Below, one piece after another: positions 1 through 64,000 of a DNA stretch of 64,000 nucleotides (positions within the stretch are counted from its first letter, which is position 1; each line of letters opens with the position of its first letter). The stretch is from a virus. Location: positions 28,053-92,052 of the IMG/VR virus record IMGVR_UViG_3300027833_001310; one strand, 5' to 3'. The notes beneath the pieces are model-generated. The model saw only the letters and a list, made by a program, of their open reading frames with translations. It made no database searches and was not told the DNA's origin. The translations under genes and the position numbers were made by a program.

Positions 1-375
1 ACTTCCATGTACTTCAGGATTTAAAAATACTAAACAACTTAAATAGTAATCATTAAATCCTACCCTGTCACTGTTAATATCAACATGTCCATCCATAACA
101 AAGCCGTCGCCGGATTGGTTTGCATTTAAATGAGCTCGTTTTAGATGAGCAAGTTTTGTCTTACTTTGAAATTCTTGTGCATACGGTAGTAACCAATTTT
201 CTGCATCAAATATATTTACAAATTCTTCATATGTAAATAACGTAGATTGATATGGTGGGCTTTTCGGGTCTGATTCATGTCTTTGAGTTTCTAGTCGTAC
301 ATGGTTTATAAAATAGTGTTTCCACTTTTCAACTACATGATCGGGCATAGCATTGTCTATGACTTTATATTCCAT
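1..375 (-). CDS. 2OG-Fe(II) oxygenase-like protein, 3' end cut by window edge
   Basis: The gene starts at an ATG at 375 and runs off the left edge, leaving 125 residues. The visible C-terminal part has an H-V-D triad (DGHVDIN) followed by a stretch ending in YYLSCLVFLNPEVHGS. This resembles the HxD iron-binding turn and the following strand of phage prolyl-hydroxylase-like 2OG-Fe(II) oxygenases; the distal His and Arg would lie outside the window. It follows the tRNA-Gly gene. A GATAAATA late box lies 6 bases upstream of the ATG with no Shine-Dalgarno. Family assignment is by motif resemblance only. Confidence 0.55.
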   Translation of the reverse strand, partial: MEYKVIDNAMPDHVVEKWKHYFINHVRLETQRHESDPKSPPYQSTLFTYEEFVNIFDAENWLLPYAQEFQSKTKLAHLKRAHLNANQSGDGFVMDGHVDINSDRVGFNDYYLSCLVFLNPEVHGS

Positions 376-381
376 ATTATC

Positions 382-389
382 TATTTATC
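382..389 (-). promoter_or_regulatory. Late promoter box GATAAATA
   Basis: GATAAATA reads on the minus strand 6 bases before the ATG at 375. It matches the NATAAATA late promoter of marine T4-like phages. The spacing would place the transcript start at or next to the ATG. Confidence 0.6.
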
Positions 390-397
390 GCAAAATC

Positions 398-472
398 TGG
401 AGCGGGTGGGCGGAATCGAACCGCCATCTAAACGTTGGCAACGTCTTGTAATAACCGTTATACGACACCCGC
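398..472 (-). tRNA. tRNA-Gly (GCC)
   Basis: A full cloverleaf reads on the minus strand. The acceptor stem is GCGGGTG/CACCCGC, the anticodon loop TTGCCAA sits on a 5 bp stem, and the T-arm has loop TTCGATT. The discriminator is U, as expected for tRNA-Gly, and CCA is encoded. Confidence 0.95.
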
Positions 473-475
473 AAA

Positions 476-552
476 TGGCGATCCAGAAGAGACTCGAACT
501 CTCAACTTCCGCCGTGACAGGGCGGTGCTCTAACCAATTGAACTACTGGACC
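476..552 (-). tRNA. tRNA-Asp (GTC)
   Basis: Minus-strand cloverleaf with acceptor GGTCCAG/CTGGATC, anticodon loop containing GTC on a GC-rich stem, and a standard D-arm and T-arm. The discriminator is G, as expected for tRNA-Asp, and CCA is encoded. Only three bases separate it from tRNA-Gly. Confidence 0.95.
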
Positions 553-628
553 AGTTGTGGGGTTCGCCGCCCCACCGTCTACTCTACTGCATTATTTAGA
601 ATTCGGTCCAAATGCTGTTGACCTAGAG

Positions 629-704
629 TGGTGGAGCCAGGCGGGATCGAACCGCCGACCCCCTGCTTGCAAAGCAGGTGCTCTCCCATCTGAGCTATGG
701 CCCC
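629..704 (-). tRNA. tRNA-Ala (TGC)
   Basis: Minus-strand cloverleaf with acceptor GGGGCCA/TGGCTCC and anticodon loop TTTGCAA on stem CTGCT/AGCAG. The discriminator is A and CCA is encoded. It is the first tRNA downstream of the early promoter at 717-745, so Ala, Asp and Gly are probably co-transcribed. Confidence 0.95.
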
Positions 705-716
705 TCATCAATATTT

Positions 717-745
717 ATTATACAGTCTGTGTTATTGGATGTCAA
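717..745 (-). promoter_or_regulatory. Early sigma70-type promoter for the Ala-Asp-Gly tRNA cluster
   Basis: On the minus strand TTGACA (745-740) and TATAAT (722-717) are separated by exactly 17 bases. Both hexamers match consensus perfectly. The -35 overlaps the stop end of the SGNH gene, and transcription would enter tRNA-Ala within about 10 bases. Confidence 0.9.
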
Positions 746-1617
746 CCTGGCAGTGAAACTATTTGTTGTAAACTTTCAAGTCCGTAGTAAGTATTGTCTC
801 TATTTTTTGCAATACTAGTTACTGGATTACTGAACCATTTCTTTTCATCATCCTTGGCTAACTGTTTTACTTTATCACTAAATGGTTGATTAAATATTTC
901 TTCTAAGTATGCAATATGCTCTGTTGGCAAAGGATGTGTGTCATATCGCTGTGCATGTTTTGTTGCTTTTAGTAGTAAGTTTCTTTTTCTGTACTTACTG
1001 TGTAGTTTTGATAGTTCTTTGTTATTTCCTGTATGTATCTCTATATAATTTTCAATTACATCTGCATAACTATCGTAACCTGGGAATAGTACATTAACAA
1101 AACTAGGCATTATTTTACCACGTATCTTAAGCATTTCCTGTGGCATAGGTTCTATTTGTAAATTAATACAAGTGCATTGTAATGTATTTTGATATATTAT
1201 AGATGACTTAATTGCAATCAGAGATTCTAATAACAGTGTATTGTATGTTTGATGTTTAGTGATTTCAGCAATCTCTTGTTTTCTCTTATCAGAAACTTGT
1301 ACACTTTTATCTGTAATATTGCCCCAGTGTTTCCATTCATTTGAATCGCCGTAAAAACTATCTCCTAAAACACTATACCTACTATGCATAGACCACTGTG
1401 TAATCACTAAATCGTCTGGTGTAAGATTATATTTGCCGTCTAACAAGAATAATTGACTTTGTATGTACTTATTACTTGCACCCGAGTGTCCTAAGTTATA
1501 CAAAGGAATATCTAGTTCAACTGATAATGCCGCTGCCCACGTAGGCCAATTGCGGTAGTTAGTAAAACTGCAACCTATCACAAACAACCTGTTATACTTT
1601 TTAGAAAAGTCTATCAT
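742..1617 (-). CDS. SGNH/GDSL-like hydrolase (copy 1)
   Basis: A 291-residue protein. The N-terminus has the strand and nucleophile turn VIGCSFTN (Ser17), typical of block I in SGNH hydrolases. A GASNK segment near residue 46 fits the Gly/Asn blocks. DTHPLPTEH (Asp226, His228) fits the C-terminal catalytic Asp-x-His block. The family removes acyl groups from sugars, lipids or glycans. The start overlaps the stop of the upstream gene (ATGA), so the two are translationally coupled. Two more SGNH-like proteins occur in the window (24168-25079 and 61398-62222). The substrate is unknown. Confidence 0.7.
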   Translation of the reverse strand: MIDFSKKYNRLFVIGCSFTNYRNWPTWAAALSVELDIPLYNLGHSGASNKYIQSQLFLLDGKYNLTPDDLVITQWSMHSRYSVLGDSFYGDSNEWKHWGNITDKSVQVSDKRKQEIAEITKHQTYNTLLLESLIAIKSSIIYQNTLQCTCINLQIEPMPQEMLKIRGKIMPSFVNVLFPGYDSYADVIENYIEIHTGNNKELSKLHSKYRKRNLLLKATKHAQRYDTHPLPTEHIAYLEEIFNQPFSDKVKQLAKDDEKKWFSNPVTSIAKNRDNTYYGLESLQQIVSLPG

Positions 1618-2189
1618 AACATTATAGGTACTTGTATGAATGGATTGTTTAGGTCTGTTAATGTTTCATTCACATCAAATGCTAATGTAATTCGAGGCTC
1701 TTCAAACTTATCTACTGTTAACACTCGGTGTTTGTTTTTGCCTGGTCCTATGTAGATGTTACCTACTTGGTTCTCAATGTTTACGGTTTCAAACTGGGTA
1801 ATGGTATTGTTTGGTCTAATGGACATGTATCCATGGAATAGTGAGGTGTGGTTATGCCAATTCAGCACTGACTTTTCGTTATGGTAGTTTATCCAACACT
1901 TTAAATACAGAGAACTGCTACCACCTGTGTAGAAATCTTTTATTAAACTAAGCAATTCGTCAAACACAATGTTCCACTCTTTGCTGTTTCTTAACAGTAG
2001 TAAAGCATTATACTCATTATACAAACTAGTAGAATCCTGCTTAGTATTCTTATAACGTTGTATATCGGATGTATTTGCATTGTTACTAGAAAATTGCTCA
2101 CTATACACTAACATTATATCGTCGACATACTTAGATAATGTATCAGCATTATCAATAATGTATTGAGATTTGTGTAGTGTGTAATTCAT
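1614..2189 (-). CDS. 2OG-Fe(II) oxygenase-like double-stranded beta-helix protein
   Basis: A 191-residue protein. Its second half has WHNHTS (His112, His114), then GNIYIGPGKNKHRV (His154) and EEPRITLAFDV (Arg166). This is the layout of phage 2OG-Fe(II) oxygenases: a metal-binding loop, a distal His, then an Arg that binds 2-oxoglutarate. The usual HxD is HNH here, so one ligand differs from the canonical set. An AATAAATA box lies 7 bases upstream of the start. It is coupled to the SGNH gene downstream. The substrate is unknown. Confidence 0.6.
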   Translation of the reverse strand: MNYTLHKSQYIIDNADTLSKYVDDIMLVYSEQFSSNNANTSDIQRYKNTKQDSTSLYNEYNALLLLRNSKEWNIVFDELLSLIKDFYTGGSSSLYLKCWINYHNEKSVLNWHNHTSLFHGYMSIRPNNTITQFETVNIENQVGNIYIGPGKNKHRVLTVDKFEEPRITLAFDVNETLTDLNNPFIQVPIML

Positions 2190-2213
2190 GTAGTCTTATT
2201 TATTCTACTTGTA

Positions 2214-2303
2214 TGGCGGAGAGTGAGGGATTCGAACCCTCGGTCCAGTTACCCAGACGCCTCCTTAGCAGGGAGGTACTTTCGACCACTCAGCCAACTC
2301 TCC
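2214..2303 (-). tRNA. tRNA-Ser (GCT)
   Basis: A minus-strand type II tRNA of 90 bases with a long variable arm. Acceptor GGAGAGT/ACTCTCC, anticodon GCT on stem CTCCC/GGGAG-like pairs, discriminator G and encoded CCA fit tRNA-Ser. Confidence 0.95.
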
Positions 2304-2308
2304 AATAT

Positions 2309-2385
2309 TGGTACGCCTTAGTGGATTCGAACCACTGACCTACGGCTTAGAAGGCCGTTGCTCTATCCAGCTGAGCTAAAGGCGC
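2309..2385 (-). tRNA. tRNA-Arg (TCT)
   Basis: Minus-strand cloverleaf with acceptor GCGCCTT/AAGGCGT (first pair G-U), anticodon loop CTTCTAA on stem ACGGC/GCCGT, discriminator A and encoded CCA. It lies 5 bases from tRNA-Ser and downstream of the early promoter at 2556-2584. Confidence 0.95.
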
Positions 2386-2396
2386 AACACTCTGTT

Positions 2397-2411
2397 ACTT
2401 CTAATAGAAGT
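2397..2411. repeat. Perfect 6 bp hairpin ahead of tRNA-Arg
   Basis: ACTTCT and AGAAGT flank a 3-base loop. The hairpin lies in the leader between the early promoter and tRNA-Arg and overlaps the stop of the 40-codon ORF. It could be a processing signal for the tRNA precursor. Confidence 0.5.
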
Positions 2412-2523
2412 GTCGATTCGAAAAGGCCCCGCACCAGTATTCTCTGGCTGTACAAATGAACGTACTGCACCTCACGAGTTCGTTGTTCTGAACCCGCCTT
2501 TTCTTGCCCTTGTTTTCCCACAT
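2401..2523 (-). CDS. Possible 40-residue basic Cys-rich protein
   Basis: This ORF begins with MWENKGKKRR and ends SNRHFY. It carries cysteines spaced C-x4-C-x6-C in its second half and a strongly basic N-terminus. It occupies most of the interval between the early promoter and tRNA-Arg. TATAAAAG, a weak late-box match, lies exactly 5 bases before the ATG and there is no Shine-Dalgarno, the same arrangement as several other genes here. It could instead be untranslated tRNA leader. The overlapping longer frame at 2363-2584 reads into tRNA-Arg and is less credible. Confidence 0.4.
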   Translation of the reverse strand: MWENKGKKRRVQNNELVRCSTFICTAREYWCGAFSNRHFY

Positions 2524-2531
2524 AAAAACTT

Positions 2532-2738
2532 TTATATGTAATTCGGTCTGTGCTTATTATACAGTTCGTTAGCCACTGTGTCAAGTCCTAATCCACAACA
2601 AATATCCATTTGTCTACGAATCTCATTTGATTGCTCGTTACCTTTTGTCCACGCACGATGGTCATCACTGTAGTTATATGTCCAATCGTGTGTCTTTAAT
2701 AACTTTTCTAGTGTGTCTAGATCTGGATGTATTGACAT
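2532..2738 (-). CDS. Small conserved phage protein, 68 aa
   Basis: It begins MSIHPDLDTLEKLLKTHDW and contains a YSDDHRAWTKGNEQ segment. I recognise this pattern from small uncharacterised proteins of marine T4-like phages. It has no membrane segment or catalytic motif. The start has a good Shine-Dalgarno (AAGGAT) 7 bases upstream. The early promoter for the Arg/Ser tRNAs is embedded near its 3' end. Function unknown. Confidence 0.75.
   Translation of the reverse strand: MSIHPDLDTLEKLLKTHDWTYNYSDDHRAWTKGNEQSNEIRRQMDICCGLGLDTVANELYNKHRPNYI
2556..2584 (-). promoter_or_regulatory. Early promoter for the Arg-Ser tRNA pair
   Basis: TTGACA (2584-2579), a 17-base spacer and TATAAT (2561-2556) on the minus strand, all consensus. 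It lies inside the 3' end of the upstream 68-aa gene. The predicted transcript has a leader of about 160 bases before tRNA-Arg. Confidence 0.9.
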
Positions 2739-2829
2739 TATTTCTATCCTTTTGCTTCAATATTCGGTGCTTTAAACAGCATATAAGCGGTTCTGTACGC
2801 ACTTTGTGGTATAACTGTGCTTGTGGTGC

Positions 2830-3225
2830 CTATTTAAATAACTCTGCTAATGTTAGCAATACTGCTGTTCCTGTAATGGCACTACCTATCATAATTGCTT
2901 TGTCGTTCCAACAATGCCCTACATAAGTCCAAGCAATACTACTTAGTGCGTAAGCTATTCTACCTTCAGTCATAAACTCTGCACTTTGCAAAAATACTCC
3001 TAGGACTGCGAGTATTGTTGCTGCCCATTTAATATAACTATCAACTGTACCAGTAGGAGTTGCAGGACTTAGGTCTTCAACTTGAACCTGTAGTTCTTCC
3101 ATCTCTTGCCTTAACCGAGATCGTTCAGCATTCAACTCCATAGCCAGGCGGCCAGTTTTAGTCATAGTGCTTGACTCGAACTGTTCCTTAACTTCTGCTT
3201 TTATTTCTTTTGCTTTATCACTCAT
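2830..3225 (-). CDS. Membrane protein with coiled coil and about three TM segments
   Basis: 131 residues from ATG 3225. This start is preferred because the longer frame to 3300 reads through tRNA-Trp. Residues 1-55 are charged and helical (ELNAERSRLRQEMEELQVQVEDL). Three hydrophobic segments follow: WAATILAVLGVFL, IAYALSSIAWTYVG and AIMIGSAITGTAVLLTLAE. TATAAGTA, one mismatch from the late box, lies 5 bases before the ATG with no Shine-Dalgarno. It may act in the inner membrane, with a holin-like or envelope role, but no motif proves this. Confidence 0.7.
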   Translation of the reverse strand: MSDKAKEIKAEVKEQFESSTMTKTGRLAMELNAERSRLRQEMEELQVQVEDLSPATPTGTVDSYIKWAATILAVLGVFLQSAEFMTEGRIAYALSSIAWTYVGHCWNDKAIMIGSAITGTAVLLTLAELFK

Positions 3226-3230
3226 ACTAT

Positions 3231-3238
3231 TACTTATA
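3231..3238 (-). promoter_or_regulatory. Variant late box TATAAGTA, 5 bases before ATG
   Basis: A minus-strand TATAAGTA ends 5 bases upstream of the ATG at 3225. It differs from TATAAATA at one position and overlaps the space just 3' of tRNA-Trp. Confidence 0.45.
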
Positions 3239-3247
3239 TCTTTAAAC

Positions 3248-3322
3248 TGGCGAGCTAGTAAGGATTTGAACCCCAATCGCAAGGTTTTGGAGACCTGCAT
3301 CTTACCATTAGAACACTAACTC
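3248..3322 (-). tRNA. tRNA-Trp (CCA), irregular anticodon and D stems
   Basis: Acceptor GAGTTAG/CTAGCTC pairs fully, with discriminator G and encoded CCA. The anticodon loop CTCCAAA gives CCA after U33. The anticodon arm GCAGGT/ACCTTGC needs a bulged T or a C-T mismatch, and the D stem has only three pairs. The T-arm is acceptable with two G-U pairs. The tRNA is probably functional but less regular than the others. Confidence 0.8.
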
Positions 3323-3328
3323 TTGTTT

Positions 3329-3405
3329 TGGTGGGCCTTCTAGGACTTGAACCTAGGACCTGACGATTATGAGTCGTATGCTCTAACCAACTGAGCTAAA
3401 GGCCC
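3329..3405 (-). tRNA. tRNA with CAT anticodon (Met or Ile2)
   Basis: Acceptor GGGCCTT/AAGGCCC, anticodon loop CTCATAA on stem ACGAC/ATCGT-type pairs, discriminator A and encoded CCA. The stem-loop GACTCATAATCG resembles bacterial tRNA-Ile2, whose C34 becomes lysidine, as much as elongator tRNA-Met. Sequence alone does not settle the identity. It lacks the C1-A72 mismatch of initiator tRNA. Confidence 0.9.
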
Positions 3406-3452
3406 AAATTTATTGCTCTCTGTTTTTACCCTGGGAGAGCCATACCAGAATT

Positions 3453-3539
3453 TGGTACCCGGAGACGGACTTGAACCGTCATGCCATTGCTGGCGAGGGA
3501 TTTTAAGTCCCTTGTGTCTACCAATTCCACCATCCGGGC
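3453..3539 (-). tRNA. tRNA-Leu (TAA)
   Basis: A minus-strand type II tRNA with acceptor GCCCGGA/TCCGGGT, anticodon loop CTTAAAA on stem AGGGA/TCCCT, a long variable arm, discriminator A and encoded CCA. Its first base overlaps the stop codon of the upstream 62-aa gene. Confidence 0.95.
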
Positions 3540-3727
3540 TAAAAATCTAACTCTAGTTGCCTAGAGTCTGTTTGGTCGTGATATGCTTCAGTATGTTCAG
3601 CAGCGTCAGTTAACACTTTAATAATGCCTATACGAGCAAATTGCTCTGTGGATTTTTCGTCCATATCTATAATGATATTTGCACCACCATCTTCTCTGTC
3701 GACTACATCTAGTACATCTATTCGCAT
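3539..3727 (-). CDS. Small acidic protein, 62 aa
   Basis: Starts MRIDVLDVVDREDGGANIIIDMDEKSTEQFARIGI and ends in an acidic tail. The ATG at 3727 is chosen because the longer frame runs back through the early promoter at 3755-3783. It is predicted soluble. It is the first gene of an early unit that continues into tRNA-Leu, the CAT tRNA and tRNA-Trp. Function unknown. Confidence 0.7.
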   Translation of the reverse strand: MRIDVLDVVDREDGGANIIIDMDEKSTEQFARIGIIKVLTDAAEHTEAYHDQTDSRQLELDF

Positions 3728-3754
3728 TGTTTGTTTCTCTTTATGATAGCGTGT

Positions 3755-3783
3755 ATTATACAGTTGTACACTGGGTTTGTCAA
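3755..3783 (-). promoter_or_regulatory. Early promoter for the 62-aa gene and Leu/CAT/Trp tRNAs
   Basis: TTGACA (3783-3778), a 17-base spacer and TATAAT (3760-3755), all consensus on the minus strand. The -35 overlaps the stop codon of the SprT-like gene. Confidence 0.9.
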
Positions 3784-4250
3784 GCATTCTTTTTCAAATA
3801 ATTAAAATAATATTCAGCTAATGCATCTTGCTTTGAGTAGGCTTCTTTCTCCCACGGAGCGTCCCAATATTCATCTTGGCTTTTCTTAGCAACAAACTTC
3901 TTGCCTTTAAATGTCGGCTCTGAGCTTAGGTCAAGCCCGTCTTTTACAAACTGCTTTACATGTATCATTTCGTGTGCAAGAGTTTTAATCATATCTCTGA
4001 AACGCTTCTTACGCCAAATAAAGATACTTACTTCCCATGGCTTTGATTTTTTATACTGTTTTGCCCAACACCAGCCTTGGCAATCGCCGTCTGTTTTGTT
4101 TACAGTACGACCCATTGTAATATCAAACTCCATTGGCACATGTGCAATACCTAACTTTGCACTCATAATAGCAACTGCTGATTCTATTTTTAGTGCAACA
4201 TCTTTATCGTAAGGCTTTCCGCCAGATGGTCCAGCAACGAAAATTGACAT
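3780..4250 (-). CDS. SprT-like zinc metalloprotease
   Basis: 156 residues from the ATG at 4250, which follows AGAGGT at Shine-Dalgarno distance. The longer frame to 4301 overlaps the upstream exonuclease. The signature is LAHEMIHVKQ (His93, Glu94, His97), the HExxH zinc-binding helix of SprT/minigluzincin proteins. An upstream segment with Trp and Cys residues (GDCQGWCW) may form part of the fold. It sits between the DexA-like exonuclease and the 62-aa gene in the early region. The substrate is unknown; SprT relatives act on chromatin or DNA-bound proteins. Confidence 0.8.
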   Translation of the reverse strand: MSIFVAGPSGGKPYDKDVALKIESAVAIMSAKLGIAHVPMEFDITMGRTVNKTDGDCQGWCWAKQYKKSKPWEVSIFIWRKKRFRDMIKTLAHEMIHVKQFVKDGLDLSSEPTFKGKKFVAKKSQDEYWDAPWEKEAYSKQDALAEYYFNYLKKNA

Positions 4251-4255
4251 TGTGT

Positions 4256-4795
4256 TTACCTCTCGGTTACGTTGAAATGCTTGTATGTTTGCTGTACGCA
4301 AACTGCTTGGTAGTATGCATCAGCATCTGCACTATGCAGGTTTTGCTGAATTGCTTTACGTGGGTCCATTGGCATCATGTTAAAGATTGTTCTACAATCC
4401 ATAATCTGCCAAAATGCCCAACCTTTGTGATGATTAAATTGTGTGAATAAGTTCTCAAGTATAACCATATCAAACTGAGGTCCTTGGCACCAAATTTTAT
4501 CTACACCAACAAGATACTTGTTTAGTTCGCCCATAAATGAAGTAACAGTCATCCTGAATGTTTCACTGAATGCTTCATCTTGTATGTGTGCAGGTTGCTT
4601 TGCCCACCACTCTAATGTACTATCTAGCACACTACGGTCTACTTCAGTTTGTGCATCAATCTCAGGCTTCCACAGCGTCTTAGCATGCGGTTCTGTGGAC
4701 ACAAACGGGTCAAATTTAACTGCTCCAACTGATAATACTACACAATCTGGTTCAGTGCCTAGTGTTTCGATATCTATCATTGCGTGTGTTTTCAT
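4256..4795 (-). CDS. dexA: DexA-like 3'-5' exonuclease (DEDD family)
   Basis: A 179-residue protein. AMIDIETLGT gives the first DxE motif near residues 8-10. STLEWWAKQ matches a segment of T4 DexA. FDMVIL supplies the second Asp, and HSADADAYYQA supplies the His/Asp of motif III. The family degrades DNA 3' to 5'. The early promoter TATAAT ends 6 bases before the ATG with no Shine-Dalgarno, so the mRNA is probably leaderless. It is shorter than T4 DexA (227 aa). Confidence 0.85.
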   Translation of the reverse strand: MKTHAMIDIETLGTEPDCVVLSVGAVKFDPFVSTEPHAKTLWKPEIDAQTEVDRSVLDSTLEWWAKQPAHIQDEAFSETFRMTVTSFMGELNKYLVGVDKIWCQGPQFDMVILENLFTQFNHHKGWAFWQIMDCRTIFNMMPMDPRKAIQQNLHSADADAYYQAVCVQQTYKHFNVTER

Positions 4796-4801
4796 GTAGT
4801 T

Positions 4802-4830
4802 ATTATAACAATATCACACCTAAATGTCAA
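4802..4830 (-). promoter_or_regulatory. Early promoter of the DexA-like gene, predicted leaderless
   Basis: TTGACA (4830-4825), a 17-base spacer and TATAAT (4807-4802). The hexamer ends 6 bases before the ATG at 4795, so a +1 at normal distance falls on the A of the start codon. Confidence 0.88.
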
Positions 4831-4859
4831 GGAAAAAATTCCCTTTATTTTTCAATGAC

Positions 4860-5525
4860 TTACGTTTCTCTATAAAAGTACGATGCTGTTGGAGGCTCTT
4901 CGTTTGCAAAATCCCACTTTAATTCTCTGGACCAAAAGAAAGGAGACTCTATATAATCTTTACCTGTACCCACGGAGTGGGACTCATAGGAGTCTGAATG
5001 TAGCTTATTCCATATAATCCTAGGATCGTATTCGAAAACAAATTGATCAGATAATGGTCCGCCTAATTGCCATACTAAATCTGGATGTGTGAACACAGTT
5101 TGTCCTTGCATTATCCACTGAATAAACCCCAAAGGCCGCCAATGTGTGCAAACCTGCCATGACTGCCCACATATAAGTATGTTTACACTTTTTGCATTAT
5201 TATATTTGCCGAGTCCGGTTTGACATGCTTCCGGAAATTCTCGAAATATGTCTACCATATTCTCACATCTTCTAATTTTGAGATGGGCGTTGTTGTAATT
5301 ATTACTGCGTATATTATCTAATATCACGCTAGAAGTGTATGTGTCACGTTCTGTATTTGGGATTGTGTAAGTTGCTAGTGCAACATTCTTAAAATCGTAT
5401 GTGCTTAATCTATTTACAATACGTTCGTAAAATTTATTGAGCTCTTTATGGGCATTCACTGTAAGCCATTCGTCTGTTGCAGGCCAGCAATCTATTAGAA
5501 TTACTAGGTCAAAGTGAGGGGTCAT
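4860..5525 (-). CDS. Uncharacterised protein beside glycosyltransferases
   Basis: 221 residues beginning MTPHFDLVILIDCWPATDEW, an alpha/beta-like first strand ending in ILIDCW. A second buried strand, VNILICGQSWQVC, lies around residue 115. No catalytic signature is recognised. Its start overlaps the stop of the upstream glycosyltransferase by one base, so it probably works in the same pathway. It is not a membrane protein. Confidence 0.6.
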   Translation of the reverse strand: MTPHFDLVILIDCWPATDEWLTVNAHKELNKFYERIVNRLSTYDFKNVALATYTIPNTERDTYTSSVILDNIRSNNYNNAHLKIRRCENMVDIFREFPEACQTGLGKYNNAKSVNILICGQSWQVCTHWRPLGFIQWIMQGQTVFTHPDLVWQLGGPLSDQFVFEYDPRIIWNKLHSDSYESHSVGTGKDYIESPFFWSRELKWDFANEEPPTASYFYRET

Positions 5526-6385
5526 TACAATGTTAGTACAGTATCGTCCGGCAACTGATCTTCATTTACTGCGGCTAATTGTCCTGCACCTTTAACGTCT
5601 TCGCCCCATTTCATTTTCTCAAATGGATCTTGTTCACCTTTTCTAACAGCATTCCACCAAGTTAAATCAGCACCGTTTGTTCTTTCTAAGAACCATGCAA
5701 TCTTGTGTGCCGTAGCAACACGAGCATGTTGCATTGCTTCATGACCGAAATCTTTAGGGTCAGAAGGATTGCCTTCCATGTACTTACGATTCTTAAATGT
5801 TTCATCATCGTTATTGCCAGTGATGTCTGCTCTGTCGTGTATAAACTCAACATCAATGCGTTCAAATATATCTAACATGTATGCAACATGACTTAACCAT
5901 GCATCATTTTGTGCATTCTGACTTAGGTGGCCAACAAGTATATACCAGTCACGTGGCACCACTGGGAATATAGCATAAGGATGTCCGTTGTGATTATCTC
6001 TAGGTGCTAGTAATTTAAATTGCCCTGTGTAACTATCAATTATTTCGTCCCATCCTTGTGTTTCCATTAACCCGTCATCATTCCAAAAGAATAACCATTC
6101 GCCTGTTGCTGCTCCAGCTAGTGTGTTTACATAGGTGTGCAAATTTTCGTAACCAAGCGGTTCAAAAATATTTGCTCTCGCTTCTACACCTAAATCTTGC
6201 AAGTAAGGTGCTATAGTTTCTTTAATATATTCAGTAGTAGCAGTATCATCGTTATCTAGTCCAAGCATTATTTCAATGTCTTTTGGATTAGTTGCTTTGG
6301 ACATCAAAGACTTAATACTTTTTTCAAGTAGTTCAGGTCTGCCCCTAGTAGGTAGTAAAACTGTTATTTTCTTTATTGATTCCAT
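5525..6385 (-). CDS. Glycosyltransferase family 2-like
   Basis: 286 residues. KITVLLPTRGRPELLEKSIKSL is the typical GT2 N-terminal nucleotide-binding strand. GEWLFFWNDDGLM near residue 100 carries the acidic motif that replaces DXD. The middle (ADITGNNDDETF) may form the acceptor loop. It probably transfers a sugar in the cytoplasm, to phage DNA, virion protein or host glycan. It is preceded by a Shine-Dalgarno AAGGAA and coupled to 4860-5525. Confidence 0.75.
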   Translation of the reverse strand: MESIKKITVLLPTRGRPELLEKSIKSLMSKATNPKDIEIMLGLDNDDTATTEYIKETIAPYLQDLGVEARANIFEPLGYENLHTYVNTLAGAATGEWLFFWNDDGLMETQGWDEIIDSYTGQFKLLAPRDNHNGHPYAIFPVVPRDWYILVGHLSQNAQNDAWLSHVAYMLDIFERIDVEFIHDRADITGNNDDETFKNRKYMEGNPSDPKDFGHEAMQHARVATAHKIAWFLERTNGADLTWWNAVRKGEQDPFEKMKWGEDVKGAGQLAAVNEDQLPDDTVLTL

Positions 6386-6395
6386 TTGCTATTCC

Positions 6396-7325
6396 TTATG
6401 TATTTGTAACTGGCTTGTCATTCTTTCCAGTAAACAATTTTCTAATATTACCGCGGAATGTGTAATGCCCAACGTGATTAAGTGCTGTTCTAGGGTCTAA
6501 CCAAACTTCACCACCCATGTCCTGCCAACGTCTACAGAATGTATAATCCTCTGACAAGTAACGTCTGCTTTCTGGGTCAATAATACAATCAAACAGTGCA
6601 TACATAAATGGTTCAAACTTAGCATCAACGTTAATGTCGTTGACATATTTTGTTTCAGGATGGTTATCAAACATTTTTTGTATAACTTCTTTGTTAATAC
6701 ACATGAAGCCTGTGCCTGCATCTTTTAACTTAACAAGGTTGTCAACAATTTGAACTGCTGGAGTTCTGTTGCCGTCTTTGTCTTTTAGGAAATCAAAGTT
6801 TACAACATAGTTTGAACTATGTCCTTCGATTGTTTCTGCTGTTTCATTTAAGTCATCTCTAGCCGCTTCGATAATGCTGTTCCAGTTGACTGCTTTCTTA
6901 GGATATGCTCCTACAATAACCGGCTTGTCATATGCAACCATTCTTAAGATGTCTTCAGGATTAAATTCTATGTCTGCATCAATAAAGAACAAGTGTGTTG
7001 CTTCCGGATTTTCCATAAAGAAACTTGTTAGTGTATTTCTGCCTCTAGTGATTAAACTTTCATTTGCAAGTGTGCTAATAGTATATTTAATGTCATACTT
7101 ATTACACAAGATTGCAAAACGCATCATACTTCTAAAGTAAGGCTCACCTAGTTGTCCACCGTAGCAAGGTGTTGCAATAAAGATATGTTTTTGTCTTAAT
7201 AGACCTAATGGTATTTCAATTTTTGCATCTAGCAACTGGTGCATTACATCGCTATCATTTGCTTGTTGCTTGGCAGGGTTGGCTGGAGCGTTATTTGCTT
7301 TAGCCTTACTTTTTTTGTTTGACAT
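6396..7325 (-). CDS. Glycosyltransferase (GT-A fold)
   Basis: 309 residues. A low-complexity Lys/Ala/Asn N-terminus is followed by IFIATPCYGGQLGEPYF, then THLFFIDADIEFNPEDILRM, the DxD metal/nucleotide-sugar motif. SLITRGRNTLTSFF before it fits GT-A proteins of marine phages. The C-terminal region (YLSEDYTFCRRWQDMGGEVWLDP) is typical of the acceptor/catalytic domain. It starts the three-gene glycosylation unit and lies just downstream of tRNA-Thr. Confidence 0.8.
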   Translation of the reverse strand: MSNKKSKAKANNAPANPAKQQANDSDVMHQLLDAKIEIPLGLLRQKHIFIATPCYGGQLGEPYFRSMMRFAILCNKYDIKYTISTLANESLITRGRNTLTSFFMENPEATHLFFIDADIEFNPEDILRMVAYDKPVIVGAYPKKAVNWNSIIEAARDDLNETAETIEGHSSNYVVNFDFLKDKDGNRTPAVQIVDNLVKLKDAGTGFMCINKEVIQKMFDNHPETKYVNDINVDAKFEPFMYALFDCIIDPESRRYLSEDYTFCRRWQDMGGEVWLDPRTALNHVGHYTFRGNIRKLFTGKNDKPVTNT

Positions 7326-7348
7326 TTTTTGTCCTGTAGTGTGTATTG

Positions 7349-7424
7349 TGGAGCTCCCAAACCGATTCGAACGGTTGACCTACTGATTACAAATCAGTTG
7401 CTCTACCAACTGAGCTATGGGAGC
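7349..7424 (-). tRNA. tRNA-Thr (TGT)
   Basis: Minus-strand cloverleaf with acceptor GCTCCCA/TGGGAGC, anticodon loop TTTGTAA on stem CTGAT/ATCAG, discriminator U and encoded CCA. It is isolated from the other tRNAs and lies upstream of the glycosyltransferase genes. Confidence 0.95.
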
Positions 7425-7470
7425 ATAAACTTTATGTTCTTTATATTTACTTTTATTCTTGGAAGGGTGC

Positions 7471-7496
7471 CAAGATAAATGGCTAGATTTATCTTG
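7471..7496. repeat. Perfect 10 bp hairpin abutting a stop codon
   Basis: CAAGATAAAT and ATTTATCTTG flank a 6-base loop. On the minus strand it begins immediately after the TAA of the 54-aa gene. An alternative hairpin, CTTGG/CCAAG (7458-7474), overlaps one arm. It lacks a clear U-tract, so it may protect or process the 3' end rather than terminate. Confidence 0.6.
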
Positions 7497-7661
7497 TTAG
7501 CGGGAAGGTTTGCTAGATATGAATTCGTTGAGCTTTTCAGCTTCTGCAACAATGTCTTCTGTGGTAGGCATGTGCTCTGCTTGCTTTGCTTTTGCTTGAA
7601 GTATAAGTCTCGCTTCTTGCAGAAGTTCGAGTCTAATCTCGTATGGTGTTTTGTTAGACAA
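7497..7661 (-). CDS. Small conserved phage protein with TTG start, 54 aa
   Basis: Starts with TTG at 7661 after a strong Shine-Dalgarno (AAGGAGA, 5 bases before the TTG) and encodes MSNKTPYEIRLELLQEARLI... It is a single amphipathic helix-rich soluble protein. The N-terminal pattern PYEIRLELL is familiar from small T4-like marine phage proteins of unknown function. A GATAAATA late box lies about 30 bases upstream and a long hairpin follows the stop, so it forms a small late unit. Confidence 0.8.
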   Translation of the reverse strand: MSNKTPYEIRLELLQEARLILQAKAKQAEHMPTTEDIVAEAEKLNEFISSKPSR

Positions 7662-7691
7662 TTTAGTCTCCTTTTAAGTTATCTCTGCATG

Positions 7692-7699
7692 TATTTATC
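7692..7699 (-). promoter_or_regulatory. Late promoter GATAAATA for the 54-aa gene
   Basis: GATAAATA on the minus strand, 30 bases before the TTG start, leaving room for a normal leader with AAGGAGA. Confidence 0.75.
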
Positions 7700-7736
7700 G
7701 TATAGGTAAAAATAACTTAACGCACTGTTTAACAAA

Positions 7737-8240
7737 CTAAATTATACTTTCCTTGCTTAACATTTTTACTAACGCTCGGTACGGTAGTAACTTTAAAGTG
7801 TCTTCAAACTCTACAGTAAACATATACCTATCTTCTTCAAAGTTAAAAACTGTGTGCGACACCTGTGTATTAAAAAGATACATAGTGTTTGACTGATAGT
7901 CCAATTGGGTTGTTTTATTTTTTTCTGTATCTACGAATGCACAAAAACTATTCTTGTGTTGTAGTAACATATTGATACCAACACCTCTATCTGCGTCCTT
8001 GTGTAATTTATAATAGTCAAAGGCTAACATTTTTGTTACCCCTACACCTTTAATTTTTGCAATACTGTTGATAGTTTCTAATGTTGGACAAATAGAAAAG
8101 ACATGATCTATATCTAAACTAATTGCCCAGAATCCAAAATACGGATACCACTCATCTCGTTCTAGTGCTTCTTGAAGTGCGTATTCTGCAAGTTTGCCAC
8201 TGTTACACAATAGTGTTTGGTAGCATTCAGTAGTTTTCAT
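7737..8240 (-). CDS. Aspartyl/asparaginyl hydroxylase-like 2OG oxygenase
   Basis: 167 residues. YYKLHKDADRG gives HxD (His80, Asp82). QVSHTVFNFEEDRYMFTVEF gives the distal His129 and Arg138. This is the H-x-D...H...R layout of the aspartyl/asparaginyl beta-hydroxylase branch of 2OG-Fe(II) enzymes. The substrate is unknown. Its ATG overlaps the TAA of the lipase gene (TAATG), so the two are coupled. Confidence 0.6.
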   Translation of the reverse strand: MKTTECYQTLLCNSGKLAEYALQEALERDEWYPYFGFWAISLDIDHVFSICPTLETINSIAKIKGVGVTKMLAFDYYKLHKDADRGVGINMLLQHKNSFCAFVDTEKNKTTQLDYQSNTMYLFNTQVSHTVFNFEEDRYMFTVEFEDTLKLLPYRALVKMLSKESII

Positions 8241-9046
8241 TACTTAGGTTGTTCGCCTTTGTCGTCCATGTTTGCAATAAAGTTGTAGTAGTGTCCCATA
8301 CCGTGATCCGCTACGCCATCAATAAATTTAAATTGTTTAAGAGCTGACCAACGGCCTCTCCATCCATCTTTAAATCTTTGCCATGCTGTTGACTTTCTAA
8401 TGTTACCATAAGTGTTTATGTATCTTAGGTGTCCTTGGTGTCCATACCATAGTCCTGCAAAACTTGGTGGCACACTAGGAACTACATCATTGTTGTTAAC
8501 ATATCTAAAGTAAGGAAAGTCAATTGCTTTTAAGAAATCAACATTACCAACCCTTGGTTGTCCAAATGTGTACAGTCCGCCTTCTGGCTTAACATCCATA
8601 GCAACTAGTACAGCCATTGCTCCACCTAAACTATGTCCACATATCCAAACACTCTTAGTATTTTTCTTGTCGTGTTTTGCTAATGCCTTTTTAATATCTG
8701 GCATTATCTTTTCATACTCGCCGTAAAAGCCTTGGTGTACTTTTCCTGCTACCGGGTGAGGCATTCTAAATGTATTCAAGTCTGCTTTCACATCATTTAA
8801 TGCTGTTGGTTCTGTTCCTCTACATGCAATAAGTACATCAGTCTTGTCGCTCATGACATAAGCCTGTGCTCCGTCGACGTCGATGTATGTTGGTGGTAGT
8901 GGTTTGTTTAAAAACTTTTTAAGTGGTGCTAAATCTGGTATACCATTCTTTGGTTCAAATAATTGTTCCGGTGGTTGATAACATTGATTAGCGAATAATG
9001 CTAGGACCATTCCTTTGTCCTTAGTAGAATATTCTGATAATGCCAT
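8240..9046 (-). CDS. Class 3 lipase-like alpha/beta hydrolase
   Basis: 268 residues. VLIACRGTEP is the oxyanion-hole segment of class 3 lipases. VWICGHSLGGAMA is the nucleophile elbow (Ser139). LYTFGQPRVGN is the following conserved block. Asp187 (NNNDVVP) and a His in YGHQGHLRY (203 or 206) complete the triad. No signal peptide is visible, so it acts in the cytoplasm, in the virion or after lysis. A late promoter and an AGGAG Shine-Dalgarno precede it. The substrate (lipid or other ester) is unknown. Confidence 0.9.
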   Translation of the reverse strand: MALSEYSTKDKGMVLALFANQCYQPPEQLFEPKNGIPDLAPLKKFLNKPLPPTYIDVDGAQAYVMSDKTDVLIACRGTEPTALNDVKADLNTFRMPHPVAGKVHQGFYGEYEKIMPDIKKALAKHDKKNTKSVWICGHSLGGAMAVLVAMDVKPEGGLYTFGQPRVGNVDFLKAIDFPYFRYVNNNDVVPSVPPSFAGLWYGHQGHLRYINTYGNIRKSTAWQRFKDGWRGRWSALKQFKFIDGVADHGMGHYYNFIANMDDKGEQPK

Positions 9047-9071
9047 TTCGTACTCCTATGTGTTATAGTAG

Positions 9072-9079
9072 TATTTATC
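9072..9079 (-). promoter_or_regulatory. Late promoter GATAAATA for the lipase gene
   Basis: Minus-strand GATAAATA, 25 bases before the ATG at 9046, with AGGAG in between. Confidence 0.8.
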
Positions 9080-9082
9080 GGT

Positions 9083-10141
9083 CTAGAAGTCGAAATAGTA
9101 TTCGTAAATGCTTTCGCTATTATTTTCAGCAATGGCTTTCCTATATCTCTCCGTTAGTTCTTGTGGCAGTTTACCTGCTTTAAATCTAACTGTGCCATCT
9201 GTACCTGCTGCACTGCCATCGCTGGATTGATCTTTGCGAGTGTCTCGTTGTATTTTTCTATGTTCTTGTACCATAGGAGCACGATACTTTAAATCAAATG
9301 TATTGTATATGCCTGTTTGCGAAGCAAGATATTTCTTTAATCTTTCGAATCCTGTTCCTTTCATTAGTGGGTTAATACCACCGGGCACAATTTCTTCGTA
9401 TATTGCATATTTTAATTTGTGTGCGTAACTGCTTAGTACGTCAGGGTCTACTTCGCAGTGTATTTTATATTTTTCAACAATGTCTATGCTTAGTTCCAAT
9501 GCTTTATATATTATTTCAGGCGTATAGTATAGAATATCTTTTACTATATTAAAGTTGCTATCTCTTGCTACAGCATAGTATGCCTGTGTATTTTTCATTA
9601 TAAATGAACTGTTAAGTCCTGCAATGTCTAGCGGTCCTTCTGCTACGTCCGAATCTTTAACCATCATAGGAATGTCGCCACCTAACACTACTGTGCCGCC
9701 TATGTCTTTAAATGTAGTTTCTAAATAATAAAGATGAACTGCTATTTGTGGGCTCGGTGTTCCATATTTTTTACCATACTCCATGTGGATATTATTGGAG
9801 AAGAAATCATGCAGATCAATTTCTGTAACATTCAATTTAATATTTTGTTTGTCTGTTAACATACGAGCAGTTACTACATCATCTGTGTTTAGAGGACTGC
9901 CTTTCCACGTGGTAAGGTATGTGTGTGCTGTAATAGGCACGTTCATTTCTTGCAATACTCTAATTGCGAACTGACTATCTACTCCTCCGCTTAGGCATAC
10001 ATGGGCATGTTTAATATGCGACAGTTGTTCTTTTATTAACTCCAGCAATGTACGTTCCGTTTCCGGTTTCTTAATAGTAATACTGAGGAACTTTTCCTCT
10101 TCGTAATACTGCAATGCTGGTGGGTTTCCAAACTGAATCAT
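9083..10141 (-). CDS. PP-loop ATPase, asparagine-synthase-like
   Basis: 352 residues. HVCLSGGVDSQFAIRVL near residues 47-63 is the SGGxDS PP-loop that adenylates substrates in asparagine synthases, QueC and related enzymes. A VVLGGDIPMM segment around residue 157 matches the second conserved loop of the synthase domain. There is no N-terminal glutaminase domain, so the nitrogen source would be ammonia or a partner. An AGGA Shine-Dalgarno precedes it. It is transcribed away from the subtilase gene. Product unknown; asparagine, a modified base or a glycan are options. Confidence 0.7.
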   Translation of the reverse strand: MIQFGNPPALQYYEEEKFLSITIKKPETERTLLELIKEQLSHIKHAHVCLSGGVDSQFAIRVLQEMNVPITAHTYLTTWKGSPLNTDDVVTARMLTDKQNIKLNVTEIDLHDFFSNNIHMEYGKKYGTPSPQIAVHLYYLETTFKDIGGTVVLGGDIPMMVKDSDVAEGPLDIAGLNSSFIMKNTQAYYAVARDSNFNIVKDILYYTPEIIYKALELSIDIVEKYKIHCEVDPDVLSSYAHKLKYAIYEEIVPGGINPLMKGTGFERLKKYLASQTGIYNTFDLKYRAPMVQEHRKIQRDTRKDQSSDGSAAGTDGTVRFKAGKLPQELTERYRKAIAENNSESIYEYYFDF

Positions 10142-10167
10142 AAAAGAATCCTAACTCCGCTAAAGAT

Positions 10168-10175
10168 GATAAATA
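10168..10175 (+). promoter_or_regulatory. Late promoter GATAAATA for the subtilase gene
   Basis: Plus-strand GATAAATA, 61 bases before the ATG at 10237. Its occurrence in plus orientation before a plus gene supports the motif as a true promoter. Confidence 0.8.
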
Positions 10176-10203
10176 TACTTAATACATACTTATGGAGCTA
10201 AAC

Positions 10204-10223
10204 CGAATAAAAATTCGTTTTTT
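10204..10223 (+). terminator. Weak terminator-like hairpin in the subtilase leader
   Basis: CGAAT-AAAA-ATTCG is followed by six T residues on the plus strand, inside the predicted leader of the late transcript and just before GGAGC. The stem is short and AT-rich, so attenuation is only possible. Confidence 0.35.
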
Positions 10224-10236
10224 GGAGCAAAACTAA

Positions 10237-11868
10237 ATGGCAAACTTTATCATATCACTAGACTCGTCAACTCACGCAAATGCAGGGGCTGCCGAACTAG
10301 CAATTACAAACGCAGGATTAGCAATAACTAAAACTTATTCTTTTCCTTTAACATATGGCGTATCAGGAACAACTAGTCAAGTCGGAGCACTTGCAGGTGT
10401 GTCTGAATACGCAGAAAATGGCACAGCATTAACCAGTACGTTAGATGCATTCACTGAGGCAAGCGCCGACCATGAAGACGGCCATTTAGATACTACAGCA
10501 ATTAACCCGAACTACCAGTACTTTTGGCATCCATTGGATACTACACTAGGTGCAGGACAAACTATTTACTTAATAGATACAGGTTTCTCAGGTGCTCACC
10601 AAGAGTTTGGCGAAGATCCAGATGTAAGCAACTTGCATAGTGCTCCTAATGCAACTGGATTTGACGACACTGACGGTCACGGATCTAAGATGGCAGGAAT
10701 TATATTAGGTAGTGCTATTGGTTGTGCATCAGGTGCAAGTATACAAAACGTTAAGATGTTTAACGACAATACTACAGAATTTACAGCAGCCGATGTTGTA
10801 GATGCACTAGAGGCAATTTTAGTACACCATACAGCAAACGATGCTAGTGTAGCAAAGATTGTATTAATGGCATGGTCCATGACTAAGAACGCATTGATTG
10901 ATGCTAAACTTAACCAAATGTTAGCAGCAAACTTAATGGTAATTGCTTCAGCTGGTAACGCAGGTAACGGTGTAGACGTTGATACAATTACACCCGGTGG
11001 TTTAGATACTATTACAACTGTTGGCGCACATGACCATGTATTTGAAGTTACAACATTCAGTCAGATGCCAATAATTGATTACGTTGACGATGACGTAACT
11101 CCATTCAGAAGAGGCTTAGTACAAAACGCAGCAAAGGTTGATATCTTTGCAGTAGGTAAAGACGTATGCACAATTGATCCAGATAACGTTGCAAATTACA
11201 TACCTTCAAGTGGTACTTCGGTATCAGCAGCAATGGTAGCAGGTATTGCTACACATTACATGAACTTGTATGCAAGTACATCTGCAGAAACTATTAAATC
11301 ATATATGGTAACACGTGGTAACGAAATGGCACGTTTACCGAGATCAACATCTACTGCTGAAGATTATCAAACTATTCTTAGTTACACAAACTTATCTTAC
11401 CCTACAGGCAAGACTGCAGAATATAACAAAGTAAGTTTATCTTGTCTATCATGTCCAATGACATCAGAAGTAGCATTTACTAGCATACCATCAGGTAGAT
11501 TGTTAAACGTAGCACACGGTTCAACTACAACTGTTAACATTGGCTTACATGCAGATGTTACTGATGTTGCTGTATTGGACTTCAGTCCTTTATCACCGTG
11601 GATGGCTTTTGATGCCGCTACTGGTATTGTTACAATTACTGCAACAACTGCTGCAGGATGTGCAGAAAGTTTAGCACCAGGTGTATATCACTTTGCTATT
11701 AAAGGTACAATGGCTACTAAAGTTTATGTTGAAGAATATTCAATTGGTGTATACGGTACTGCTGAATCAGAACTAACTGCATCTACAGAGTATTACTACG
11801 ATGACGACGAAAGTGAATACGAAGAAGTAATTCAGTACTCTGCATCGACACAAAACTTTATCAAATAA
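10237..11868 (+). CDS. Subtilisin-like serine protease (S8)
   Basis: 543 residues with the full S8 tetrad: Asp114 (TIYLIDTGFSG), His148 (DTDGHGSKMAG), oxyanion Asn241 (IASAGNAGNG) and Ser328 (SGTSVSAAMVAG). The first 100 residues look like an inhibitor/propeptide-type domain. After the protease domain, residues 400-520 form a beta-rich tail. No signal peptide is visible. It is under a plus-strand late promoter and next to the PAAR gene, so it may be a virion or tail protease, or a maturation enzyme. A terminator follows the gene. Confidence 0.9.
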   Translation: MANFIISLDSSTHANAGAAELAITNAGLAITKTYSFPLTYGVSGTTSQVGALAGVSEYAENGTALTSTLDAFTEASADHEDGHLDTTAINPNYQYFWHPLDTTLGAGQTIYLIDTGFSGAHQEFGEDPDVSNLHSAPNATGFDDTDGHGSKMAGIILGSAIGCASGASIQNVKMFNDNTTEFTAADVVDALEAILVHHTANDASVAKIVLMAWSMTKNALIDAKLNQMLAANLMVIASAGNAGNGVDVDTITPGGLDTITTVGAHDHVFEVTTFSQMPIIDYVDDDVTPFRRGLVQNAAKVDIFAVGKDVCTIDPDNVANYIPSSGTSVSAAMVAGIATHYMNLYASTSAETIKSYMVTRGNEMARLPRSTSTAEDYQTILSYTNLSYPTGKTAEYNKVSLSCLSCPMTSEVAFTSIPSGRLLNVAHGSTTTVNIGLHADVTDVAVLDFSPLSPWMAFDAATGIVTITATTAAGCAESLAPGVYHFAIKGTMATKVYVEEYSIGVYGTAESELTASTEYYYDDDESEYEEVIQYSASTQNFIK

Positions 11869-11886
11869 GTTATACTTAATTAAAAG

Positions 11887-11917
11887 AAGGTACTAAATAC
11901 AATTGGTACCTTTTTTT
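11887..11917 (+). terminator. Rho-independent terminator after the subtilase gene
   Basis: AAGGTAC and GTACCTT form a 7 bp stem with a 12-base loop, followed by further T residues. The T-tract ends directly against the ATG of the next gene (11918), so the hairpin occupies that gene's ribosome-binding region. Confidence 0.75.
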
Positions 11918-12913
11918 ATGACTATAGAAAACTTACGAGTAGACACAACAACACACAGTCGCGTTTTTAATCCGTTAAGCGCCGCTGGTCAGTGGCTTTG
12001 TTCTACGTTTAAGTTTAGATCTATAGGAGACATAAACATGTCGTATCCTGTGTTAGTTGAAATAACACAAGACCTCCCTGAACTAAAATCTATTACTATG
12101 GATAACGAATACGGCGATGCACTAGAATGGTGCAATTTGAATTCGTTTGTGCGTGTTATGACTATACAAGGTGTTTACGTTATTGTGAACACTTACGGTA
12201 TGGCAGATAATAGTGTGGTAAAAAAGATAAAAAGTGCAAGTTGTTTGTACAAAGAACAAGATGCTAGTATAAATGTTATCTTTAATATTGACGGTATATA
12301 CGAACAATGTGGCAAAGTATTCTTAGGTGCAGAATGGCATCGCATCAAGGAAAACATAATAACTGTAGGCGATAAAGCACACATAAAGTTTTATAAGTTT
12401 AAACATAATGCTCATCAGCAACCTGCTATAGAACACTTTTGTAGGGCTATAGGTGCAACATTTGAAGTATTAGAAGACCCATTGTTTGGCAACAAATGCT
12501 TCAGTGTAATATCCAAGCAAGGTAAATGGTTATACGATATACATCCTGTTGGTTCTAACCAACCAACACTAGCTCAGACAGCGGTAGGATGGAATGTGTT
12601 AAAAACAAAAGTTAGAAACATAAAAGGTACAGCAATTGACGAGTTAGATAATTTACCTGTACCAATTAATGCAACAAATTTAGACACAGATGATATTATT
12701 AATATTACTATCAAAGGACATGTAATTAAAGGTTCAGGAAGAGCTCAAATGTTTAGTTACGCATTGTGCGATGATTGGAACTATGAAGAAATAGATATTA
12801 GTAATGAGTATAATTTATCAGTTTTGAATGAACTAGCAAAGTTTGTGAGGACAGACTTATCTACTATAAATATTTACAGTAATAGTATTACTGATATATT
12901 AGAAGTTGTTTAA
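11918..12913 (+). CDS. Uncharacterised protein downstream of the subtilase gene
   Basis: 331 residues starting MTIENLRVDTTTHSRV. The TTG at 11903 lies within the terminator stem, so the ATG at 11918 is preferred. It is a soluble alpha/beta protein with several long strands and no recognised motif. It has no clear Shine-Dalgarno; expression probably depends on read-through of the terminator or an alternative fold. The stop overlaps the PAAR gene by 4 bases in convergent orientation. A structural (tail) role is inferred from context. Confidence 0.65.
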   Translation: MTIENLRVDTTTHSRVFNPLSAAGQWLCSTFKFRSIGDINMSYPVLVEITQDLPELKSITMDNEYGDALEWCNLNSFVRVMTIQGVYVIVNTYGMADNSVVKKIKSASCLYKEQDASINVIFNIDGIYEQCGKVFLGAEWHRIKENIITVGDKAHIKFYKFKHNAHQQPAIEHFCRAIGATFEVLEDPLFGNKCFSVISKQGKWLYDIHPVGSNQPTLAQTAVGWNVLKTKVRNIKGTAIDELDNLPVPINATNLDTDDIINITIKGHVIKGSGRAQMFSYALCDDWNYEEIDISNEYNLSVLNELAKFVRTDLSTINIYSNSITDILEVV

Positions 12914-13176
12914 CTTACTTCTACTGTAGAACCACTTTTTACAGTATGACCGCAGGTCGCAGTAGTCCCTTCTTTAGCAGGAATACCACCGTCAGCTAAT
13001 ACAGTACCAGCGCCAGCTGAAACTAACGTAGGAGCAATATGAGGTGCTTTACCGTGTGGGGCAACTTTGTCGCCTATTAGTGAAACTTTTTTATTATCGG
13101 CAAATACCGTTGATGCTCCAGGTCCCATTATAATACCCTTTGCTGTATCTGCTTTTACTCTTCCTATCTTAGCCAT
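12910..13176 (-). CDS. PAAR-domain baseplate spike tip protein
   Basis: 88 residues. It has short repeated Gly/Pro-rich turns such as KGIIMGPGASTVFADNKKVSLIGDKVAPHG and SAGAGTVLADGGIPAKEG. This is the PAAR pattern that forms a sharp cone with buried His/Cys metal ligands; a Cys-Gly-His occurs in the second half. It would cap the gp5-like spike. A GATAAATA late box lies exactly 5 bases before the ATG with no Shine-Dalgarno. Confidence 0.85.
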   Translation of the reverse strand: MAKIGRVKADTAKGIIMGPGASTVFADNKKVSLIGDKVAPHGKAPHIAPTLVSAGAGTVLADGGIPAKEGTTATCGHTVKSGSTVEVS

Positions 13177-13181
13177 ACTAT

Positions 13182-13189
13182 TATTTATC
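13182..13189 (-). promoter_or_regulatory. Late box GATAAATA, 5 bases before PAAR ATG
   Basis: Minus-strand GATAAATA with a 5-base gap to the ATG at 13176. The box overlaps the stop codon of the upstream tiny membrane gene. It predicts a leaderless mRNA. Confidence 0.75.
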
Positions 13190-13352
13190 AGTTAATAATT
13201 AGACTAGTAAGCAATAATAGTCCAGTAATACTACCTAAAAAGAAAAATGCTACAAGTAATGCAAACCAAATAATAGCAATTGGTTTTATTTCAAACTTAC
13301 CTTCGCTTTTTTTGCCTACGCCTAGAACGGCTTTAATTGCATTTGTAATCAA
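13188..13352 (-). CDS. Tiny membrane protein with TTG start, 54 aa
   Basis: Begins at TTG 13352, overlapping the TGA of the upstream gene by four bases (TTGA). The first 23 residues are basic/polar. They are followed by a long hydrophobic segment (PIAIIWFALLVAFFFLGSITG, then LLLLTSLII), giving one or two TM spans. It has no other ribosome-binding site, so it should be translated by coupling. It is the last of four nested small ORFs. It could be a holin, spanin partner or envelope effector; none is proven. Confidence 0.65.
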   Translation of the reverse strand: MITNAIKAVLGVGKKSEGKFEIKPIAIIWFALLVAFFFLGSITGLLLLTSLIIN

Positions 13353-13615
13353 AATATAAATTGATTAACTAACATAACTGCTAACATCATACCAAACACT
13401 ACAACCTGTATGACTGCTGGAATAACCACAAACATTTTCATCACATCGAAGTCGCCTGTCATAAAAAAGTCACCACCATTCTGCCATTCTGCAACTTCTT
13501 CTGGTGTTGCATCTGTAGGTATTTGGTTGTTCAATGAAGGCAGTTCAGCCTGTGTTAATGAAGTTAATTCGTATACTGAAGGTTTAGGTCTACCCCATGA
13601 ATCGTTATTTGACAT
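13349..13615 (-). CDS. Small protein with C-terminal membrane anchor, 88 aa
   Basis: Starts MSNNDSWGRPKPSVYELTSL at 13615 after GGAGAC; the longer frame to 13660 lacks a ribosome site. Residues 1-60 are soluble and Pro/Gln-rich. Residues 62-85 form a hydrophobic helix (MFVVIPAVIQVVVFGMMLAVML). It is a tail-anchored topology with the N-terminus probably cytoplasmic. It lies between two overlapping small ORFs. Confidence 0.7.
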   Translation of the reverse strand: MSNNDSWGRPKPSVYELTSLTQAELPSLNNQIPTDATPEEVAEWQNGGDFFMTGDFDVMKMFVVIPAVIQVVVFGMMLAVMLVNQFIF

Positions 13616-13730
13616 CGCTAGTCTCCAAATGGTATGTAATGCTTGCATCACGCAATCCACGTAATATTCCTGCTACACTATCTGTGTTAGCTGCAAAGAG
13701 TAATAGCATATAGCACATTACATATTTCAT
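13605..13730 (-). CDS. Tiny ORF with hydrophobic N-terminus, 41 aa
   Basis: The ATG at 13730 overlaps the TAA of the preceding tiny ORF (TAATG). It encodes MKYVMCYMLLLFAANTDSV followed by a polar tail, resembling a short signal or anchor segment with a Cys at position 6. The 3' end overlaps the next gene's start by 11 bases. Translation by coupling is likely. Function unknown. Confidence 0.5.
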   Translation of the reverse strand: MKYVMCYMLLLFAANTDSVAGILRGLRDASITYHLETSDVK

Positions 13731-13840
13731 TATAATGTTGGTGTTAATGCAAGTACTGACAAGAAAAATATACTTGACAAAGTGACTATCTCCAAGTCTT
13801 CTATTAATCTAGGAATGTTATTGCTATATCGTTTCTTCAT
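13730..13840 (-). CDS. Tiny single-span membrane ORF, 36 aa
   Basis: MKKRYSNNIPRLIEDLEIVT is followed by a hydrophobic stretch (LSSIFFLSVLALT) to the C-terminus. It is the first ORF after the TATAAATA promoter at 13900-13907, about 60 bases downstream. There is no strong Shine-Dalgarno. Four consecutive small ORFs with 1-11 base overlaps begin here. Confidence 0.5.
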   Translation of the reverse strand: MKKRYSNNIPRLIEDLEIVTLSSIFFLSVLALTPTL

Positions 13841-13899
13841 GTTGTACTGCGGGGGTTAAAAGTTATGTATTAGACATAGTTATATCTAATTATAACGAG

Positions 13900-13907
13900 T
13901 ATTTATA
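13900..13907 (-). promoter_or_regulatory. Late promoter TATAAATA (exact T4 consensus)
   Basis: Minus-strand TATAAATA upstream of the four nested small ORFs. It is the only exact T4-type box noticed in the window; the others are mostly GATAAATA. Confidence 0.8.
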
Positions 13908-13924
13908 CAACAATATAAATCAGC

Positions 13925-13949
13925 AGGGCATATACGGCTGTAATGCCCT
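13925..13949 (-). terminator. Hairpin between the 99-aa gene and the late promoter
   Basis: AGGGCAT and ATGCCCT form a 7 bp stem around an 11-base loop, 7 bases after the stop of the gene upstream of it. The T-tract is poor, so termination may be partial. Confidence 0.55.
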
Positions 13950-13955
13950 ATAATG

Positions 13956-14255
13956 CTATTCTTCTGTTATTTCTGCTTCTTCGATGTTAAGTGCTTCGTA
14001 GTCTGCCTTACTCTCATCACTTGCTTTACAGACGCTTAAAATAGCTGACAAGGGCATAGTAACCTCTTCGGTCGACCCTGTAAAGATGTAGGGAATTAGT
14101 GCTAGATCCGCACCATTGATAACTACTATTTTTGGTTCGCCAACTGTAAACAATCCTTCGTCTTTGTCAACGCCATACAGTTGTGCAAGTACTTCAATAC
14201 CGCTAATTAATTTAAGGGTAACAACTTCCCCTGCTAGATCTTCTAAATTATACAT
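13956..14255 (-). CDS. Small beta-rich protein, possibly Sm-like
   Basis: 99 residues: VVTLKLISGIEVLAQLYGVDKDEG, then TVGEPKIVVINGADLALIPYI. The alternating strands and the conserved SGIEV turn resemble Sm-like folds seen in marine phages, but the match is weak. The tail is acidic. It follows nrdB with 9 bases between and a Shine-Dalgarno AGGAGA, so it is co-transcribed with the reductase genes. Confidence 0.6.
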   Translation of the reverse strand: MYNLEDLAGEVVTLKLISGIEVLAQLYGVDKDEGLFTVGEPKIVVINGADLALIPYIFTGSTEEVTMPLSAILSVCKASDESKADYEALNIEEAEITEE

Positions 14256-14264
14256 GTGTGTCTC

Positions 14265-15365
14265 CTAAAGGGTCATTCCCTTAAATGTGTCGTTCGTTAC
14301 GTCTTGTTTTGTGCCGCCACTAACGTAACTAGTTATCTCTGTTTCTTGTGGAGCAACTTGTACGTCACTGCCTCCAATCCACTTTTGTGTCCATGGTAAC
14401 GGATTTGAACCTGCTGTGTAAACTTTCTCTAAGCCGATGTTAGTCATGCGTTTAGCTGCAATCCACTCTACATACTGCTCTAGTAACTGTGCATTCAAGC
14501 CAATAATACTACCGTCTTTAAACAAGTACTTTGCCCATGCTTTTTCTTGTTCTACTGCATCGATAAACATTTGCTTTGATTCTTCTGCAGTTTCTTCTTT
14601 AATTTTAGCAAAGTCTTCATCTTCTTTTGGTAATAATTTTAACATGTGCTGTGTACTTGCTAAGTGAACATTCTCATCTCTAGCAATTAACTTAATAATT
14701 TTTGCATTTCCTTCCATCTTTTTAACTTCAGCAAACGCCCAACTACATGCAAAAGATACATAAAAACGTACACCTTCCAAGATGTTTACGCTCATTATGC
14801 ACTTCCATAATTTTTTCTTGTGCTCGTATAAACTATACTTTGCACTGCCTTTACGCATTAGATCGTTATACTCGTATAGGTCATTATAACATTGTGTGAT
14901 ACTATCGGCACAATCTGCAATCTCACTAATACTGCTCATCTCATCAAAAACCTTGCTCGGGTCAGGATATACATTTCTGATAATATGTGTGTAGCTTCTG
15001 CTGTGAATAGTTTCACTGAATGCCCAAGTCTCAATCCAGGTTTCTAATTCTGGTAGACTAACAATAGGCAAGAACACTAAGTTAGGTGAACGCCCTTGAA
15101 CACTGTCCAAGAGTATTTGTCTTTTTAAGTTAGATGTAAAGATGTGTTGCTCATGTGGCTCGAGGTCTTTAAAGTCTTTAGCATCTTTTACGATGTCGAC
15201 TTCTTCGGGTCTCCAGAAAAAGCCTAACTGCTTGTCAGTGAGCTTTTCAAATTGACGATACTTGATTGTATCATAACGTTGCATACACACGCCACCGTTA
15301 GGGTCTAGAAACATTTTTGCTTCCATGTGGTTATACGCTTTGTTTGTGTTTAGTACAGATTTCAT
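14265..15365 (-). CDS. nrdB: Ribonucleotide reductase class I beta subunit
   Basis: 366 residues. The alignment-quality blocks FFWRPEEVD, FTSNLKRQILLDSVQGRSP, LPELETWIETWAFSET and HSRSYTHIIRN are diagnostic of NrdB and include iron ligands and the radical-Tyr region. The ATG at 15365 overlaps the TGA of nrdA (ATGA), so it is chosen over 15383. It makes the tyrosyl radical for NrdA, supplying deoxynucleotides for phage replication. Confidence 0.97.
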   Translation of the reverse strand: MKSVLNTNKAYNHMEAKMFLDPNGGVCMQRYDTIKYRQFEKLTDKQLGFFWRPEEVDIVKDAKDFKDLEPHEQHIFTSNLKRQILLDSVQGRSPNLVFLPIVSLPELETWIETWAFSETIHSRSYTHIIRNVYPDPSKVFDEMSSISEIADCADSITQCYNDLYEYNDLMRKGSAKYSLYEHKKKLWKCIMSVNILEGVRFYVSFACSWAFAEVKKMEGNAKIIKLIARDENVHLASTQHMLKLLPKEDEDFAKIKEETAEESKQMFIDAVEQEKAWAKYLFKDGSIIGLNAQLLEQYVEWIAAKRMTNIGLEKVYTAGSNPLPWTQKWIGGSDVQVAPQETEITSYVSGGTKQDVTNDTFKGMTL

Positions 15366-17635
15366 ATTTTGCAAGATTCGCAATCCTCATCATCTACTTC
15401 AGTAAGTTCTAATGCCTCGGTTGTGTCCAGTTCTCCTTGGCCATCGTTGGTGTTGTTGTAATACAATTGCTTTCCGCCGTATTTGTAAAACGTAATTATA
15501 TCTTTGATTAGTACACTCATTGGTACCTTTTCATCTTCAAAGTGCTCTGGGTTATAACTTGTATTGACACTAATGCCTTGGTCGATGTACTTTTGTAGAA
15601 CAGCCATTATCTTCAAATAGCCTTCTGGTGACTTCTGATTCCACAGTAAGTCATACTTATTTTTAAGTCTAGGGTAGCCTGGCACTACTTGTTTAAGTAC
15701 ACCATGCTTACTTTGTTTAACACTGATAAAACTGCGTGGTGGTTCAATACCGTTTGTGCTGTTACTAATCTGTGCTGATGTTTCTGCTGGCATAAGTGCC
15801 ATTAGTGTTGAGTTACGAATACCTGTTGTTTTAAGTTGCTCACGCAATCCTTTCCAATCTTGTCTTTCTTTGTGCTTAACTAATTCATCTACATCTTTCT
15901 TATATGTTTGGTTAGGTGTAATTCCTTGTCCGTATTTCGTTTCTACTGTGCCAGGGCATTCGCCTTTTTCAACTGCTAAGTCTGCACTTGCTTTAATTAA
16001 GAAATAACTCCATGCTTCAGCCCATTCATCAACTAACTCTAAGTTAGGATTTTGATATGTTGAGTCATTCTTTGCTAACCAATATGCAAAGTTAATAATA
16101 CCAATACCTAACGGTCTACGTTTCATTGTGCTTAACTGTGCCGCTAGTACTGGGTAACTTTGGTAGTCTAAGAGTGCGTCTAAGCCCCTTACAGCAAGAT
16201 TACATACTCGCTCCATCTGTTTGAAGTCTTTAATAATACCCCAGTTAATTGCACTTAAAGTACATAAACTAATCTCACCGTCCGGGTCATTAATGCTAGT
16301 TAAAGGCTTTGTAGGTAAGTTAATTTCACAACATAAATTACTCTGCTTAATCGGTGCAACATCTTCTCTAAATGAACTATGCGTATTAGCATGGTCTACA
16401 TTCATTAAGTAAATTCTACCTGTGTCCTTACGTTCTGTTGCAAACGCAGAAAACAAATCCATTGCCTTAATAGACTTCTTCTTAATACGAGTGTTACTTT
16501 CTGCACATTCGTATAACTCTTTAAACTTGTCTTGGTCTTGGAAGAATGTCTCATATAATCCAGGTACATCGTGTGGAGAAAACAATGTAATATCTCCGCC
16601 AGTTAGTAGTCTTTCATACATTAGTTTATTAAACTGTACACCGTAGTCCATGTGTCTTACACGGTTTTCTTCTGTACCTTTATTGTTCTTTAATACCAGC
16701 ATGTCTTCAATTTCAGCATGCCAAATAGGATAGTATAATGTTGCTGCTCCGCCTCTTACTCCACCTTGTGAGCATGACTTAACTGCTGATTGGAATAGTT
16801 TATAGAAGGGGATAACTCCTGTGTGAGTTGCGTCTCCACTCCTAATAGGTGAGCCAATTGCTCTAATACTACCTGCACCTATACCAATGCCTGCCTTTTG
16901 ACTTACATACTTAACAATAGCACTTGTAGTAGCATTAATGCTATCTAAACTGTCATCAGTTTCAATAAGCACACAACTACTAAACTGTCGTTGTGGTGTA
17001 CGCACACCTGCCATTACTGGCGTAGGTAAACTTATTTCAAACGTACTAATTGCATCGTAGTATTCTTTAACGTACTGCATTCTTATTTCTTTGTTGTACT
17101 TACTAAACAATGTCATACCAATAAGCATATAGCAAACTTGTGGTGTTTCGAATACTTCACCAGTTGCTCTGTTCTGTACCAAGTACTTGCCACGGAATTG
17201 TTCCATAGCCGCATAAGTTAACACTTCATCTCTGTCGTGTTTAATGTAGTTACTTAGTTCGTCAATCTCATCCTTAGTATATGCTATTAAAATTTCTCTA
17301 TCGTAGAAGCCTTTCTTAACATTTTTATCTATAATATCACATAAGCACGGTGGCATAAACTGCCCATACACTGCTTTACGCAAATGATAGTTAATTAGCC
17401 TTCCTGCTACATATTGATAGTTTGGTGTTTCTTCGCTGATTAAATCTGCGGCACTTTTGATAAGTGTCTCTTGAATATCAGTACTAGTAATCCCAGTGTA
17501 CAATTGTATCTGACTGTTAATTTCTACTTCACTAGGACTAACGCCTGTTATGCCATCGCAGGCATATTGTACTACCTTGTGCAACTTATCTATGTTAATG
17601 TCTTCGAGTTGCCCAGATCGTTTTTGTACTTGCAT
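15362..17635 (-). CDS. nrdA: Ribonucleotide reductase class I alpha subunit
   Basis: 757 residues from ATG 17635, which follows GGAAG and aligns with known NrdA N-termini (VQKRSGQLEDINIDKLHKVV, an ATP-cone-type start). Catalytic blocks include RQFSSCVLIETDD, NLCCEINLPT (radical Cys/Glu loop) and ISLCTLSAINWG. The C-terminus ends in a CESCKI redox pair. It reduces ribonucleoside diphosphates together with NrdB. An early consensus promoter lies about 60 bases upstream. Confidence 0.97.
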   Translation of the reverse strand: MQVQKRSGQLEDINIDKLHKVVQYACDGITGVSPSEVEINSQIQLYTGITSTDIQETLIKSAADLISEETPNYQYVAGRLINYHLRKAVYGQFMPPCLCDIIDKNVKKGFYDREILIAYTKDEIDELSNYIKHDRDEVLTYAAMEQFRGKYLVQNRATGEVFETPQVCYMLIGMTLFSKYNKEIRMQYVKEYYDAISTFEISLPTPVMAGVRTPQRQFSSCVLIETDDSLDSINATTSAIVKYVSQKAGIGIGAGSIRAIGSPIRSGDATHTGVIPFYKLFQSAVKSCSQGGVRGGAATLYYPIWHAEIEDMLVLKNNKGTEENRVRHMDYGVQFNKLMYERLLTGGDITLFSPHDVPGLYETFFQDQDKFKELYECAESNTRIKKKSIKAMDLFSAFATERKDTGRIYLMNVDHANTHSSFREDVAPIKQSNLCCEINLPTKPLTSINDPDGEISLCTLSAINWGIIKDFKQMERVCNLAVRGLDALLDYQSYPVLAAQLSTMKRRPLGIGIINFAYWLAKNDSTYQNPNLELVDEWAEAWSYFLIKASADLAVEKGECPGTVETKYGQGITPNQTYKKDVDELVKHKERQDWKGLREQLKTTGIRNSTLMALMPAETSAQISNSTNGIEPPRSFISVKQSKHGVLKQVVPGYPRLKNKYDLLWNQKSPEGYLKIMAVLQKYIDQGISVNTSYNPEHFEDEKVPMSVLIKDIITFYKYGGKQLYYNNTNDGQGELDTTEALELTEVDDEDCESCKI

Positions 17636-17695
17636 GTGTTCTTCCGTTGTCTGTTTGTTTCTAAATTTGTTTAGTGTAGTATTTACCAGAAGCAA

Positions 17696-17724
17696 ATTAT
17701 ACATTAAAACTACGTTAATGTCAA
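17696..17724 (-). promoter_or_regulatory. Early promoter for nrdA-nrdB
   Basis: TTGACA (17724-17719), a 17-base spacer and TATAAT (17701-17696), fully consensus. It leaves a leader of about 55 bases with GGAAG before the nrdA ATG. Confidence 0.92.
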
Positions 17725-18152
17725 CTGAAAAGTGAGGAAGTTTTAATCTTATGCGAATTAAATCGGGTGCTGTTGTCTATAACGTATTGTAGGCTTACTG
17801 TCTCACCTGGTATAAAATTATAAGCCACTTGTTCGTGAATTAGCACCAGTCCATCGTTTCCATTTATATGATTACTTATCACTTCAAAGTACAATTCATC
17901 AGCTGTTATGAATCCTTTGTTAGTTAATGTAGCCGCTAATATGAGGGTGATTCCGGACTGGCAAAAATAGCCTTCTGATACTATTTCAAACACATTAGGC
18001 CAGTCGCTAGGAGTATAGTAATCTATATATCTAGGTATAGGTTTGATGTCAGCGAATGCTTCTAGTAAAGGTTCTACAGTTAGATATTCTTGCTGTCTAA
18101 CTGTACGCCAAGCATTCAAACGTTCTGATGGCGTTTGATGTTTGTTGAACAT
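17721..18152 (-). CDS. Uncharacterised protein, 143 aa
   Basis: Begins MFNKHQTPSERLNAWRTVRQQ and is predicted soluble. An internal FEIVSEGYFCQSG segment is followed by alternating strands. It lies 17 bases after the large fibre-like gene and before the nrdA promoter, at the end of a late structural unit. No known motif. Confidence 0.6.
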   Translation of the reverse strand: MFNKHQTPSERLNAWRTVRQQEYLTVEPLLEAFADIKPIPRYIDYYTPSDWPNVFEIVSEGYFCQSGITLILAATLTNKGFITADELYFEVISNHINGNDGLVLIHEQVAYNFIPGETVSLQYVIDNSTRFNSHKIKTSSLFS

Positions 18153-18169
18153 ATATTAAACTTGTAAAA

Positions 18170-20683
18170 TTAGTCGGCCCATCTTCGTACAACATATTTT
18201 ACTGTTACCGAAGTAGCCGGGTTCAATGTATTACTTACTGATATTGCTCCGTTTTCGGAAGCAAAGTTTGCTGCAAAATTTACATTACCAGTTAATGTAC
18301 CTGAACGTGCATCTGTATAATTATCTACAAACACGATATCGTCAATAGTACTATCACCGGAATACATTAGTGTACCAACACGTCTATAACTGCCGGAACC
18401 TGTTGTTCCTTGCATACTATATTCTACAAACTGTGTGTTTACAGGATTAGAGCCACCGAACGGTACGTCCAATTCTGAAACTGTGCTATTGCCTGTTAGT
18501 ATTGTTAATTGCTCTGGAGCAGTATATGCTGTTATTGCTGTACCTGCCGCTAGTGCTTCTGCTGTTAAGAATTCAATATTTGTTTTAATATTCATCAATC
18601 CTCTGATGTCAGTGTTAACTGATTCAAAGTATAGATTGTTTAATATTCTAGCAAAATCTCTTGCTTCTGTTCTTTCTTCAAAATCCATCTCACCAACTGC
18701 ACCATTAATTTTGGTATCCCATTTAATAGGAAAATGTCCGTTACCTGGACTTGCTGCTTCAGTGCTATTAAATTCTTTGTTTACATACACATTAGAAAAA
18801 ATGTTTACTTCAGGGTAAGCCATTGTAGCACTAAGCCAATCTTCTAATTTTGCTTTAACAGTTGAGTCAGTACGATCGTATTCATCAGATGTGAGTCCTA
18901 ATGATGTTACTGTACTTGCTTCATCGTTATGTAATGCAAATTTAAATGGTAATTTTTGAACTGCTTCTGCGTGAGTAATATACATTTTATTAGCCTCACT
19001 TGGTATAGTAGAAATCTTAGGCCATAAATTAGCACCGTTAACTACTGTTTGTACTGCTACTGACGTAGTTGCCCCTGATAAATCATATGATGCAACTGGT
19101 GTTGCTTCAACTGTTGCACTCGATACAACTGGTCTAAATGTTAATGCTGTTGAATTAGCACTTGTAGAACCTGCTGTAGTCATTACAAAAGTATTTCCTG
19201 TTACAGCATTAACTGTATGACTACCTGATAATCCGCCGCCTGTTGAACCTAGTACAATGCTACCACCTGCTAAGTTACCGTGTCTAGGACTTTTTACAAT
19301 TATGTTACCTGCTACACCGTTCTTGCGTGTTACAAATGATAATAATTCTAAATTAGCACTTGCACTATAGTCTGCATAATTTGTTGTAATTGTAAGTTGT
19401 TTGTTAACTGTATCAATTGCAGTAATTGTTCCAGTATCGCCATTTAGTTGTGATAAATCAGAACCTGATTCGTCAATAAATAAAACAACATCGTTAACTT
19501 CTGTGTTTTCAACATTTTCCACTGTTAATAGAATCTTATTACTAGCATTTTGTCCAACTGTTGTTATTTGTCTTGTTATACTTGATGCATTATTTGGCAG
19601 TGTAGCCGTTAATGTTTGGCCTGTTGAATTATATGCCGATACTGCTAATACTTTACCTGCTGCTAACCAGTCAGACCCACCTTTAACATATACATGATTA
19701 TATATACCCGCCGAGTCGTATAGTCCGTCTGCGTCAATTGAATAACTACCTGTGATTAAAGCTCCTGCTAACGCAATAGAACTAGCTGATGCTGTTGATG
19801 TCACCCCTTCTACTGCTGTATCAACCTTTGTTAAGAATAATGTGCCTAATGGTTCTGCATAAGTAGCAGTATTAGGTGCATGTTTTACGTCTGTTGCAAC
19901 TTGGATATGTTTAAACTGCATACCGATGTACCCAATACCAATACCGCCTGCAACTCTAACATTGTCTGTTGAAAGTTGTCTGTAAGAGGTTATTTGTTTG
20001 TCAGCATAAAAACCAGGCTTTCCTGTTTTACCAATAGTGGTATTTGCTAGAGCTTCAACAATTGCTGTGTTAGCATAGTAAGATGTTGAAATTTCATCAG
20101 CACCACTTGGAGATGTTCTAAGTGAAAGTGTATGAGTATGATCTGATAATGCTAAATTGCCTGTTTGTGAAAAGAAATAGTCATTACCGGATGAAATTGT
20201 TGCTACATTAGATGGGCTCTGAACTGTGCCGTTCTTGAGAACTGTTAAGTCTGCAGGTACAAAAACATTACCTGTTATGTTGTTTTTAAATTCAGCACCT
20301 AGTGTAATATTTGTAAATACTTTACCAAGTCTGCCGTATTCGTTTGCAGTTGAAGATGCGGCTGCGTCTGTTGCTGGTGTCCAACTTACACTATCTGTAA
20401 CGCCGTCAAATGCTCCTTTATCATATACTTTATGGGGAACAATGAACTTAATCATTTGTACGTTGGCTATACTTGCTGTAGTACTCTGAGCACTTGCGGT
20501 CTTTTCAAAGTTACCAGTCTTATTGTAAATGTCAGATACAGCATCGGTTGTGTCTGCACCAATATAAATTTGTCTGCTGTCTGTAGCAAACCCTATTTCA
20601 CCTGGACGCAACGGCTTAGGGAGATCTTGCTTCTGACCCCTGCGTTGTTGCATTCGTACGATTTTTGTTGTTTCTTCTGCCAC
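18170..20683 (-). CDS. Large tail-fibre/structural protein
   Basis: 837 residues from a GTG start. The N-terminal block VRMQQRRGQKQDLPKPLRPGEIGFATDSRQIYIG is the conserved attachment module of many marine T4-like fibre or baseplate proteins. The rest is Ser/Thr/Ala/Val-rich beta repeat sequence without catalytic motifs, as in fibrous receptor-binding proteins. It is under a GATAAATA late promoter with Shine-Dalgarno AGAGGC. It probably sits at the baseplate or fibre. Confidence 0.75.
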   Translation of the reverse strand: MAEETTKIVRMQQRRGQKQDLPKPLRPGEIGFATDSRQIYIGADTTDAVSDIYNKTGNFEKTASAQSTTASIANVQMIKFIVPHKVYDKGAFDGVTDSVSWTPATDAAASSTANEYGRLGKVFTNITLGAEFKNNITGNVFVPADLTVLKNGTVQSPSNVATISSGNDYFFSQTGNLALSDHTHTLSLRTSPSGADEISTSYYANTAIVEALANTTIGKTGKPGFYADKQITSYRQLSTDNVRVAGGIGIGYIGMQFKHIQVATDVKHAPNTATYAEPLGTLFLTKVDTAVEGVTSTASASSIALAGALITGSYSIDADGLYDSAGIYNHVYVKGGSDWLAAGKVLAVSAYNSTGQTLTATLPNNASSITRQITTVGQNASNKILLTVENVENTEVNDVVLFIDESGSDLSQLNGDTGTITAIDTVNKQLTITTNYADYSASANLELLSFVTRKNGVAGNIIVKSPRHGNLAGGSIVLGSTGGGLSGSHTVNAVTGNTFVMTTAGSTSANSTALTFRPVVSSATVEATPVASYDLSGATTSVAVQTVVNGANLWPKISTIPSEANKMYITHAEAVQKLPFKFALHNDEASTVTSLGLTSDEYDRTDSTVKAKLEDWLSATMAYPEVNIFSNVYVNKEFNSTEAASPGNGHFPIKWDTKINGAVGEMDFEERTEARDFARILNNLYFESVNTDIRGLMNIKTNIEFLTAEALAAGTAITAYTAPEQLTILTGNSTVSELDVPFGGSNPVNTQFVEYSMQGTTGSGSYRRVGTLMYSGDSTIDDIVFVDNYTDARSGTLTGNVNFAANFASENGAISVSNTLNPATSVTVKYVVRRWAD

Positions 20684-20710
20684 TGTTAAGCCTCTCTAAT
20701 TACTTAACAG

Positions 20711-20718
20711 TATTTATC
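20711..20718 (-). promoter_or_regulatory. Late promoter GATAAATA for the fibre gene
   Basis: Minus-strand GATAAATA, 27 bases before the GTG at 20683. Confidence 0.8.
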
Positions 20719-20729
20719 ACTTTGAGTGA

Positions 20730-21404
20730 CTAAACTTTATTATAATAGTCTGCTAATCTCATTGCCCATTTATTACAATATTCTTCGAATTCGTCGCCAT
20801 TAATAACAAAGTCAGCATACTTGCCTTCCCTGTCGATCATTAAGATAGCAACTTGTTTGATGTTTGTACCAAACATTTCATTGTGTGCTAGTGCGTATGC
20901 ACAGCCTTGCATGAAGTAATCTTCTATCCATTCACGTTTCTTAATCTTTTTAGCAGTTTTAAAGTCAATAATACTTTCGACACCATTAAACATACCTACT
21001 GCATCACTTGTACCTGCATATAAGCCTTTGGCTATTAGTGCTACTTCAACACCCCATATTTCATCTACTTGACTTAAACCTTTGTCTATCATTTCTTCAA
21101 GCATACGTTTAGCCATAATGCTGATAAGATTGTTGCCTTTGATTTCGTACTCTTCCATTAGCACATATTTTTCTAATGCATTGTGTACTTTAGTACCTAA
21201 GCCTGCGGCTTCTTGGCTAATCCTATTTGCTTCAGCATCGCCTACACGTTTACGCCAATTGATAAGAGCTGTCTTATCACCAGTATCAGAAAGTACCGTG
21301 GTTACACTAGGTACTGGTTGATTATCATCACCTGTGTATTGACGTTGTCCGTTTTTTGCTGTTACCCTGTTGAGAGCTGGGTAAGTAAATTTTTCTACAA
21401 GCAT
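20730..21404 (-). CDS. PD-(D/E)XK exonuclease, Cas4/RecB-like
   Basis: 224 residues. GLGTKVHNALEKYVL is the motif with GT-x-H-x3-E. VEVALIAKGLYAGTSDAVGMFNGVESIIDFKTAKK holds the G-T-x-D and catalytic D-F-K-T (PD-ExK) residues. QGCAYALAHNEMFG is motif IV. This is the Cas4/MGME1-like nuclease fold common in marine T4-like phages. It probably processes DNA ends in recombination. It is a monocistronic early gene with its own promoter. Confidence 0.85.
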   Translation of the reverse strand: MLVEKFTYPALNRVTAKNGQRQYTGDDNQPVPSVTTVLSDTGDKTALINWRKRVGDAEANRISQEAAGLGTKVHNALEKYVLMEEYEIKGNNLISIMAKRMLEEMIDKGLSQVDEIWGVEVALIAKGLYAGTSDAVGMFNGVESIIDFKTAKKIKKREWIEDYFMQGCAYALAHNEMFGTNIKQVAILMIDREGKYADFVINGDEFEEYCNKWAMRLADYYNKV

Positions 21405-21431
21405 TAAGTATACCTTTGTTAGTTAAGAACT

Positions 21432-21460
21432 ATTATAGCATGTGATGAATGTTATGTCAA
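21432..21460 (-). promoter_or_regulatory. Early promoter for the exonuclease gene
   Basis: TTGACA (21460-21455), a 17-base spacer and TATAAT (21437-21432). It follows immediately after the terminator of the upstream late unit. Confidence 0.92.
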
Positions 21461-21464
21461 TAAA

Positions 21465-21486
21465 AAAGGCACTTAAAAATGCCTTT
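21465..21486 (-). terminator. Terminator closing the late unit upstream of the exonuclease gene
   Basis: AAAGGCA/TGCCTTT forms a 7 bp stem and is followed on the minus strand by TTTA. It separates the gene ending at 21507 from the early promoter. Confidence 0.8.
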
Positions 21487-21506
21487 ATTTTCAACAACTT
21501 ATGTTA

Positions 21507-21824
21507 TTACCAACTAATATTCCATTGTAATGCGGTTGTATTATTTGGGTCTGTGACAATACTAATACCGTATCCTAAATTAGTAAAGTAATTTTTTACA
21601 TAGTTTATTTGGTCTAGTTTAGTTGGGTCTGTAGTAATACTGTTATATACATAGTAGTACACATTACTGTTAGTCATTGTAGAATTGTTTACATTTGCGT
21701 AAAGTATACCAGCATCAACATTAGCATATACTGCGTTTTCTATAGCAGTTACTTCGTTGTGGATTACAGTATTATTTCTAGTACTGCTTCTTGCTGTTTT
21801 AGCATTTATGAATATCCCAGGCAT
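21507..21824 (-). CDS. Conserved small structural-type protein, 105 aa
   Basis: MPGIFINAKTARSSTRNNTV... ends in SIVTDPNNTTALQWNISW. The motif of a YYYVYNSI segment, a predicted helix (INYVKNYFTNLGYGISI) and a terminal tryptophan strand is conserved in T4-like marine phages. No enzyme motif. It is the last gene of the late unit before the terminator and has a Shine-Dalgarno GGAGA. Probably a virion component. Confidence 0.75.
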   Translation of the reverse strand: MPGIFINAKTARSSTRNNTVIHNEVTAIENAVYANVDAGILYANVNNSTMTNSNVYYYVYNSITTDPTKLDQINYVKNYFTNLGYGISIVTDPNNTTALQWNISW

Positions 21825-21826
21825 TG

Positions 21827-22165
21827 TTACGCTATCTCCGAATTCATTGCAGTACTTGCTGCACCTTGAGCTAAATCAGATACAGTGTTTGCTGCTGCTT
21901 CATCATCACCTGTGCTTATTTCTGCAGGTAACTGATTTTTAGGTTTAATTATATCTCTGTTTACACTACTAGCATGTCCGCTCTTATCAATTGCTGTAAT
22001 AAGTTCGTCTGTTGTAGTAACATAGCCTTGCTTGGCTAATAATGATCTAAATTCTTCAGTAGGAATATCTTCTACACCCTTAGCTGCTACTTTTGTTAGC
22101 AAGTCTTGTATGGTTAGAATTAAGTCGGAAAAATATCCTTCTGATATTACTTCTCTAATTAACAT
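21827..22165 (-). CDS. Small protein with capsid-targeting-like N-terminus, 112 aa
   Basis: MLIREVISEGYF resembles the T4 capsid-targeting peptide, which gp21 cuts after Glu in (L/I)xE; here the cut would follow Glu9. The rest is a helical domain (LILTIQDLLTKVAAKGV, IPTEEFRSLLAKQGYV) and an Ala/Ser-rich tail. It sits one base after the stop of the 434-aa gene. A core or internal head protein is inferred. Confidence 0.55.
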   Translation of the reverse strand: MLIREVISEGYFSDLILTIQDLLTKVAAKGVEDIPTEEFRSLLAKQGYVTTTDELITAIDKSGHASSVNRDIIKPKNQLPAEISTGDDEAAANTVSDLAQGAASTAMNSEIA

Positions 22166-22166
22166 T

Positions 22167-23471
22167 TTAGACCTCTACTGGGTTTCTACCTAACGGCTCT
22201 TCTTCTGGGCCTGCTGCGGCAGGTACGTTAACATCCATTGCCGGCTCTTCTAATCCTACTTCTGCTGGTGCTGCGCCTAAATCAGCAGTATCACCTAAAC
22301 CCATATCATCTGAGTTTACAACACTGCCTGCACCAATTAAGCCGCCTATAGCATTATCAATTCCTGCTTTAGCACCTTTAGATGCCTCAATGTATGTTGC
22401 TAATAAACCGTTAACGCTGTCTGCAAAAGTAGCTGCTGCTTGAGCACCCATTTCACCACGCATTTGATCTGCAATTGCTGGTATACTTTCGTTTGCCATA
22501 CGTCCAATCTCTTCTACATGGTCTTGAATATCGTCTGCTAATGCTCTTACTGCCATTACAACTTCTGCTTCTTCTACTGAAGTACCTTCAAGTTCTTCGT
22601 TAATCATGTCGTCTACTAGGCTGTCAAACATTGTGCCTTCGTTTTTCTTTTCGTCTTTTGTATCACCAGTGACATCGTATTCTTCGCCGTCTACTGTAAA
22701 TTTCTTTTCGCCTTTTGCAATAGCATCTTTTCTAGCACCAGTAAATTTGTTTTGTTCTGCTACTTTAGCACCAAACATTTTAATACCGTTTCCAACTGCA
22801 TCTTCTTCTAAACTGTTTAGGAAACCAACAACTGCATCTCTGCTTTTTTCTGTTACTTTAGCAAAAGATTCTAATTTCTCTTCAATTGCTTGTAGGCTTT
22901 CTGTACCTGATAATTCAACACCACACTCTTTAGCAAGTTCTCTAAGTAAAGAATCGTTAAGGTCTGTTTCTGGGATATACTCGCCTTCTTCTTCGATACT
23001 TTCATGTGTACCACCACATGATTCTACATAGCTTTTTGCTGCTGAAAGGATAATTGGCATAACGTGTTCGTCATCATATGCAAAACGTGAATCCATTCTA
23101 TATTGATTCATGCACTCGCCACAAGCCTCATCCATTGTGTAGCCACTGTCCATTAAGTTACAAACACTTGCATTGATCATTTCTTTCATCTCACCATGTG
23201 CAGGTGATTCGGCATACATGCCTTCATTGATCATAGTTTGAACAACATCTTTGATGCCTAAAAACTTTGCGTATTCTAGCTCTTGCTGGAACTTAGTGTT
23301 GACACTTTTAATTTTGTTAATGCTTGCATTAGCAGTTTCTAGTAAACTATCTAGTTTTGCTTTCTTAGGAAATCCAGCAGTCTTTAGTGAGACTCCAAAC
23401 TCTTCCTTTAGCATTTTGTTAACTTTAGCGATTTTCTTTACGCCTTTTTGATTGAATTCTTTTAAAAACAT
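22167..23471 (-). CDS. Head-region protein of unknown function, 434 aa
   Basis: A helical, acidic protein beginning MFLKEFNQKGVKKIAKVNKML. A Cys-containing middle region (CNLMDSGYTMDEACGECMNQYRM) is followed by long helices and an acidic, Ala/Pro-rich C-terminus. The composition resembles a core or scaffold protein, and its late promoter fits. No family is recognised. It begins the unit 22167 to 21507. Confidence 0.6.
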   Translation of the reverse strand: MFLKEFNQKGVKKIAKVNKMLKEEFGVSLKTAGFPKKAKLDSLLETANASINKIKSVNTKFQQELEYAKFLGIKDVVQTMINEGMYAESPAHGEMKEMINASVCNLMDSGYTMDEACGECMNQYRMDSRFAYDDEHVMPIILSAAKSYVESCGGTHESIEEEGEYIPETDLNDSLLRELAKECGVELSGTESLQAIEEKLESFAKVTEKSRDAVVGFLNSLEEDAVGNGIKMFGAKVAEQNKFTGARKDAIAKGEKKFTVDGEEYDVTGDTKDEKKNEGTMFDSLVDDMINEELEGTSVEEAEVVMAVRALADDIQDHVEEIGRMANESIPAIADQMRGEMGAQAAATFADSVNGLLATYIEASKGAKAGIDNAIGGLIGAGSVVNSDDMGLGDTADLGAAPAEVGLEEPAMDVNVPAAAGPEEEPLGRNPVEV

Positions 23472-23508
23472 TTTTTTATTTCCCAGGTATTAAATTCTCT
23501 ATTACTGT

Positions 23509-23516
23509 TATTTATC
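23509..23516 (-). promoter_or_regulatory. Late promoter GATAAATA for the 434-aa gene
   Basis: Minus-strand GATAAATA, 37 bases upstream of the ATG at 23471. Confidence 0.75.
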
Positions 23517-23531
23517 ATCTTTGCGAACATT

Positions 23532-23921
23532 TTAGTTGAACCGTTTCAGTTCATCCTTGGTAAAATTGAACTTGCAGATAGTATCAAACAATCTAGCCTC
23601 AACTACTTCCCCTAATGTAAAGTCTTTTGTGTGCTTGAGGGTGTGTCTATAGAACATAATGTCGTTTTTACATCTAAAATATTGTGTCATTAAGCCTTCT
23701 AATTTAATTTTATTTGTTAAACTTATTGCTTTTCCTTTGTTACGCAACTTACATAAGTATGTTGCTACACATTTCATAGGAAGTTCTTTTGCTACAACTG
23801 CTTTTGTGATATGCTCTTGTACTACAAATGTATCATCTTGTTTAGTTACAACGTATACACCTTTTCTAGCAACGTTAGTCGCTATAGCATCTAATTGTTT
23901 AGTGAGTCTTTGTTTGTTCAT
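23532..23921 (-). CDS. Uncharacterised basic protein, 129 aa
   Basis: Start MNKQRLTKQLDAIATN at 23921 is chosen because a CATAAATA box lies exactly 5 bases before it; the longer frame to 23987 has no ribosome site. The protein has a short beta core (VYVVTKQDDTFVVQEHITK) and a basic helical half. No motif is known. The gap of 5 bases and lack of Shine-Dalgarno predict a leaderless late mRNA. Confidence 0.6.
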   Translation of the reverse strand: MNKQRLTKQLDAIATNVARKGVYVVTKQDDTFVVQEHITKAVVAKELPMKCVATYLCKLRNKGKAISLTNKIKLEGLMTQYFRCKNDIMFYRHTLKHTKDFTLGEVVEARLFDTICKFNFTKDELKRFN

Positions 23922-23926
23922 ATAGG

Positions 23927-23934
23927 TATTTATG
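23927..23934 (-). promoter_or_regulatory. Late box CATAAATA, 5 bases before ATG
   Basis: Minus strand. Only 5 bases separate the box from the ATG at 23921. It overlaps the extended reading frame, which is one reason the shorter start is preferred. Confidence 0.65.
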
Positions 23935-23944
23935 AACAGATGTT

Positions 23945-24166
23945 CTATAGTTTTTGTTTTGCTGAGTATAATGTATAACACTCGCAACCATTTTTTACTT
24001 CTTTTTGAAAAATATTCTTTTGGTGCATCTCATTTGCAAGGTATGCATCACGTTCAGAAAGCTCTATTAATTTTAATACGCCAAACATTTCAGCCTGATC
24101 GTATAGTTGTGTTTCAAACTTATTAATCAAACTTATCTGGTTGTCTTTACATTTAACTGCTCTCAT
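23945..24166 (-). CDS. Small uncharacterised protein, 73 aa
   Basis: Begins MRAVKCKDNQISLINKFETQ and is mainly helical, with three Cys (6, 61, 63). GGTAAATA lies 5 bases before its ATG with no Shine-Dalgarno. It is close behind the SGNH gene. Function unknown. Confidence 0.6.
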   Translation of the reverse strand: MRAVKCKDNQISLINKFETQLYDQAEMFGVLKLIELSERDAYLANEMHQKNIFQKEVKNGCECYTLYSAKQKL

Positions 24167-24167
24167 A

Positions 24168-25079
24168 CTAGTATTTACCTAATTTTTGCATAGTTAACTT
24201 TGCAATGTCCGTATGTGTTTGAGGTCCAGGATGCATAAAGTCTCTAGCCCAATCAGATGGTGCTACTTCGTGTAAATATGTTATAGCTATTGGTATGTTT
24301 CTTGCTTTAGCAATTAGTTCTAATGTTTTTAAATGCATATCGTATGTCATTTGAGATGTAGAATTGACTATATCTGCATACTTGTTAATAGTAGCAGTGT
24401 CTAATGTTGCATCAGGAGATATATTTTCTAACAGTTCTGCTCTCATAGTGCCTACGTTGTAAAAATCTTCATTTGCTGTTGCTGCAGGTGCTCTTCCCAT
24501 TGGAGGTACAAGCACAGCAATACCTGTTAGATTAGGCAAGTCTTCGTCTAAAAAGTTTAATGCATACCATACTGCTAACGCTAACGAAACTGCTGGAGTT
24601 CCCAGATTATATGTTTTCTCACCTGTAAGTTCTGCAAGTTGTGCTGGCCAATTTTGATGTGCATGTATACCTGAACCATATGTATTACTACACCCAAAAC
24701 ATGCTATACCGGGCTCGTCATTAAAATGTTCATCGCGGAAACCTTGCTTGTTTGTTTTGTACCACACATCTACTAACTGGTCTTCTTCTGTGTTCCACCA
24801 GCCATAAAATTTAAGTTGTTTCTTTTGCCTTTTACTAAATCCAGCTTTGTGTAGTTTATGTTCGTAAGGATGCCACTTACAAAAGTTGTAGTCATCTTCT
24901 TGGAATTGTTCAACACCTATAGAATCAAGTGTTTCATTGTCGACGCGATATAAGTAAGGAGCAGTAGAACTATGCTCTATTGTTTTCTTTATTGTGTTAC
25001 GGTCTACTTTAAGTAGTTTTTTTCTTGTACTGTCGCGAGTACTTGCACTACTATGCATTTGTGACCAACGGTCATCCAT
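24168..25079 (-). CDS. SGNH/GDSL-like hydrolase (copy 2)
   Basis: 303 residues. A 110-residue N-terminal extension is followed by ACFGCSNTYGSG (Ser131, the GxSxT-type nucleophile block), TYNLGTPAVSLA (Gly block) and DFMHPGPQTH (Asp280, His283, the catalytic dyad). Esterase or deacetylase of glycans or lipids is the family role. It lies in the late virion cluster, so it may be a virion enzyme. A weak Shine-Dalgarno precedes it. Confidence 0.75.
   Translation of the reverse strand: MDDRWSQMHSSASTRDSTRKKLLKVDRNTIKKTIEHSSTAPYLYRVDNETLDSIGVEQFQEDDYNFCKWHPYEHKLHKAGFSKRQKKQLKFYGWWNTEEDQLVDVWYKTNKQGFRDEHFNDEPGIACFGCSNTYGSGIHAHQNWPAQLAELTGEKTYNLGTPAVSLALAVWYALNFLDEDLPNLTGIAVLVPPMGRAPAATANEDFYNVGTMRAELLENISPDATLDTATINKYADIVNSTSQMTYDMHLKTLELIAKARNIPIAITYLHEVAPSDWARDFMHPGPQTHTDIAKLTMQKLGKY
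24172..24179 (-). promoter_or_regulatory. Late-like box GGTAAATA, 5 bases before ATG
   Basis: Minus-strand GGTAAATA with a 5-base gap to the ATG at 24166. It differs from GATAAATA by one base, in the same way as the boxes at 25616 and 42642. Confidence 0.55.
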
Positions 25080-25100
25080 ATGTATTACCTGTTCTGTGTG

Positions 25101-25610
25101 TTAAATATTTTGCTGATGTCTAGACTTTTTAGGCTTGCCATAGCCTCCAGTTTGCAGAGTAGCCTCGGCATGCATTGCTGCCATGTGCTTTTTATATTTC
25201 TTAGTACCTTTTTTATGTGGGCTTTTACCTTCTCCCATGCTGATGCCAAAGTTGTTGTCTAGTAGATCTTCTATGTTAGTATCGTAGTCTACGACTTTAA
25301 AATTTTTGTCTATCAGTAATGCTACATTATCTTCGTAACCGTGATTCTCGCCACTAAGTATTTGATAACCATCTTCAATCTCTATAAGATCTTCTTGATA
25401 TTCCCAAGCACTAATAATTTCTTCTTTTTTGCTTTGTGTAATTTCTGGGACTACTGCATTTTCATCAACTGCTTTCTTTTTCTTTTTCTTAGGAGTTGTA
25501 TTAGCAAACACACTTGCATTAGGTCTTTTTTGCATGCCGCCTAGTGGAGCAGCAACTGTAGCAATACCACCTGCACTAGTTGTTTCTTGTATAATGTCAT
25601 TAATCTTCAT
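25101..25610 (-). CDS. Capsid-targeting-like protein with TTSAGG motif, 169 aa
   Basis: MKINDIIQETTSAGGIATVAAPLGGM: a (L/I)xE site (cut after Glu9) is followed by the TTSAGG...GGM motif seen in head-internal proteins of marine T4-like phages. It continues with a Lys-rich stretch (TTPKKKKKKA), an acidic middle and a basic Gly/Lys/His tail. The mixed charge and targeting peptide suggest a protein packaged with DNA. GGTAAATA lies 5 bases before the ATG. Confidence 0.6.
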   Translation of the reverse strand: MKINDIIQETTSAGGIATVAAPLGGMQKRPNASVFANTTPKKKKKKAVDENAVVPEITQSKKEEIISAWEYQEDLIEIEDGYQILSGENHGYEDNVALLIDKNFKVVDYDTNIEDLLDNNFGISMGEGKSPHKKGTKKYKKHMAAMHAEATLQTGGYGKPKKSRHQQNI

Positions 25611-25615
25611 AGTAG

Positions 25616-25623
25616 TATTTACC
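25616..25623 (-). promoter_or_regulatory. Late-like box GGTAAATA, 5 bases before ATG
   Basis: Minus strand, 5 bases before the ATG at 25610, with no Shine-Dalgarno. Confidence 0.55.
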
Positions 25624-25631
25624 GTTTTTTA

Positions 25632-26168
25632 TTATGTTAGTCTAACGTTTACGATATCCCAGTTAATAATACGCCACATATTGTTTAAGTATTTGCCTTT
25701 GTCATGCTGGTAATCTAATGCCCAAGCATGTTCCCACCAGTCAACTAACATTGCTATGTCATTTTTAACTTGGTGATTAACTATTGTTTTGATGTCGCCT
25801 GATGTACTCATGTATACCCAACCGCTACCTTGTATCTTCATTGCTACTTGTTCAAACTCTTCTTTGAATGCATTGTAGTTGCTATACTTGCTGTCTATTA
25901 GCTCTTTACTTGCACCAGTAGGGTTGTTACTGCCACTTGGTGCTTTTAGTTGTGGGAAGAATACATTGTGTAGGAATGCGCCTGCTTCCATAAACTGTGC
26001 ATCGCCTTTGCCTTCGTTATATTTTGTAACGTATGCTTTTGCAAGTTTGCCATAATGAAAATTTATAGTGTCTTCGCTCATAACAGGATCAAGATCATTT
26101 TTACCGTAAGGTAACTTTTCTTGTACAAGTACTTTCTTTTCTTCTGTTAAAAATTCATTTAGTTTCAC
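25632..26168 (-). CDS. Fe/Mn superoxide dismutase with capsid-targeting-like N-terminus
   Basis: 178 residues. All four metal ligands are present: His38 (NFHYGKLAKAYV), His67 (FLHNVFF), and Asp143 and His147 in LVDWWEHAWALDYQ. The ending MWRIINWDIVNVRL is the classical C-terminal helix. GSGWVYM is also conserved. The family dismutes superoxide to peroxide and oxygen. The usual HYGKHH second-sphere histidines are replaced by Leu-Ala. The N-terminus MKLNEFLTEE looks like a T4 capsid-targeting sequence (cut after Glu9), so the enzyme may be packaged in the head. Confidence 0.9.
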   Translation of the reverse strand: MKLNEFLTEEKKVLVQEKLPYGKNDLDPVMSEDTINFHYGKLAKAYVTKYNEGKGDAQFMEAGAFLHNVFFPQLKAPSGSNNPTGASKELIDSKYSNYNAFKEEFEQVAMKIQGSGWVYMSTSGDIKTIVNHQVKNDIAMLVDWWEHAWALDYQHDKGKYLNNMWRIINWDIVNVRLT

Positions 26169-26362
26169 TTCTTCTTCCCACCTTTCATATTAGCACACCA
26201 TTGATACATTTTGCCTTTCTCGCCACTATACTTTTTAGCCTTTGCTTTCAAATCAGTAACTGAGCCTTTACAACTAGCACCTGCTTTCTTTACTCTGCCA
26301 GGTCTGCTTTTGCCTTTCTTTTTACCGTCAGTGAAATTTTCTGTAATTTCAACTATTTTCAT
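26165..26362 (-). CDS. Small basic conserved protein, 65 aa
   Basis: Starts MKIVEITENFTDG and continues KSRPGRVKKAGASCKGSVTDLKAKAKKYSGEKGKMYQWCANMKGGKKK. The SRPGRV, CKGSVTDL, SGEKGKMYQWCANM pattern is conserved in T4-like marine phages and is rich in Lys. It resembles a DNA-binding packaged protein. The start is EITE-like, another possible targeting site. It overlaps the SOD gene by 4 bases and the 1622-aa gene by one. Confidence 0.75.
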   Translation of the reverse strand: MKIVEITENFTDGKKKGKSRPGRVKKAGASCKGSVTDLKAKAKKYSGEKGKMYQWCANMKGGKKK

Positions 26363-29300
26363 TAGTTACTACTGTCTACAATTGATGTATTTGCAAATGG
26401 ATTTTCATTTGTTGTTACAAGATAGTTTGTCTTTGCGTGTAGTCTTAACCCGGAACCTTCTAAGTCTTTAACGTCTTGTATAAATGTAAACGTCTGCTTT
26501 TTAAGATCTAAGAAAAGTATTCCTTTAAGATTACCACCACCTCTTTTTGCTGCAAGATAGTTATTAACATTAGACTGTGCTATGGCTTGCATTGCACCGG
26601 TAATGTTATTTTGTGCTAAGTTTTGTGCTATCTGGTTGCCAGCATTAGGTATTTCTGTAAAGATATTTGAAATAATATCTGCTATTTCTTTTTCTGCTTC
26701 AGGTACTAACTTCAAGAAAGCTGCAACATGATTTTGTTGCATACCTGATTTGACTCTTAACACTGCACCCTGTGCTTCTAGTTCTTTAAACTTCTCATCA
26801 TACTTTGTAAAGAATGCTGTTACTTTAGACTTGTATGAATCTGATACAGTAACTTGTCTGTCATTAAATCTAGCAGAATTTTTTCTTGTTGTTTTTAATT
26901 CAATTGGTTGACCGTCAATCATTAAGTCACCTTTGCCATCGTCAGCACCTGATGATGCTCCCATGCCGCCAATTCTCTGTGACAATACTGAAAGTGCAAA
27001 CTCACCTGGGCCAATACCATACTGTACAACTTCATTTAAGTCGTTAACTAATTCTGTTATGTGCTCGTTGCCTTCCATTCCGTAACCAACAAATATCTCA
27101 GACATAGTATCAGTAGATGTAGACAACAATGTATCAACTCTAACTAATTTATCTCCCTTCCAATCTATGAAAAGTTTTGCTCTTTCTGCTGGCGTCATTT
27201 CTATACTTGCAATAATCTTTGCAATTTGTTTAATTGCTTTCTTAACATCCTCATCAGGTACTTCACCTAATTGGCTGCTTAAACTTTGTATTTTACCACC
27301 TACGCCCATATCATCTAACAGTTGTTCAATGTAGTTAACTAATTTATTAGTTTTTTCATCATCTGGTAAGTCGGCTAATTTTTTGATCAGCTCTGATTTA
27401 CTTTCAGTTATTCCTGCTTTCTTTTTAGTTTCTGGGTGTACTTTGTTTTGTACAAAACCTTTGAATATAGTACGCAAATCAGTGTCTGGTCCACCGCCAC
27501 TAGCTGCTTCTCTGAATGCTCTGATCATACTAGGATCTGGTACTACAAAGTATGCTTCCATTTGCGATTTTAAATCACTAGCAAGTAAAGGAACATTTAA
27601 TAACTGTTTTATTTTCTTTACAGGTGAGTTGTCTGGTACAGCACCTTCTGTATATTTTGCTGCTCTGCCTGATCCTGACTTGTTAGGATGTTCAAATCCT
27701 TTGCCTTTCTTTTTCTTTTTACCAGGCGTACCGTAAGTAGTTAATAATGCAGCCATATCTTGTTCTGCTTCAATAGTTTCATTTAATTTTTTCTTAGATA
27801 CTATTAGTGCTTCGTTTATCTTCGTAGCATCAACTTTACTAACTATTTCTAACTGTTTTTTAAATGGTAATTTGTTAAAATTCTCAAACATGTTATTACT
27901 CTCTTCTATATCACTAAATCTTATATTCATTTCTTGCGCCATGTATTCTCTTTCTGATGCATCAGTTTCTTGGTGTGTTCCTACTATGAATGGACTCTTT
28001 TCCCCTGCAAGGCTAAATGCGTCTGGATTGAAATCTCTATCTCTGTAAGGTAGGAAGCCATGCTTCTTGCTAAAAGTATCTATTTTTACTTTAGCATCTA
28101 ATGTCTGTTCTTGATATCTTTCGGCTTTTTGTTTTCTATGAATTATTAAATCTTTTATTCTTTTTATCTTTTCATCTGTTTCGGTATCTTCGTTAGTTCT
28201 ACTACTTCCCTGTGCATGTGCAGGGTGATCAGCATCTATTAGGTCTGTAGTATCAACCCCGCCTGCTTTGTATGCTGATACTATCGATGATACTTCATCC
28301 CACTGTACAGGATTGCCACCGTTTTCCTTGTTGTACACTAATGCATTTAGAACATCTTGTTTTGCATTATTACTTGTTTCTAAGTTGTTAATCCATCTTG
28401 CTAGTTTTACAGCATTAACTCTTGGATCAGCCATGAAGTGACCGAATCCAGTGAACCACATTTTTTTATAGAGAGGAAAATCATTTTCCGCCATCTCAAT
28501 TGCTGCTTGATTACTAAAAGTAGATGGGTCATTATCTGACGCATCTGAGGTACCTGTTGTGCCTAGTTGCTCTAATTCTTTTTCATAGTCGGCAACCATT
28601 TTAAGTTCGCCTTGAGCATCAATCATTCCTTCATTGTAATCATATAATGCTCTGTATACTTCATTATGTTCATCGCGACTAATAGCTTTAAAATCTTCTG
28701 CTTTAAACTTTTTACCCGGAGGTGTCTTTATTGGAGCTCCTGATATAAGTTTGTTACCCATTTCTGTTTGGAGCCAATTGTAGTATGGTACTGGTAAAAA
28801 CAATGCATCGGTGCCGTTGTACTTAACAGTAAATTCTGGTGTTGGTGCTTTTGCTACCTTAACTTTGAATGCGTTATTAAACGCATCAGCAAACTTTGTC
28901 ATGTTATCGTGGTAAGGTGACCCACCAATATTTAACATAGGTACATATTGTTTACTTGCTAAAAATTCTTTATAAAGAGATTCTGGTGTGAATCCAAAAT
29001 CTTTCATTGCTTGTCTAAAGCCTGCTACTTGTTGCACTTTAACAGGATTACGATTTTTCCCTGTTGCTATAGAACTTAGTAGATAACCAAAAGCAGTAAG
29101 ACTGTAATCACGAGCACGATCATTCCAACTCTCTTCTTCTTTGATAATACTTTCTTCTGCGTTCTCTCTTTTAGATCTTGCAAGTGCATTGTATGCTGTA
29201 GCAAGAGCGTCTATAGCGTCGGTGTAATGATTTTTGCCCACCACACTTTTAAATGCATCTACTACTTTCTTATCAGTATTATCTGGGTCAATTCTACTAG

Positions 29301-31230
29301 ATGCTCTTTCTTCTTGGTCTGGATCAATCGCATCTAAACTATTAACGAAACGGAATAATGCTTTAATATAATCTTTTCTAAAAGCCTCTTTATCGTGTCC
29401 TGCTCTCATAACTGCTGCATATCGTATTGTTGTTTTAGCAACGGTGTCAAAGTCCATGTGGTACCCGTCACCACCTGCTATACGAAATTCAATCAAGCCA
29501 TTGCCATCATCATTTGTTGCATCTTTAAAATTAATACTGGTAAACTTACCAGCACTAATACCGCCTTTGAGCATATCTTCTAAAGCTGAAAGGGTTTTTT
29601 CGTCTTTGTAATTAGCACCTACATTTTGCATGTATTGTTGTATTTCTTTTACTTGCGACTTAGTATAACTGTTACCATCTCTGTTAAACTGTTGTAACAA
29701 ATATTTGTCACCAAGTAATAATGCAATCTTTAATTTGTTAGGTGCTTCTTGATTGCCCGCCATACTCATTGTAACATGTAGTCCAGTAGATCTATTTGTA
29801 TCTACATTTCTATCACTCCAATGTGAAAATAAACTTTTCATTTCGGCAAGCATTTCTGTTGGGGTGTCGTACACTGGTGAAATAATTTCAGCACCCATTC
29901 CGTCACCTTCGATACTGCTGTCGTCTTCTACTCGCCAGTAATCGTTGTCAACTTGTTGACCACTGTGGTAATCTCCTGCTTCAACGTTGTCTGATTTACT
30001 TGAGTTACTTGCCCAGTCACGAAGCTGATCTGCAACTTCTTCCATGCTACCTTGACTGTTGCTGTAAAGATATATGTCCATCTCACTTAGCAACGATCCC
30101 CAGTTGCCGTTGTATTCTTCACTACACCAATCATCTTCGTCGACATTGCTTAATGCTCGATCCCATGCTTCGTCCCACTGCTCGCCATTGTCTCTGATAT
30201 CATCTGCTAACCATTCTAAAAAGTGATCTTCGCGTTCGGCATCAACATATTCTCTGGCCCATGCATCTTCTTCCCAGTCACTTCGTTCTTCTATTTCTTC
30301 CTGTGCTTGACGATCATCTTGATCTTCTAAACCCTGTAGTATCATTTCTTTGTAGTTTGTTACATCATCCATGTCAACTTCGTATGAAACATAATTATCT
30401 AAATAGTCAGGATCTTCTTTGCGTTCGTCTACTAGTTCATTTATTACTTCACTTTCGTAATCATAAAACTTATCAGACTCTTGTAGCCATTCTCTAAATG
30501 CTTCATTTACTTGGTCAACACTTCTAGAGCCTTCTTGATCATATATTAAGTCTTGTACTCCAGACCAGTTTTCACCATATAGAAAGTCCTCATCATCGTC
30601 GCCCGATGAAAAGCCTTCCCATATTGTTTCTGCTTCAAAACCACATCTAATGTTTGCGTTTAATGAATCTTTTGCAACTGTAGGACTATTGAAATTTATT
30701 TCAAATATTGGATCACCTTGTTGTATATATTTTTGTGCTCTGATTAATCTTTTGATTTTACTTTTAATTTTTTGCTTACGCTTTTGTCCTTTGTGAAGAT
30801 CTGATCTTTCTGTTACTGCTTCTTCACCTGGTAATGTAATATCATCTTCAGGATCTAATGTATAAAATTCTTTGTTCTTTTGATTTTGTACAACAACTGC
30901 ATCTTTGTTTAGGCCGTTGTTTACAGGGCTCATTACTTTAACTGTATTGCCTTTGTCGTCTTGGTATTCGAAGTCTTGTGCTAACTCTTTTGCTTTTGAT
31001 ATAATTGGCTCAACTGGTTCTGGTTGTTCAGCGTCTGTTTTATTTTGCTGACTGCTAGGACTAACTTGTGGTTTATTAACACTGGACTTTGGCGGCTTAG
31101 GTGTCTTAGTGGCTGCTGTTGCTTTAGCAGTTGCACCAGTCTGTTGTTGTGATGAGGGAGTGCTTACTCCGCTATTCATTCCATACTCAGAGATCAGTGA
31201 TTTGATTGTGCGAATATCTTTTGCCTTCAT
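26362..31230 (-). CDS. Giant capsid-targeted amidoligase-like / nuclease-like protein, 1622 aa
   Basis: The N-terminus MKAKDIRTIKSLISEYG gives a possible gp21-type cut after Glu15, then a disordered Thr/Ser/Pro/Lys linker. From about 195 to 600 it shows amidoligase_2-like blocks: CGFEAET (197-202), WRVEDDSSI and AEIISPVYDTP (near 450), STGLHVTMS (near 484) and GLIEFRIAGG (near 580). An acidic insert separates the first two. Near 1433 GKGDLMIDGQPIELKTTRK matches the GxxD...ExK core of PD-(D/E)XK nucleases. The tail is helical. Amidoligases form amide bonds with ATP. Both domains are motif calls. It overlaps the 65-aa gene. Confidence 0.65.
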   Translation of the reverse strand: MKAKDIRTIKSLISEYGMNSGVSTPSSQQQTGATAKATAATKTPKPPKSSVNKPQVSPSSQQNKTDAEQPEPVEPIISKAKELAQDFEYQDDKGNTVKVMSPVNNGLNKDAVVVQNQKNKEFYTLDPEDDITLPGEEAVTERSDLHKGQKRKQKIKSKIKRLIRAQKYIQQGDPIFEINFNSPTVAKDSLNANIRCGFEAETIWEGFSSGDDDEDFLYGENWSGVQDLIYDQEGSRSVDQVNEAFREWLQESDKFYDYESEVINELVDERKEDPDYLDNYVSYEVDMDDVTNYKEMILQGLEDQDDRQAQEEIEERSDWEEDAWAREYVDAEREDHFLEWLADDIRDNGEQWDEAWDRALSNVDEDDWCSEEYNGNWGSLLSEMDIYLYSNSQGSMEEVADQLRDWASNSSKSDNVEAGDYHSGQQVDNDYWRVEDDSSIEGDGMGAEIISPVYDTPTEMLAEMKSLFSHWSDRNVDTNRSTGLHVTMSMAGNQEAPNKLKIALLLGDKYLLQQFNRDGNSYTKSQVKEIQQYMQNVGANYKDEKTLSALEDMLKGGISAGKFTSINFKDATNDDGNGLIEFRIAGGDGYHMDFDTVAKTTIRYAAVMRAGHDKEAFRKDYIKALFRFVNSLDAIDPDQEERASSRIDPDNTDKKVVDAFKSVVGKNHYTDAIDALATAYNALARSKRENAEESIIKEEESWNDRARDYSLTAFGYLLSSIATGKNRNPVKVQQVAGFRQAMKDFGFTPESLYKEFLASKQYVPMLNIGGSPYHDNMTKFADAFNNAFKVKVAKAPTPEFTVKYNGTDALFLPVPYYNWLQTEMGNKLISGAPIKTPPGKKFKAEDFKAISRDEHNEVYRALYDYNEGMIDAQGELKMVADYEKELEQLGTTGTSDASDNDPSTFSNQAAIEMAENDFPLYKKMWFTGFGHFMADPRVNAVKLARWINNLETSNNAKQDVLNALVYNKENGGNPVQWDEVSSIVSAYKAGGVDTTDLIDADHPAHAQGSSRTNEDTETDEKIKRIKDLIIHRKQKAERYQEQTLDAKVKIDTFSKKHGFLPYRDRDFNPDAFSLAGEKSPFIVGTHQETDASEREYMAQEMNIRFSDIEESNNMFENFNKLPFKKQLEIVSKVDATKINEALIVSKKKLNETIEAEQDMAALLTTYGTPGKKKKKGKGFEHPNKSGSGRAAKYTEGAVPDNSPVKKIKQLLNVPLLASDLKSQMEAYFVVPDPSMIRAFREAASGGGPDTDLRTIFKGFVQNKVHPETKKKAGITESKSELIKKLADLPDDEKTNKLVNYIEQLLDDMGVGGKIQSLSSQLGEVPDEDVKKAIKQIAKIIASIEMTPAERAKLFIDWKGDKLVRVDTLLSTSTDTMSEIFVGYGMEGNEHITELVNDLNEVVQYGIGPGEFALSVLSQRIGGMGASSGADDGKGDLMIDGQPIELKTTRKNSARFNDRQVTVSDSYKSKVTAFFTKYDEKFKELEAQGAVLRVKSGMQQNHVAAFLKLVPEAEKEIADIISNIFTEIPNAGNQIAQNLAQNNITGAMQAIAQSNVNNYLAAKRGGGNLKGILFLDLKKQTFTFIQDVKDLEGSGLRLHAKTNYLVTTNENPFANTSIVDSSN

Positions 31231-31240
31231 AACTTGTCAA

Positions 31241-31522
31241 TTACCGCTTGTTAAGTGTTTTTAATCGCTTTGCTACTGGATTAAATCTTTTTGTTCTACG
31301 AGCTTTACGAATCATTCTTTTGCCCATTTTTGCTTTTGTTCTTCTCAATGTCATACGCTTTTTGAGATCTATGGGTTTCGAACATTGGCTTGAATTTTTT
31401 ACAACTCTGCCTGCTCTAGGACCACTAGTACAACGAACAGCACGTTTAATTGTGTTGCCCATTCGGCGCCAAACCATACGAGCTTCGACTATTTCACCGC
31501 CTGTTACTTCATCAAGTTTCAT
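31241..31522 (-). CDS. Very basic small protein with targeting-like N-terminus, 93 aa
   Basis: MKLDEVTGGEIVEA has a LxE/IxE-type site (cut after Glu13). The rest is Arg/Lys-rich (VWRRMGNTIKRAVRC, GPRAGRVVKN, LKKRMTLRRTKAKMGKR) with two Cys in the middle. It fits a DNA-binding protein packaged with the genome. It is 11 bases downstream of the holin-like gene's stop region and upstream of the giant gene in one late unit. Confidence 0.65.
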   Translation of the reverse strand: MKLDEVTGGEIVEARMVWRRMGNTIKRAVRCTSGPRAGRVVKNSSQCSKPIDLKKRMTLRRTKAKMGKRMIRKARRTKRFNPVAKRLKTLNKR

Positions 31523-31770
31523 TTTATTAAACTCTGTGCTAGTATTGCAATTGTACCTAACAATGTAGTAACTGTAACACCAATTATGGCAATAATCCAG
31601 CTTTCCATTTTATTTAATCGCTGTTTAGTATCATTTTTAAATTCACGCAACTCTGTTGTTATGGCTTCAATACGAAGCATGTCAGCAATAATATGTGCTT
31701 CAACGTTACCTGAGTATGCTGGAAGTGAATCAGCAGCTTGATCTAATTCTGGTTTTGATTTCTTTGGCAT
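31519..31770 (-). CDS. Small membrane protein, XhlA/holin-like, 83 aa
   Basis: A charged amphipathic helix (MLRIEAITTELREFKNDTKQRLNKMES) is followed by one TM segment (WIIAIIGVTVTTLLGTIAILAQSLI). Coiled coil then a C-terminal WxxxxxG-type TM is the organisation of XhlA-like haemolysin/holin accessory proteins. It could form or assist the lysis pore. It overlaps the following basic gene by 4 bases. Confidence 0.55.
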   Translation of the reverse strand: MPKKSKPELDQAADSLPAYSGNVEAHIIADMLRIEAITTELREFKNDTKQRLNKMESWIIAIIGVTVTTLLGTIAILAQSLIK

Positions 31771-31771
31771 C

Positions 31772-32176
31772 TTATAATAAGTCCTGTTTAGTAAACTCCA
31801 TGTTCACTGTAGTTTTTGTATCAATTGTGCCTGCATTTAAAACAATTCCGTCAAGTTCATCTTTTAATGTATCAATGCTATGCACACTTTCACGCTCAAA
31901 AGCAAATTTGAAAATCCAGCCTGCGCCTGTTATTGATGGAGCACCGTATCCTTGTAATACGTTAGCACCTACACCATTTAAGGCAACTGGTCTGTTCATG
32001 ATGATTGGCATAGCTCTTAATCCAATAACTTGAACAACACTTTCAAAATCCTTCTGCGTGTCATCTGTAAAATCACCTGTATGTGTAATATCTAGTGATG
32101 TGAAAAGTGTGTAAAATTCTATATTTCCTGTAACAACTTCTTGGCTGTTCATTGCGCCGCTTCTATTTAAAGTCAT
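31772..32176 (-). CDS. Uncharacterised late protein, 134 aa
   Basis: Begins MTLNRSGAMNSQEVVTGNIEFYTLF. The MTLNRSG...NIEF start is typical of a conserved small structural-type protein of T4-like marine phages. It is beta-rich and soluble. A late promoter and Shine-Dalgarno AGGAGA precede it, and it is followed by the holin-like gene. Function unknown. Confidence 0.65.
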   Translation of the reverse strand: MTLNRSGAMNSQEVVTGNIEFYTLFTSLDITHTGDFTDDTQKDFESVVQVIGLRAMPIIMNRPVALNGVGANVLQGYGAPSITGAGWIFKFAFERESVHSIDTLKDELDGIVLNAGTIDTKTTVNMEFTKQDLL

Positions 32177-32195
32177 GTGTGTCTCCTATACACAC

Positions 32196-32203
32196 TATTT
32201 ATC
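32196..32203 (-). promoter_or_regulatory. Late promoter GATAAATA for the 134-aa gene unit
   Basis: Minus-strand GATAAATA, 19 bases before the ATG at 32176. Confidence 0.8.
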
Positions 32204-32246
32204 ATCAAACTAATAACATGTATCCAAAAATATTTTAAAGTCAAAA

Positions 32247-32270
32247 AAAAGCACTCCGAAGAGTGCTTTT
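32247..32270 (-). terminator. Strong terminator with UUCG tetraloop
   Basis: A 10 bp stem AAAAGCACTC/GAGTGCTTTT is closed on the minus strand by a TTCG loop and followed by four more T residues. It lies after the 97-aa gene. Confidence 0.9.
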
Positions 32271-32313
32271 GGTGTGCAACTAAGCACGATCCCTAAGGTA
32301 GTAAGGAATTAGT

Positions 32314-32607
32314 TTAGCCTGCGAATGAAACCACTGCTGCCCATGCACAACCAGTTACGCCTAATGCATCTGAAGAATCATCAGCAATTGCTGGTCCGCC
32401 TTCGTATGCTACGTGAACTGCTGTTGCTACGTCTACTACAAATCCTTCGATTCCAGTAATAGTATAGTTTTGCACTGTGATTGCTGCTATTAAAGCATCC
32501 ATCTTCGCTTGCGTCATGTTAGTTGAAACTGTTGCTGTTGCAACATGTAATTGTCTTCCGAATGCATTTAGGTCTTCTGTGAAACCATGTACTCTTGTTT
32601 GTGCCAT
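32314..32607 (-). CDS. Small late protein A, 97 aa
   Basis: Begins MAQTRVHGFTEDLN and ends in a hydrophobic GCAWAAVVSFAG stretch. It is rich in Ala/Val/Thr. The fold is probably beta/alpha, with an internal SPEED-free ITGIEGFVVD-VATAVHVAYEG segment that parallels the next gene (VVAVEGIVSGSHIALQG). Its own late promoter, Shine-Dalgarno GGAGA and strong terminator make a monocistronic, highly expressed unit. A head or tail decoration protein is likely. Confidence 0.65.
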   Translation of the reverse strand: MAQTRVHGFTEDLNAFGRQLHVATATVSTNMTQAKMDALIAAITVQNYTITGIEGFVVDVATAVHVAYEGGPAIADDSSDALGVTGCAWAAVVSFAG

Positions 32608-32649
32608 TTTATCTCTCCAATATAGTCAGGCTTTCTTGCCCTATACTAA

Positions 32650-32657
32650 TATTTATC
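32650..32657 (-). promoter_or_regulatory. Late promoter GATAAATA for small late protein A
   Basis: Minus-strand GATAAATA, 42 bases before the ATG at 32607. Confidence 0.8.
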
Positions 32658-32671
32658 AAATTATACCCAAA

Positions 32672-32697
32672 AAAAATCCCCACAAGTGAGGATTTTT
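32672..32697 (-). terminator. Terminator after small late protein B
   Basis: AAAAATCCTCAC/GTGGGGATTTTT on the minus strand with one G-U pair, followed by three more T residues. It lies just before the next late promoter. Confidence 0.85.
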
Positions 32698-32717
32698 AAA
32701 CAATAATTGTTTGGATA

Positions 32718-32960
32718 TTAACCGAATGTTGCGATTAATGTAGCGCCAGTAATACTAGGTGTTGCCGCTGCGCCTTGTAAAGCGATGTGACTTCCACTTA
32801 CTATACCTTCTACTGCTACAACTATGAAGCCTTCTGCTTGTGCTTCAGCAACTGCTGCTGCAACTGTTACTGCTGTAACGTCATCTACTTCTAAGATGTG
32901 AGTTGTACCTACGAATCCGTTTGCTGCTCTTACTGCTGCGTTTGGGTTTGCTTGTGCCAT
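32718..32960 (-). CDS. Small late protein B, 80 aa
   Basis: MAQANPNAAVRAANGFVGTTHI... with Ala/Val-rich alternating strands, ending GATLIATFG. It resembles the neighbouring 97-aa protein in its MAQ start and VEGIVSGSHIALQG region, so the pair may be diverged paralogues. A monocistronic unit with late promoter, Shine-Dalgarno AGGAGA and terminator. Function unknown; probably an abundant virion protein. Confidence 0.65.
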   Translation of the reverse strand: MAQANPNAAVRAANGFVGTTHILEVDDVTAVTVAAAVAEAQAEGFIVVAVEGIVSGSHIALQGAAATPSITGATLIATFG

Positions 32961-33008
32961 TTTAATTCTCCTAAATATAATGTAGAGTTAATTCTTACTC
33001 TATGTAGT

Positions 33009-33016
33009 TATTTATC
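33009..33016 (-). promoter_or_regulatory. Late promoter GATAAATA for small late protein B
   Basis: Minus-strand GATAAATA, 48 bases before the ATG at 32960. Confidence 0.8.
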
Positions 33017-33051
33017 ATTTTATCGGTAAAAAAAGATATAAAAACTGTCTT

Positions 33052-33597
33052 TTATGATTTTTTAACTCTAAAAGTATCAGAATTTTTAAAGTTAGACCTT
33101 GCTTTTGCCAATCCACTACCGATTGCTTTTCTTAAACTTGATCGATCGGTGCCGGCAAGAGGATTAAATTTTGAATTTTTAAAAGAGCCATCACCTTTAT
33201 AAGCATTTTTATTGCCTATTTGTCCACCTACAGTTCCTGTTGGCGTTGGCGTAGCATCCGGCTTTTCCATGCCCTTTGCAATTTTCTGCTGTAAGGTATC
33301 TTCCGGCTCTTTTACTTTATCGGCCGTTGCAACTGCTTTGGCCTGATCTTTTGTCATGCCACTGTATTTTACTTGAAAGTCTGGATATCTTTGTTTGACA
33401 GCACCCTTTATTGACATGCCAGCTGTCCACAAAGGTCTTTTGTAATAGCCTACTGCTAGTGCAACAACACTTGCTCTGTCTAACATTATAAATTGAGGCA
33501 GTTTCGGATTGCCGTATTCGTCATCAAATTCCTGTCCTAATTCCTGTCTTAGCTCAGCATCGTTATTTTCTAGTATAATAATTTCGTCTATTCTCAT
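33052..33597 (-). CDS. Capsid-targeting-like protein, 181 aa
   Basis: MRIDEIIILENNDAELRQELG gives an (I/L)xE site (cut after Glu10). The remainder is alternately helical and low-complexity (PDATPTPTGTVGGQIGNKNAYKGDG), with a basic C-terminus (KSRSNFKN-like). A GATAAATA late box stands exactly 5 bases before the ATG without Shine-Dalgarno. It probably belongs to the head-internal set. Confidence 0.6.
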   Translation of the reverse strand: MRIDEIIILENNDAELRQELGQEFDDEYGNPKLPQFIMLDRASVVALAVGYYKRPLWTAGMSIKGAVKQRYPDFQVKYSGMTKDQAKAVATADKVKEPEDTLQQKIAKGMEKPDATPTPTGTVGGQIGNKNAYKGDGSFKNSKFNPLAGTDRSSLRKAIGSGLAKARSNFKNSDTFRVKKS

Positions 33598-33602
33598 GCT
33601 TG

Positions 33603-33610
33603 TATTTATC
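33603..33610 (-). promoter_or_regulatory. Late box GATAAATA, 5 bases before ATG
   Basis: Minus strand, 5 bases before the ATG at 33597. It overlaps the last codon of the methyltransferase gene. Confidence 0.75.
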
Positions 33611-34152
33611 TACTTAAACATAGCACAAGACATATTGTCGTCATGGCCGGTCTCAAACACTGCTAATTCTTTGTTTGTCCTTTGCTGGAATGCATCTACC
33701 GCAGCCATTACCCCTGGGAATATAGGCGTATAATCATCTACTAATATAATTTCTGCTTTTGTCATTATTCTTAATGCATTACGAGTATGCCTATAAGTAT
33801 GAGAAGCATCAAGAAATAACACTGTTGGTGTCTCCCAATACCTCTTGAAAAAATCACATCTAGTAAATGATATGTTGTCCCATGCGTCTACTACCTGGCT
33901 AATATACTCTAGTTGTTGTTCGCTAGTGTATGATATTCCGTCTATATTAAAGCCATGACATTGGTCAATAGTATGTATAGTATAATCTCTGCCTGTTTCA
34001 TTGAACTTTTCAGCAAAGGTAGCTGCTGACAAACCACATCCTGTGCCAACTTCTAGTAACGTGCCAGACATAGGCAATTGATCAATAATTTCGTCCCATG
34101 GGTAATTTTTATTAGAGAACCCTGGAATAGTATCGCTGAGTTCGATTGACAT
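33610..34152 (-). CDS. SAM-dependent methyltransferase (class I)
   Basis: 180 residues. TLLEVGTGCGLSAATFAEK is the SAM-binding motif I (E/D-x-G-x-G-x-G). TVLFLDASHTYRHTRNAL and IILVDDYTPIFPG match the methyltransferase_24 pattern with an acidic strand end and catalytic DD. The substrate could be a sugar, protein or small molecule. It consumes SAM, which links it in principle to the metK-apt-nucleosidase cassette. It lies inside the late head-protein region. Confidence 0.75.
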   Translation of the reverse strand: MSIELSDTIPGFSNKNYPWDEIIDQLPMSGTLLEVGTGCGLSAATFAEKFNETGRDYTIHTIDQCHGFNIDGISYTSEQQLEYISQVVDAWDNISFTRCDFFKRYWETPTVLFLDASHTYRHTRNALRIMTKAEIILVDDYTPIFPGVMAAVDAFQQRTNKELAVFETGHDDNMSCAMFK

Positions 34153-34157
34153 TATAC

Positions 34158-34958
34158 TTATTTCTTCTTTCTACCAGCTGCCCAATAGCCTGCAATTGCA
34201 CCTATACCTGTGCCTGCTTTTTTAAGTGTACCAGGTTTATTTTTAGCAAGTTTTGTTAGTTTCTTAGCGGCATATCTTCCTGCAACTGCACCAAGTGCTG
34301 CTCCACCAACTTTTTTTGCAAAACTAGTTCTAGGTACATCATATGCTGGCTCTGACGTAAATGATCTATACTTGACCATAGATGTCATTGGAGCTAAAAG
34401 TTCACTGCCTCTTCCTAAGTAACGCATTGTTTGTAATAGTTTAGTCACTACTAACTGTCTACTTGAAAATTTTAAGTTACCCCAGTCGGTAATATATCTA
34501 CGGTATTGTTTAAATTTAGAATCTGTAACCTTAAGTTGTGACTCTAGTCTAAAGAAGTAACCTACTGCTTCATTTTTTCTATCTGAACCATTTGCTATCT
34601 TCTTCATAAACATAAAGTGCTTACGACTATCAAAGTTTAATCCCTTAAGGAAAGAAACACTAGACATTCTGTTCTTTAATTGTATTTTATCATTCTTAGG
34701 TTGATTTATCATATATGCTAATAGATATAAATCAGTTGCACTTGTTCTAAAAGTATTGTAGCCACCGTACTGGGTAGTTTGCTTTGCATAGTTACTTGCA
34801 TATCCATGCTGTATATCATCTTGTACCATTAAATAAAGTGCAATAGTATTGAGATACAGTAAGTCAGCAACGTTTCTGCCAGTGAGTTGACCCATGTTAC
34901 CAGAAGATCTATACAATCTACTTTCTGATATTTCTTGATCTATAAATTCTAATTCCAT
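34158..34958 (-). CDS. Head-region protein with C-terminal glycine zipper, 266 aa
   Basis: Begins MELEFIDQEISESRLYRSSG. A helical globular part (residues 25-200) is followed by a Gly/Ala/Lys tail (KVGGAALGAVAGRYAAKKL and GTGIGAIAGYWAAGRKKK), a glycine-zipper pattern that can insert in membranes. An (I/L)xE site (EISE) occurs early. It may be a virion-internal protein delivered with DNA. Overlaps the next gene by one base. Confidence 0.55.
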   Translation of the reverse strand: MELEFIDQEISESRLYRSSGNMGQLTGRNVADLLYLNTIALYLMVQDDIQHGYASNYAKQTTQYGGYNTFRTSATDLYLLAYMINQPKNDKIQLKNRMSSVSFLKGLNFDSRKHFMFMKKIANGSDRKNEAVGYFFRLESQLKVTDSKFKQYRRYITDWGNLKFSSRQLVVTKLLQTMRYLGRGSELLAPMTSMVKYRSFTSEPAYDVPRTSFAKKVGGAALGAVAGRYAAKKLTKLAKNKPGTLKKAGTGIGAIAGYWAAGRKKK

Positions 34959-36247
34959 TATCCTGTTGGCTTCCCTGTTCCAAAGTTTAATCTACTGAAT
35001 TCCATTCTGTCAACTAGTTTGAGAGCATTACCAATTCGGTCAATAGCAACAAAGCCTTCACCACTTGTGGCTTTAAATCCTTCACCATCTGCGGCAAACG
35101 TTTGTGTACTTTGTAATTTTCCTAACTTTGCTATGATTACAAGTTTTGCTTTAATAAGCATCAAGTATAAATCATACACTGCTGTAATTTCAGCAGCATG
35201 TTGTTTAATGAATGCTACAGTCTTAACCATACTATCTGTTTTAGCATCTTTAGTTTTTTGCATTTTAACTTTATCAATTTCTTTTGTAGACCTGTCGATC
35301 CATTTTACAACAAATTCTTTTGCTAAACTTTCAGGGGAGCCAAAGTCTCCTGCTCTAATCTTATTGTTTACTGTGGCTTTTAGTTGTTGTAAGAAATCTT
35401 TACCTACTAAGTCGTTGCCTTTCTCTAACCAATTAAACACATCTTTACTAATTTGCTTAGTGTAAGTGTCGGCGGCTTTGATAGTTGCTAATACTTCTGC
35501 TGATTCTTCAGCAGTCATTGTTACTGTACCTGATACATCTTTGATGTTTGCATCAGTTTGCCAAACACTAGATGTACTACCTAATCTAGTTGAATCAAAT
35601 CCAAATGATGCTGTTGTATCTGCTAGTGTTGGTCCGCCTGCATACTCTGTATGCCACACTATACCTAGATCAGCACTTAGCATTTGCTGTGCTAGTTCAC
35701 TGTCCTTTGGTAAAGCATAAGCAAGAGTATTAGGCTTAAAATATATTAAGGCTTCTCCATCATGATTCATTTCTTTGATGTCGCCTTTTTGAAACATCAT
35801 GTCGCCTTGTGCAACTGTGTCCCAATTCAATTTGCTTAAATGTTTTAAACAATTTTTTAATTTGATTCGTAAACCACTGCCGTCTTTGTCACCTTTGTCT
35901 GCGTGATAGTTGTCAATGTCTTGGTCAGTAAAGTTTAGTTTTGCTTTTCCGGCAAACACACCTTTAGTACCTACAAAGAATTTGCCAGTTGCTGGATCTT
36001 TACCTGCTACGATTGCTGGTGAGCCGTCCCACTTCACAGTCATATCAAAGGCACCCTTTGCTGAGCCTTCTAACATTTGATGTAAACTGTATAAGTAATC
36101 TACTGCTTCTTTGGCTCCTTGATATCCTTTGTTAAAGATATTATCTTCAAGGTGTTCCATGTGAGTATTCTTGCCGTCTGCTTCCAGTAACAAGCTCTCA
36201 TTGATTACTCTAGTAACTAGAGGTTTAGATATCTCTATAAAACGCAT
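34958..36247 (-). CDS. KWDG-motif protein, nucleotidyltransferase-like, with targeting-like N-terminus
   Basis: 429 residues. The N-terminus RVINESLLLEADG contains an LxE site. After NTHMEHLEDNI comes FDMTVKWDGSPAIVAGKD, resembling the KxDG lysyl-AMP motif of ATP-dependent ligases, with TVKWDG at about residue 71. FFVGTKGVFAG (motif III-like) and EALIYFKPNTLAYAL follow. This family recurs in marine T4-like phages. The rest is helical. Covalent nucleotidyl transfer is inferred, not shown. Confidence 0.55.
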   Translation of the reverse strand: MRFIEISKPLVTRVINESLLLEADGKNTHMEHLEDNIFNKGYQGAKEAVDYLYSLHQMLEGSAKGAFDMTVKWDGSPAIVAGKDPATGKFFVGTKGVFAGKAKLNFTDQDIDNYHADKGDKDGSGLRIKLKNCLKHLSKLNWDTVAQGDMMFQKGDIKEMNHDGEALIYFKPNTLAYALPKDSELAQQMLSADLGIVWHTEYAGGPTLADTTASFGFDSTRLGSTSSVWQTDANIKDVSGTVTMTAEESAEVLATIKAADTYTKQISKDVFNWLEKGNDLVGKDFLQQLKATVNNKIRAGDFGSPESLAKEFVVKWIDRSTKEIDKVKMQKTKDAKTDSMVKTVAFIKQHAAEITAVYDLYLMLIKAKLVIIAKLGKLQSTQTFAADGEGFKATSGEGFVAIDRIGNALKLVDRMEFSRLNFGTGKPTG

Positions 36248-39112
36248 TTATATGCCTGCTAAACTTTTCATTTCTTGTAAAGACACAGATTCTTCTAATA
36301 CATTTAGTTCTTTTAATGGAAACAACATTACATTACTTTCCGTTACAGAAGCTCTATATCCTAAATCTTCCCAACTAAGGTTTGCATATTCAAGTATCTT
36401 ACACAAATGCTCATATGCTTCTGTTCTCATACCTCTTGCTATTTTAACAAGATGCGTGTATAATTCTTTATTGTTTTTCATGAATTCTGGATTTCTTTTT
36501 AACACTGGTGCAACTGCACTTGCATATTGCGAAATCTCTTTAGGATCTCCGCCTGCTTTTAACTTAGTTGATAAAAGTTCGACCATGCCTTTTGCGGATT
36601 CAACATCTCCTGTTGATATAACTTTTTGTTGGTAAGCACCTAACTGCCTATGAGATTGTGGACTTAGTGACTTAACATCTGGCTGTTGTTGAGCATCTGC
36701 ACTTGCCGCTGGTTGTTCACCTGCTTGTGGCTGTGCTGGCTGTGCCGGTTGTCCTGGCTGTGCTGGTTGCTCTGGTGTTCCTGGTTCCTCTGGAGTTCCT
36801 GGTTCTGCTTGCTTACCACCTCCTGACTTACCAAACATTCCGCCAATTGCTGCTCCAGCCATACCTGCTAATTTTTTTCCAGTACTTGCATTAGGATCTG
36901 ATCGTGTTGCTTGAGCTAAACCTGGTGTTTTGCCGCTTATATAATCTTTTGCTCTACCTATAATGCCTTTCTTTAATGGTGTACCGTCACCGTTTCTGCC
37001 ATACTGTTTCATTAACTCTTGTTGCATTGCACCTGATGCAGGTCTACCCATTTCATCTTTCCAACCTGTGCCGTCAAATGTAAATTTAATTTTATTAACT
37101 GTGGCTGTCTTTCCTGCTTTCAATTCTGGTAAGTTTGAATCGTCTGCTGGCTCTTCTTCTCCGTCTGCTGGTGCTGGTGTTGCTCCACCTTTTGCTTGTT
37201 GAACACCTTGTTGTATAGCACCCTGTCCACCTGCAGAACCGCCTGCAGCACCGCTTGTAGTGCCCTGTGCGCCTGTTTGTGGTTCACCTGGGGTACTTGC
37301 ACCCTGAGGAGCAATTGGTGCGCCTGTAGCGTCATCTTTTCCGTCTTGGTTAGCATCTGCTTGTGGTTGTTCTTGCCCTGCTTGTGGTTGTTCACCACCT
37401 GCTTGTGGTTGTTCTTCTGGTTCTGGCTTTGCTGTAGGTGCAGTTGGTGCTGGTAACTCAGGTCCTGCTGTTGCAATATCCTCTGGTTCCATACCACCCT
37501 GTGCTAATATGTTTGCAATTGATTGAGAATCTGTTGGCTTCTTAGCCTTGTTCCATAATGCTGTAAGTTTTTTAACAGTAATGCTATTACCTAACTCTTT
37601 GCCTGTTTCTTTTGCTTTGCCTACTAATGCTCCACCTACTTTCTTAGCGGCTCCACCAACTACTGCGGCTGCTTTTGCAGCTCCACGTTTAATGTCTGCC
37701 ATTCCAATTTCATTTACTAGTTGTTGTTCTGCTTCATTTAGTGGTATGCCGGATAAGTGCTTAGTGTAAAGTAAATTGTAATCAATACTTTCTGCTTTAG
37801 GATTTTGTTCTGCTTCTGGTTCTGCTTTCTTTCCAGGTATTGTTGCGGCTGTTGCAGCACCTTGGCCTAATGCTGATGCTATGTCAGTAATTTTTGCCAT
37901 CTTAGCAACATCTTTTGCAGCGTCACCTGTTAAGGCTGATATTTCTGCTTGTAGTCCAGGATCTTCTAACGCTGCCTGACCTGCGTCGAAGATAGCATTA
38001 GATGCTTTTATACCTGCGTCTTTGATTTGCATTAGCATTGATTGATCAGTAGTTGCTTTAATTTGTTCAATATAGTTATATGCTTTTGCTGTTTGCTGTA
38101 CTGCTTCATCACCAAATGAATTAAACTGCGATGCTGCATCTTTTAATGCATTGTATTGTTCATACTGATCCATGGTCATTATAACATTGCCACTAAAATA
38201 ATTTCCTGTAGTACCTGTAGTCGATACAGACAAGTCTACTGAACCGTCTGGGAATGTTTGATTCCATAATTCTTTCGCTGGGCCGCCTTGTGCTATAGCT
38301 TCTCTAGTGTACTCATCTACTGTTGCATCCTGCAATGATTGAGTAGCAGTCGCTAAATCTGATTCGACACCACTAGAGAACATATCTGTTAGTTCGCTAC
38401 CTAGGAATTGAAATGCTTTACCTGCTAAGAAACCAGCAACTGCTGTCTTAGCACCTTTGCCTACTGCTGTTGAAAGTTTATCACCTGCTAGTAAATCATT
38501 ACCTAACCTTAAAACAAAACCTGCTGCGGCACCGCCTGCTGGGCCAGCACCAAATGCTGCTGCTGTTGTTAGTAGTGCTATTAAGAATTTTGTTTTACCT
38601 GGATTGTCCTTGGCTGCTTCTGCCATCTTAGCAATAGCTTTGTTAACTTTAGAATCTTTGCCACCTAGTTTAGTGTTTAAATCTAGTTTTGCTTTTTCAA
38701 ATGCTGCATCTAATCCTTTAACCGGTGCAGTATCTTGTATCATTGCTCCAAGTTCATTAACTTTAGCATTGATCTTTTTCATTACATCGGCAGCTACTTT
38801 GACGCCACCGACAACTGCTTTACCTGCGTCTTGTGCCGCAAGTCCTGCTTGTCCTAATTTTGTTTTGTACTTACCAGAGTCAACTGCAACTTTTTCTGCA
38901 TTGCCGAAGATTGATGTAATCTGATCTGCTGTGAGTTCAGCTTCTGCTAAACTTTGATATTCTTCTAGTAAAGGCCAAAGTTCTTTTTCCCATCTATTAA
39001 CGTAGGCTTTAGTATCTTCGTCTAGTTGTTGCCAAACCCCTTCAGTTAAAATCTGATGACTTTTGCTTTCGTATAGGTTTAACTTGGTGTTAAGTGAATC
39101 ACGTAATATCAT
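36248..39112 (-). CDS. Large glycine-zipper, Pro/Gln-rich internal head protein, 954 aa
   Basis: The N-terminus contains HQILTEGVW, an (L/I)xE site. Residues 90-260 hold hydrophobic glycine-zipper helices (FLIALLTTAAAFGAGPAGGAAAGFV), followed by a second zipper near 520 (KAAAVVGGAAKKVGGALVG). Between and after them are acidic/Pro/Gln-rich linkers (EEQPQAGGEQPQAG and PGTPEEPGTPEQPAQPG repeats). The C-terminal 150 residues are globular. This suggests a virion protein that can enter membranes, perhaps helping DNA or effector delivery. It abuts the KWDG gene. Confidence 0.55.
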   Translation of the reverse strand: MILRDSLNTKLNLYESKSHQILTEGVWQQLDEDTKAYVNRWEKELWPLLEEYQSLAEAELTADQITSIFGNAEKVAVDSGKYKTKLGQAGLAAQDAGKAVVGGVKVAADVMKKINAKVNELGAMIQDTAPVKGLDAAFEKAKLDLNTKLGGKDSKVNKAIAKMAEAAKDNPGKTKFLIALLTTAAAFGAGPAGGAAAGFVLRLGNDLLAGDKLSTAVGKGAKTAVAGFLAGKAFQFLGSELTDMFSSGVESDLATATQSLQDATVDEYTREAIAQGGPAKELWNQTFPDGSVDLSVSTTGTTGNYFSGNVIMTMDQYEQYNALKDAASQFNSFGDEAVQQTAKAYNYIEQIKATTDQSMLMQIKDAGIKASNAIFDAGQAALEDPGLQAEISALTGDAAKDVAKMAKITDIASALGQGAATAATIPGKKAEPEAEQNPKAESIDYNLLYTKHLSGIPLNEAEQQLVNEIGMADIKRGAAKAAAVVGGAAKKVGGALVGKAKETGKELGNSITVKKLTALWNKAKKPTDSQSIANILAQGGMEPEDIATAGPELPAPTAPTAKPEPEEQPQAGGEQPQAGQEQPQADANQDGKDDATGAPIAPQGASTPGEPQTGAQGTTSGAAGGSAGGQGAIQQGVQQAKGGATPAPADGEEEPADDSNLPELKAGKTATVNKIKFTFDGTGWKDEMGRPASGAMQQELMKQYGRNGDGTPLKKGIIGRAKDYISGKTPGLAQATRSDPNASTGKKLAGMAGAAIGGMFGKSGGGKQAEPGTPEEPGTPEQPAQPGQPAQPAQPQAGEQPAASADAQQQPDVKSLSPQSHRQLGAYQQKVISTGDVESAKGMVELLSTKLKAGGDPKEISQYASAVAPVLKRNPEFMKNNKELYTHLVKIARGMRTEAYEHLCKILEYANLSWEDLGYRASVTESNVMLFPLKELNVLEESVSLQEMKSLAGI
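36727..36815. repeat. Degenerate tandem repeat coding Pro/Gly/Gln linker
   Basis: Imperfect copies of units coding PAQPGQPAQ and PGTPEEPGTPEQ lie in the 954-aa gene. They likely encode a flexible linker and are slippage-prone. Confidence 0.7.
37362..37414. repeat. Tandem repeat coding QPQAG units
   Basis: Three near-identical copies containing gcttgtggttgttc on the plus strand encode QPQAG(G/Q)E repeats of the 954-aa protein. Confidence 0.75.
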
Positions 39113-39371
39113 TCGTATCTTCCCGTTGGCTCTCTTTAATTACTTTTTTAATGCCTCGGGCGAATTTGGAAGAATCTTTAGCTCTAATGCTATTGATTAT
39201 ACGATTAGTTAAATCTTTTGCCTGCGCCTCACTGTAATTTAATTCAATTCTTTCAATTAAATGTATTACACTTTCAATAAGGTGTTCGCCGCGGTTCTCA
39301 ACCACATGATTTCTATCTCTGTCGACAGAAATAAGATTTAATTCTTCTATTATGCTACGAGTCTTTCGCAC
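39099..39371 (-). CDS. Conserved small helical protein, 90 aa (GTG start)
   Basis: MRKTRSIIEELNLISVDRDRNHVVENRGEHLIESVIHLIERIE: the RSIIEELN start and helical Leu/Glu repeats match a conserved small protein of T4-like marine phages. GTG at 39371 follows CAGGAGC. It overlaps the 954-aa gene by 14 bases. A late promoter precedes it. Function unknown. Confidence 0.75.
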   Translation of the reverse strand: MRKTRSIIEELNLISVDRDRNHVVENRGEHLIESVIHLIERIELNYSEAQAKDLTNRIINSIRAKDSSKFARGIKKVIKESQREDTNDIT

Positions 39372-39399
39372 ATTACGCTCCTGTTAATAGGCTTAACAC

Positions 39400-39407
39400 T
39401 ATTTATC
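39400..39407 (-). promoter_or_regulatory. Late promoter GATAAATA for the 90-aa/954-aa unit
   Basis: Minus-strand GATAAATA, 28 bases before the GTG at 39371. Confidence 0.8.
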
Positions 39408-39409
39408 AA

Positions 39410-40792
39410 TTAGAAGTCGTCATTCTTGCGTAAAAAGTCGACCATGTTTAATGCTTGTCCTACAGTGTCTTGTGCTTCTGGCTCTTCTGCTTTAATGCTA
39501 CTGTTTCTCTTTAATTGATCGACTAAACTGTTAGTACTCATTGTTAGTGAATCTTCATCACCCTCTTCTAAATCTTCAATTCTTAATGTATCTGTATCAA
39601 ACTTTAGATCAACTTTACTACCAACACCTGCACTACTACGAGTTTTCATAAATTGTATTTGATATCTGCCTCGTTCTCGCATAGCATTACTTGAAAATAT
39701 ACCAATAACGTTATCTGCTGTATTCACTTTACTAATACCGCCAGCAATATGGCTGTGATCATATTCTACTTCTTCTACAGCACTTCTTCCTAACTGCGAT
39801 GCTGTTGCCATTAGTATATCACGCTCTACTGCTAAGTTACGCAACTCTTCTGAAATGTATTTGTCTTTAACAAACAAGTTTTCTGCTGATATTTTAGCAC
39901 TAATGGGCATCATTAAGTCCAAGTAATCTACTAACAAGCAATCTACTTTTTCTCCACACTCAATTTCATACTCTCGTAAAAATACTCTAATGTCATTTGT
40001 GTTAATACCACTAGGCATTTGCTTAACACGAAGTTTGCCAGCACCTTTTGCTTTCATTCTCACACGAAGATCAACATCATCGATGTTTTTCATAACGTCT
40101 CTAGTACCGTAACCACTTACCATTGCGTCTAAACGCATACTAATAAGTTGTTCACTAAGCTCTAGACTAATGTAAACACAATTAAGTCCTGCTAGTACCC
40201 AATTAACTGCTAAGTTTTGCAAGAACAAACTCTTTCCGCCGCCACTTGGGGCAGCAAATATATTAATCTCGCCTCTATTCATGCCACCATATAACTTTTG
40301 ATCGACTCCTTTCCATCCACTACTAGTTGCACCTGCTTGTTGCTTGATCCACTCTAGTCTTTCTTTGGGATTTTCAAAGTAATCTAATCCTAAATCTTTC
40401 ACAAGACCTGTTTGTACTGCTTTTTTAATTTTTTCTTCTACTGTGCCATAGTCTTGATTCTCTAACAAGTCTGTGCTTTCAATAATTGCTGCTTCAAGTG
40501 CTTTATGTCTACAGAATGTTTCAAACTCACGCAAGAACCAATTGTGATGATCTGGTGTTATATTTTCAATAGGTAATAAATCAATTCCTCCCACTGCTTG
40601 TATTTGCTCTAGAGTAGGAATAGAATTAAATTCAGTGCTGTGATTTTGTAATAATTCAACTGAAGGGCGAAACTTTCTATTAAAGAATTCAGGTTCAACA
40701 ATGTTCTGACATCTTGAGAACAATGAAGGATCACTGATCAAGAACCTCAAAAACATTTCCTGTACATCTTCGTTGTAATCTTTTATATCCAT
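39410..40792 (-). CDS. 41: Replicative DNA helicase, gp41-like
   Basis: 460 residues. An N-terminal helical domain is followed by a DnaB-type ATPase core: INIFAAPSGGGKSLFLQ (Walker A near residue 180), VYISLELSEQ, CLLVDYLDL (Walker B) and ASQLGRSAVEE. It is a hexameric 5'-3' helicase that unwinds at the phage fork with the primase. Its start overlaps the stop of the primase gene, so the two form one operon. Confidence 0.95.
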   Translation of the reverse strand: MDIKDYNEDVQEMFLRFLISDPSLFSRCQNIVEPEFFNRKFRPSVELLQNHSTEFNSIPTLEQIQAVGGIDLLPIENITPDHHNWFLREFETFCRHKALEAAIIESTDLLENQDYGTVEEKIKKAVQTGLVKDLGLDYFENPKERLEWIKQQAGATSSGWKGVDQKLYGGMNRGEINIFAAPSGGGKSLFLQNLAVNWVLAGLNCVYISLELSEQLISMRLDAMVSGYGTRDVMKNIDDVDLRVRMKAKGAGKLRVKQMPSGINTNDIRVFLREYEIECGEKVDCLLVDYLDLMMPISAKISAENLFVKDKYISEELRNLAVERDILMATASQLGRSAVEEVEYDHSHIAGGISKVNTADNVIGIFSSNAMRERGRYQIQFMKTRSSAGVGSKVDLKFDTDTLRIEDLEEGDEDSLTMSTNSLVDQLKRNSSIKAEEPEAQDTVGQALNMVDFLRKNDDF

Positions 40793-41769
40793 TATAGCAT
40801 TCTCATCTTTACTTGTGATTTAATCTTATTATCGGTTGCATATTTAATTATACTTGCAACTGTTAAAAGTCTGCCATATCTGGCGACTGCATCTGCGGCA
40901 TCTTTAACATCAACATGCCAAGGTGGGAAACTTATTTCCCAATCTAATTCAAGTGCCTGTTCAATTAGTTCTTTACCTGCACTATCTCTGTCAGGACATA
41001 CTATAACACGTTTACCTAGTCTGTCAATCAAGTGTGCTTGTTCAGGTGTTATAGTATTACCCAGTATGCTAACACCATCTACTAGTATTGCATCAAATAC
41101 ACCTTCTGTTACAATAACTATTTCTCGTTCACTGTCAGCAAATGCATCTACATTAAACACATAGCCTGGTTGTAGTTTGTGCAAGTACTTCGGTGTTTGC
41201 TTATCAGGTGGTGCAATATGTCTTCCTGTCCATCCTACAATCTCACTGTTGTATGTAAAAGGCACAATAACTCTTTTCTTGTTTGCTATATCATTAAAAT
41301 GTAGCAAAGGATATATGCCTAACAAGCCACGTTGTCTAGCATACTCTTTTAGTGCGTTACCATCTTCCAAACTATCAATAGTTTGCACACCTTCTGGTAA
41401 TTCCACTGTGTCAAATTTGCTTAAATTGTAAACATAGTTAGTACCCTCAGACTCTTGCAAGTCATCACTGAATTTTAACATCTCTACTTGTACAGCATGT
41501 ACGTCAGCAGTAGTGGCTCCTAGTCTCATAGCTAAGTCTTTATACTTCTTACCCATGTAAGGATTAGGAGACCAACCTGTTTTGTGTCCACAGTTAAAAC
41601 AATTAAAGCTAATCTTAGCACCATTAGAAATAACACCTGCACGTTTACGATTGTCACTGCATACAGGACAATCAAATGTAACCCAGCCACTAGGTGTCTT
41701 GTTACTACGCACAGGAATATTATCTACTAATAATCTATGTACTTGTTCGACTACAGAATCCACACTCAT
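40792..41769 (-). CDS. 61: DNA primase, gp61-like
   Basis: 325 residues. Two CxxC pairs in FDCPVCS and FNCFNCGHKTG form the zinc-binding domain. A Toprim-like core follows: VIVTEGVFDAILVDG and VIVCPDRDSAGKEL. It makes RNA primers at the fork and works with the helicase. The start at ATG 41769 is chosen because the early promoter's TATAAT ends 6 bases before it; an ATG at 41775 would abut the hexamer. Leaderless translation is predicted. Confidence 0.93.
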   Translation of the reverse strand: MSVDSVVEQVHRLLVDNIPVRSNKTPSGWVTFDCPVCSDNRKRAGVISNGAKISFNCFNCGHKTGWSPNPYMGKKYKDLAMRLGATTADVHAVQVEMLKFSDDLQESEGTNYVYNLSKFDTVELPEGVQTIDSLEDGNALKEYARQRGLLGIYPLLHFNDIANKKRVIVPFTYNSEIVGWTGRHIAPPDKQTPKYLHKLQPGYVFNVDAFADSEREIVIVTEGVFDAILVDGVSILGNTITPEQAHLIDRLGKRVIVCPDRDSAGKELIEQALELDWEISFPPWHVDVKDAADAVARYGRLLTVASIIKYATDNKIKSQVKMRML

Positions 41770-41775
41770 AGGCAT

Positions 41776-41804
41776 ATTATAGCAGAGTTAAATGTCAAAG
41801 TCAA
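41776..41804 (-). promoter_or_regulatory. Early promoter for primase-helicase, predicted leaderless
   Basis: TTGACT (41804-41799), a 17-base spacer and TATAAT (41781-41776), with TG one base before the -10 (extended -10). +1 at normal distance falls on the ATG at 41769. Confidence 0.9.
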
Positions 41805-41811
41805 ATGTTTT

Positions 41812-42600
41812 TTAGTTTCTTACGTGAATATTGGAAATAGTGCTATCAGCATCAGCAGGATAACTTATTACTCGCACCCAATTACAATTAACTGCAAAAG
41901 TTTTATGCAATATATCCGATGTTCCTGCGATAGCAACATTACTAACTACATCAAACCAGTCAGCATGTCTATCGTCGCCTTGTGGAGTTGTTTGCATACA
42001 ACTTGCTTGTATTTTAATATTACCTGTGTAAGTTGAATGATATATTGCAACACTGTGTTGAGCATTTTTAAAGTTGCTATCCAAGTTACCAAGGAATGCA
42101 CTTGAAACAAATACATTGTTACTTGGTTCGGTCATTGTTACGTTAAACTGTGTAGGGATAGGATCCAAAACTGCCTGCTCAGATATTTCAATGTCTAATG
42201 CAACGTCATTGTTCTGGTTTGAATACACTGGGAGGTCTGTGCCTTCTGCATTAGTTCTAGTTACATATAGTCTGTATAATCCTGCGTTAATATCTTGTAA
42301 GTCGCCTTCTGTTAAATGCAATTTCACCATTCCTGCATCACTAGTTACTTCAATTCTTTTAGATAGTAAACGTTTACGAGTTGCTGGGTTCACAATGTAT
42401 GCAACAACCTCATCTGTAAATACAGGTTGTAGTTTTCTATCACGGTTTCTAATATTAAAGTTAATTGTATTAGATAATCCTTTGTGTGCTATTATTGATT
42501 TATTGTTCATTGGTTTGTTATCCACATATAAGTTGTCGGCGGTAATTACGAGATCAATTGAATCTTCGTATAAAAACAGTCTGTTATTGGCAGGATTCAT
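41812..42600 (-). CDS. Uncharacterised beta-rich virion-type protein, 262 aa
   Basis: MNPANNRLFLYEDSIDLVITADNLYV... alternates beta strands with Asn/Thr-rich loops (YRLYVTRTNAEGTDLPVYSN), like phage tail accessory proteins. No enzyme motif. It has its own late promoter 24 bases upstream and is not linked to the primase operon. The stop is close to the primase promoter. Confidence 0.6.
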   Translation of the reverse strand: MNPANNRLFLYEDSIDLVITADNLYVDNKPMNNKSIIAHKGLSNTINFNIRNRDRKLQPVFTDEVVAYIVNPATRKRLLSKRIEVTSDAGMVKLHLTEGDLQDINAGLYRLYVTRTNAEGTDLPVYSNQNNDVALDIEISEQAVLDPIPTQFNVTMTEPSNNVFVSSAFLGNLDSNFKNAQHSVAIYHSTYTGNIKIQASCMQTTPQGDDRHADWFDVVSNVAIAGTSDILHKTFAVNCNWVRVISYPADADSTISNIHVRN

Positions 42601-42624
42601 ATAATATATACCTTTCTATTACAG

Positions 42625-42632
42625 TATTTATC
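42625..42632 (-). promoter_or_regulatory. Late promoter GATAAATA for the 262-aa gene
   Basis: Minus-strand GATAAATA, 24 bases before the ATG at 42600. Confidence 0.8.
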
Positions 42633-42641
42633 TATCTGTTA

Positions 42642-42649
42642 GGTAAATA
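42642..42649 (+). promoter_or_regulatory. Late-like box GGTAAATA, 5 bases before a plus-strand ATG
   Basis: Plus-strand GGTAAATA with a 5-base gap to the ATG at 42655, no Shine-Dalgarno. It shows the same spacing on the opposite strand. Confidence 0.6.
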
Positions 42650-42654
42650 TCGTT

Positions 42655-43026
42655 ATGCAAGAAATCGACCAAGAACAATTTCCTTTTTTAACCGGAATAA
42701 CTTACGCAAACTCTGAGTATTATGGGATAGTTGTTAACTACGATAACACCATTCTAACTATGTATGATCTGTCAAAGATGCCAGACAAAGAAACTAGAAG
42801 TTTGTTTGTTACCTTAGGGGAGACATGGTGGTGGGAATCTAATCGCATATTACCAATTGATGTATTCTTACATCATGAGATGAAACCTTTTCAAAAGTAT
42901 CTAACCACAATGGTTATGAAAGATGTAGACCATATGTTTGGACCAATGACTACTTTACAAAATATGTTAAAGAAACGTATTAAACGTAGAGGGATTCAAT
43001 TGCAAAACGTAAAACGCTTAGACTAG
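42655..43026 (+). CDS. Conserved marine phage protein, 123 aa
   Basis: MQEIDQEQFPFLTGITYANSEYYGIVVNYD... GETWWWESNRILPIDVFLHHEMKPF, then KKRIKRRGIQLQNVK. The GETWWWESNR and KRIKRR blocks recur in T4-like marine phages. It is soluble with a basic tail. Function unknown. It is convergent with 43023-43592 and overlaps it by 4 bases. Confidence 0.75.
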   Translation: MQEIDQEQFPFLTGITYANSEYYGIVVNYDNTILTMYDLSKMPDKETRSLFVTLGETWWWESNRILPIDVFLHHEMKPFQKYLTTMVMKDVDHMFGPMTTLQNMLKKRIKRRGIQLQNVKRLD

Positions 43027-43592
43027 ATTTCGCAAAGCCTATTTAGTTGTACTACAATTGCTGTAGCAAATGCAATAGCATGAGCTTTCTTAAAGTAGTA
43101 CTCACCTGTTTCAGGTTTTATCCAAACAGTCTTTTCTATCTCATCAAAACTCTTACCTAATAGATGTTTCTTGCCTGGTCTTATAATAGCAAGTATCATT
43201 GCTAGTTGCTCGATGCTTGTAGGCTTGTAGTCTTGTAGCACATTTAGATAGTTGCTTACATGATATAACTTTGATACTACTTCTCTGTGTTCTAACAACT
43301 CCCATACTGGTGTCATTGCAAGTAGTTTATTAAGATGTGCTTCGTCTACAATATCGGAATACACACTGTTATTAAGAAAGTCTACTTTGAACCAACCTTC
43401 TTGTTCTGCTTGTTTGTGATCTATTGTGCTGTAACCTTCTAATGGAAACTTAGGAATGTTTTGAAAGTAGACACCAGTATTGTGTTTGGTAAACTTACCA
43501 TCCTTTTCAATACTTGCAGGTGTATGCTTGATAAGGTCGAGAAAGTCTTCTCTATTTGCCATATCAATATCTACATCAAAATTAATCTTCAC
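43023..43592 (-). CDS. Conserved protein with pol III alpha-like motif, 189 aa
   Basis: Begins MKINFDVDIDMANREDFLDLIK. The C-terminus GEYYFKKAHAIAFATAIVVQLNRL resembles the FNKSHAxAYAxxxY stretch of DNA polymerase III alpha. Conserved in marine T4-like phages, with no known role. It overlaps the MazG-like gene by 11 bases. Confidence 0.65.
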   Translation of the reverse strand: MKINFDVDIDMANREDFLDLIKHTPASIEKDGKFTKHNTGVYFQNIPKFPLEGYSTIDHKQAEQEGWFKVDFLNNSVYSDIVDEAHLNKLLAMTPVWELLEHREVVSKLYHVSNYLNVLQDYKPTSIEQLAMILAIIRPGKKHLLGKSFDEIEKTVWIKPETGEYYFKKAHAIAFATAIVVQLNRLCEI

Positions 43593-43833
43593 TGTACAAC
43601 ATACTCCATTTCATTAGTTTTTCTTTTTTAACTTTTATTCTATCTGCTATTTGTTTATCACTTACGAGGCCGCCATCACGCAAAATTTCGATCATACACA
43701 TAACATCGCCTATCTCTTCTTGTAGTTGTGTGTAGTCACTATCCTCTCCAAAACGCAACATCTTACTACATGCTTGTACTAGCTCTCCACATTCTTCCAT
43801 TGTGATTACTAACATTTCTTCTTTCTTTTTCAT
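43582..43833 (-). CDS. MazG-like nucleotide pyrophosphohydrolase
   Basis: 83 residues: LVITMEECGELVQACSKMLRFG followed by LQEEIGDVMCMIEIL. The E-E-x2-E...E-x2-D arrangement is the metal-binding core of all-alpha NTP pyrophosphatases (MazG/iMazG). The family hydrolyses NTPs or alarmones. It is directly downstream of the lipoprotein gene (start 43833, stop 43835), so the two are coupled in an early operon. Confidence 0.85.
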   Translation of the reverse strand: MKKKEEMLVITMEECGELVQACSKMLRFGEDSDYTQLQEEIGDVMCMIEILRDGGLVSDKQIADRIKVKKEKLMKWSMLYSED

Positions 43834-43834
43834 A

Positions 43835-45514
43835 TTATTCTCCGTACCAAATGCTTATTTGTCCTGACTTGTTTTCAAACACCGATAAGTCTCCACCTTG
43901 TACATGTTCTGGTAAGTTAGGTATATAGCTTCCGGCGTGGTATTGAATTAAATCTACTATACCATCACTATTCAAGTCACCTAGGAAACTTTCTTCTGTA
44001 GCAACAATACACCCATCCTCGTTGCAAAAATCTTGCTGTGGCAAGGTTGGCAATTGTCCACGTTGATGATATACTAAGTTACCTTCTTTGTCATTGATAT
44101 AAATTTGAGGTTCACCTTCTTGTGCCCAACCGCCTGAGGACCAGTAGTCCATATATCCGTCACCATTTAAATCTATAGTTTGCTTATGCACACCACCACC
44201 GTTAATATACTTTTCAGGGAATGGATTATCTAGCATTACAAGACTGTTACCTTGTAACTCAAATAATACTCTAACTGTTCCGCCCTCGAATTGTGTGTTG
44301 CAGTCATACTCTTTGTCTGCATCATACTGCTCACCATCCGGTAAACGATTCATAGCTGCAAATGCAAGTAGTAATGGATCACTGTCAGGCGTTGGCCACC
44401 AAAGTTCGAAATGGTCCCAGGACAGTCCGCCGAAGTAATGTACTCCATCAATTTCTGTAATCTCTTTACGTCCGCACCATTGGTCTATTTCTGGGTCACC
44501 CCATTCAATGCAACCTAATTCATCGCAAGTATCGTATACAAGTGTTTCTGTTACTTGTCCTTGTGTTATGTCGTATATTGAAAATCCTTGACCAACTGCA
44601 CCAATAGCATGAGTTGATGTTACAGATTTAACTTCACCAAACGTCCTATGGTCGTTAATATCAAAAGTTAAAAGATATGCATGTTGAGACATTTTGTGTT
44701 TATCAGTATCGTTGTTGTACTCGTCACTTACATCAAACCAATCTTGTCCACTGTTACGATATGCTAGTGGCATATTTTCATTTCTATAATCATTATCCCA
44801 ATAGCCAAATAGCAAGTCCCACTCGTAGTTCATGTTAGGTAATGCCGCAACGCCTTGTGCCCATAGTGGCTCACCAATGTCTACTAAGTTGTATGTATTA
44901 TTATAGTCTGCTGTAAAAACACCTTGCTGAGAGAAATGATTGGTCCAATCTTCACTTCGTTTACGTTGGTGATCATCACGTGAAACCATATATGTAATAT
45001 GTGGTAATCCAATACCACTTGTTGTATCTTCTAGCATTGTAAAGAAGCCTGCGACTCCGCCTTTCTCTCCACCAAGTTGTACGTGGTTACTGCCAAATGT
45101 GTCTATGTTGTTTACTTCATATGACCCTCTACCATCGCTAATCAATGCTAACATTGTGTTAGGTGTTGGATCATCATGTACTACATCAATACCCTGATTA
45201 GGATGATCTAAATGTCCACACATCACAAACATTAATATATCTGTGTGATTGTCGTTATTAAGATCTACTATCATAGTATGTTGTATTCTAGACAGTGTAC
45301 AAGTAGGTATTTCTAGGTTACTTACAGCATCATAGATAGTTGCATCTGGTGCACTATTGTACCTTACATCAAACGTCGGCGATGCTGGTGGTGTAGTAGT
45401 TGCTGGGGGTGGTGATTCTACAGGCAGAATGACTTCAGCGGAAGAGCCTCCTCCGCCTCCACAACCTATTAAAAATAGTGTACAAAGTAATGATGTTAAA
45501 TAATTCATGTGCAT
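43835..45514 (-). CDS. Secreted lipoprotein with FG-GAP/VCBS-type repeats, 559 aa
   Basis: The N-terminus MNYLTSLLCTLFLIGCGGGGGSS is a signal peptide with lipobox L-I-G-C, followed by a Gly/Ser tether and Pro/Thr linker (residues 25-45). FG-GAP/VCBS-type blocks include VDLNNDNHTDILMF, DLNGDGYMDYWSSGGW and GDLNSDGIVDLIQYH, calcium-binding DxNxDGxxD motifs. Lpp acylation would anchor it to the envelope of the infected cell. It is led by an early promoter with a Shine-Dalgarno AGGA. The role may be surface display or exclusion; both are inference. Confidence 0.85.
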   Translation of the reverse strand: MHMNYLTSLLCTLFLIGCGGGGGSSAEVILPVESPPPATTTPPASPTFDVRYNSAPDATIYDAVSNLEIPTCTLSRIQHTMIVDLNNDNHTDILMFVMCGHLDHPNQGIDVVHDDPTPNTMLALISDGRGSYEVNNIDTFGSNHVQLGGEKGGVAGFFTMLEDTTSGIGLPHITYMVSRDDHQRKRSEDWTNHFSQQGVFTADYNNTYNLVDIGEPLWAQGVAALPNMNYEWDLLFGYWDNDYRNENMPLAYRNSGQDWFDVSDEYNNDTDKHKMSQHAYLLTFDINDHRTFGEVKSVTSTHAIGAVGQGFSIYDITQGQVTETLVYDTCDELGCIEWGDPEIDQWCGRKEITEIDGVHYFGGLSWDHFELWWPTPDSDPLLLAFAAMNRLPDGEQYDADKEYDCNTQFEGGTVRVLFELQGNSLVMLDNPFPEKYINGGGVHKQTIDLNGDGYMDYWSSGGWAQEGEPQIYINDKEGNLVYHQRGQLPTLPQQDFCNEDGCIVATEESFLGDLNSDGIVDLIQYHAGSYIPNLPEHVQGGDLSVFENKSGQISIWYGE

Positions 45515-45546
45515 AATAGTCCTACCTATATGTTAATACAGTAGTT

Positions 45547-45575
45547 ATTATACAGTGGATTTGCATCAAAGTCAA
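45547..45575 (-). promoter_or_regulatory. Early promoter for the lipoprotein operon
   Basis: TTGACT (45575-45570), a 17-base spacer and TATAAT (45552-45547). It controls lipoprotein, MazG-like and the 189-aa gene. Confidence 0.9.
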
Positions 45576-45602
45576 GTAAAAAACTGACTTAGAAACAGTG
45601 AC

Positions 45603-46298
45603 TTATATGTCCGTACCCTTAAATTCTTCTGCCATAGGGAATATCTTAACAATAGCGTCTGCTACTGCCCATGCTAACTCCATATGCTCTAACTGTGTGC
45701 CGTTAGCACCACGTAATTCAATATAATGAATCCAACTACGCAACGTACCGTTTACATATAAACGACTTAGTGTGTTACCTTCTGGTAGTACTGCTCTGGC
45801 TTGCTCTTTTGCAATACCTTTGTTAATAGCCCAATTATAAAGTTCTTCTGTAGCTCGAATATGTTTCACCTGTTTCATATTCCACTCTTCGCGAATACGT
45901 CTTTGGTCTTCATCTAGCATATTAATTGCAATACTGTTTTGACGATTCTTAGTATCTTGCAGTCGTGCTTCACGTGGGACCATTTCTAGTTCTTTAACAG
46001 GATCAGCATAACGTTGACTAAACTCTTGGAAACTAAAACTTCTATGACGTAACAGTTGTCGTGCTATGTCTCTGGTTGTTTCTACTTCCATGCAAACACT
46101 TACCATTTCAAGTGGCGACCAGTGTTTGTGTTTCATTAGATACTTCACAAGTTTTTCGTTTGTTACTGTGTTGTTTTGATTTTCTGGATTACTTACTCTT
46201 GCACAATAAGCGACCAAATCTAACAGATCCTGCGGTACTTCGGAATTCTGAGTTCCTACTGTAGGGGTCTGACTGTAACTAATTATTTTTGCTTTCAT
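45603..46298 (-). CDS. thyX: Flavin-dependent thymidylate synthase
   Basis: 231 residues. The ThyX signature RHRSFSFQEFSQR (Arg84 to Arg96) fits RHRxxSxQxxSxR. The N-terminal strand and the RLYVNGTLRSWIHY segment near the C-terminus are also typical. It makes dTMP using FAD and methylene-THF. It is the last gene of the uvsW-to-thyX operon. Confidence 0.97.
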   Translation of the reverse strand: MKAKIISYSQTPTVGTQNSEVPQDLLDLVAYCARVSNPENQNNTVTNEKLVKYLMKHKHWSPLEMVSVCMEVETTRDIARQLLRHRSFSFQEFSQRYADPVKELEMVPREARLQDTKNRQNSIAINMLDEDQRRIREEWNMKQVKHIRATEELYNWAINKGIAKEQARAVLPEGNTLSRLYVNGTLRSWIHYIELRGANGTQLEHMELAWAVADAIVKIFPMAEEFKGTDI

Positions 46299-46311
46299 TT
46301 CATTCCTTCGA

Positions 46312-47022
46312 TTAAATTCCTGCCGCTCGGCAAGTTTGTTGTATCTCTTTTACTTCTTCTCTATTTTTCTTAAACAGTTGCATCCAAAAAGGTGCATCAA
46401 TTATATGTTCAATCATTGTTACTTGCTCGTCATTAAATCTAGTTAGCAATTGGTCGCCCGTGTTAGACAAGTATAATAACCATGGTGATATCTTTGCACT
46501 TCGAATATCATACACTGCTCTATTAGGACTTACTTCTGTAAAGTATGTTTGCCATACTAAATTATTTTCATCTGCCCATTTAGAGAGATACATTATGTTT
46601 CTTTCTAATGCCCTCATACCACTTTCTTTCTTTACATACTCTAACAAGTATTCATCATACAGAGCATCACTTGCCCAGTCCTTTAACTTTTTGCTATTCT
46701 TAATTAACCATTCGGCAAACTTTTCTGGTTCTAAATATTCATTGCGTACACAACTCCGACCAAACTTAACAAAGCCTTCATAGTATTGACTGTTAATAAA
46801 ATCATCCATGCTTTTAGCTTTACTTGCACTGGTATTCATTTCATAAAACATTTGATATACTCGATAGCCGAGCCTTACGTGAGTTATGTCTTTGTCTGCG
46901 TTTCGACGTTTTTTAACACACATATGGACACTTAGAGTTCGTTCACTCTTAAAGTTTTTACCACACCATCGACAAGTATTATTTTCCGAAGATGTCTTTA
47001 ATTGTTTTGTCGTCGTATCCAT
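46312..47022 (-). CDS. Zinc-finger conserved protein, 236 aa
   Basis: CRWCGKNFKSERTLSVHMC is a C-x2-C...H-x-C zinc-ribbon. It is followed by VRLGYRVYQMFYEM and YEGFVKFGRSCVRNEY blocks, familiar from conserved T4-like marine phage proteins. The start at 47022 follows AAGG, whereas 47034 lies deeper in gp62. It overlaps the gp62 gene. A DNA-binding or transcription-linked role is inferred. Confidence 0.75.
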   Translation of the reverse strand: MDTTTKQLKTSSENNTCRWCGKNFKSERTLSVHMCVKKRRNADKDITHVRLGYRVYQMFYEMNTSASKAKSMDDFINSQYYEGFVKFGRSCVRNEYLEPEKFAEWLIKNSKKLKDWASDALYDEYLLEYVKKESGMRALERNIMYLSKWADENNLVWQTYFTEVSPNRAVYDIRSAKISPWLLYLSNTGDQLLTRFNDEQVTMIEHIIDAPFWMQLFKKNREEVKEIQQTCRAAGI

Positions 47023-47449
47023 GGGACCTTGCATATTCTTTTAGTTCGTCTTTAGAGTTTAGTTCTTGTAGTAACGTAACCTCTTCGCTTTTCATGTGAG
47101 GATGTATACTGTATAGGAACTCGCTCACTTTATCTTTTTTCTTCTTAGCATTTGGTGGTTTCAAATAAGGATGAAACTGTATCTTACCTACACCACATGC
47201 ACTAAGTAATAACCATTGCAGTTCTGGGTGTTTACTGACTTCGCTGTAATCTCTATTTACTAGCTCGTTAGTCATGTAAATATAATGTGCGGCATCCTTG
47301 CCTTGTACACTACTTGCATAACGCATCATCATCCATGAGCTAAATGCTTTCTTTTGTTCAGACGTTAACCTATTATAATATCCTCTGTCACGTTTGTCAA
47401 GTGCGGCCATAATATCCTTTAGCGGTATTGCTGGTGCCTTCTTAGCCAT
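46979..47449 (-). CDS. 62: Clamp-loader small subunit gp62
   Basis: 156 residues: DIMAALDKRDRGYYNRLTSEQKKAF, SWMMMRYASSV, NELVNRDYSEVSKHPELQWLLLSACG. This pattern (ALDxRDRxYYxxL, KHPxLQWLL) is gp62 of T4-like phages, which partners gp44 in loading the sliding clamp. It overlaps the nucleosidase-like gene by 8 bases. Confidence 0.88.
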   Translation of the reverse strand: MAKKAPAIPLKDIMAALDKRDRGYYNRLTSEQKKAFSSWMMMRYASSVQGKDAAHYIYMTNELVNRDYSEVSKHPELQWLLLSACGVGKIQFHPYLKPPNAKKKKDKVSEFLYSIHPHMKSEEVTLLQELNSKDELKEYARSHGYDDKTIKDIFGK

Positions 47450-47972
47450 CTGTGTGTTCCTTGTATATTTTTATGTAGTGTTCTTCGCCTTTAGCAACAT
47501 TCTCTAACCATGTAGTATCTGCAGAATCATCTGCACTGTCGCTAACATACTTATAACATTTGAAGTTAACCTTCCTGTTATTACAGGCTTTTGCAATTGC
47601 AAATGCTTCCATGTCTACGACATGAGCTGGGTACTCTAAGTTAGGATCAGTAACAAAGTTGTCGCCTGTGCTACAAGTATATCCAACTCCAAATGAAATT
47701 GTGATAGGGTCTTTTGGTAAAAATAATTCAATTGCTTCAGGGCATTTTCCTTTATCACGTTCAACAAAGTTTACCATTTCATTGCAACCGTTATCTAACT
47801 TAATGCCGCCTGCTGTACCAAAATTCCATACAGTTTGTGGATTATGTTTTTCAATAAGTCTTGCCGCTGTTAGTGCCGCATTAATTTTACCAACACCTGT
47901 AAAGAAAACATTATCCCATTTAGCCATTGTAGGTGCTTCACTTTCTAGTGCAATTAATATTAAATCTTTCAT
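47442..47972 (-). CDS. MTA/SAH nucleosidase-like nucleoside phosphorylase-family protein
   Basis: 176 residues. FTGVGKINAALTA, WNFGTAGG, HVVDMEAFAIAKAC and YVSDSADDSAD match PNP/UDP-phosphorylase-family motifs, including the ribose-binding VxMEA loop and the catalytic SDxAD. In MTA/SAH nucleosidase (Pfs) these hydrolyse SAH/MTA to adenine. It is shorter than E. coli Pfs (232 aa), so substrate is provisional. It overlaps apt by 4 bases. Confidence 0.75.
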   Translation of the reverse strand: MKDLILIALESEAPTMAKWDNVFFTGVGKINAALTAARLIEKHNPQTVWNFGTAGGIKLDNGCNEMVNFVERDKGKCPEAIELFLPKDPITISFGVGYTCSTGDNFVTDPNLEYPAHVVDMEAFAIAKACNNRKVNFKCYKYVSDSADDSADTTWLENVAKGEEHYIKIYKEHTDG

Positions 47973-48499
47973 TCGTTTACTTCCAAGACGCTAAATGTTT
48001 CCACTCCGCAATAGTCTGTTAGTTTAGCAGTTCCTTGCAAGAAAGTCAAGTCTATTATACAGGCATAATTTATATCATATCCACCTGCTTGTTTAATTAA
48101 GTCTACTATAGCATTAGCAGTTCCACCTGTGGCACTTACATCGTCTATGATGCAAATTCTATCAGTGTATGCAAACTCAACACTGTCTAGCATTTCAAGT
48201 GTCTCGCTACCGTACTCTAATGTGTATGAAAACGACTTTACTTTGCCTGGTAATTTACCTGGCTTACGAACAATGTGCAAAGGAATACCTAATGCTAGTG
48301 CAACAGGTGCTCCCCATATAAATCCTCTGGCATCTGGTGCAACAATTTGTGTTGTTTTAATACTTCTGCAATACGCAACCATCTTATCCACAGTGTACTT
48401 AAACGCTTTAGGATCTTCAAGTATGCTTGATATATCTTTAAACATGACTCCCTCAATTGGGAAGTCAGGTACAGTACGGAGTATTTTATTTAGGTCCAT
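47969..48499 (-). CDS. apt: Adenine phosphoribosyltransferase
   Basis: 176 residues. FPIEGVMFKDISSILEDPKAF matches the APRT N-terminal hood. CIIDDVSATGGTANAIVDL is the PRPP-binding loop. APDARGFIWGAPVALALG is the canonical ARGF block. It converts adenine plus PRPP into AMP. Between metK and the nucleosidase-like gene, it would salvage adenine released from SAH/MTA. Confidence 0.93.
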   Translation of the reverse strand: MDLNKILRTVPDFPIEGVMFKDISSILEDPKAFKYTVDKMVAYCRSIKTTQIVAPDARGFIWGAPVALALGIPLHIVRKPGKLPGKVKSFSYTLEYGSETLEMLDSVEFAYTDRICIIDDVSATGGTANAIVDLIKQAGGYDINYACIIDLTFLQGTAKLTDYCGVETFSVLEVNE

Positions 48500-49589
48500 A
48501 AAGATCTAGTTGCTCCCATGGTAGATCTGGTTTGCCAAAGTGTCCGTAGTTTGTTGTTTTTGTCAAGTCTAAATTAAATAAATCAAACTTGTCTATAATA
48601 CCCTTAGGTGTTAAATCAACATGTTGCTTTAGCTCTTCTGCTAAGTCTTCTCTAACTTTGCCGTCTGCATAAACATACACACTAGTTGGTTCAACAACAC
48701 CGATAGCATAACTTAGTTGTACGGTGCAGTTTTCTGCTTTGCCTGATGCTACAATGTTCTTTGCCAAATAGCGAGCCATATATGCTGCTGATCTGTCGAC
48801 TTTAGTGCAGTCTTTACCTGAAAAAGCACCGCCGCCATGTGGAGCGTACCCGCCATAAGTATCAACAATAATTTTTCGTCCAGTAAGTCCAGTATCTCCA
48901 TCCGGTCCTCCAATTACAAATCTGCCTGTAGGATTGATTAAAAACTCTGTGTTTTTTAGATCTACATCGCTTAATTCTTCTGTTATAATTTGTTCAACTC
49001 TATCACGCACCATTTGTGTGCTTACATCATCACTGTGTTGAGTACTACATACAATAGTATTAATACCAACTGGCTTTCCAACTGCATCGTATTGCATTGT
49101 TACTTGACTTTTACTATCAGGCCCAATCCACTCTTCACCGTTTCGTCTTTCTGCCGCTAGTCTTTTTAGAATCTTATGACTGTAATAAATTGCACTAGGC
49201 ATTAAGTCTGGTGTTTCGTTACAAGCATAACCAAACATAAGTCCTTGGTCACCTGCACCAAAATCATCTGTGCCTAAAGCAATATCTGCACTTTGACCAT
49301 GTAGTTTGTTTACAACTGTTAGGTTAGCCCAATGAAATCCTTCTTGTTCATATCCAATATTCTTAACTACTTGCCTAACGATTGAATCAATTGTGTCGTC
49401 ATCTATTGGAATATCTCTTTTGTATTCGCCTGCTACGATAACGCTATTAGTAGTTACTAGAGTTTCTACTGCCGCTCTGTGATTGATATTACCGTTAATG
49501 ATTGCATTAGCGATAGTATCTGAAATCAAGTCAGATATTTTATCTGGGTGTCCTTCGCTAACGCTTTCGCTAGTAAATTGATAAGACAT
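48486..49589 (-). CDS. metK: S-adenosylmethionine synthase
   Basis: 367 residues. FTSESVSEGHPDKISDLISD is the MAT N-terminal motif. GAGDQGLMFGYA is the ATP/Met-binding GAGDQG loop. GGGAFSGKD is the P-loop-like motif III. It makes SAM from ATP and methionine. It has a strong Shine-Dalgarno (AGGAGA) and a hairpin in its leader. It is part of a replication operon headed by the uvsW promoter. Confidence 0.97.
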   Translation of the reverse strand: MSYQFTSESVSEGHPDKISDLISDTIANAIINGNINHRAAVETLVTTNSVIVAGEYKRDIPIDDDTIDSIVRQVVKNIGYEQEGFHWANLTVVNKLHGQSADIALGTDDFGAGDQGLMFGYACNETPDLMPSAIYYSHKILKRLAAERRNGEEWIGPDSKSQVTMQYDAVGKPVGINTIVCSTQHSDDVSTQMVRDRVEQIITEELSDVDLKNTEFLINPTGRFVIGGPDGDTGLTGRKIIVDTYGGYAPHGGGAFSGKDCTKVDRSAAYMARYLAKNIVASGKAENCTVQLSYAIGVVEPTSVYVYADGKVREDLAEELKQHVDLTPKGIIDKFDLFNLDLTKTTNYGHFGKPDLPWEQLDLYGPK

Positions 49590-49614
49590 ATATTCTATCT
49601 CCTGTTATTTGTGT

Positions 49615-49652
49615 ACAGTGTATTTACAGTTTATTTTTACTGAGTACACTGT
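49615..49652. repeat. Hairpin leader upstream of metK
   Basis: ACAGTGTA (49615-49622) and TACACTGT (49645-49652) form an 8 bp stem with a nested CAGT/ACTG hairpin. It fills the 70 bases between the 265-aa gene and metK. It may be a partial terminator or an RNA regulatory element. It is too small for a known SAM riboswitch. Confidence 0.6.
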
Positions 49653-49659
49653 TTACTGG

Positions 49660-50457
49660 TTACTCTCTATCTTCGTAAAAACCTTCAAATGCTTCCTTTA
49701 CATTCTCAGTTTCTTCCATGTCGTAAGTGACATATTTTTCTGCCACATCATGCCACTTAGTGTTAACATAACCAACACTTGCATAATATCCTTTACCCAT
49801 TGAGTCTGAGTAATCAAAGTCAACTTGTAGAGCTTTACGGTCGTACCAATATGTTTCAATAAACTCGCCCATATCACATTCAAGTTGTCCTGTTTGAAGT
49901 AACTCTGGGTCAAAATCTTCGCCATTAGTTTCAACATACACTTCACCAAATGCACCTTTTTCTGAACTTAAGAAAAACAATGTTGGTTTATAGTCAGCTT
50001 TAACTGCATCTTCGTCCATGCTACTGCTATAACATTCTCTACTGTAAATACATGCTTCGTATGAAAAGTATTCGCCTTCGTCTATTTCTTCAAACATCAT
50101 TGTACTGTAGTCGTGGTCAACATCTTCCTTCCACTGTATTAAACCATCTTCGTAAATAGCATCCTCATGTAATGTAATTTCATTAACAAGGAAATCACTA
50201 TCTGCAAATGGACCATTTGCATGTTCTAGGTCATCGTTTTCATTCCAACAGTAAAAGTCCTCACCTGGTACTGGAGAGTCTGGATCCATCATATCTTCGT
50301 CTTCCCACTCAATGCCTTGTAAATGTTCAATAAGATCGCTATCGCCATCTTCTTTAACTTTTGGCATCCAGTAGTCAACAAACTCTTTGCTAACTTCGCC
50401 AGCTGCTACCTCACCGCCATAACGACCGGTGTTAATTCTAAAATATCTTTTACTCAT
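49660..50457 (-). CDS. Acidic protein of unknown function, 265 aa
   Basis: MSKRYFRINTGRYGGEVAAGEVSKEFVDYW is followed by very acidic stretches (IEWEDEDMMDPDSP, YEDGLIQWKEDVDHDY). Aromatic- and Glu/Asp-rich, perhaps a DNA mimic or a binding partner of a basic protein. No catalytic motif. It overlaps the 165-aa gene by 4 bases. Confidence 0.65.
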   Translation of the reverse strand: MSKRYFRINTGRYGGEVAAGEVSKEFVDYWMPKVKEDGDSDLIEHLQGIEWEDEDMMDPDSPVPGEDFYCWNENDDLEHANGPFADSDFLVNEITLHEDAIYEDGLIQWKEDVDHDYSTMMFEEIDEGEYFSYEACIYSRECYSSSMDEDAVKADYKPTLFFLSSEKGAFGEVYVETNGEDFDPELLQTGQLECDMGEFIETYWYDRKALQVDFDYSDSMGKGYYASVGYVNTKWHDVAEKYVTYDMEETENVKEAFEGFYEDRE

Positions 50458-50951
50458 AATAGTTCTCCAAAATCTATATCTTTAATTTTGTTTGCTTCTT
50501 TAACAAACATTGCACATTTAGGTTCCTCTTTATCTTCCAGAGGAATTACCAATATATGTCCGTTTTTAAGTCTTGGGAAATACCATTTGACATCTTGGTA
50601 TACGTTGGTAATCTGTATTTCTTCAGTGTCCGGAATGCCGTTACGCATTGGATTAAACACTGGTGTAACAAAGCCTCTATTGTTTAGACTTGCTAGTGGG
50701 ATAACTTCTAAACTACCAAATGATTCATCAGTAGTTAAGATGCTCCAATCCATAGGCATCTGTAATTGAAACTCGCCTATTTGTAAACATATTGCTGGAG
50801 CATGAAAGCTCTCTAAAAAGATAAGGGGTAAGAAAAAGTAGTCTTTGTATTCAGGGTCACTGGTATCAAAAACGCAATAACGCAAATCATCAATTTCATC
50901 CGGTACTGTATCTAATTCGTAAACTTTATTCTCAACTGTTAATATTTTCAT
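50454..50951 (-). CDS. Conserved protein after UvsW, 165 aa
   Basis: MKILTVENKVYELDTVPDEIDDLRYCVFDTSDPEYKDYFFLPLIFLESFH. A mixed alpha/beta protein of a family found in the same position in marine T4-like phages. No motif recognised. Overlaps uvsW by 4 bases. Confidence 0.7.
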   Translation of the reverse strand: MKILTVENKVYELDTVPDEIDDLRYCVFDTSDPEYKDYFFLPLIFLESFHAPAICLQIGEFQLQMPMDWSILTTDESFGSLEVIPLASLNNRGFVTPVFNPMRNGIPDTEEIQITNVYQDVKWYFPRLKNGHILVIPLEDKEEPKCAMFVKEANKIKDIDFGELL

Positions 50952-52405
50952 TTGTATTCTACCTTGGTTACATTGTACCTAAATTTTTGTTCTGCGTAAA
51001 ACTGCTTTCTTTTTGTTAAGTGTCTCTTACTATACTTTAGATTACTCGTTAAGTCAATCACTTTCAGATAATCTTTATCTTCTGCTTTACGAATTCCTCT
51101 TCCGATGCTTTGTATTACCCTTACAAAACTTTTACCTGGCTCTAAAAGAACTAAGTTAAAAATTCTGGGTATGTTAATACCTACCGATGCTACACCATAT
51201 GTAGCAACAATTACCTTGTTATCCATTTCTGAAACTTCTGCATATTCTTCTTGTCTGTCAGTGGTCTTCATCTTACCACTAACAAATGCCCAGTCCTCAT
51301 TTCTTTCTGCTAACATTTCACCTGTTGCAATACGGTCAATCAATACTAGTGTATTGCCGTTTACTGCAAGTCCGTTAATGATAGAACTAATTTGATCTAT
51401 GCGTTGTGGGTCTGTTACAAGCCATTTTAGTTCTTGTGCATATCCTTGGAAGCCTAATGTGCCGTCTTGTAATTGAAATATATCTATGTCTAGGTCTGCT
51501 AGTACACCCATGTCTTGTAATTCTTTACTGCTTAGTTCGCTTACAACAGGTCCTAGACAGCATGTACATGCTACTGCTTCGTGTTCGTCTTTGGGTATAG
51601 TTCCTGTTAGTCCCCAACGTACAGGTACGTTAGAGAACACACTGCTTAGAAGGTCTCTAAGTACGTCTGCTTTTGCTTTGTGTACTTCGTCTACCATTAC
51701 ACATACTACACCATCTAAGAACTGTTCAATGTCAATAGGTGCTTCACCTTTCTTTGACTTCTTAGATAGCATGGATAAACTTTGCCAAGTACAAATAGTA
51801 TGGGTCTTAGTATACTCTTTTCTATCTCCAAACAGTACACCGCAGTCTAACCCTAAATTCTTGTAATCTCTTTCTGTCTGCACTACCAAGTCTTTGTTTG
51901 GTACGATTACGATTGTGCGTCCATACTTCTCACACTTGTGACTTAGTACGGCTGTAATAAGTGTCTTACCTGCTCCTGTTGCTACTTGTTGTAAGCATTG
52001 TGGATTCTGTAAGAACTTATTAATAACTGTTACTTGATAATCACGCAATATAACTGGCATGCCTTCTGCTGGATGTCCTTTAGGCCATGCTGTCTGGTCG
52101 TAATCAGTTTCGGTTACATTATCAAATGATAATTGAATAGGTTGCCTTTGATCGTCTACTACTACTTCATAACCAGCTTCGGTTACTAGTGGCAATAAAC
52201 GATCAAGCAAATTTAGATACGTTCTTCCGCCGACATCACAGAATCTTACACAGCCATCCCAACGGCCTAACTTGTAGGCTGGCATATGAAATGCATAGGG
52301 TAAAAAATACTTGGCTGCTTCTGAGATCTTTCTGCGAGTCTTTACGTCAAGTCCTACGAACTTAACGTTTACTTCATCTCTTATTTCTAAAGTTACTTTA
52401 GGCAT
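50948..52405 (-). CDS. uvsW: DNA/RNA helicase UvsW
   Basis: 485 residues. GAGKTLITAVL (Walker A), VMVDEVHKAKAD (DExH box), WGLTGTIPKDEH (motif III), TYGVASVGINIPRI and QSIGRGIRKAEDKD (motif VI) make a superfamily 2 helicase; the N-terminal winged-helix-like region is typical of T4 UvsW. It unwinds branched DNA and R-loops in recombination. The early promoter TATAAT lies 5 bases before the ATG with no Shine-Dalgarno. Confidence 0.95.
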   Translation of the reverse strand: MPKVTLEIRDEVNVKFVGLDVKTRRKISEAAKYFLPYAFHMPAYKLGRWDGCVRFCDVGGRTYLNLLDRLLPLVTEAGYEVVVDDQRQPIQLSFDNVTETDYDQTAWPKGHPAEGMPVILRDYQVTVINKFLQNPQCLQQVATGAGKTLITAVLSHKCEKYGRTIVIVPNKDLVVQTERDYKNLGLDCGVLFGDRKEYTKTHTICTWQSLSMLSKKSKKGEAPIDIEQFLDGVVCVMVDEVHKAKADVLRDLLSSVFSNVPVRWGLTGTIPKDEHEAVACTCCLGPVVSELSSKELQDMGVLADLDIDIFQLQDGTLGFQGYAQELKWLVTDPQRIDQISSIINGLAVNGNTLVLIDRIATGEMLAERNEDWAFVSGKMKTTDRQEEYAEVSEMDNKVIVATYGVASVGINIPRIFNLVLLEPGKSFVRVIQSIGRGIRKAEDKDYLKVIDLTSNLKYSKRHLTKRKQFYAEQKFRYNVTKVEYK

Positions 52406-52410
52406 ACGCT

Positions 52411-52439
52411 ATTATAGTCTACTTGTAAGTTAATGTCAA
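52411..52439 (-). promoter_or_regulatory. Early promoter for uvsW operon, predicted leaderless
   Basis: TTGACA (52439-52434), a 17-base spacer and TATAAT (52416-52411), inside the 3' end of the TonB-receptor gene. The hexamer ends 5 bases before the uvsW ATG at 52405. Confidence 0.92.
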
Positions 52440-53996
52440 GAAGAACTTACGTCCTCCTGCGTCATATCCTGGTAATACTTCGACAACATTATCTAGTACA
52501 TCCTGTACTGTAAATGCTAATCCAAGTTTATCAGATAGTTGCTTTCTCATTACAAAGTCAATTGACTTAATGTCATCTAACGATGTCCCATCATACGGTC
52601 CAGGGTCTCTGTCAAACTGTGCTGTATAACTTAGTTCAGCAGATGTTTCACCGAAACTAGCAAAGTACGAAATTCGACCTTTGTACTTAGGTACCCTAGG
52701 TTGATCAGTATCTGTATATCCAGCCATCACACTTAAACTACCATATGGTACAGCATACATATCCATGTATCTAATACCTCTAGTTTCATATTCGCCTGTG
52801 TTAACATACTGTCTAGAACTTCCGTCATAGTCAATGTTTTCTTCAAAATCATATGCAAAGTATGAAAGACCTAAGTAACCAATTTCAAAACCTAATCCTT
52901 CTTCAGGATCTAAGCCTAGATTTGGTTGCACCCAGGAGTCGCCATATTGTTGATACAGTGTAGGGTTACGATAACTTGTACTAATGTTAGCAAAGAAACC
53001 TTTATTGTTATCGAATCCGAGTCTATAAACTCTTGCATCTGCACTTACTCGAGTACCAAACTGCAACTGGTTGTTATATGTAATAACAGCATAGCCACTA
53101 ACATCATCCTGTGACTCACCAATGTAGTTCTCTTTATCGTATGTAATACCTGAAACAATAGTTGTTACAGGATTAAGATTAAAAGTGTCTCTGGCATCAA
53201 AGTAATAACGATCTGCATCGCTCGAGTATGTGCTTACATCTTCGGTAAAGTATTCACTTTCGGTCTTGTTATAGCCAATTGTTATGTGGTCGTTCCTTAC
53301 ACTAATGTCAGTCTTTGTACCGTCTTGTACGCAATCATTCGACTGTGAAAAAGATGCTGTATAACAATTATCATAATCGTATTCATAATCTACATGTGAC
53401 ATTGCCACAGTAAATCCTAATACATCTCTAACTGATTTGATAGTAGTGTTTTTATAATCATCTTCTTCAGTGTTATCGTTACGAACACTTCCGTTACTTA
53501 CATCAAAACTAGAAATACTAATAGAGTCAAACAATGCTACATTTAGTAACTGATGGTCCTCTCCTAATCTTACTACTCCTTGATTTTCAATAGTGTCGTT
53601 GATAAACACTGTTCCGCCTAGGCTACCAGAGCCATAAAGAACACTGTTAGGTCCAGAAACAATGTTAACTGTTTCTAATCCGCTTACAACATCATGTGCA
53701 AAGTCATACCAACCGGAGCCGGAATCATTTGCAGGCACACCATTCCTATACACAGTAGTGTGTGTAGTTTGAGTACCACGTTCATTAAAGCCAGCAAAGC
53801 CTCCGTATCCACCAGCAGTGAATGACATAGCCGGCATAACAATTTCAATTATTGCCATATCGTCTGATACATCCGTGGTGTCTACTTGACTTACTGATCC
53901 AACAACTACAATCTCTTCAATGAGATTAGAGTCTTCTGCTAATACTAAGTTACTTGTTGTTCCAAGTAAAAGAAGCAGTGTTACTAGGTTTTTCAT
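52419..53996 (-). CDS. TonB-dependent outer membrane receptor
   Basis: 525 residues from ATG 53996 after AAGGAGATATA. A signal peptide (MKNLVTLLLLLGTTSNLVLA) is followed by LIEEIVVVGS, a TonB-box-like segment. The plug contains TTVYRNGVPANDSGSG and VSGLETVNIVSGPNSVLYGSGSLGGTV, as in BtuB/other receptors. The rest is beta-barrel strands, ending in GRKFFLTLTYK with the C-terminal aromatic. It is smaller than typical receptors (about 600-700 aa). In bacteria such proteins import vitamin B12, iron or sugars. No T4-type phage role is known to me. Confidence 0.93.
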   Translation of the reverse strand: MKNLVTLLLLLGTTSNLVLAEDSNLIEEIVVVGSVSQVDTTDVSDDMAIIEIVMPAMSFTAGGYGGFAGFNERGTQTTHTTVYRNGVPANDSGSGWYDFAHDVVSGLETVNIVSGPNSVLYGSGSLGGTVFINDTIENQGVVRLGEDHQLLNVALFDSISISSFDVSNGSVRNDNTEEDDYKNTTIKSVRDVLGFTVAMSHVDYEYDYDNCYTASFSQSNDCVQDGTKTDISVRNDHITIGYNKTESEYFTEDVSTYSSDADRYYFDARDTFNLNPVTTIVSGITYDKENYIGESQDDVSGYAVITYNNQLQFGTRVSADARVYRLGFDNNKGFFANISTSYRNPTLYQQYGDSWVQPNLGLDPEEGLGFEIGYLGLSYFAYDFEENIDYDGSSRQYVNTGEYETRGIRYMDMYAVPYGSLSVMAGYTDTDQPRVPKYKGRISYFASFGETSAELSYTAQFDRDPGPYDGTSLDDIKSIDFVMRKQLSDKLGLAFTVQDVLDNVVEVLPGYDAGGRKFFLTLTYK

Positions 53997-54026
53997 TATA
54001 TCTCCTTGTTTTATGTTAATGAAAAA

Positions 54027-54054
54027 GTACACTCCCCAAAATTAGGGAGTGTAC
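54027..54054 (-). terminator. Strong terminator ahead of the receptor gene
   Basis: A perfect 10 bp stem, GTACACTCCC/GGGAGTGTAC, is followed by TTTTT on the minus strand. It lies 35 bases after the AAA+ gene's stop and 31 bases before the receptor start, so the receptor appears insulated from upstream transcription. Confidence 0.9.
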
Positions 54055-54088
54055 CAGGGTGAAGCGCCTAGGCTACTGTGGGAGTATT

Positions 54089-55120
54089 TTAAAATCCCAA
54101 ACGCTTCATACAAGTGCTCTCGGCCAATCCTTTCCAGGTGTCCGGAGACATTTGTTTTAAGTCAGCTATTTTAAGTACCATTCTTAATGATATCTCTCTA
54201 AGCCTACTTGACTTTTCATGCATAAAGTCTACGACTTCTGCATTGCCTTCTTCGCCAAACTTGTAGTCGTCTAACATACCGTCTCCAACAATCTGATGGA
54301 TTCTAAGAAAACGATCGTTAACACTATCCATCTCCAAGTCCATGTAGTGACATCTTGACATAAGTGCCGCTAAGTGGTCTTGAATCTTCTTGCTACGAAC
54401 ATTTTCAAAGTTAACGTTAGTAATAAAAATTACACCACCTGAGAACTCAAACCTATCTGGAATGCCTTCTCTTCGTAATGCAACTGATTCTGACTTCCAA
54501 CTAATTGTACGCTTCTTACCTGAGTCTAGTACTGCCTTCAACATGTTCAAGCATACTTCATCAAACAAGATACTGTCACAGTCATCAAACACAAGGATAT
54601 CACCTTTTGCTGAATTGTTAAACAGTGTCTGGTACAGACCAATTGGGGTCATTGAACCTTTTACTACTTCTGTTCTCGGTGGACGACCAGCGAGTTTAGT
54701 TTCTGCATCATACATATCGATGATACTTTCAACACCAAATGACTTACCAACTCCTGGAGGGCCACTTACTATAAGACCTCTAACAACACCGTTTGCTACA
54801 GCATCTGTCATTTGGTCTAGAATAGCAAAACGCTCTCTAATTCTAGTCATTGCCTGCTCGTCAGTTTCTTTAGGCTTAGCCTTAGTCTCTGGTGCAGTTT
54901 CAACAAGTTTCTCGCCTTCAGCGTCTGCTAAAGGTTCAACACTTGCTAGTGTTGGTACTACAACACGAATTGAAGTACGCTCTGATCCTAATAATGCTGA
55001 TGCATCTACAGTCACAAAGTATCCTTTCTTTCCTTGTTGAGTTGGTTTAACCAAAGGAAAGACTCCTTCGATTGGTTGGTTACGGTATACGCCGTTTTCT
55101 ATCTTTACAAAGTTACTCAT
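54089..55120 (-). CDS. AAA+ ATPase of unknown role
   Basis: 343 residues from ATG 55120 after GGGAGG. GLIVSGPPGVGKSFG (Walker A, near 125), DILVFDDCDS (Walker B), FITNVNFENV (sensor 1) and a SRCHYMDLEMD (arginine-finger-like) region form an AAA+ module with a 90-residue N-terminal domain. It is not gp44-like by motif. It may act in replication or packaging. It has its own early promoter. Confidence 0.8.
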   Translation of the reverse strand: MSNFVKIENGVYRNQPIEGVFPLVKPTQQGKKGYFVTVDASALLGSERTSIRVVVPTLASVEPLADAEGEKLVETAPETKAKPKETDEQAMTRIRERFAILDQMTDAVANGVVRGLIVSGPPGVGKSFGVESIIDMYDAETKLAGRPPRTEVVKGSMTPIGLYQTLFNNSAKGDILVFDDCDSILFDEVCLNMLKAVLDSGKKRTISWKSESVALRREGIPDRFEFSGGVIFITNVNFENVRSKKIQDHLAALMSRCHYMDLEMDSVNDRFLRIHQIVGDGMLDDYKFGEEGNAEVVDFMHEKSSRLREISLRMVLKIADLKQMSPDTWKGLAESTCMKRLGF

Positions 55121-55160
55121 ATCTAGCCCTCCCACAGGCATTAATTTAAACAATACAGTT

Positions 55161-55189
55161 ATTATACAGTACTAGCCAGCTCATGTCAA
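55161..55189 (-). promoter_or_regulatory. Early promoter for the AAA+ ATPase gene
   Basis: TTGACA (55189-55184), a 17-base spacer and TATAAT (55166-55161). The -35 overlaps the stop codon of the 49-aa gene. Confidence 0.92.
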
Positions 55190-55335
55190 CCGATTAACCA
55201 GCTAAAGAACCCAAAAACTAAAACAAGACCAATAATATTACCTAACGCTTCGTCGCCATCTTCTGCCCTAAATGGCATAGTGATAAGCCTCCACAGTATA
55301 TATACTGGTATGAGTGCGGCGATAAATGTTAGCAT
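55186..55335 (-). CDS. Tiny two-span membrane protein, 49 aa
   Basis: Two hydrophobic segments (MLTFIAALIPVYILWRLI and GNIIGLVLVFGFFSWLI) are separated by a charged loop (FRAEDGDEAL). The ATG at 55335 follows CAAGGAC. It is led by its own early promoter. Possibly an early envelope effector or anti-host protein. Function unknown. Confidence 0.7.
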   Translation of the reverse strand: MLTFIAALIPVYILWRLITMPFRAEDGDEALGNIIGLVLVFGFFSWLIG

Positions 55336-55366
55336 ATTGTTGTCCTTGTTTTTGCTTTATGTGTAT

Positions 55367-55395
55367 ATTATACAGTTAAAAGTGTGGGAAGTCAA
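55367..55395 (-). promoter_or_regulatory. Early promoter for the 49-aa membrane protein
   Basis: TTGACT (55395-55390), a 17-base spacer and TATAAT (55372-55367), 34 bases after the uvsY stop. Confidence 0.9.
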
Positions 55396-55429
55396 GCGAA
55401 AATATCACAAATAAATCAATGACTTACGT

Positions 55430-55891
55430 CTAGTCTATTACAATATCTTCCATGCCTGCTGTTCGCAGTTTAGTAATATGCCCAATTTGCCATTGCTTAG
55501 TATCCAAGCCTTTCATAATGCCTAGATATCTATTACGCAATAAAGCGAATTGGTTACAAAGGTGGGAGAGATCTATAACAGATTGCTCACCGTCAACATA
55601 CTTTTCAGCATCTCTACTAGTAAGTTGTCTGTTATACGTCTCAAAGAACTTTCTAAATACACTACTACGTTCCTTTCGGAGTGCAATGTTCAAGTGTTCT
55701 AGAATTGCTTCAATCTCTTGAAGCTGATTAAAACGGTGTTCAGTGATACCGGGTAAGGAAGCACTAGCTTTTTCTAGGCTTCCTTTGATTCGGCATTCGT
55801 ACTTGGCACCGTCAAGTTCCTTTTCAAAGTGATCAATAGCGCCAACTATATCACCTAAGTTGGAAGTAACTTTGTTATACCAAGTACTCAT
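55430..55891 (-). CDS. uvsY: Recombination mediator UvsY
   Basis: 153 residues. ECRIKGSLEKASASLPGITEHRFNQLQEIEAIL and NRQLTSRDAEKYVDGEQSVIDLSHL, then RNRYLGIMKGL, match UvsY of marine T4-like phages. UvsY loads UvsX on ssDNA covered by gp32. Its ATG follows the stop of the 80-aa gene by one base. Confidence 0.93.
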   Translation of the reverse strand: MSTWYNKVTSNLGDIVGAIDHFEKELDGAKYECRIKGSLEKASASLPGITEHRFNQLQEIEAILEHLNIALRKERSSVFRKFFETYNRQLTSRDAEKYVDGEQSVIDLSHLCNQFALLRNRYLGIMKGLDTKQWQIGHITKLRTAGMEDIVID

Positions 55892-56134
55892 TTAATCCCA
55901 ATCCCCGTCTTCGTCTTCGTCTTCGCCGTCATGTGAACTAATTTCAAAATGAGATACAATAGCGGCTTTCATTAAGCCATCAAACTCATTAATGCTTTCT
56001 TCAATTTCGCCAATATCAGCGTTATCGTCGAACACTCTAACTAGTACTTCAGCGGCTTGCAACTTGTCTTTCTTAGGAATAAAGTGTTTTGCACTATCCC
56101 ATAACTCATGTAAAAAACTAACATCATGATTCAT
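55892..56134 (-). CDS. Small acidic protein between uvsX and uvsY, 80 aa
   Basis: MNHDVSFLHELWDSAKHFIPKKDKLQAAEVLVRVFDDNADIGEIEESI is helical and ends in an acidic tail (DGEDEDEDGDWD). Conserved in position in marine T4-like phages. Overlaps the uvsX gene by 11 bases. Function unknown. Confidence 0.75.
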   Translation of the reverse strand: MNHDVSFLHELWDSAKHFIPKKDKLQAAEVLVRVFDDNADIGEIEESINEFDGLMKAAIVSHFEISSHDGEDEDEDGDWD

Positions 56135-57230
56135 CTGCCATATCCTCCATTTGATCTAGCATATCATTTTCATCGATATCGCCGACGTCTATTGCTTCTG
56201 CGTCTGGGTTTGAATCCCATTCGTCAATAACAACTTGAAGTTTCTCACTAGTCCAACCTTTCCTGAACTCTTTGATCTCTTCGCCTGTTACCGGTGATAC
56301 ATAAGATAGTTTGTTACCTACTTTTGCAAGTAGACCTTTAGCTTCTAGCATATCTACTAAACCGCTATACGGGTCCATTCCACTCTCATAAGGGATCTTA
56401 ATCTGTACACCCTCGAATGGCTTACTGTAACGTGACTTCACAACTTTACATGCGGCACGGATGCCTTGTACAGTTGAAACTTTGTTACCATCTAAGTCTT
56501 CCTTGAGTTTAAGTTTACGCATTGCAACTACAATACTTGATGCATAGATAAAGCCCTGACCACCTGAGATTTTATCATCTGGGTCAAACATATCTTGTGA
56601 TGCATAAGTGTGATTAGTTGCAACAATACCTACTGGGAACGGTGCAATCTGATTAACCATATTACGAACAAGTGCTGTAAGTGCTTTAGGCTTTCTACCC
56701 ATATCACCTTTCATGTCACCTTTTTCAAACTGATTCACATCAGTTGGTGTTAACAACATACCCAAGCTATCTATAACAAATAGTAGTTTAGGCATTTCTT
56801 CGTAAGGAAGATCGCTGTAGTTCGTTTTATAGTCTTTCATAAAGTCACTTAAAGTTTTAGCAACATCATCAATCATGCTAACACCTATCTTGAGAAGTTT
56901 CTCAGGAGTGGTATCTACATCTAATGCTTGTAGCCAATCTTCATCTAGTGCGTTTTCTGAATCCATTAGTACTACCTGACAGCCATGATCTTGTGCTGCC
57001 TTTGCAATGTTGCCTGAACAGATAAAACTTTTACCTGATCCAGACTCACCTGCAAACACACTAACTTTACCTAATGGGATACCTTTATTAAAGTCTCCAC
57101 TGATAAGATAATTTAGCGTGAGGTTTCCTGTGCTAATCCAATCCTGCGGGTCATGGAAGCCTGCACTAATTCCACTAATGGATTTAGTAACAGACGTCCT
57201 GAACTTTGTTAAGTCAAATGGTCTTTGCAT
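56124..57230 (-). CDS. uvsX: RecA-like recombinase UvsX
   Basis: 368 residues. FAGESGSGKSFIC (Walker A, Gly61-Ser68), LLFVIDSLGMLLT (Walker B) and a RecA-fold ATPase core fit UvsX. The C-terminus is acidic. It forms filaments on ssDNA and does strand exchange. It is 10 bases after gp32, in the gp32-uvsX-uvsY early unit. Confidence 0.95.
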   Translation of the reverse strand: MQRPFDLTKFRTSVTKSISGISAGFHDPQDWISTGNLTLNYLISGDFNKGIPLGKVSVFAGESGSGKSFICSGNIAKAAQDHGCQVVLMDSENALDEDWLQALDVDTTPEKLLKIGVSMIDDVAKTLSDFMKDYKTNYSDLPYEEMPKLLFVIDSLGMLLTPTDVNQFEKGDMKGDMGRKPKALTALVRNMVNQIAPFPVGIVATNHTYASQDMFDPDDKISGGQGFIYASSIVVAMRKLKLKEDLDGNKVSTVQGIRAACKVVKSRYSKPFEGVQIKIPYESGMDPYSGLVDMLEAKGLLAKVGNKLSYVSPVTGEEIKEFRKGWTSEKLQVVIDEWDSNPDAEAIDVGDIDENDMLDQMEDMADES

Positions 57231-57240
57231 AACAGTCTCC

Positions 57241-58272
57241 TTAAGAACGATTTCTAATCATGTTTAAAATATCATCTGCACTAGCAGTACTAGCCGGAGC
57301 CGCTTCTGCTACAGGTGCTTGTTCTACTACTGGAGCAGGTGTTACCGGAGCTGCTACTGGAGCCGCTACTGGTGCTACTGGAGCCGCAACTGGTGCTACT
57401 GGAGCCGCTACTGGTGCTACTGGAGCCGCAGTTTGAGCAGGTGCTGTAGTTGCTTGTAATCCTGGTGCTGGTGCGTTAGCAGGAACTTCAACGCCATATG
57501 GCTTGTAGAAGTTACCCCATTTTGCAGGATCATATAACTCGCCATCTACTGATGCCGCAAACATTTCGCTGATTGCCGTGTAGTGGTCTGCTGTAGGTTG
57601 TGCTGGTAAGTAATCTTTAAGATTATGTAAACCATTAGTATCAATAGCCGCTAGTTGAGTTTCATCTAGTGAACTCTCTTTACGAGCCCATTTAGAAGTA
57701 CTGTAATCAGCATACTGTCCTTTAGTAGTTTTACTAACTCTAAAGTCAGAACCATTAAGGTAATCAGTTGGAATGTTTTCCATATCTGGGTCCATTAATG
57801 ACGCTTTGATAATGTTAAAGATTTGAGGTGATATTACAAATCTACGCACTGGGTTTTCTGGTGCTGTTTCGTTCAATGGATTATCAGTAACGAATCCGTT
57901 AAAGATATATGAACGCTTTTTCCAATACTTACGACCCATATCTTCTAAAGACGGATCTTTAAACCAAGGACGAACCTCAGTTAGTACTGGACAAACTTCG
58001 CCATACATTTCACCACAAGGTACTTGTACAGTTACTGGTTTGTTTTCTCCGCCTACTACACCTGGGAAGGTGAGACGAATCATTTGTCGCTCTACCCAAA
58101 AGAAATCGTTAGTAGTATCAGCATCAGGTAAAAACCTAAGTGTAGCTGAAGTACCTTCGTCGATATTCCAATGTGGATAAATTGCGTTGTCGCTCTGTTG
58201 AGAGCTGTTTGAGTTTGAACCTTTCGATTCCATTGCCGAGAGCTTTGCTCGGATTTCTGCTAATGAGGCCAT
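57241..58272 (-). CDS. 32: Single-stranded DNA binding protein gp32
   Basis: 343 residues. IYPHWNIDEGTSATLRFLPDAD and FFWVERQMIRLTFPG are the OB-fold of gp32 of marine T4-like phages. Cys86 and Cys94 may be part of the zinc site. Residues 265-320 are an Ala/Pro/Val repeat linker before an acidic-type tail. It binds ssDNA cooperatively. The start follows AGGAGAAACATC. Confidence 0.93.
   Translation of the reverse strand: MASLAEIRAKLSAMESKGSNSNSSQQSDNAIYPHWNIDEGTSATLRFLPDADTTNDFFWVERQMIRLTFPGVVGGENKPVTVQVPCGEMYGEVCPVLTEVRPWFKDPSLEDMGRKYWKKRSYIFNGFVTDNPLNETAPENPVRRFVISPQIFNIIKASLMDPDMENIPTDYLNGSDFRVSKTTKGQYADYSTSKWARKESSLDETQLAAIDTNGLHNLKDYLPAQPTADHYTAISEMFAASVDGELYDPAKWGNFYKPYGVEVPANAPAPGLQATTAPAQTAAPVAPVAAPVAPVAAPVAPVAAPVAAPVTPAPVVEQAPVAEAAPASTASADDILNMIRNRS
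57359..57430. repeat. 21-base tandem repeat in gp32
   Basis: Three copies of a 21-base unit (ggagccgctactggtgctact, one with a single change) plus a 9-base partial. They encode the Ala-Pro-Val (APVAAPV) linker and may vary in length between strains. Confidence 0.9.
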
Positions 58273-58339
58273 GATGTTTCTCCTATGATTGCCATGTTTG
58301 CCATATGTGTTACTTGCATAAGTGCTCGTAACTGGGTTT

Positions 58340-58368
58340 ATTATACTTGCCTAGATAAAGAAAGTCAA
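58340..58368 (-). promoter_or_regulatory. Early promoter for gp32-uvsX-uvsY
   Basis: TTGACT (58368-58363), a 17-base spacer and TATAAT (58345-58340). It leaves a leader of about 60 bases before the gp32 ATG. Confidence 0.9.
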
Positions 58369-58425
58369 CCGTTTATTTTGTATTAAATGTTGACACATTT
58401 TTCTTTAACATGTTTATTTATGAAA

Positions 58426-58446
58426 AAACCCGCACTAGGCGGGTTT
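58426..58446 (-). terminator. Terminator after the 420-aa gene
   Basis: AAACCCGC/GCGGGTTT stem of 8 bp with a 5-base loop; on the minus strand it is followed by TTT. It separates the packaging unit from gp32. CATAAATA (58415-58422) overlaps the T-tract. Confidence 0.88.
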
Positions 58447-58466
58447 AAAATGGATTCTACTCTATG

Positions 58467-58539
58467 AAACAAGTCAATTGCTTGTTTATCACTAGTAGTG
58501 ATATGGACTTACTCTACACTAAGTGACGCTTCACAGCGT
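58467..58539. repeat. Three hairpins in the 3' UTR of the 420-aa gene
   Basis: ACGCT-loop-AGCGT (58526-58539), TATCACT-loop-AGTGATA (58487-58503) and AAACAAG-loop-CTTGTTT (58467-58487) follow each other within 75 bases, ahead of the terminator. Possible RNA stabiliser or processing region. Confidence 0.65.
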
Positions 58540-58545
58540 TTCTTA

Positions 58546-59808
58546 TTATAATATATCGTATTGTTCTAAGAAGTTTTCGTACATTGTACCTGCATCAACT
58601 GCTGGAGTTGGAACAGTAGTAGTATTATTTGTTGCTCCAAGTAAACAGCTCTTAATTGTGCCGTACTCGAATTGGTTCAACTGACCACCTGATGTAATCT
58701 TCCTACTAACGCCTTGTAAGTATTCAGACAGTTTAGTATCATTGGCTGCATAACTTAGTTGATTAACTTGGTGTCCTAGTCTTGCTTCTGCTGTAGCAAA
58801 GTCTACTAAATCGGCTTCTTGTAGTAAGTTTTTTAAGTTAGCAAAAGATTCTTTAGCAACTGCTTTTGTAATATAACTTTCAAATGCATTCTTTTTAAGA
58901 GATAATGATTTTAGTTGTCCTAACACATTACCAACTTTATCATCAAAATGTGATACTGTAAACTTGTCTCTTAATTCTATATCATCATCTTCTGAAAGCT
59001 CAACTGCTGTTGCAGATAAGTTTTCAATTGTTGTTTCGTATGTTTTAGCACCACTTAGTTTCTTAAATGTATTTTTAATGTTTTCGATGTTCTCTACTGC
59101 TAGTTGTACATACTCTGCATTATCTTCGTTCATGATCTTTGCTGTTCTAACATAGTTTACAAATTCTCTGAGCTTCTTAAGGTCTTGTGCCATTTCGATA
59201 ATACTAGTAGCACTCTCATCAAATACTTCACCACCCTTTTGCACATGACGAGCCATTGCTCTAGCCATTGCTAAATTGTTCTCAGGTAATTTAAATCTTT
59301 CATCGCCACGTTGTATAAAGATGCTATGTATGTTTCTGCTTCTTGACCCACGCACTTCTTCATTAACTGCTTTCTTATGTTTAACAACAATCTTTACATT
59401 GTCTAAAGATTGGTAACTTGTTTTGCTAGACCCTGACATTGTGTCGAATCCTTCTTTAATATCTGCCATGTCTTTCTCCGCTTGTTTTGCGATATCCTGT
59501 TTCTCTCCTACAGCCTTAATTTTTTTACCAAATATCTTGTAGTCGAATTTCATTAAGTAGTCTTGTGCAACATCTTTTAACATTGTTCTCACTTTATGTT
59601 CACTTAAATCTTCGCTAGTATTTAGTACCATTGTTGTTGTGGATGGATCTAACCTAACTAAAATATTAGGCTCAGATACAACAAAACGTGTTGCTTCTGT
59701 TGGGTCTATAACCTGCTTGCCATCTGCACTAAAACTGTCTACGCCGAAACCAAACCCTTTTAGTATGTTAAATGTTTTTTCTGCTATAACTGGGATATTT
59801 ATGCTCAT
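58546..59808 (-). CDS. Conserved protein beside terminase, 420 aa
   Basis: Begins MSINIPVIAEKTFNILKGFGFG. Middle SRSRNIHSIFIQRGDERFKLPENNLAMARAMARHV recalls a conserved family of marine phages near packaging or neck genes. Long helices follow. A GATAAATA late box is 5 bases before the ATG with no Shine-Dalgarno. Probably a virion or packaging-associated protein. Confidence 0.65.
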   Translation of the reverse strand: MSINIPVIAEKTFNILKGFGFGVDSFSADGKQVIDPTEATRFVVSEPNILVRLDPSTTTMVLNTSEDLSEHKVRTMLKDVAQDYLMKFDYKIFGKKIKAVGEKQDIAKQAEKDMADIKEGFDTMSGSSKTSYQSLDNVKIVVKHKKAVNEEVRGSRSRNIHSIFIQRGDERFKLPENNLAMARAMARHVQKGGEVFDESATSIIEMAQDLKKLREFVNYVRTAKIMNEDNAEYVQLAVENIENIKNTFKKLSGAKTYETTIENLSATAVELSEDDDIELRDKFTVSHFDDKVGNVLGQLKSLSLKKNAFESYITKAVAKESFANLKNLLQEADLVDFATAEARLGHQVNQLSYAANDTKLSEYLQGVSRKITSGGQLNQFEYGTIKSCLLGATNNTTTVPTPAVDAGTMYENFLEQYDIL

Positions 59809-59813
59809 AATAC

Positions 59814-59821
59814 TATTTATC
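59814..59821 (-). promoter_or_regulatory. Late box GATAAATA, 5 bases before ATG of the 420-aa gene
   Basis: Minus strand, 5 bases before the ATG at 59808; no Shine-Dalgarno. It lies just after the terminase stop (59825). Confidence 0.75.
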
Positions 59822-59824
59822 TAT

Positions 59825-61405
59825 TTAGAGGAATCCAACTGGTAACGGTGCATCACCTTCGTCGTCGTAATCATCATTGTCTACAATACCACTGTTGACA
59901 ACACTGTAAACAGCATCTTCAAATGTACTAATGTAGTTAATCATTCTTACATTAAGCATCATAGCCATAACTAAGTCATCCATTTCGCCTGGCTTAGCCT
60001 TAAAACTATTACCCCTAGACACAAAGTTCTTTAATTCGCTGATTAATACTTTACTCTTAATGTGTATTCTATCTTGTTCTAGTAAACGTTTAAAGTTTAA
60101 ACAGGCTTCCATTTTGCTTCTATGCCCTGTGTGGAAACCTTTACGTCCACGTTTACCTGCAACCTTTTTAGGATCGTGTAAGAAATCACCAGGGAAGTTT
60201 TCTTCACCTGTATCTCTAATAACTACAAGTGCGGCTTCGCCGATAGTATTATTCTCAACTGTCCAGTATAAATTTTTACATCCATTATTACTTAGGTATG
60301 TTAACATTTCCATTAACATTCTCATTTGGCCTTCGACAGGTGTTCTATTATGTGCCCACTCGCCAACCTGTGTCATTGTAGACACATTCATAACTTGTAT
60401 GGCTGCGTTGTCGCCTCCTGTTCCACTGCTCGGATCTAATGTTAAACTGTATATGTGATTAGGGTTAGGTTTATCATACCAACGTGCTTCGCCCATTTTA
60501 CCTACAGGGTCAACACCTCTCATTTCAACTAACTGTAGAGGACTAATAAGTGTTTCATCATATATAATAAATTCACATTCATGTTCTCGTCTAAATCTTT
60601 CCTCACCGATCCTTGCTCGTTCCGCTGATGCCCATTCTTCATCACGCTCAGGATGAGAAATCCATGTTGACAGATATCCTTTGAATCCATTACGGCCTAC
60701 ATCTTGTTCATTGCCGTACTCGTCAAACAACTTGTTTGCTTCTGCCCAAATAAGTGCAAAAGTATCATCGTCACTGTTAGGTGTTGATGTTACAATACAA
60801 GCACCACCTGTACTTAGTGTAGGAGATAGTGCTGTCCAAAACTCTTTAGCAATACGAGGAGGCACAAACGCAAACTCGTCTAAGTAAATAAGTGTTAAGG
60901 ACATACCACGTCCAGTGTTTTCAGTTGTTGTAGTACTTACAATACGACTACCATTATCAAAGGTAATGCTACCTTTATTGTATTCTGTAACACCTGCTCT
61001 AATATGATCAGGAGCACATTCGTATGCATAACGAACTCGTTGCATAATTTCACTAGCACCCGACTGCTTGTGAGCCGCTACTAGTATTGTACTGTCTGGC
61101 TTGAACATTGCAAACCAAAGTAAGTAACCTGCTGCTACAGTGGTTTTACCCATCTGTCTGCCTAGCATGTTAATACTAAATCTGTTGTTGTTATAGTTTT
61201 CTATTAAGTCTAACTGATAGTCAAATGGTTCAAAGTCAATGCCGCCTCTAGTAGGATGCTGTATACGCATATGGTTAACCATAAAGTATAATGCACCTGT
61301 TTCAGGGTCAACACAGTTTTTAAAGTCTCGTAGAGTCTCTGGTGTGTATGCTACTTTAGCATAGCCTTGTTTGATTAAACTAGAATCTACTGTTCCTCTA
61401 GCCAT
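59825..61405 (-). CDS. 17: Terminase large subunit, gp17-like
   Basis: 526 residues. NMLGRQMGKTTVAAGYL (Walker A-like near 82-89), LTLIYLDEFAFVPP (Walker B) and an RNase H-like nuclease (SLTLDPSSGTGGDN, then FLHDPKK...MDDLVMAMM) fit gp17. It pumps DNA into the head and makes the packaging cuts. SD AGGAACT. Overlaps the SGNH gene by 8 bases. Confidence 0.95.
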   Translation of the reverse strand: MARGTVDSSLIKQGYAKVAYTPETLRDFKNCVDPETGALYFMVNHMRIQHPTRGGIDFEPFDYQLDLIENYNNNRFSINMLGRQMGKTTVAAGYLLWFAMFKPDSTILVAAHKQSGASEIMQRVRYAYECAPDHIRAGVTEYNKGSITFDNGSRIVSTTTTENTGRGMSLTLIYLDEFAFVPPRIAKEFWTALSPTLSTGGACIVTSTPNSDDDTFALIWAEANKLFDEYGNEQDVGRNGFKGYLSTWISHPERDEEWASAERARIGEERFRREHECEFIIYDETLISPLQLVEMRGVDPVGKMGEARWYDKPNPNHIYSLTLDPSSGTGGDNAAIQVMNVSTMTQVGEWAHNRTPVEGQMRMLMEMLTYLSNNGCKNLYWTVENNTIGEAALVVIRDTGEENFPGDFLHDPKKVAGKRGRKGFHTGHRSKMEACLNFKRLLEQDRIHIKSKVLISELKNFVSRGNSFKAKPGEMDDLVMAMMLNVRMINYISTFEDAVYSVVNSGIVDNDDYDDEGDAPLPVGFL

Positions 61406-62222
61406 TGTTAGTTCCTAAATAGTTATGTTCGGTTGCATAGTCAAATATTCCTTGTGCAATTTTTTTATGTCCGTTAACGCCTGGGTGTCCATTAAAAGAT
61501 TCAGGATCAGGATCAACTATGTCTGTACCGTTAAACTTTTTGTTTGAGATTACTCGCGGGCCTAACTTTTCAGATATGCCGCCTAATATTCTTCTAGTAC
61601 CTAGTGTCCTGCCATTTACCCACCAAAACACATAATCAATATTATTATCTTCAAAATACTTTATACCCCTAGATAGGTGCATAACGCAATCTGTAACAAA
61701 TTTCCATATTTCTTTTCTACTTGCTACACTAGTCATTTCAAAAGGATACCACATCTTTACTTCGTCATAATATTTTTGTAGTTCGCTTTCGGGTATATCT
61801 GACATTGCAATTTCTTCGCCGTGCTCTTGTAGTGTATCATTATCCATATGCCTACGCATGAAGTATAACGTTAATTCTAATATATTGTCACTTGCAGGAA
61901 ATGAGACTGGTTGTACATCATTTCCATTTTTATCTTTAATTTGTTGCCATTGTCTATATCTTGCTGTTGTAAGCTCTATAACAACATTTAAATTTTCCAA
62001 TGAACCATGCTTTTGCTTGTATGCGTTGCAAAACTCTATGGTTTGATCTACCGAGGATTGTGGGGGTTTGCCGTTATAGCAGTGCTTGTATAGTTGATCT
62101 GTATTAAGCATTTCTGCTAAAAAATCAGCATAACTAGGCGCAGGAGTAACAAATTTTAGATCGTTGTACTCTTCATTCCACCCAGTTGCATAACTAGAAC
62201 CATTAACATATAAATCTGACAT
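61398..62222 (-). CDS. SGNH-like hydrolase (copy 3)
   Basis: 274 residues: LYVNGSSYATGW (block I, Ser9 or Ser10) and SFNGHPGVNGHKKIA (block V His246) resemble SGNH hydrolases, though the catalytic Asp is less clear than in the other two copies. Between them are VVIELTTARYRQW and FWWVNGRTL segments. A GATAAATA box lies 5 bases before the ATG. It lies between gp17 and the 141-aa gene, so it may be a virion enzyme. Confidence 0.65.
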   Translation of the reverse strand: MSDLYVNGSSYATGWNEEYNDLKFVTPAPSYADFLAEMLNTDQLYKHCYNGKPPQSSVDQTIEFCNAYKQKHGSLENLNVVIELTTARYRQWQQIKDKNGNDVQPVSFPASDNILELTLYFMRRHMDNDTLQEHGEEIAMSDIPESELQKYYDEVKMWYPFEMTSVASRKEIWKFVTDCVMHLSRGIKYFEDNNIDYVFWWVNGRTLGTRRILGGISEKLGPRVISNKKFNGTDIVDPDPESFNGHPGVNGHKKIAQGIFDYATEHNYLGTNNG

Positions 62223-62227
62223 GCAGA

Positions 62228-62235
62228 TATTTATC
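62228..62235 (-). promoter_or_regulatory. Late box GATAAATA, 5 bases before ATG of SGNH copy 3
   Basis: Minus strand, 5 bases before the ATG at 62222; no Shine-Dalgarno. It overlaps the stop region of the 141-aa gene. Confidence 0.75.
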
Positions 62236-62659
62236 AGCGAATGAGTTTGGCCTTCAGGGTATCGCGGAGTCTATCGATAATTGTTTGTTTATTAGTGGTG
62301 TAAGCAGGGTCTTCGTCACCGCCATCGCATGGAGCTTCTGGCTCTTCTTCGTGATCTGGGTGTACAATTACTGCTGTTTCAGGCTCTTCGTCACCAGATA
62401 CTTCAGCTTCTGGCTCTTCAGATGGACCTTCTTCCTTAGGTAATGTAATGCCTGCTAGTCTTAAGACGTCATGTAGTTCTTGCATACTTGAAGCATTTGC
62501 ACTAACTGTTACAGTAGCATCGCCTTTAGACTTAGTTTTGCTGTAACTTACATTCTCTCTTTCTTCTTCTTGATCAGGAATGCCATAAGCATCGCCCATC
62601 CCTGGCATCATACCTTCCATTAAATTTAATAATTTTTTGTTCTCGTCGTGGTTATTCAT
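62234..62659 (-). CDS. Acidic late protein, 141 aa
   Basis: MNNHDENKKLLNLMEGMMPGMG... with an SKSKGDATVTVSANASSMQELHDVLRLAGI core, a family seen in marine T4-like phages. The centre is Glu/Pro-rich and acidic. The N-terminal LMEG may be a targeting-type site. Probably a head or packaging-associated protein. Function unknown. Confidence 0.65.
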   Translation of the reverse strand: MNNHDENKKLLNLMEGMMPGMGDAYGIPDQEEERENVSYSKTKSKGDATVTVSANASSMQELHDVLRLAGITLPKEEGPSEEPEAEVSGDEEPETAVIVHPDHEEEPEAPCDGGDEDPAYTTNKQTIIDRLRDTLKAKLIR

Positions 62660-62671
62660 TATACTTTCCCG

Positions 62672-63367
62672 TTACTGCCTTGCTGCTGATTGACTGATGT
62701 TGTCAGCTTCTTTGGATTGCTCGCCTGTACGACCCATGTTAGGCTGGCTCATCATATCGTCATGCATTTGTCTTAAGTCATCACCCATCATTTGAGATTT
62801 TGTTGGGTAGTTAGTAAAGTAGTCTGCACCTTTTTCTGCTTTAAGTTTTTGTAACTCTGCTAAAAACTTAGTGTTGTATGCTTCGCCAAATAAGTCAAAG
62901 TCTTCAATTTCTGCGTTTTCTTTTTCGTAATGATCGAAATTTTCTTGTGCTAATACTGCATCATCTTCGTTTACTGTTCTATCTTCGTCTCTTTCTTTAC
63001 GCTCTGCAGCCATATCGCTTTCGATTCTTCTTGGGTCATTAACACCGTAGCATAATACTCTGCTGTGATCTAAACCTAAGTTAACTGCTAACCATACTTC
63101 TAAAATTCTTTCATTGACTGGGTATTTTAGAATAATATCTGAACTACATACTTCGCTAGTACACTGCACACCTTTATAACGCATAAATTCTATTGGGTTT
63201 TCTTCTATCGGTGTTCTTTTAAAGGGAGTAGCACTAACTAAGTTATACTTTGCTAAACAACTTTCGACTTTAGCCATGTGTTCAGCACTGCAATCTGCAG
63301 CGAACTTAACTCTGTATCCGTATTCCTTTTTAAAGGATTCTGTTATATATTCGTTTAATAATTTCAT
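62672..63367 (-). CDS. Capsid-targeting-like late protein, 231 aa
   Basis: MKLLNEYITESFKKEYGYRVKFA: the IxE site (cut after Glu10) resembles T4 internal proteins such as IPIII. It continues with a small globular Cys-containing domain, then charged helices (MAAERKERDEDRTVNED) and a Gln/Met tail. Late promoter and Shine-Dalgarno AGAGAGAC precede it. Function unknown; packaged protein inferred. Confidence 0.6.
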   Translation of the reverse strand: MKLLNEYITESFKKEYGYRVKFAADCSAEHMAKVESCLAKYNLVSATPFKRTPIEENPIEFMRYKGVQCTSEVCSSDIILKYPVNERILEVWLAVNLGLDHSRVLCYGVNDPRRIESDMAAERKERDEDRTVNEDDAVLAQENFDHYEKENAEIEDFDLFGEAYNTKFLAELQKLKAEKGADYFTNYPTKSQMMGDDLRQMHDDMMSQPNMGRTGEQSKEADNISQSAARQ

Positions 63368-63399
63368 ATTGTCTCTCTAAGTAATCCAATCGTTACAAC

Positions 63400-63407
63400 T
63401 ATTTATC
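63400..63407 (-). promoter_or_regulatory. Late promoter GATAAATA for the 231-aa gene
   Basis: Minus-strand GATAAATA, 32 bases before the ATG at 63367. Confidence 0.8.
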
Positions 63408-63422
63408 AATTTGATGCAAAAA

Positions 63423-63899
63423 TTATTCACCTTTTATAATCTTCAGCAATTCGTTACGATCATATACCTGTGTAGGACCAGTGTCGTCATAACCATCATT
63501 TTGATTTTTTGTCTTATCTAGCCTTGCTTTTTTCATCATTAAGTCTAATTGTTGTAATTTTGCTTTTGTTTTTGTATCTTGTGCTTCTAATGCAATCTTT
63601 AGCATGTTACTTGCTTCTGCAAATATTTTACCTGCAGCCATATCGCTTACATTCATGCCTAAACTCATTAATTGTGCATAACTGTCTAGGGCTTTTTGTG
63701 CTATATCATTCATCTCTACTTCGTGATCGCCTAACCCTCTAACTTCTCTAAATGCATCATTGATCTTTTCTGCGATTGTTAATCCACTGCTTACAATCTC
63801 TATTTCTTGTTTTGTTTCTTCTATTGTAGGTACTTTTTCTTCTTCTAATGCTTCTTCCATAGATGGTAAATTAAATTCTTCTTCTAGTTTCTTTGTCAT
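63423..63899 (-). CDS. 16: Terminase small subunit, gp16-like
   Basis: 158 residues. LGMNVSDMAAGKIFAEASNMLKIALEAQDTKTKAKLQQLDLMMKKARLDK is the T4-like gp16 block. An acidic N-terminus and the RNELLKIIK tail fit. It recognises DNA and stimulates gp17. Its ATG overlaps the TGA of the gene upstream (ATGA). Confidence 0.9.
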   Translation of the reverse strand: MTKKLEEEFNLPSMEEALEEEKVPTIEETKQEIEIVSSGLTIAEKINDAFREVRGLGDHEVEMNDIAQKALDSYAQLMSLGMNVSDMAAGKIFAEASNMLKIALEAQDTKTKAKLQQLDLMMKKARLDKTKNQNDGYDDTGPTQVYDRNELLKIIKGE

Positions 63900-64000
63900 T
63901 GTTTAAATCCTAGTTTGATCAACTGTATTGTTCTACCGCCTATGTCTAGAGGATGAAACAATGTTTCTCGTTGTGTTTCGTGATGTAATGTGTGGAAGCC
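63896..64000 (-). CDS. Partial gene upstream of gp16
   Basis: The last 34 codons (HHETQRETLFHPLDIGGRTI, ending QLIKLGFKQ) precede the TGA at 63896-63898. The rest lies beyond the window. It is coupled to gp16, and neck or tail-completion genes often sit here in T4-like phages, but the sequence is too short to assign. Confidence 0.55.
   Translation of the reverse strand, partial: GFHTLHHETQRETLFHPLDIGGRTIQLIKLGFKQ

Follow-up and report, generated by a model that had tools for sequence, protein, structure and literature searches.

A near-core, BtuB-branch TonB-dependent receptor of marine jumbo phages that may import cobalamin

We identified, in a 64,000-nucleotide stretch of viral DNA (the window; positions 28,053 to 92,052 of IMG/VR record IMGVR_UViG_3300027833_001310), a gene whose product is strongly supported as a TonB-dependent receptor (TBDR). 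The receptor fold and TonB box, the conservation of the plug and outer surface, the BtuB-type L2 and L3 residues, purifying selection and a near-core distribution were established by computation; we infer the ligand, role and benefit. The gene may well encode a virus-specific, TonB-dependent transporter of the BtuB branch through which the infected cell takes up cobalamin or a related corrinoid; to this reading we give about even weight.

The gene starts at an ATG at position 53996, with an in-frame GTG at 54032 as an alternative start, and its stop codon ends at 52419 (Table 1). The first-pass annotation, made from the sequence alone, had called the product a TonB-dependent receptor, and this identity is upheld by the signal peptide, the TonB box, the Plug match, a 22-strand model and BtuB as the top fold. 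By sequence motif, the N-termini are likewise hydrophobic and signal-like in nearly every full-length relative, and the TonB box pattern [IV]EE[IV]xV.. is kept across nearly all of them. The Plug model PF07715 matches the window protein with E=1.7e-11 and 45 bits (gathering cut-off 23.9), and all 38 of the 38 aligned relatives match it at E<=0.01. The proposed HMM search was thus borne out for the plug and not for the barrel, as the window protein lies below the reach of the Pfam barrel model, which only 3 of the 38 relatives match. Structure prediction, also proposed at that stage, gave the barrel: an AlphaFold model with the family alignment as input (pLDDT 85, pTM 0.84) contains 22 barrel strands, counted from its strand list, and only its N-terminus and part of L2 have low pLDDT. 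A Foldseek search of the PDB placed BtuB structures at the top for this model (E=3.8e-23, TM 0.78), and E. coli BtuB was the best sequence match of the family profile among solved structures (E=1.7e-22). We infer an outer-membrane location and TonB coupling for the phage protein.

Table 1. Coordinates of the receptor gene, its parts and its surroundings in the window
Feature	Position	Strand	Basis or remark
TonB-dependent receptor gene (TBDR), BtuB branch, 525 aa	52419..53996	-	ORF, domain, profile and fold matches
Signal peptide-like N-terminus, residues 1-20, MKNLVTLLLLLGTTSNLVLA	53937..53996	-	sequence reading
TonB box IEEIVVVG, residues 26-33	53898..53921	-	sequence motif
Plug domain match, residues 52-129	53610..53843	-	Pfam model aligned from position 31 onward: short N-terminal plug
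22-strand beta-barrel, residues 139-524	52425..53582	-	strand list of AlphaFold model
Extracellular loop L2 motif DNTEEDDYKN, residues 174-183	53448..53477	-	E177 = BtuB D193, D179 = BtuB D195
Extracellular loop L3 YD....C...C, residues 208-222	53331..53375	-	Y208/D209 = BtuB Y229/D230
Ribosome-binding site AAGGAGAT of TBDR	54000..54007	-	sequence reading
AAA ATPase (phrog_1250), conserved upstream neighbour	54089..55153	-	
UvsW-type helicase, conserved downstream neighbour	50948..52405	-	
Intrinsic terminator between AAA gene and TBDR	54026..54055	-	
Sigma-70 promoter of uvsW, perfect TTGACA-17-TATAAT	52411..52439	-	-35 within last TBDR codons
Stem-loop, CUCCCAC in loop, spanning AAA gene 3' end	54060..54108	-	

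Several comparisons place the receptor in the BtuB branch. TIGR01779 (TonB-B12) is the best full-length NCBIfam family profile; it spans residues 61-525 and is matched by 34 of the 38 relatives. Using hhalign, the TBDR family profile aligns over nearly the whole BtuB-like alignment, with ~21% identity. The window protein scores far under the BtuB equivalog cut-offs (54.3 vs 599.7 bits for TIGR01779; 42.3 vs 836 for PRK10641), and therefore we do not file it as BtuB; we class it as a BtuB-branch receptor whose action is probably like that of BtuB. Four loop residues, E177, D179, Y208 and D209, are invariant in the 38 relatives and align to D193, D195, Y229 and D230 of BtuB; the match to the BtuB metal site covers these four, with equivalents of BtuB D179 and D241 not established. 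In the BtuB structures, the four BtuB residues bind calcium and help hold cobalamin. D174 and N175 of L2 are invariant as well, as are the L3 cysteines C211 and C222, which may form a disulfide. CirA and FepA are without the BtuB-type L2 and L3 residues. The E/D-x-D-x-Y-x-N and Y-D patterns of the phage receptors agree with those of bacterial BtuB-like proteins, and E/D-x-D-G-Y-x-N and YD motifs are found too in bacterial TBDRs of unknown ligand.

Membership in the BtuB branch does not fix the ligand, and a lesser possibility is that the receptor imports another scarce compound, such as haem, some organic compound or a complex of iron, copper or zinc. Iron supply would be sensible, as the class Ia ribonucleotide reductase (RNR) encoded in the window needs iron, and haem/haemoglobin receptor models match 26 of the 38 relatives over short stretches (the plug, in the window protein). 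The full-length match, however, is to BtuB and not to haem or siderophore receptors, and the invariance of the BtuB-type L2 and L3 residues also argues against another ligand.

The genes around the receptor were examined for a use of B12. The RNR of the window is class Ia and not B12-dependent, which rules out, for the window, that B12 is imported to serve an RNR; a candidate in two relatives (L063 and L064) was rejected likewise, its best match being PRK09102, a model for an RNR alpha subunit that carries no B12-dependence label. Rfam matched only tRNA in the window and eight related loci, with no cobalamin riboswitch among the matches. Some relatives (L055 and others), but not the window's record, encode radical SAM proteins of the B12-binding kind; these neighbours form a weak link to B12, because the DxHxxG motif is absent. 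In L055, the gene directly after the receptor (L055:9557-11005) encodes a radical SAM protein in which one domain resembles a B12-binding domain; next come genes of phrog_459 and of phrog_249, the latter CobS-like (porphyrin biosynthesis). In L076, a CobS-like AAA ATPase near the receptor (L076:12410-13600; TIGR01650 E=4.4e-21) matches cyanophage CobS at about 52-54%. The AAA neighbour in the window was ruled out as CobS, since it belongs to phrog_1250.

Conservation within the receptor is concentrated in the plug core and extracellular loops L2, L3, L7, L9 and L11, and the periplasmic turns are variable. The mean majority per column of the phage TBDR alignment is 0.62 in the extracellular loops vs 0.34 in the periplasmic turns (p=4e-6); a small bacterial BtuB-like set has a weaker contrast (0.49 vs 0.38). 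A conserved extracellular face points to a constant outside ligand and argues against loops diversifying under attack. The dN/dS of the receptor is 0.13-0.25, and most neighbour-gene comparisons give roughly 0.05-0.15; the receptor is clearly under purifying selection, yet evolves faster than its neighbours. In two close relatives (L012 and L013), it is 58% identical to that of the window amid neighbours that are mostly 92-100% identical (uvsW 98%, uvsX 98%), and its dS is 1.7 vs mostly 0.05-0.3 nearby (metK 0.6). Such divergence amid near-identical neighbours indicates replacement of a whole-gene allele, and further allele-swap pairs exist among close relatives. The swapped alleles differ more in the strands and periplasmic turns than in the extracellular loops. 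Some relatives carry insertions of up to ~65 aa after residues 294 and 391 (9 and 14 of 38 sequences, respectively).

These patterns bear on three roles proposed in the first-pass annotation, namely nutrient import, masking or replacement of a receptor used by other phages, and a block to superinfection. Nutrient import fits best, given the conserved extracellular loops and plug and the BtuB-type motif, and the loop diversification of a decoy was not seen. Superinfection exclusion or receptor replacement is, in our assessment, unlikely. The phage protein would then replace a host receptor that is shut down or used by competitors, or would occupy TonB against TonB-dependent phages and colicins. 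BtuB-type receptors do serve known phages such as BF23, the allele swaps resemble those expected under frequency-dependent selection, and competition for TonB would need the box and plug alone, both of which are conserved. Nevertheless, competitors bind at the extracellular loops, and these rank with the most strongly conserved parts of the protein and differ less between swapped alleles than the strands and periplasmic turns do. Still more doubtful is a leaky gate, in which a shortened plug leaves the channel partly open and lowers the barrier for small-solute uptake or lysis. The plug is indeed ~16 residues shorter than that of BtuB near the N-terminus, as judged by the hhalign gap against the BtuB-like set; however, the plug core and TonB box are strongly conserved, which would be needless in a pore that is always open, and the limited extent of the low-pLDDT segments also speaks against it.

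The receptor is widespread among uncultured viruses. Relatives numbered 82 in an initial scan of viral sequences and at least 271 IMG/VR stretches once the scan was guided by a profile; 80 loci per scan were retained, and most share the AAA-receptor-uvsW position. We also seeded a scan with uvsW, which introduces no bias toward receptor-bearing loci. Within the same marine jumbo-phage lineage, the receptor lies directly upstream of uvsW in 71 of 77 informative loci and is missing from six. AAA and uvsW are adjacent, without the receptor, in L314, L320 and L321, which represent natural empty sites. The other three, L326-L328, have a rearranged region, and a search of the 89-kb contig of L327 found no receptor. 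The earlier description of the gene as an inserted module therefore holds in so far as three empty sites exist, but with 71 of 77 loci occupied the receptor is near-core at the AAA-uvsW site and no one-off insert. The same gene order in dozens of independent contigs of up to 340 kb rules out an assembly chimera with host DNA, which had been raised as a possible artefact; the window itself comes from a virus contig of 92 kb that is probably incomplete.

A T4-type setting had also been assumed, and it gives way here. The TerL of the window is 57% identical to that of Pseudomonas phage PA5oct, and its UvsW 54% to PA5oct/Paride-type Pseudomonas jumbo phages; by these two proteins, the lineage is PA5oct/Paride-like rather than classical T4. 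Two further phage lineages, which lack the other genes of the window, carry the receptor too (L055; L060-L064, L069 and L076). None of the cultured-phage records searched carries it. The lone match, a 3-kb record labelled as Salmonella phage, was rejected as probable host DNA, since an E. coli BtuB query matches it at 90%.

A comparison with bacterial receptors, suggested at the outset, separated the two groups: in the tree, 39 phage receptors form one clade (SH-aLRT support 100, stem 1.58 changes per site) that is well separated from the 43 bacterial TBDRs sampled. This tree came from a fast search and has long branches, so its root position and the nearest bacterial group are provisional. 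A pattern scan of genome contigs found no bacterial relative of the phage receptor, and the best bacterial family-profile score is ~110 bits vs roughly 660-790 for complete phage members. A recent host origin is thus unsupported, given the separate phage clade, the lack of bacterial nesting and the low bacterial profile scores. The MetK of the window (48486-49589, minus strand) matches a SAR86 single-cell genome at 70% vs 58% for the next gammaproteobacterium, and Flavobacteriales and Marinimicrobia records reach up to 65% identity; MetK may point to a SAR86-like host.

In the window, uvsX lies beyond the AAA ATPase upstream and metK (SAM synthetase) beyond uvsW downstream. This replication and metabolism setting, with no tail module, together with the signal peptide and TonB box, makes it very improbable that the product is, instead of a membrane transporter, a virion or adsorption protein, a reading with an annotation precedent in Polarivirus skadi (PMC10504331).

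Both transcription signals reported earlier were recovered, the terminator flanking the receptor and the perfect uvsW promoter inside its 3' end. A hairpin at the terminator site recurs in many relatives, with differing sequence. In the window, the interval from the terminator to the start of the receptor gene holds no promoter-like site, and transcription of the gene would thus depend on terminator read-through or on a promoter type outside the scan; many relatives of another branch carry a strong sigma-70 promoter, TTGACA-N17-TATAAT or a close form, directly upstream of the receptor. The TATAAT of the uvsW promoter ends ~5 bases ahead of the uvsW ATG (52405-52439, minus strand), so that transcripts from there would be leaderless or nearly so, and the AAA ATPase gene is likewise immediately preceded by a perfect TTGACA-17-TATAAT (55161-55189, minus strand). 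Additionally, a stem-loop with CUCCCAC or a close sequence in its loop lies at or just after the AAA 3' end in 53 of 65 loci (for example L066, L067, L072 and L314). Its stem sequence varies with matching arms (GTGTTCGAA/TTCGAACAC, GTGTTCAAA/TTTGAACAC and GTTTAGA/TCTAAAC), the median stem has 9 pairs vs 6 at control positions, and it is present in two loci without the receptor (L314 and L321). It is possibly a regulatory or RNA-processing element.

We propose the following model for corrinoid import. The receptor would be expressed early or middle in infection, exported by host Sec and inserted into the outer membrane by host BAM. Host TonB-ExbBD would open it through its TonB box; no phage-encoded TonB was found in the 12 phage records searched, so host TonB would be needed. 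The receptor would then, most likely, import cobalamin or a related corrinoid. A plausible use is methionine and SAM synthesis in the infected cell, because the phage carries metK; alternatively, the corrinoid could serve further host enzymes that depend on B12, since infection by a jumbo phage is long. The data suggest that the phage receptor keeps the infected cell supplied with a scarce nutrient.

Taken together, there is perhaps an even chance that giant marine phages possess their own long-held family of B12-type transporters, near-core in the replication region, apart from bacterial receptors and with exchanged alleles. Phage metabolic genes usually encode soluble enzymes or inner-membrane or periplasmic parts, and B12 is scarce in the ocean. 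If true, an outer-membrane TonB receptor kept across a lineage would mean that the virus controls the infected cell's uptake from seawater, and a B12 importer encoded by a virus would tie viruses into the traffic of vitamins. A phage-made surface receptor also raises a testable question, its effect on the entry of competing phages.

Within the literature collection searched, no paper on this receptor family was found, and two reports concern other phage receptors. The marine megaphage Mar_Mega_1 encodes a SusC-type TBDR, reported as an individual auxiliary gene (PMC9723777). Among viral structures, the top match to our model is a SusC (BFVD A0A8D9FQQ5, 'uncultured marine phage') and is probably this protein. 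It shares with our receptor its occurrence in a very large marine phage, but is of SusC type, 805 aa long and ~10% identical in the fold alignment, and belongs to another family. In the pelagiphage Polarivirus skadi, a TBDR-annotated gene is flanked by tail tube and capsid genes and was taken by the authors as a clue to adsorption (PMC10504331); it shares the TBDR name and a marine phage, and is set apart by its genomic position as described. Neither report describes a lineage-wide BtuB-branch family. phrog_5687 is a weak profile match (residues 69-299, E=1.9e-7) with 760 positions and partial coverage only.

Among the closest known systems is BtuB of E. coli (TIGR01779; PDB 1NQE/1NQG/1NQH and 2GSK). 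Both proteins have a 22-strand barrel with a plug, a TonB box, the L2 D/E-x-D-x-Y/F-x-N and L3 Y-D residues and a C-terminal GY..GR, and their profiles align at full length. The phage receptor differs from BtuB in its length (525 aa vs 614 aa), its shorter plug and the lack of a detected riboswitch, and, unlike BtuB, it carries an invariant cysteine pair around L3 and the plug motif GWYDFxHD, is encoded by phages and forms a separate clade.
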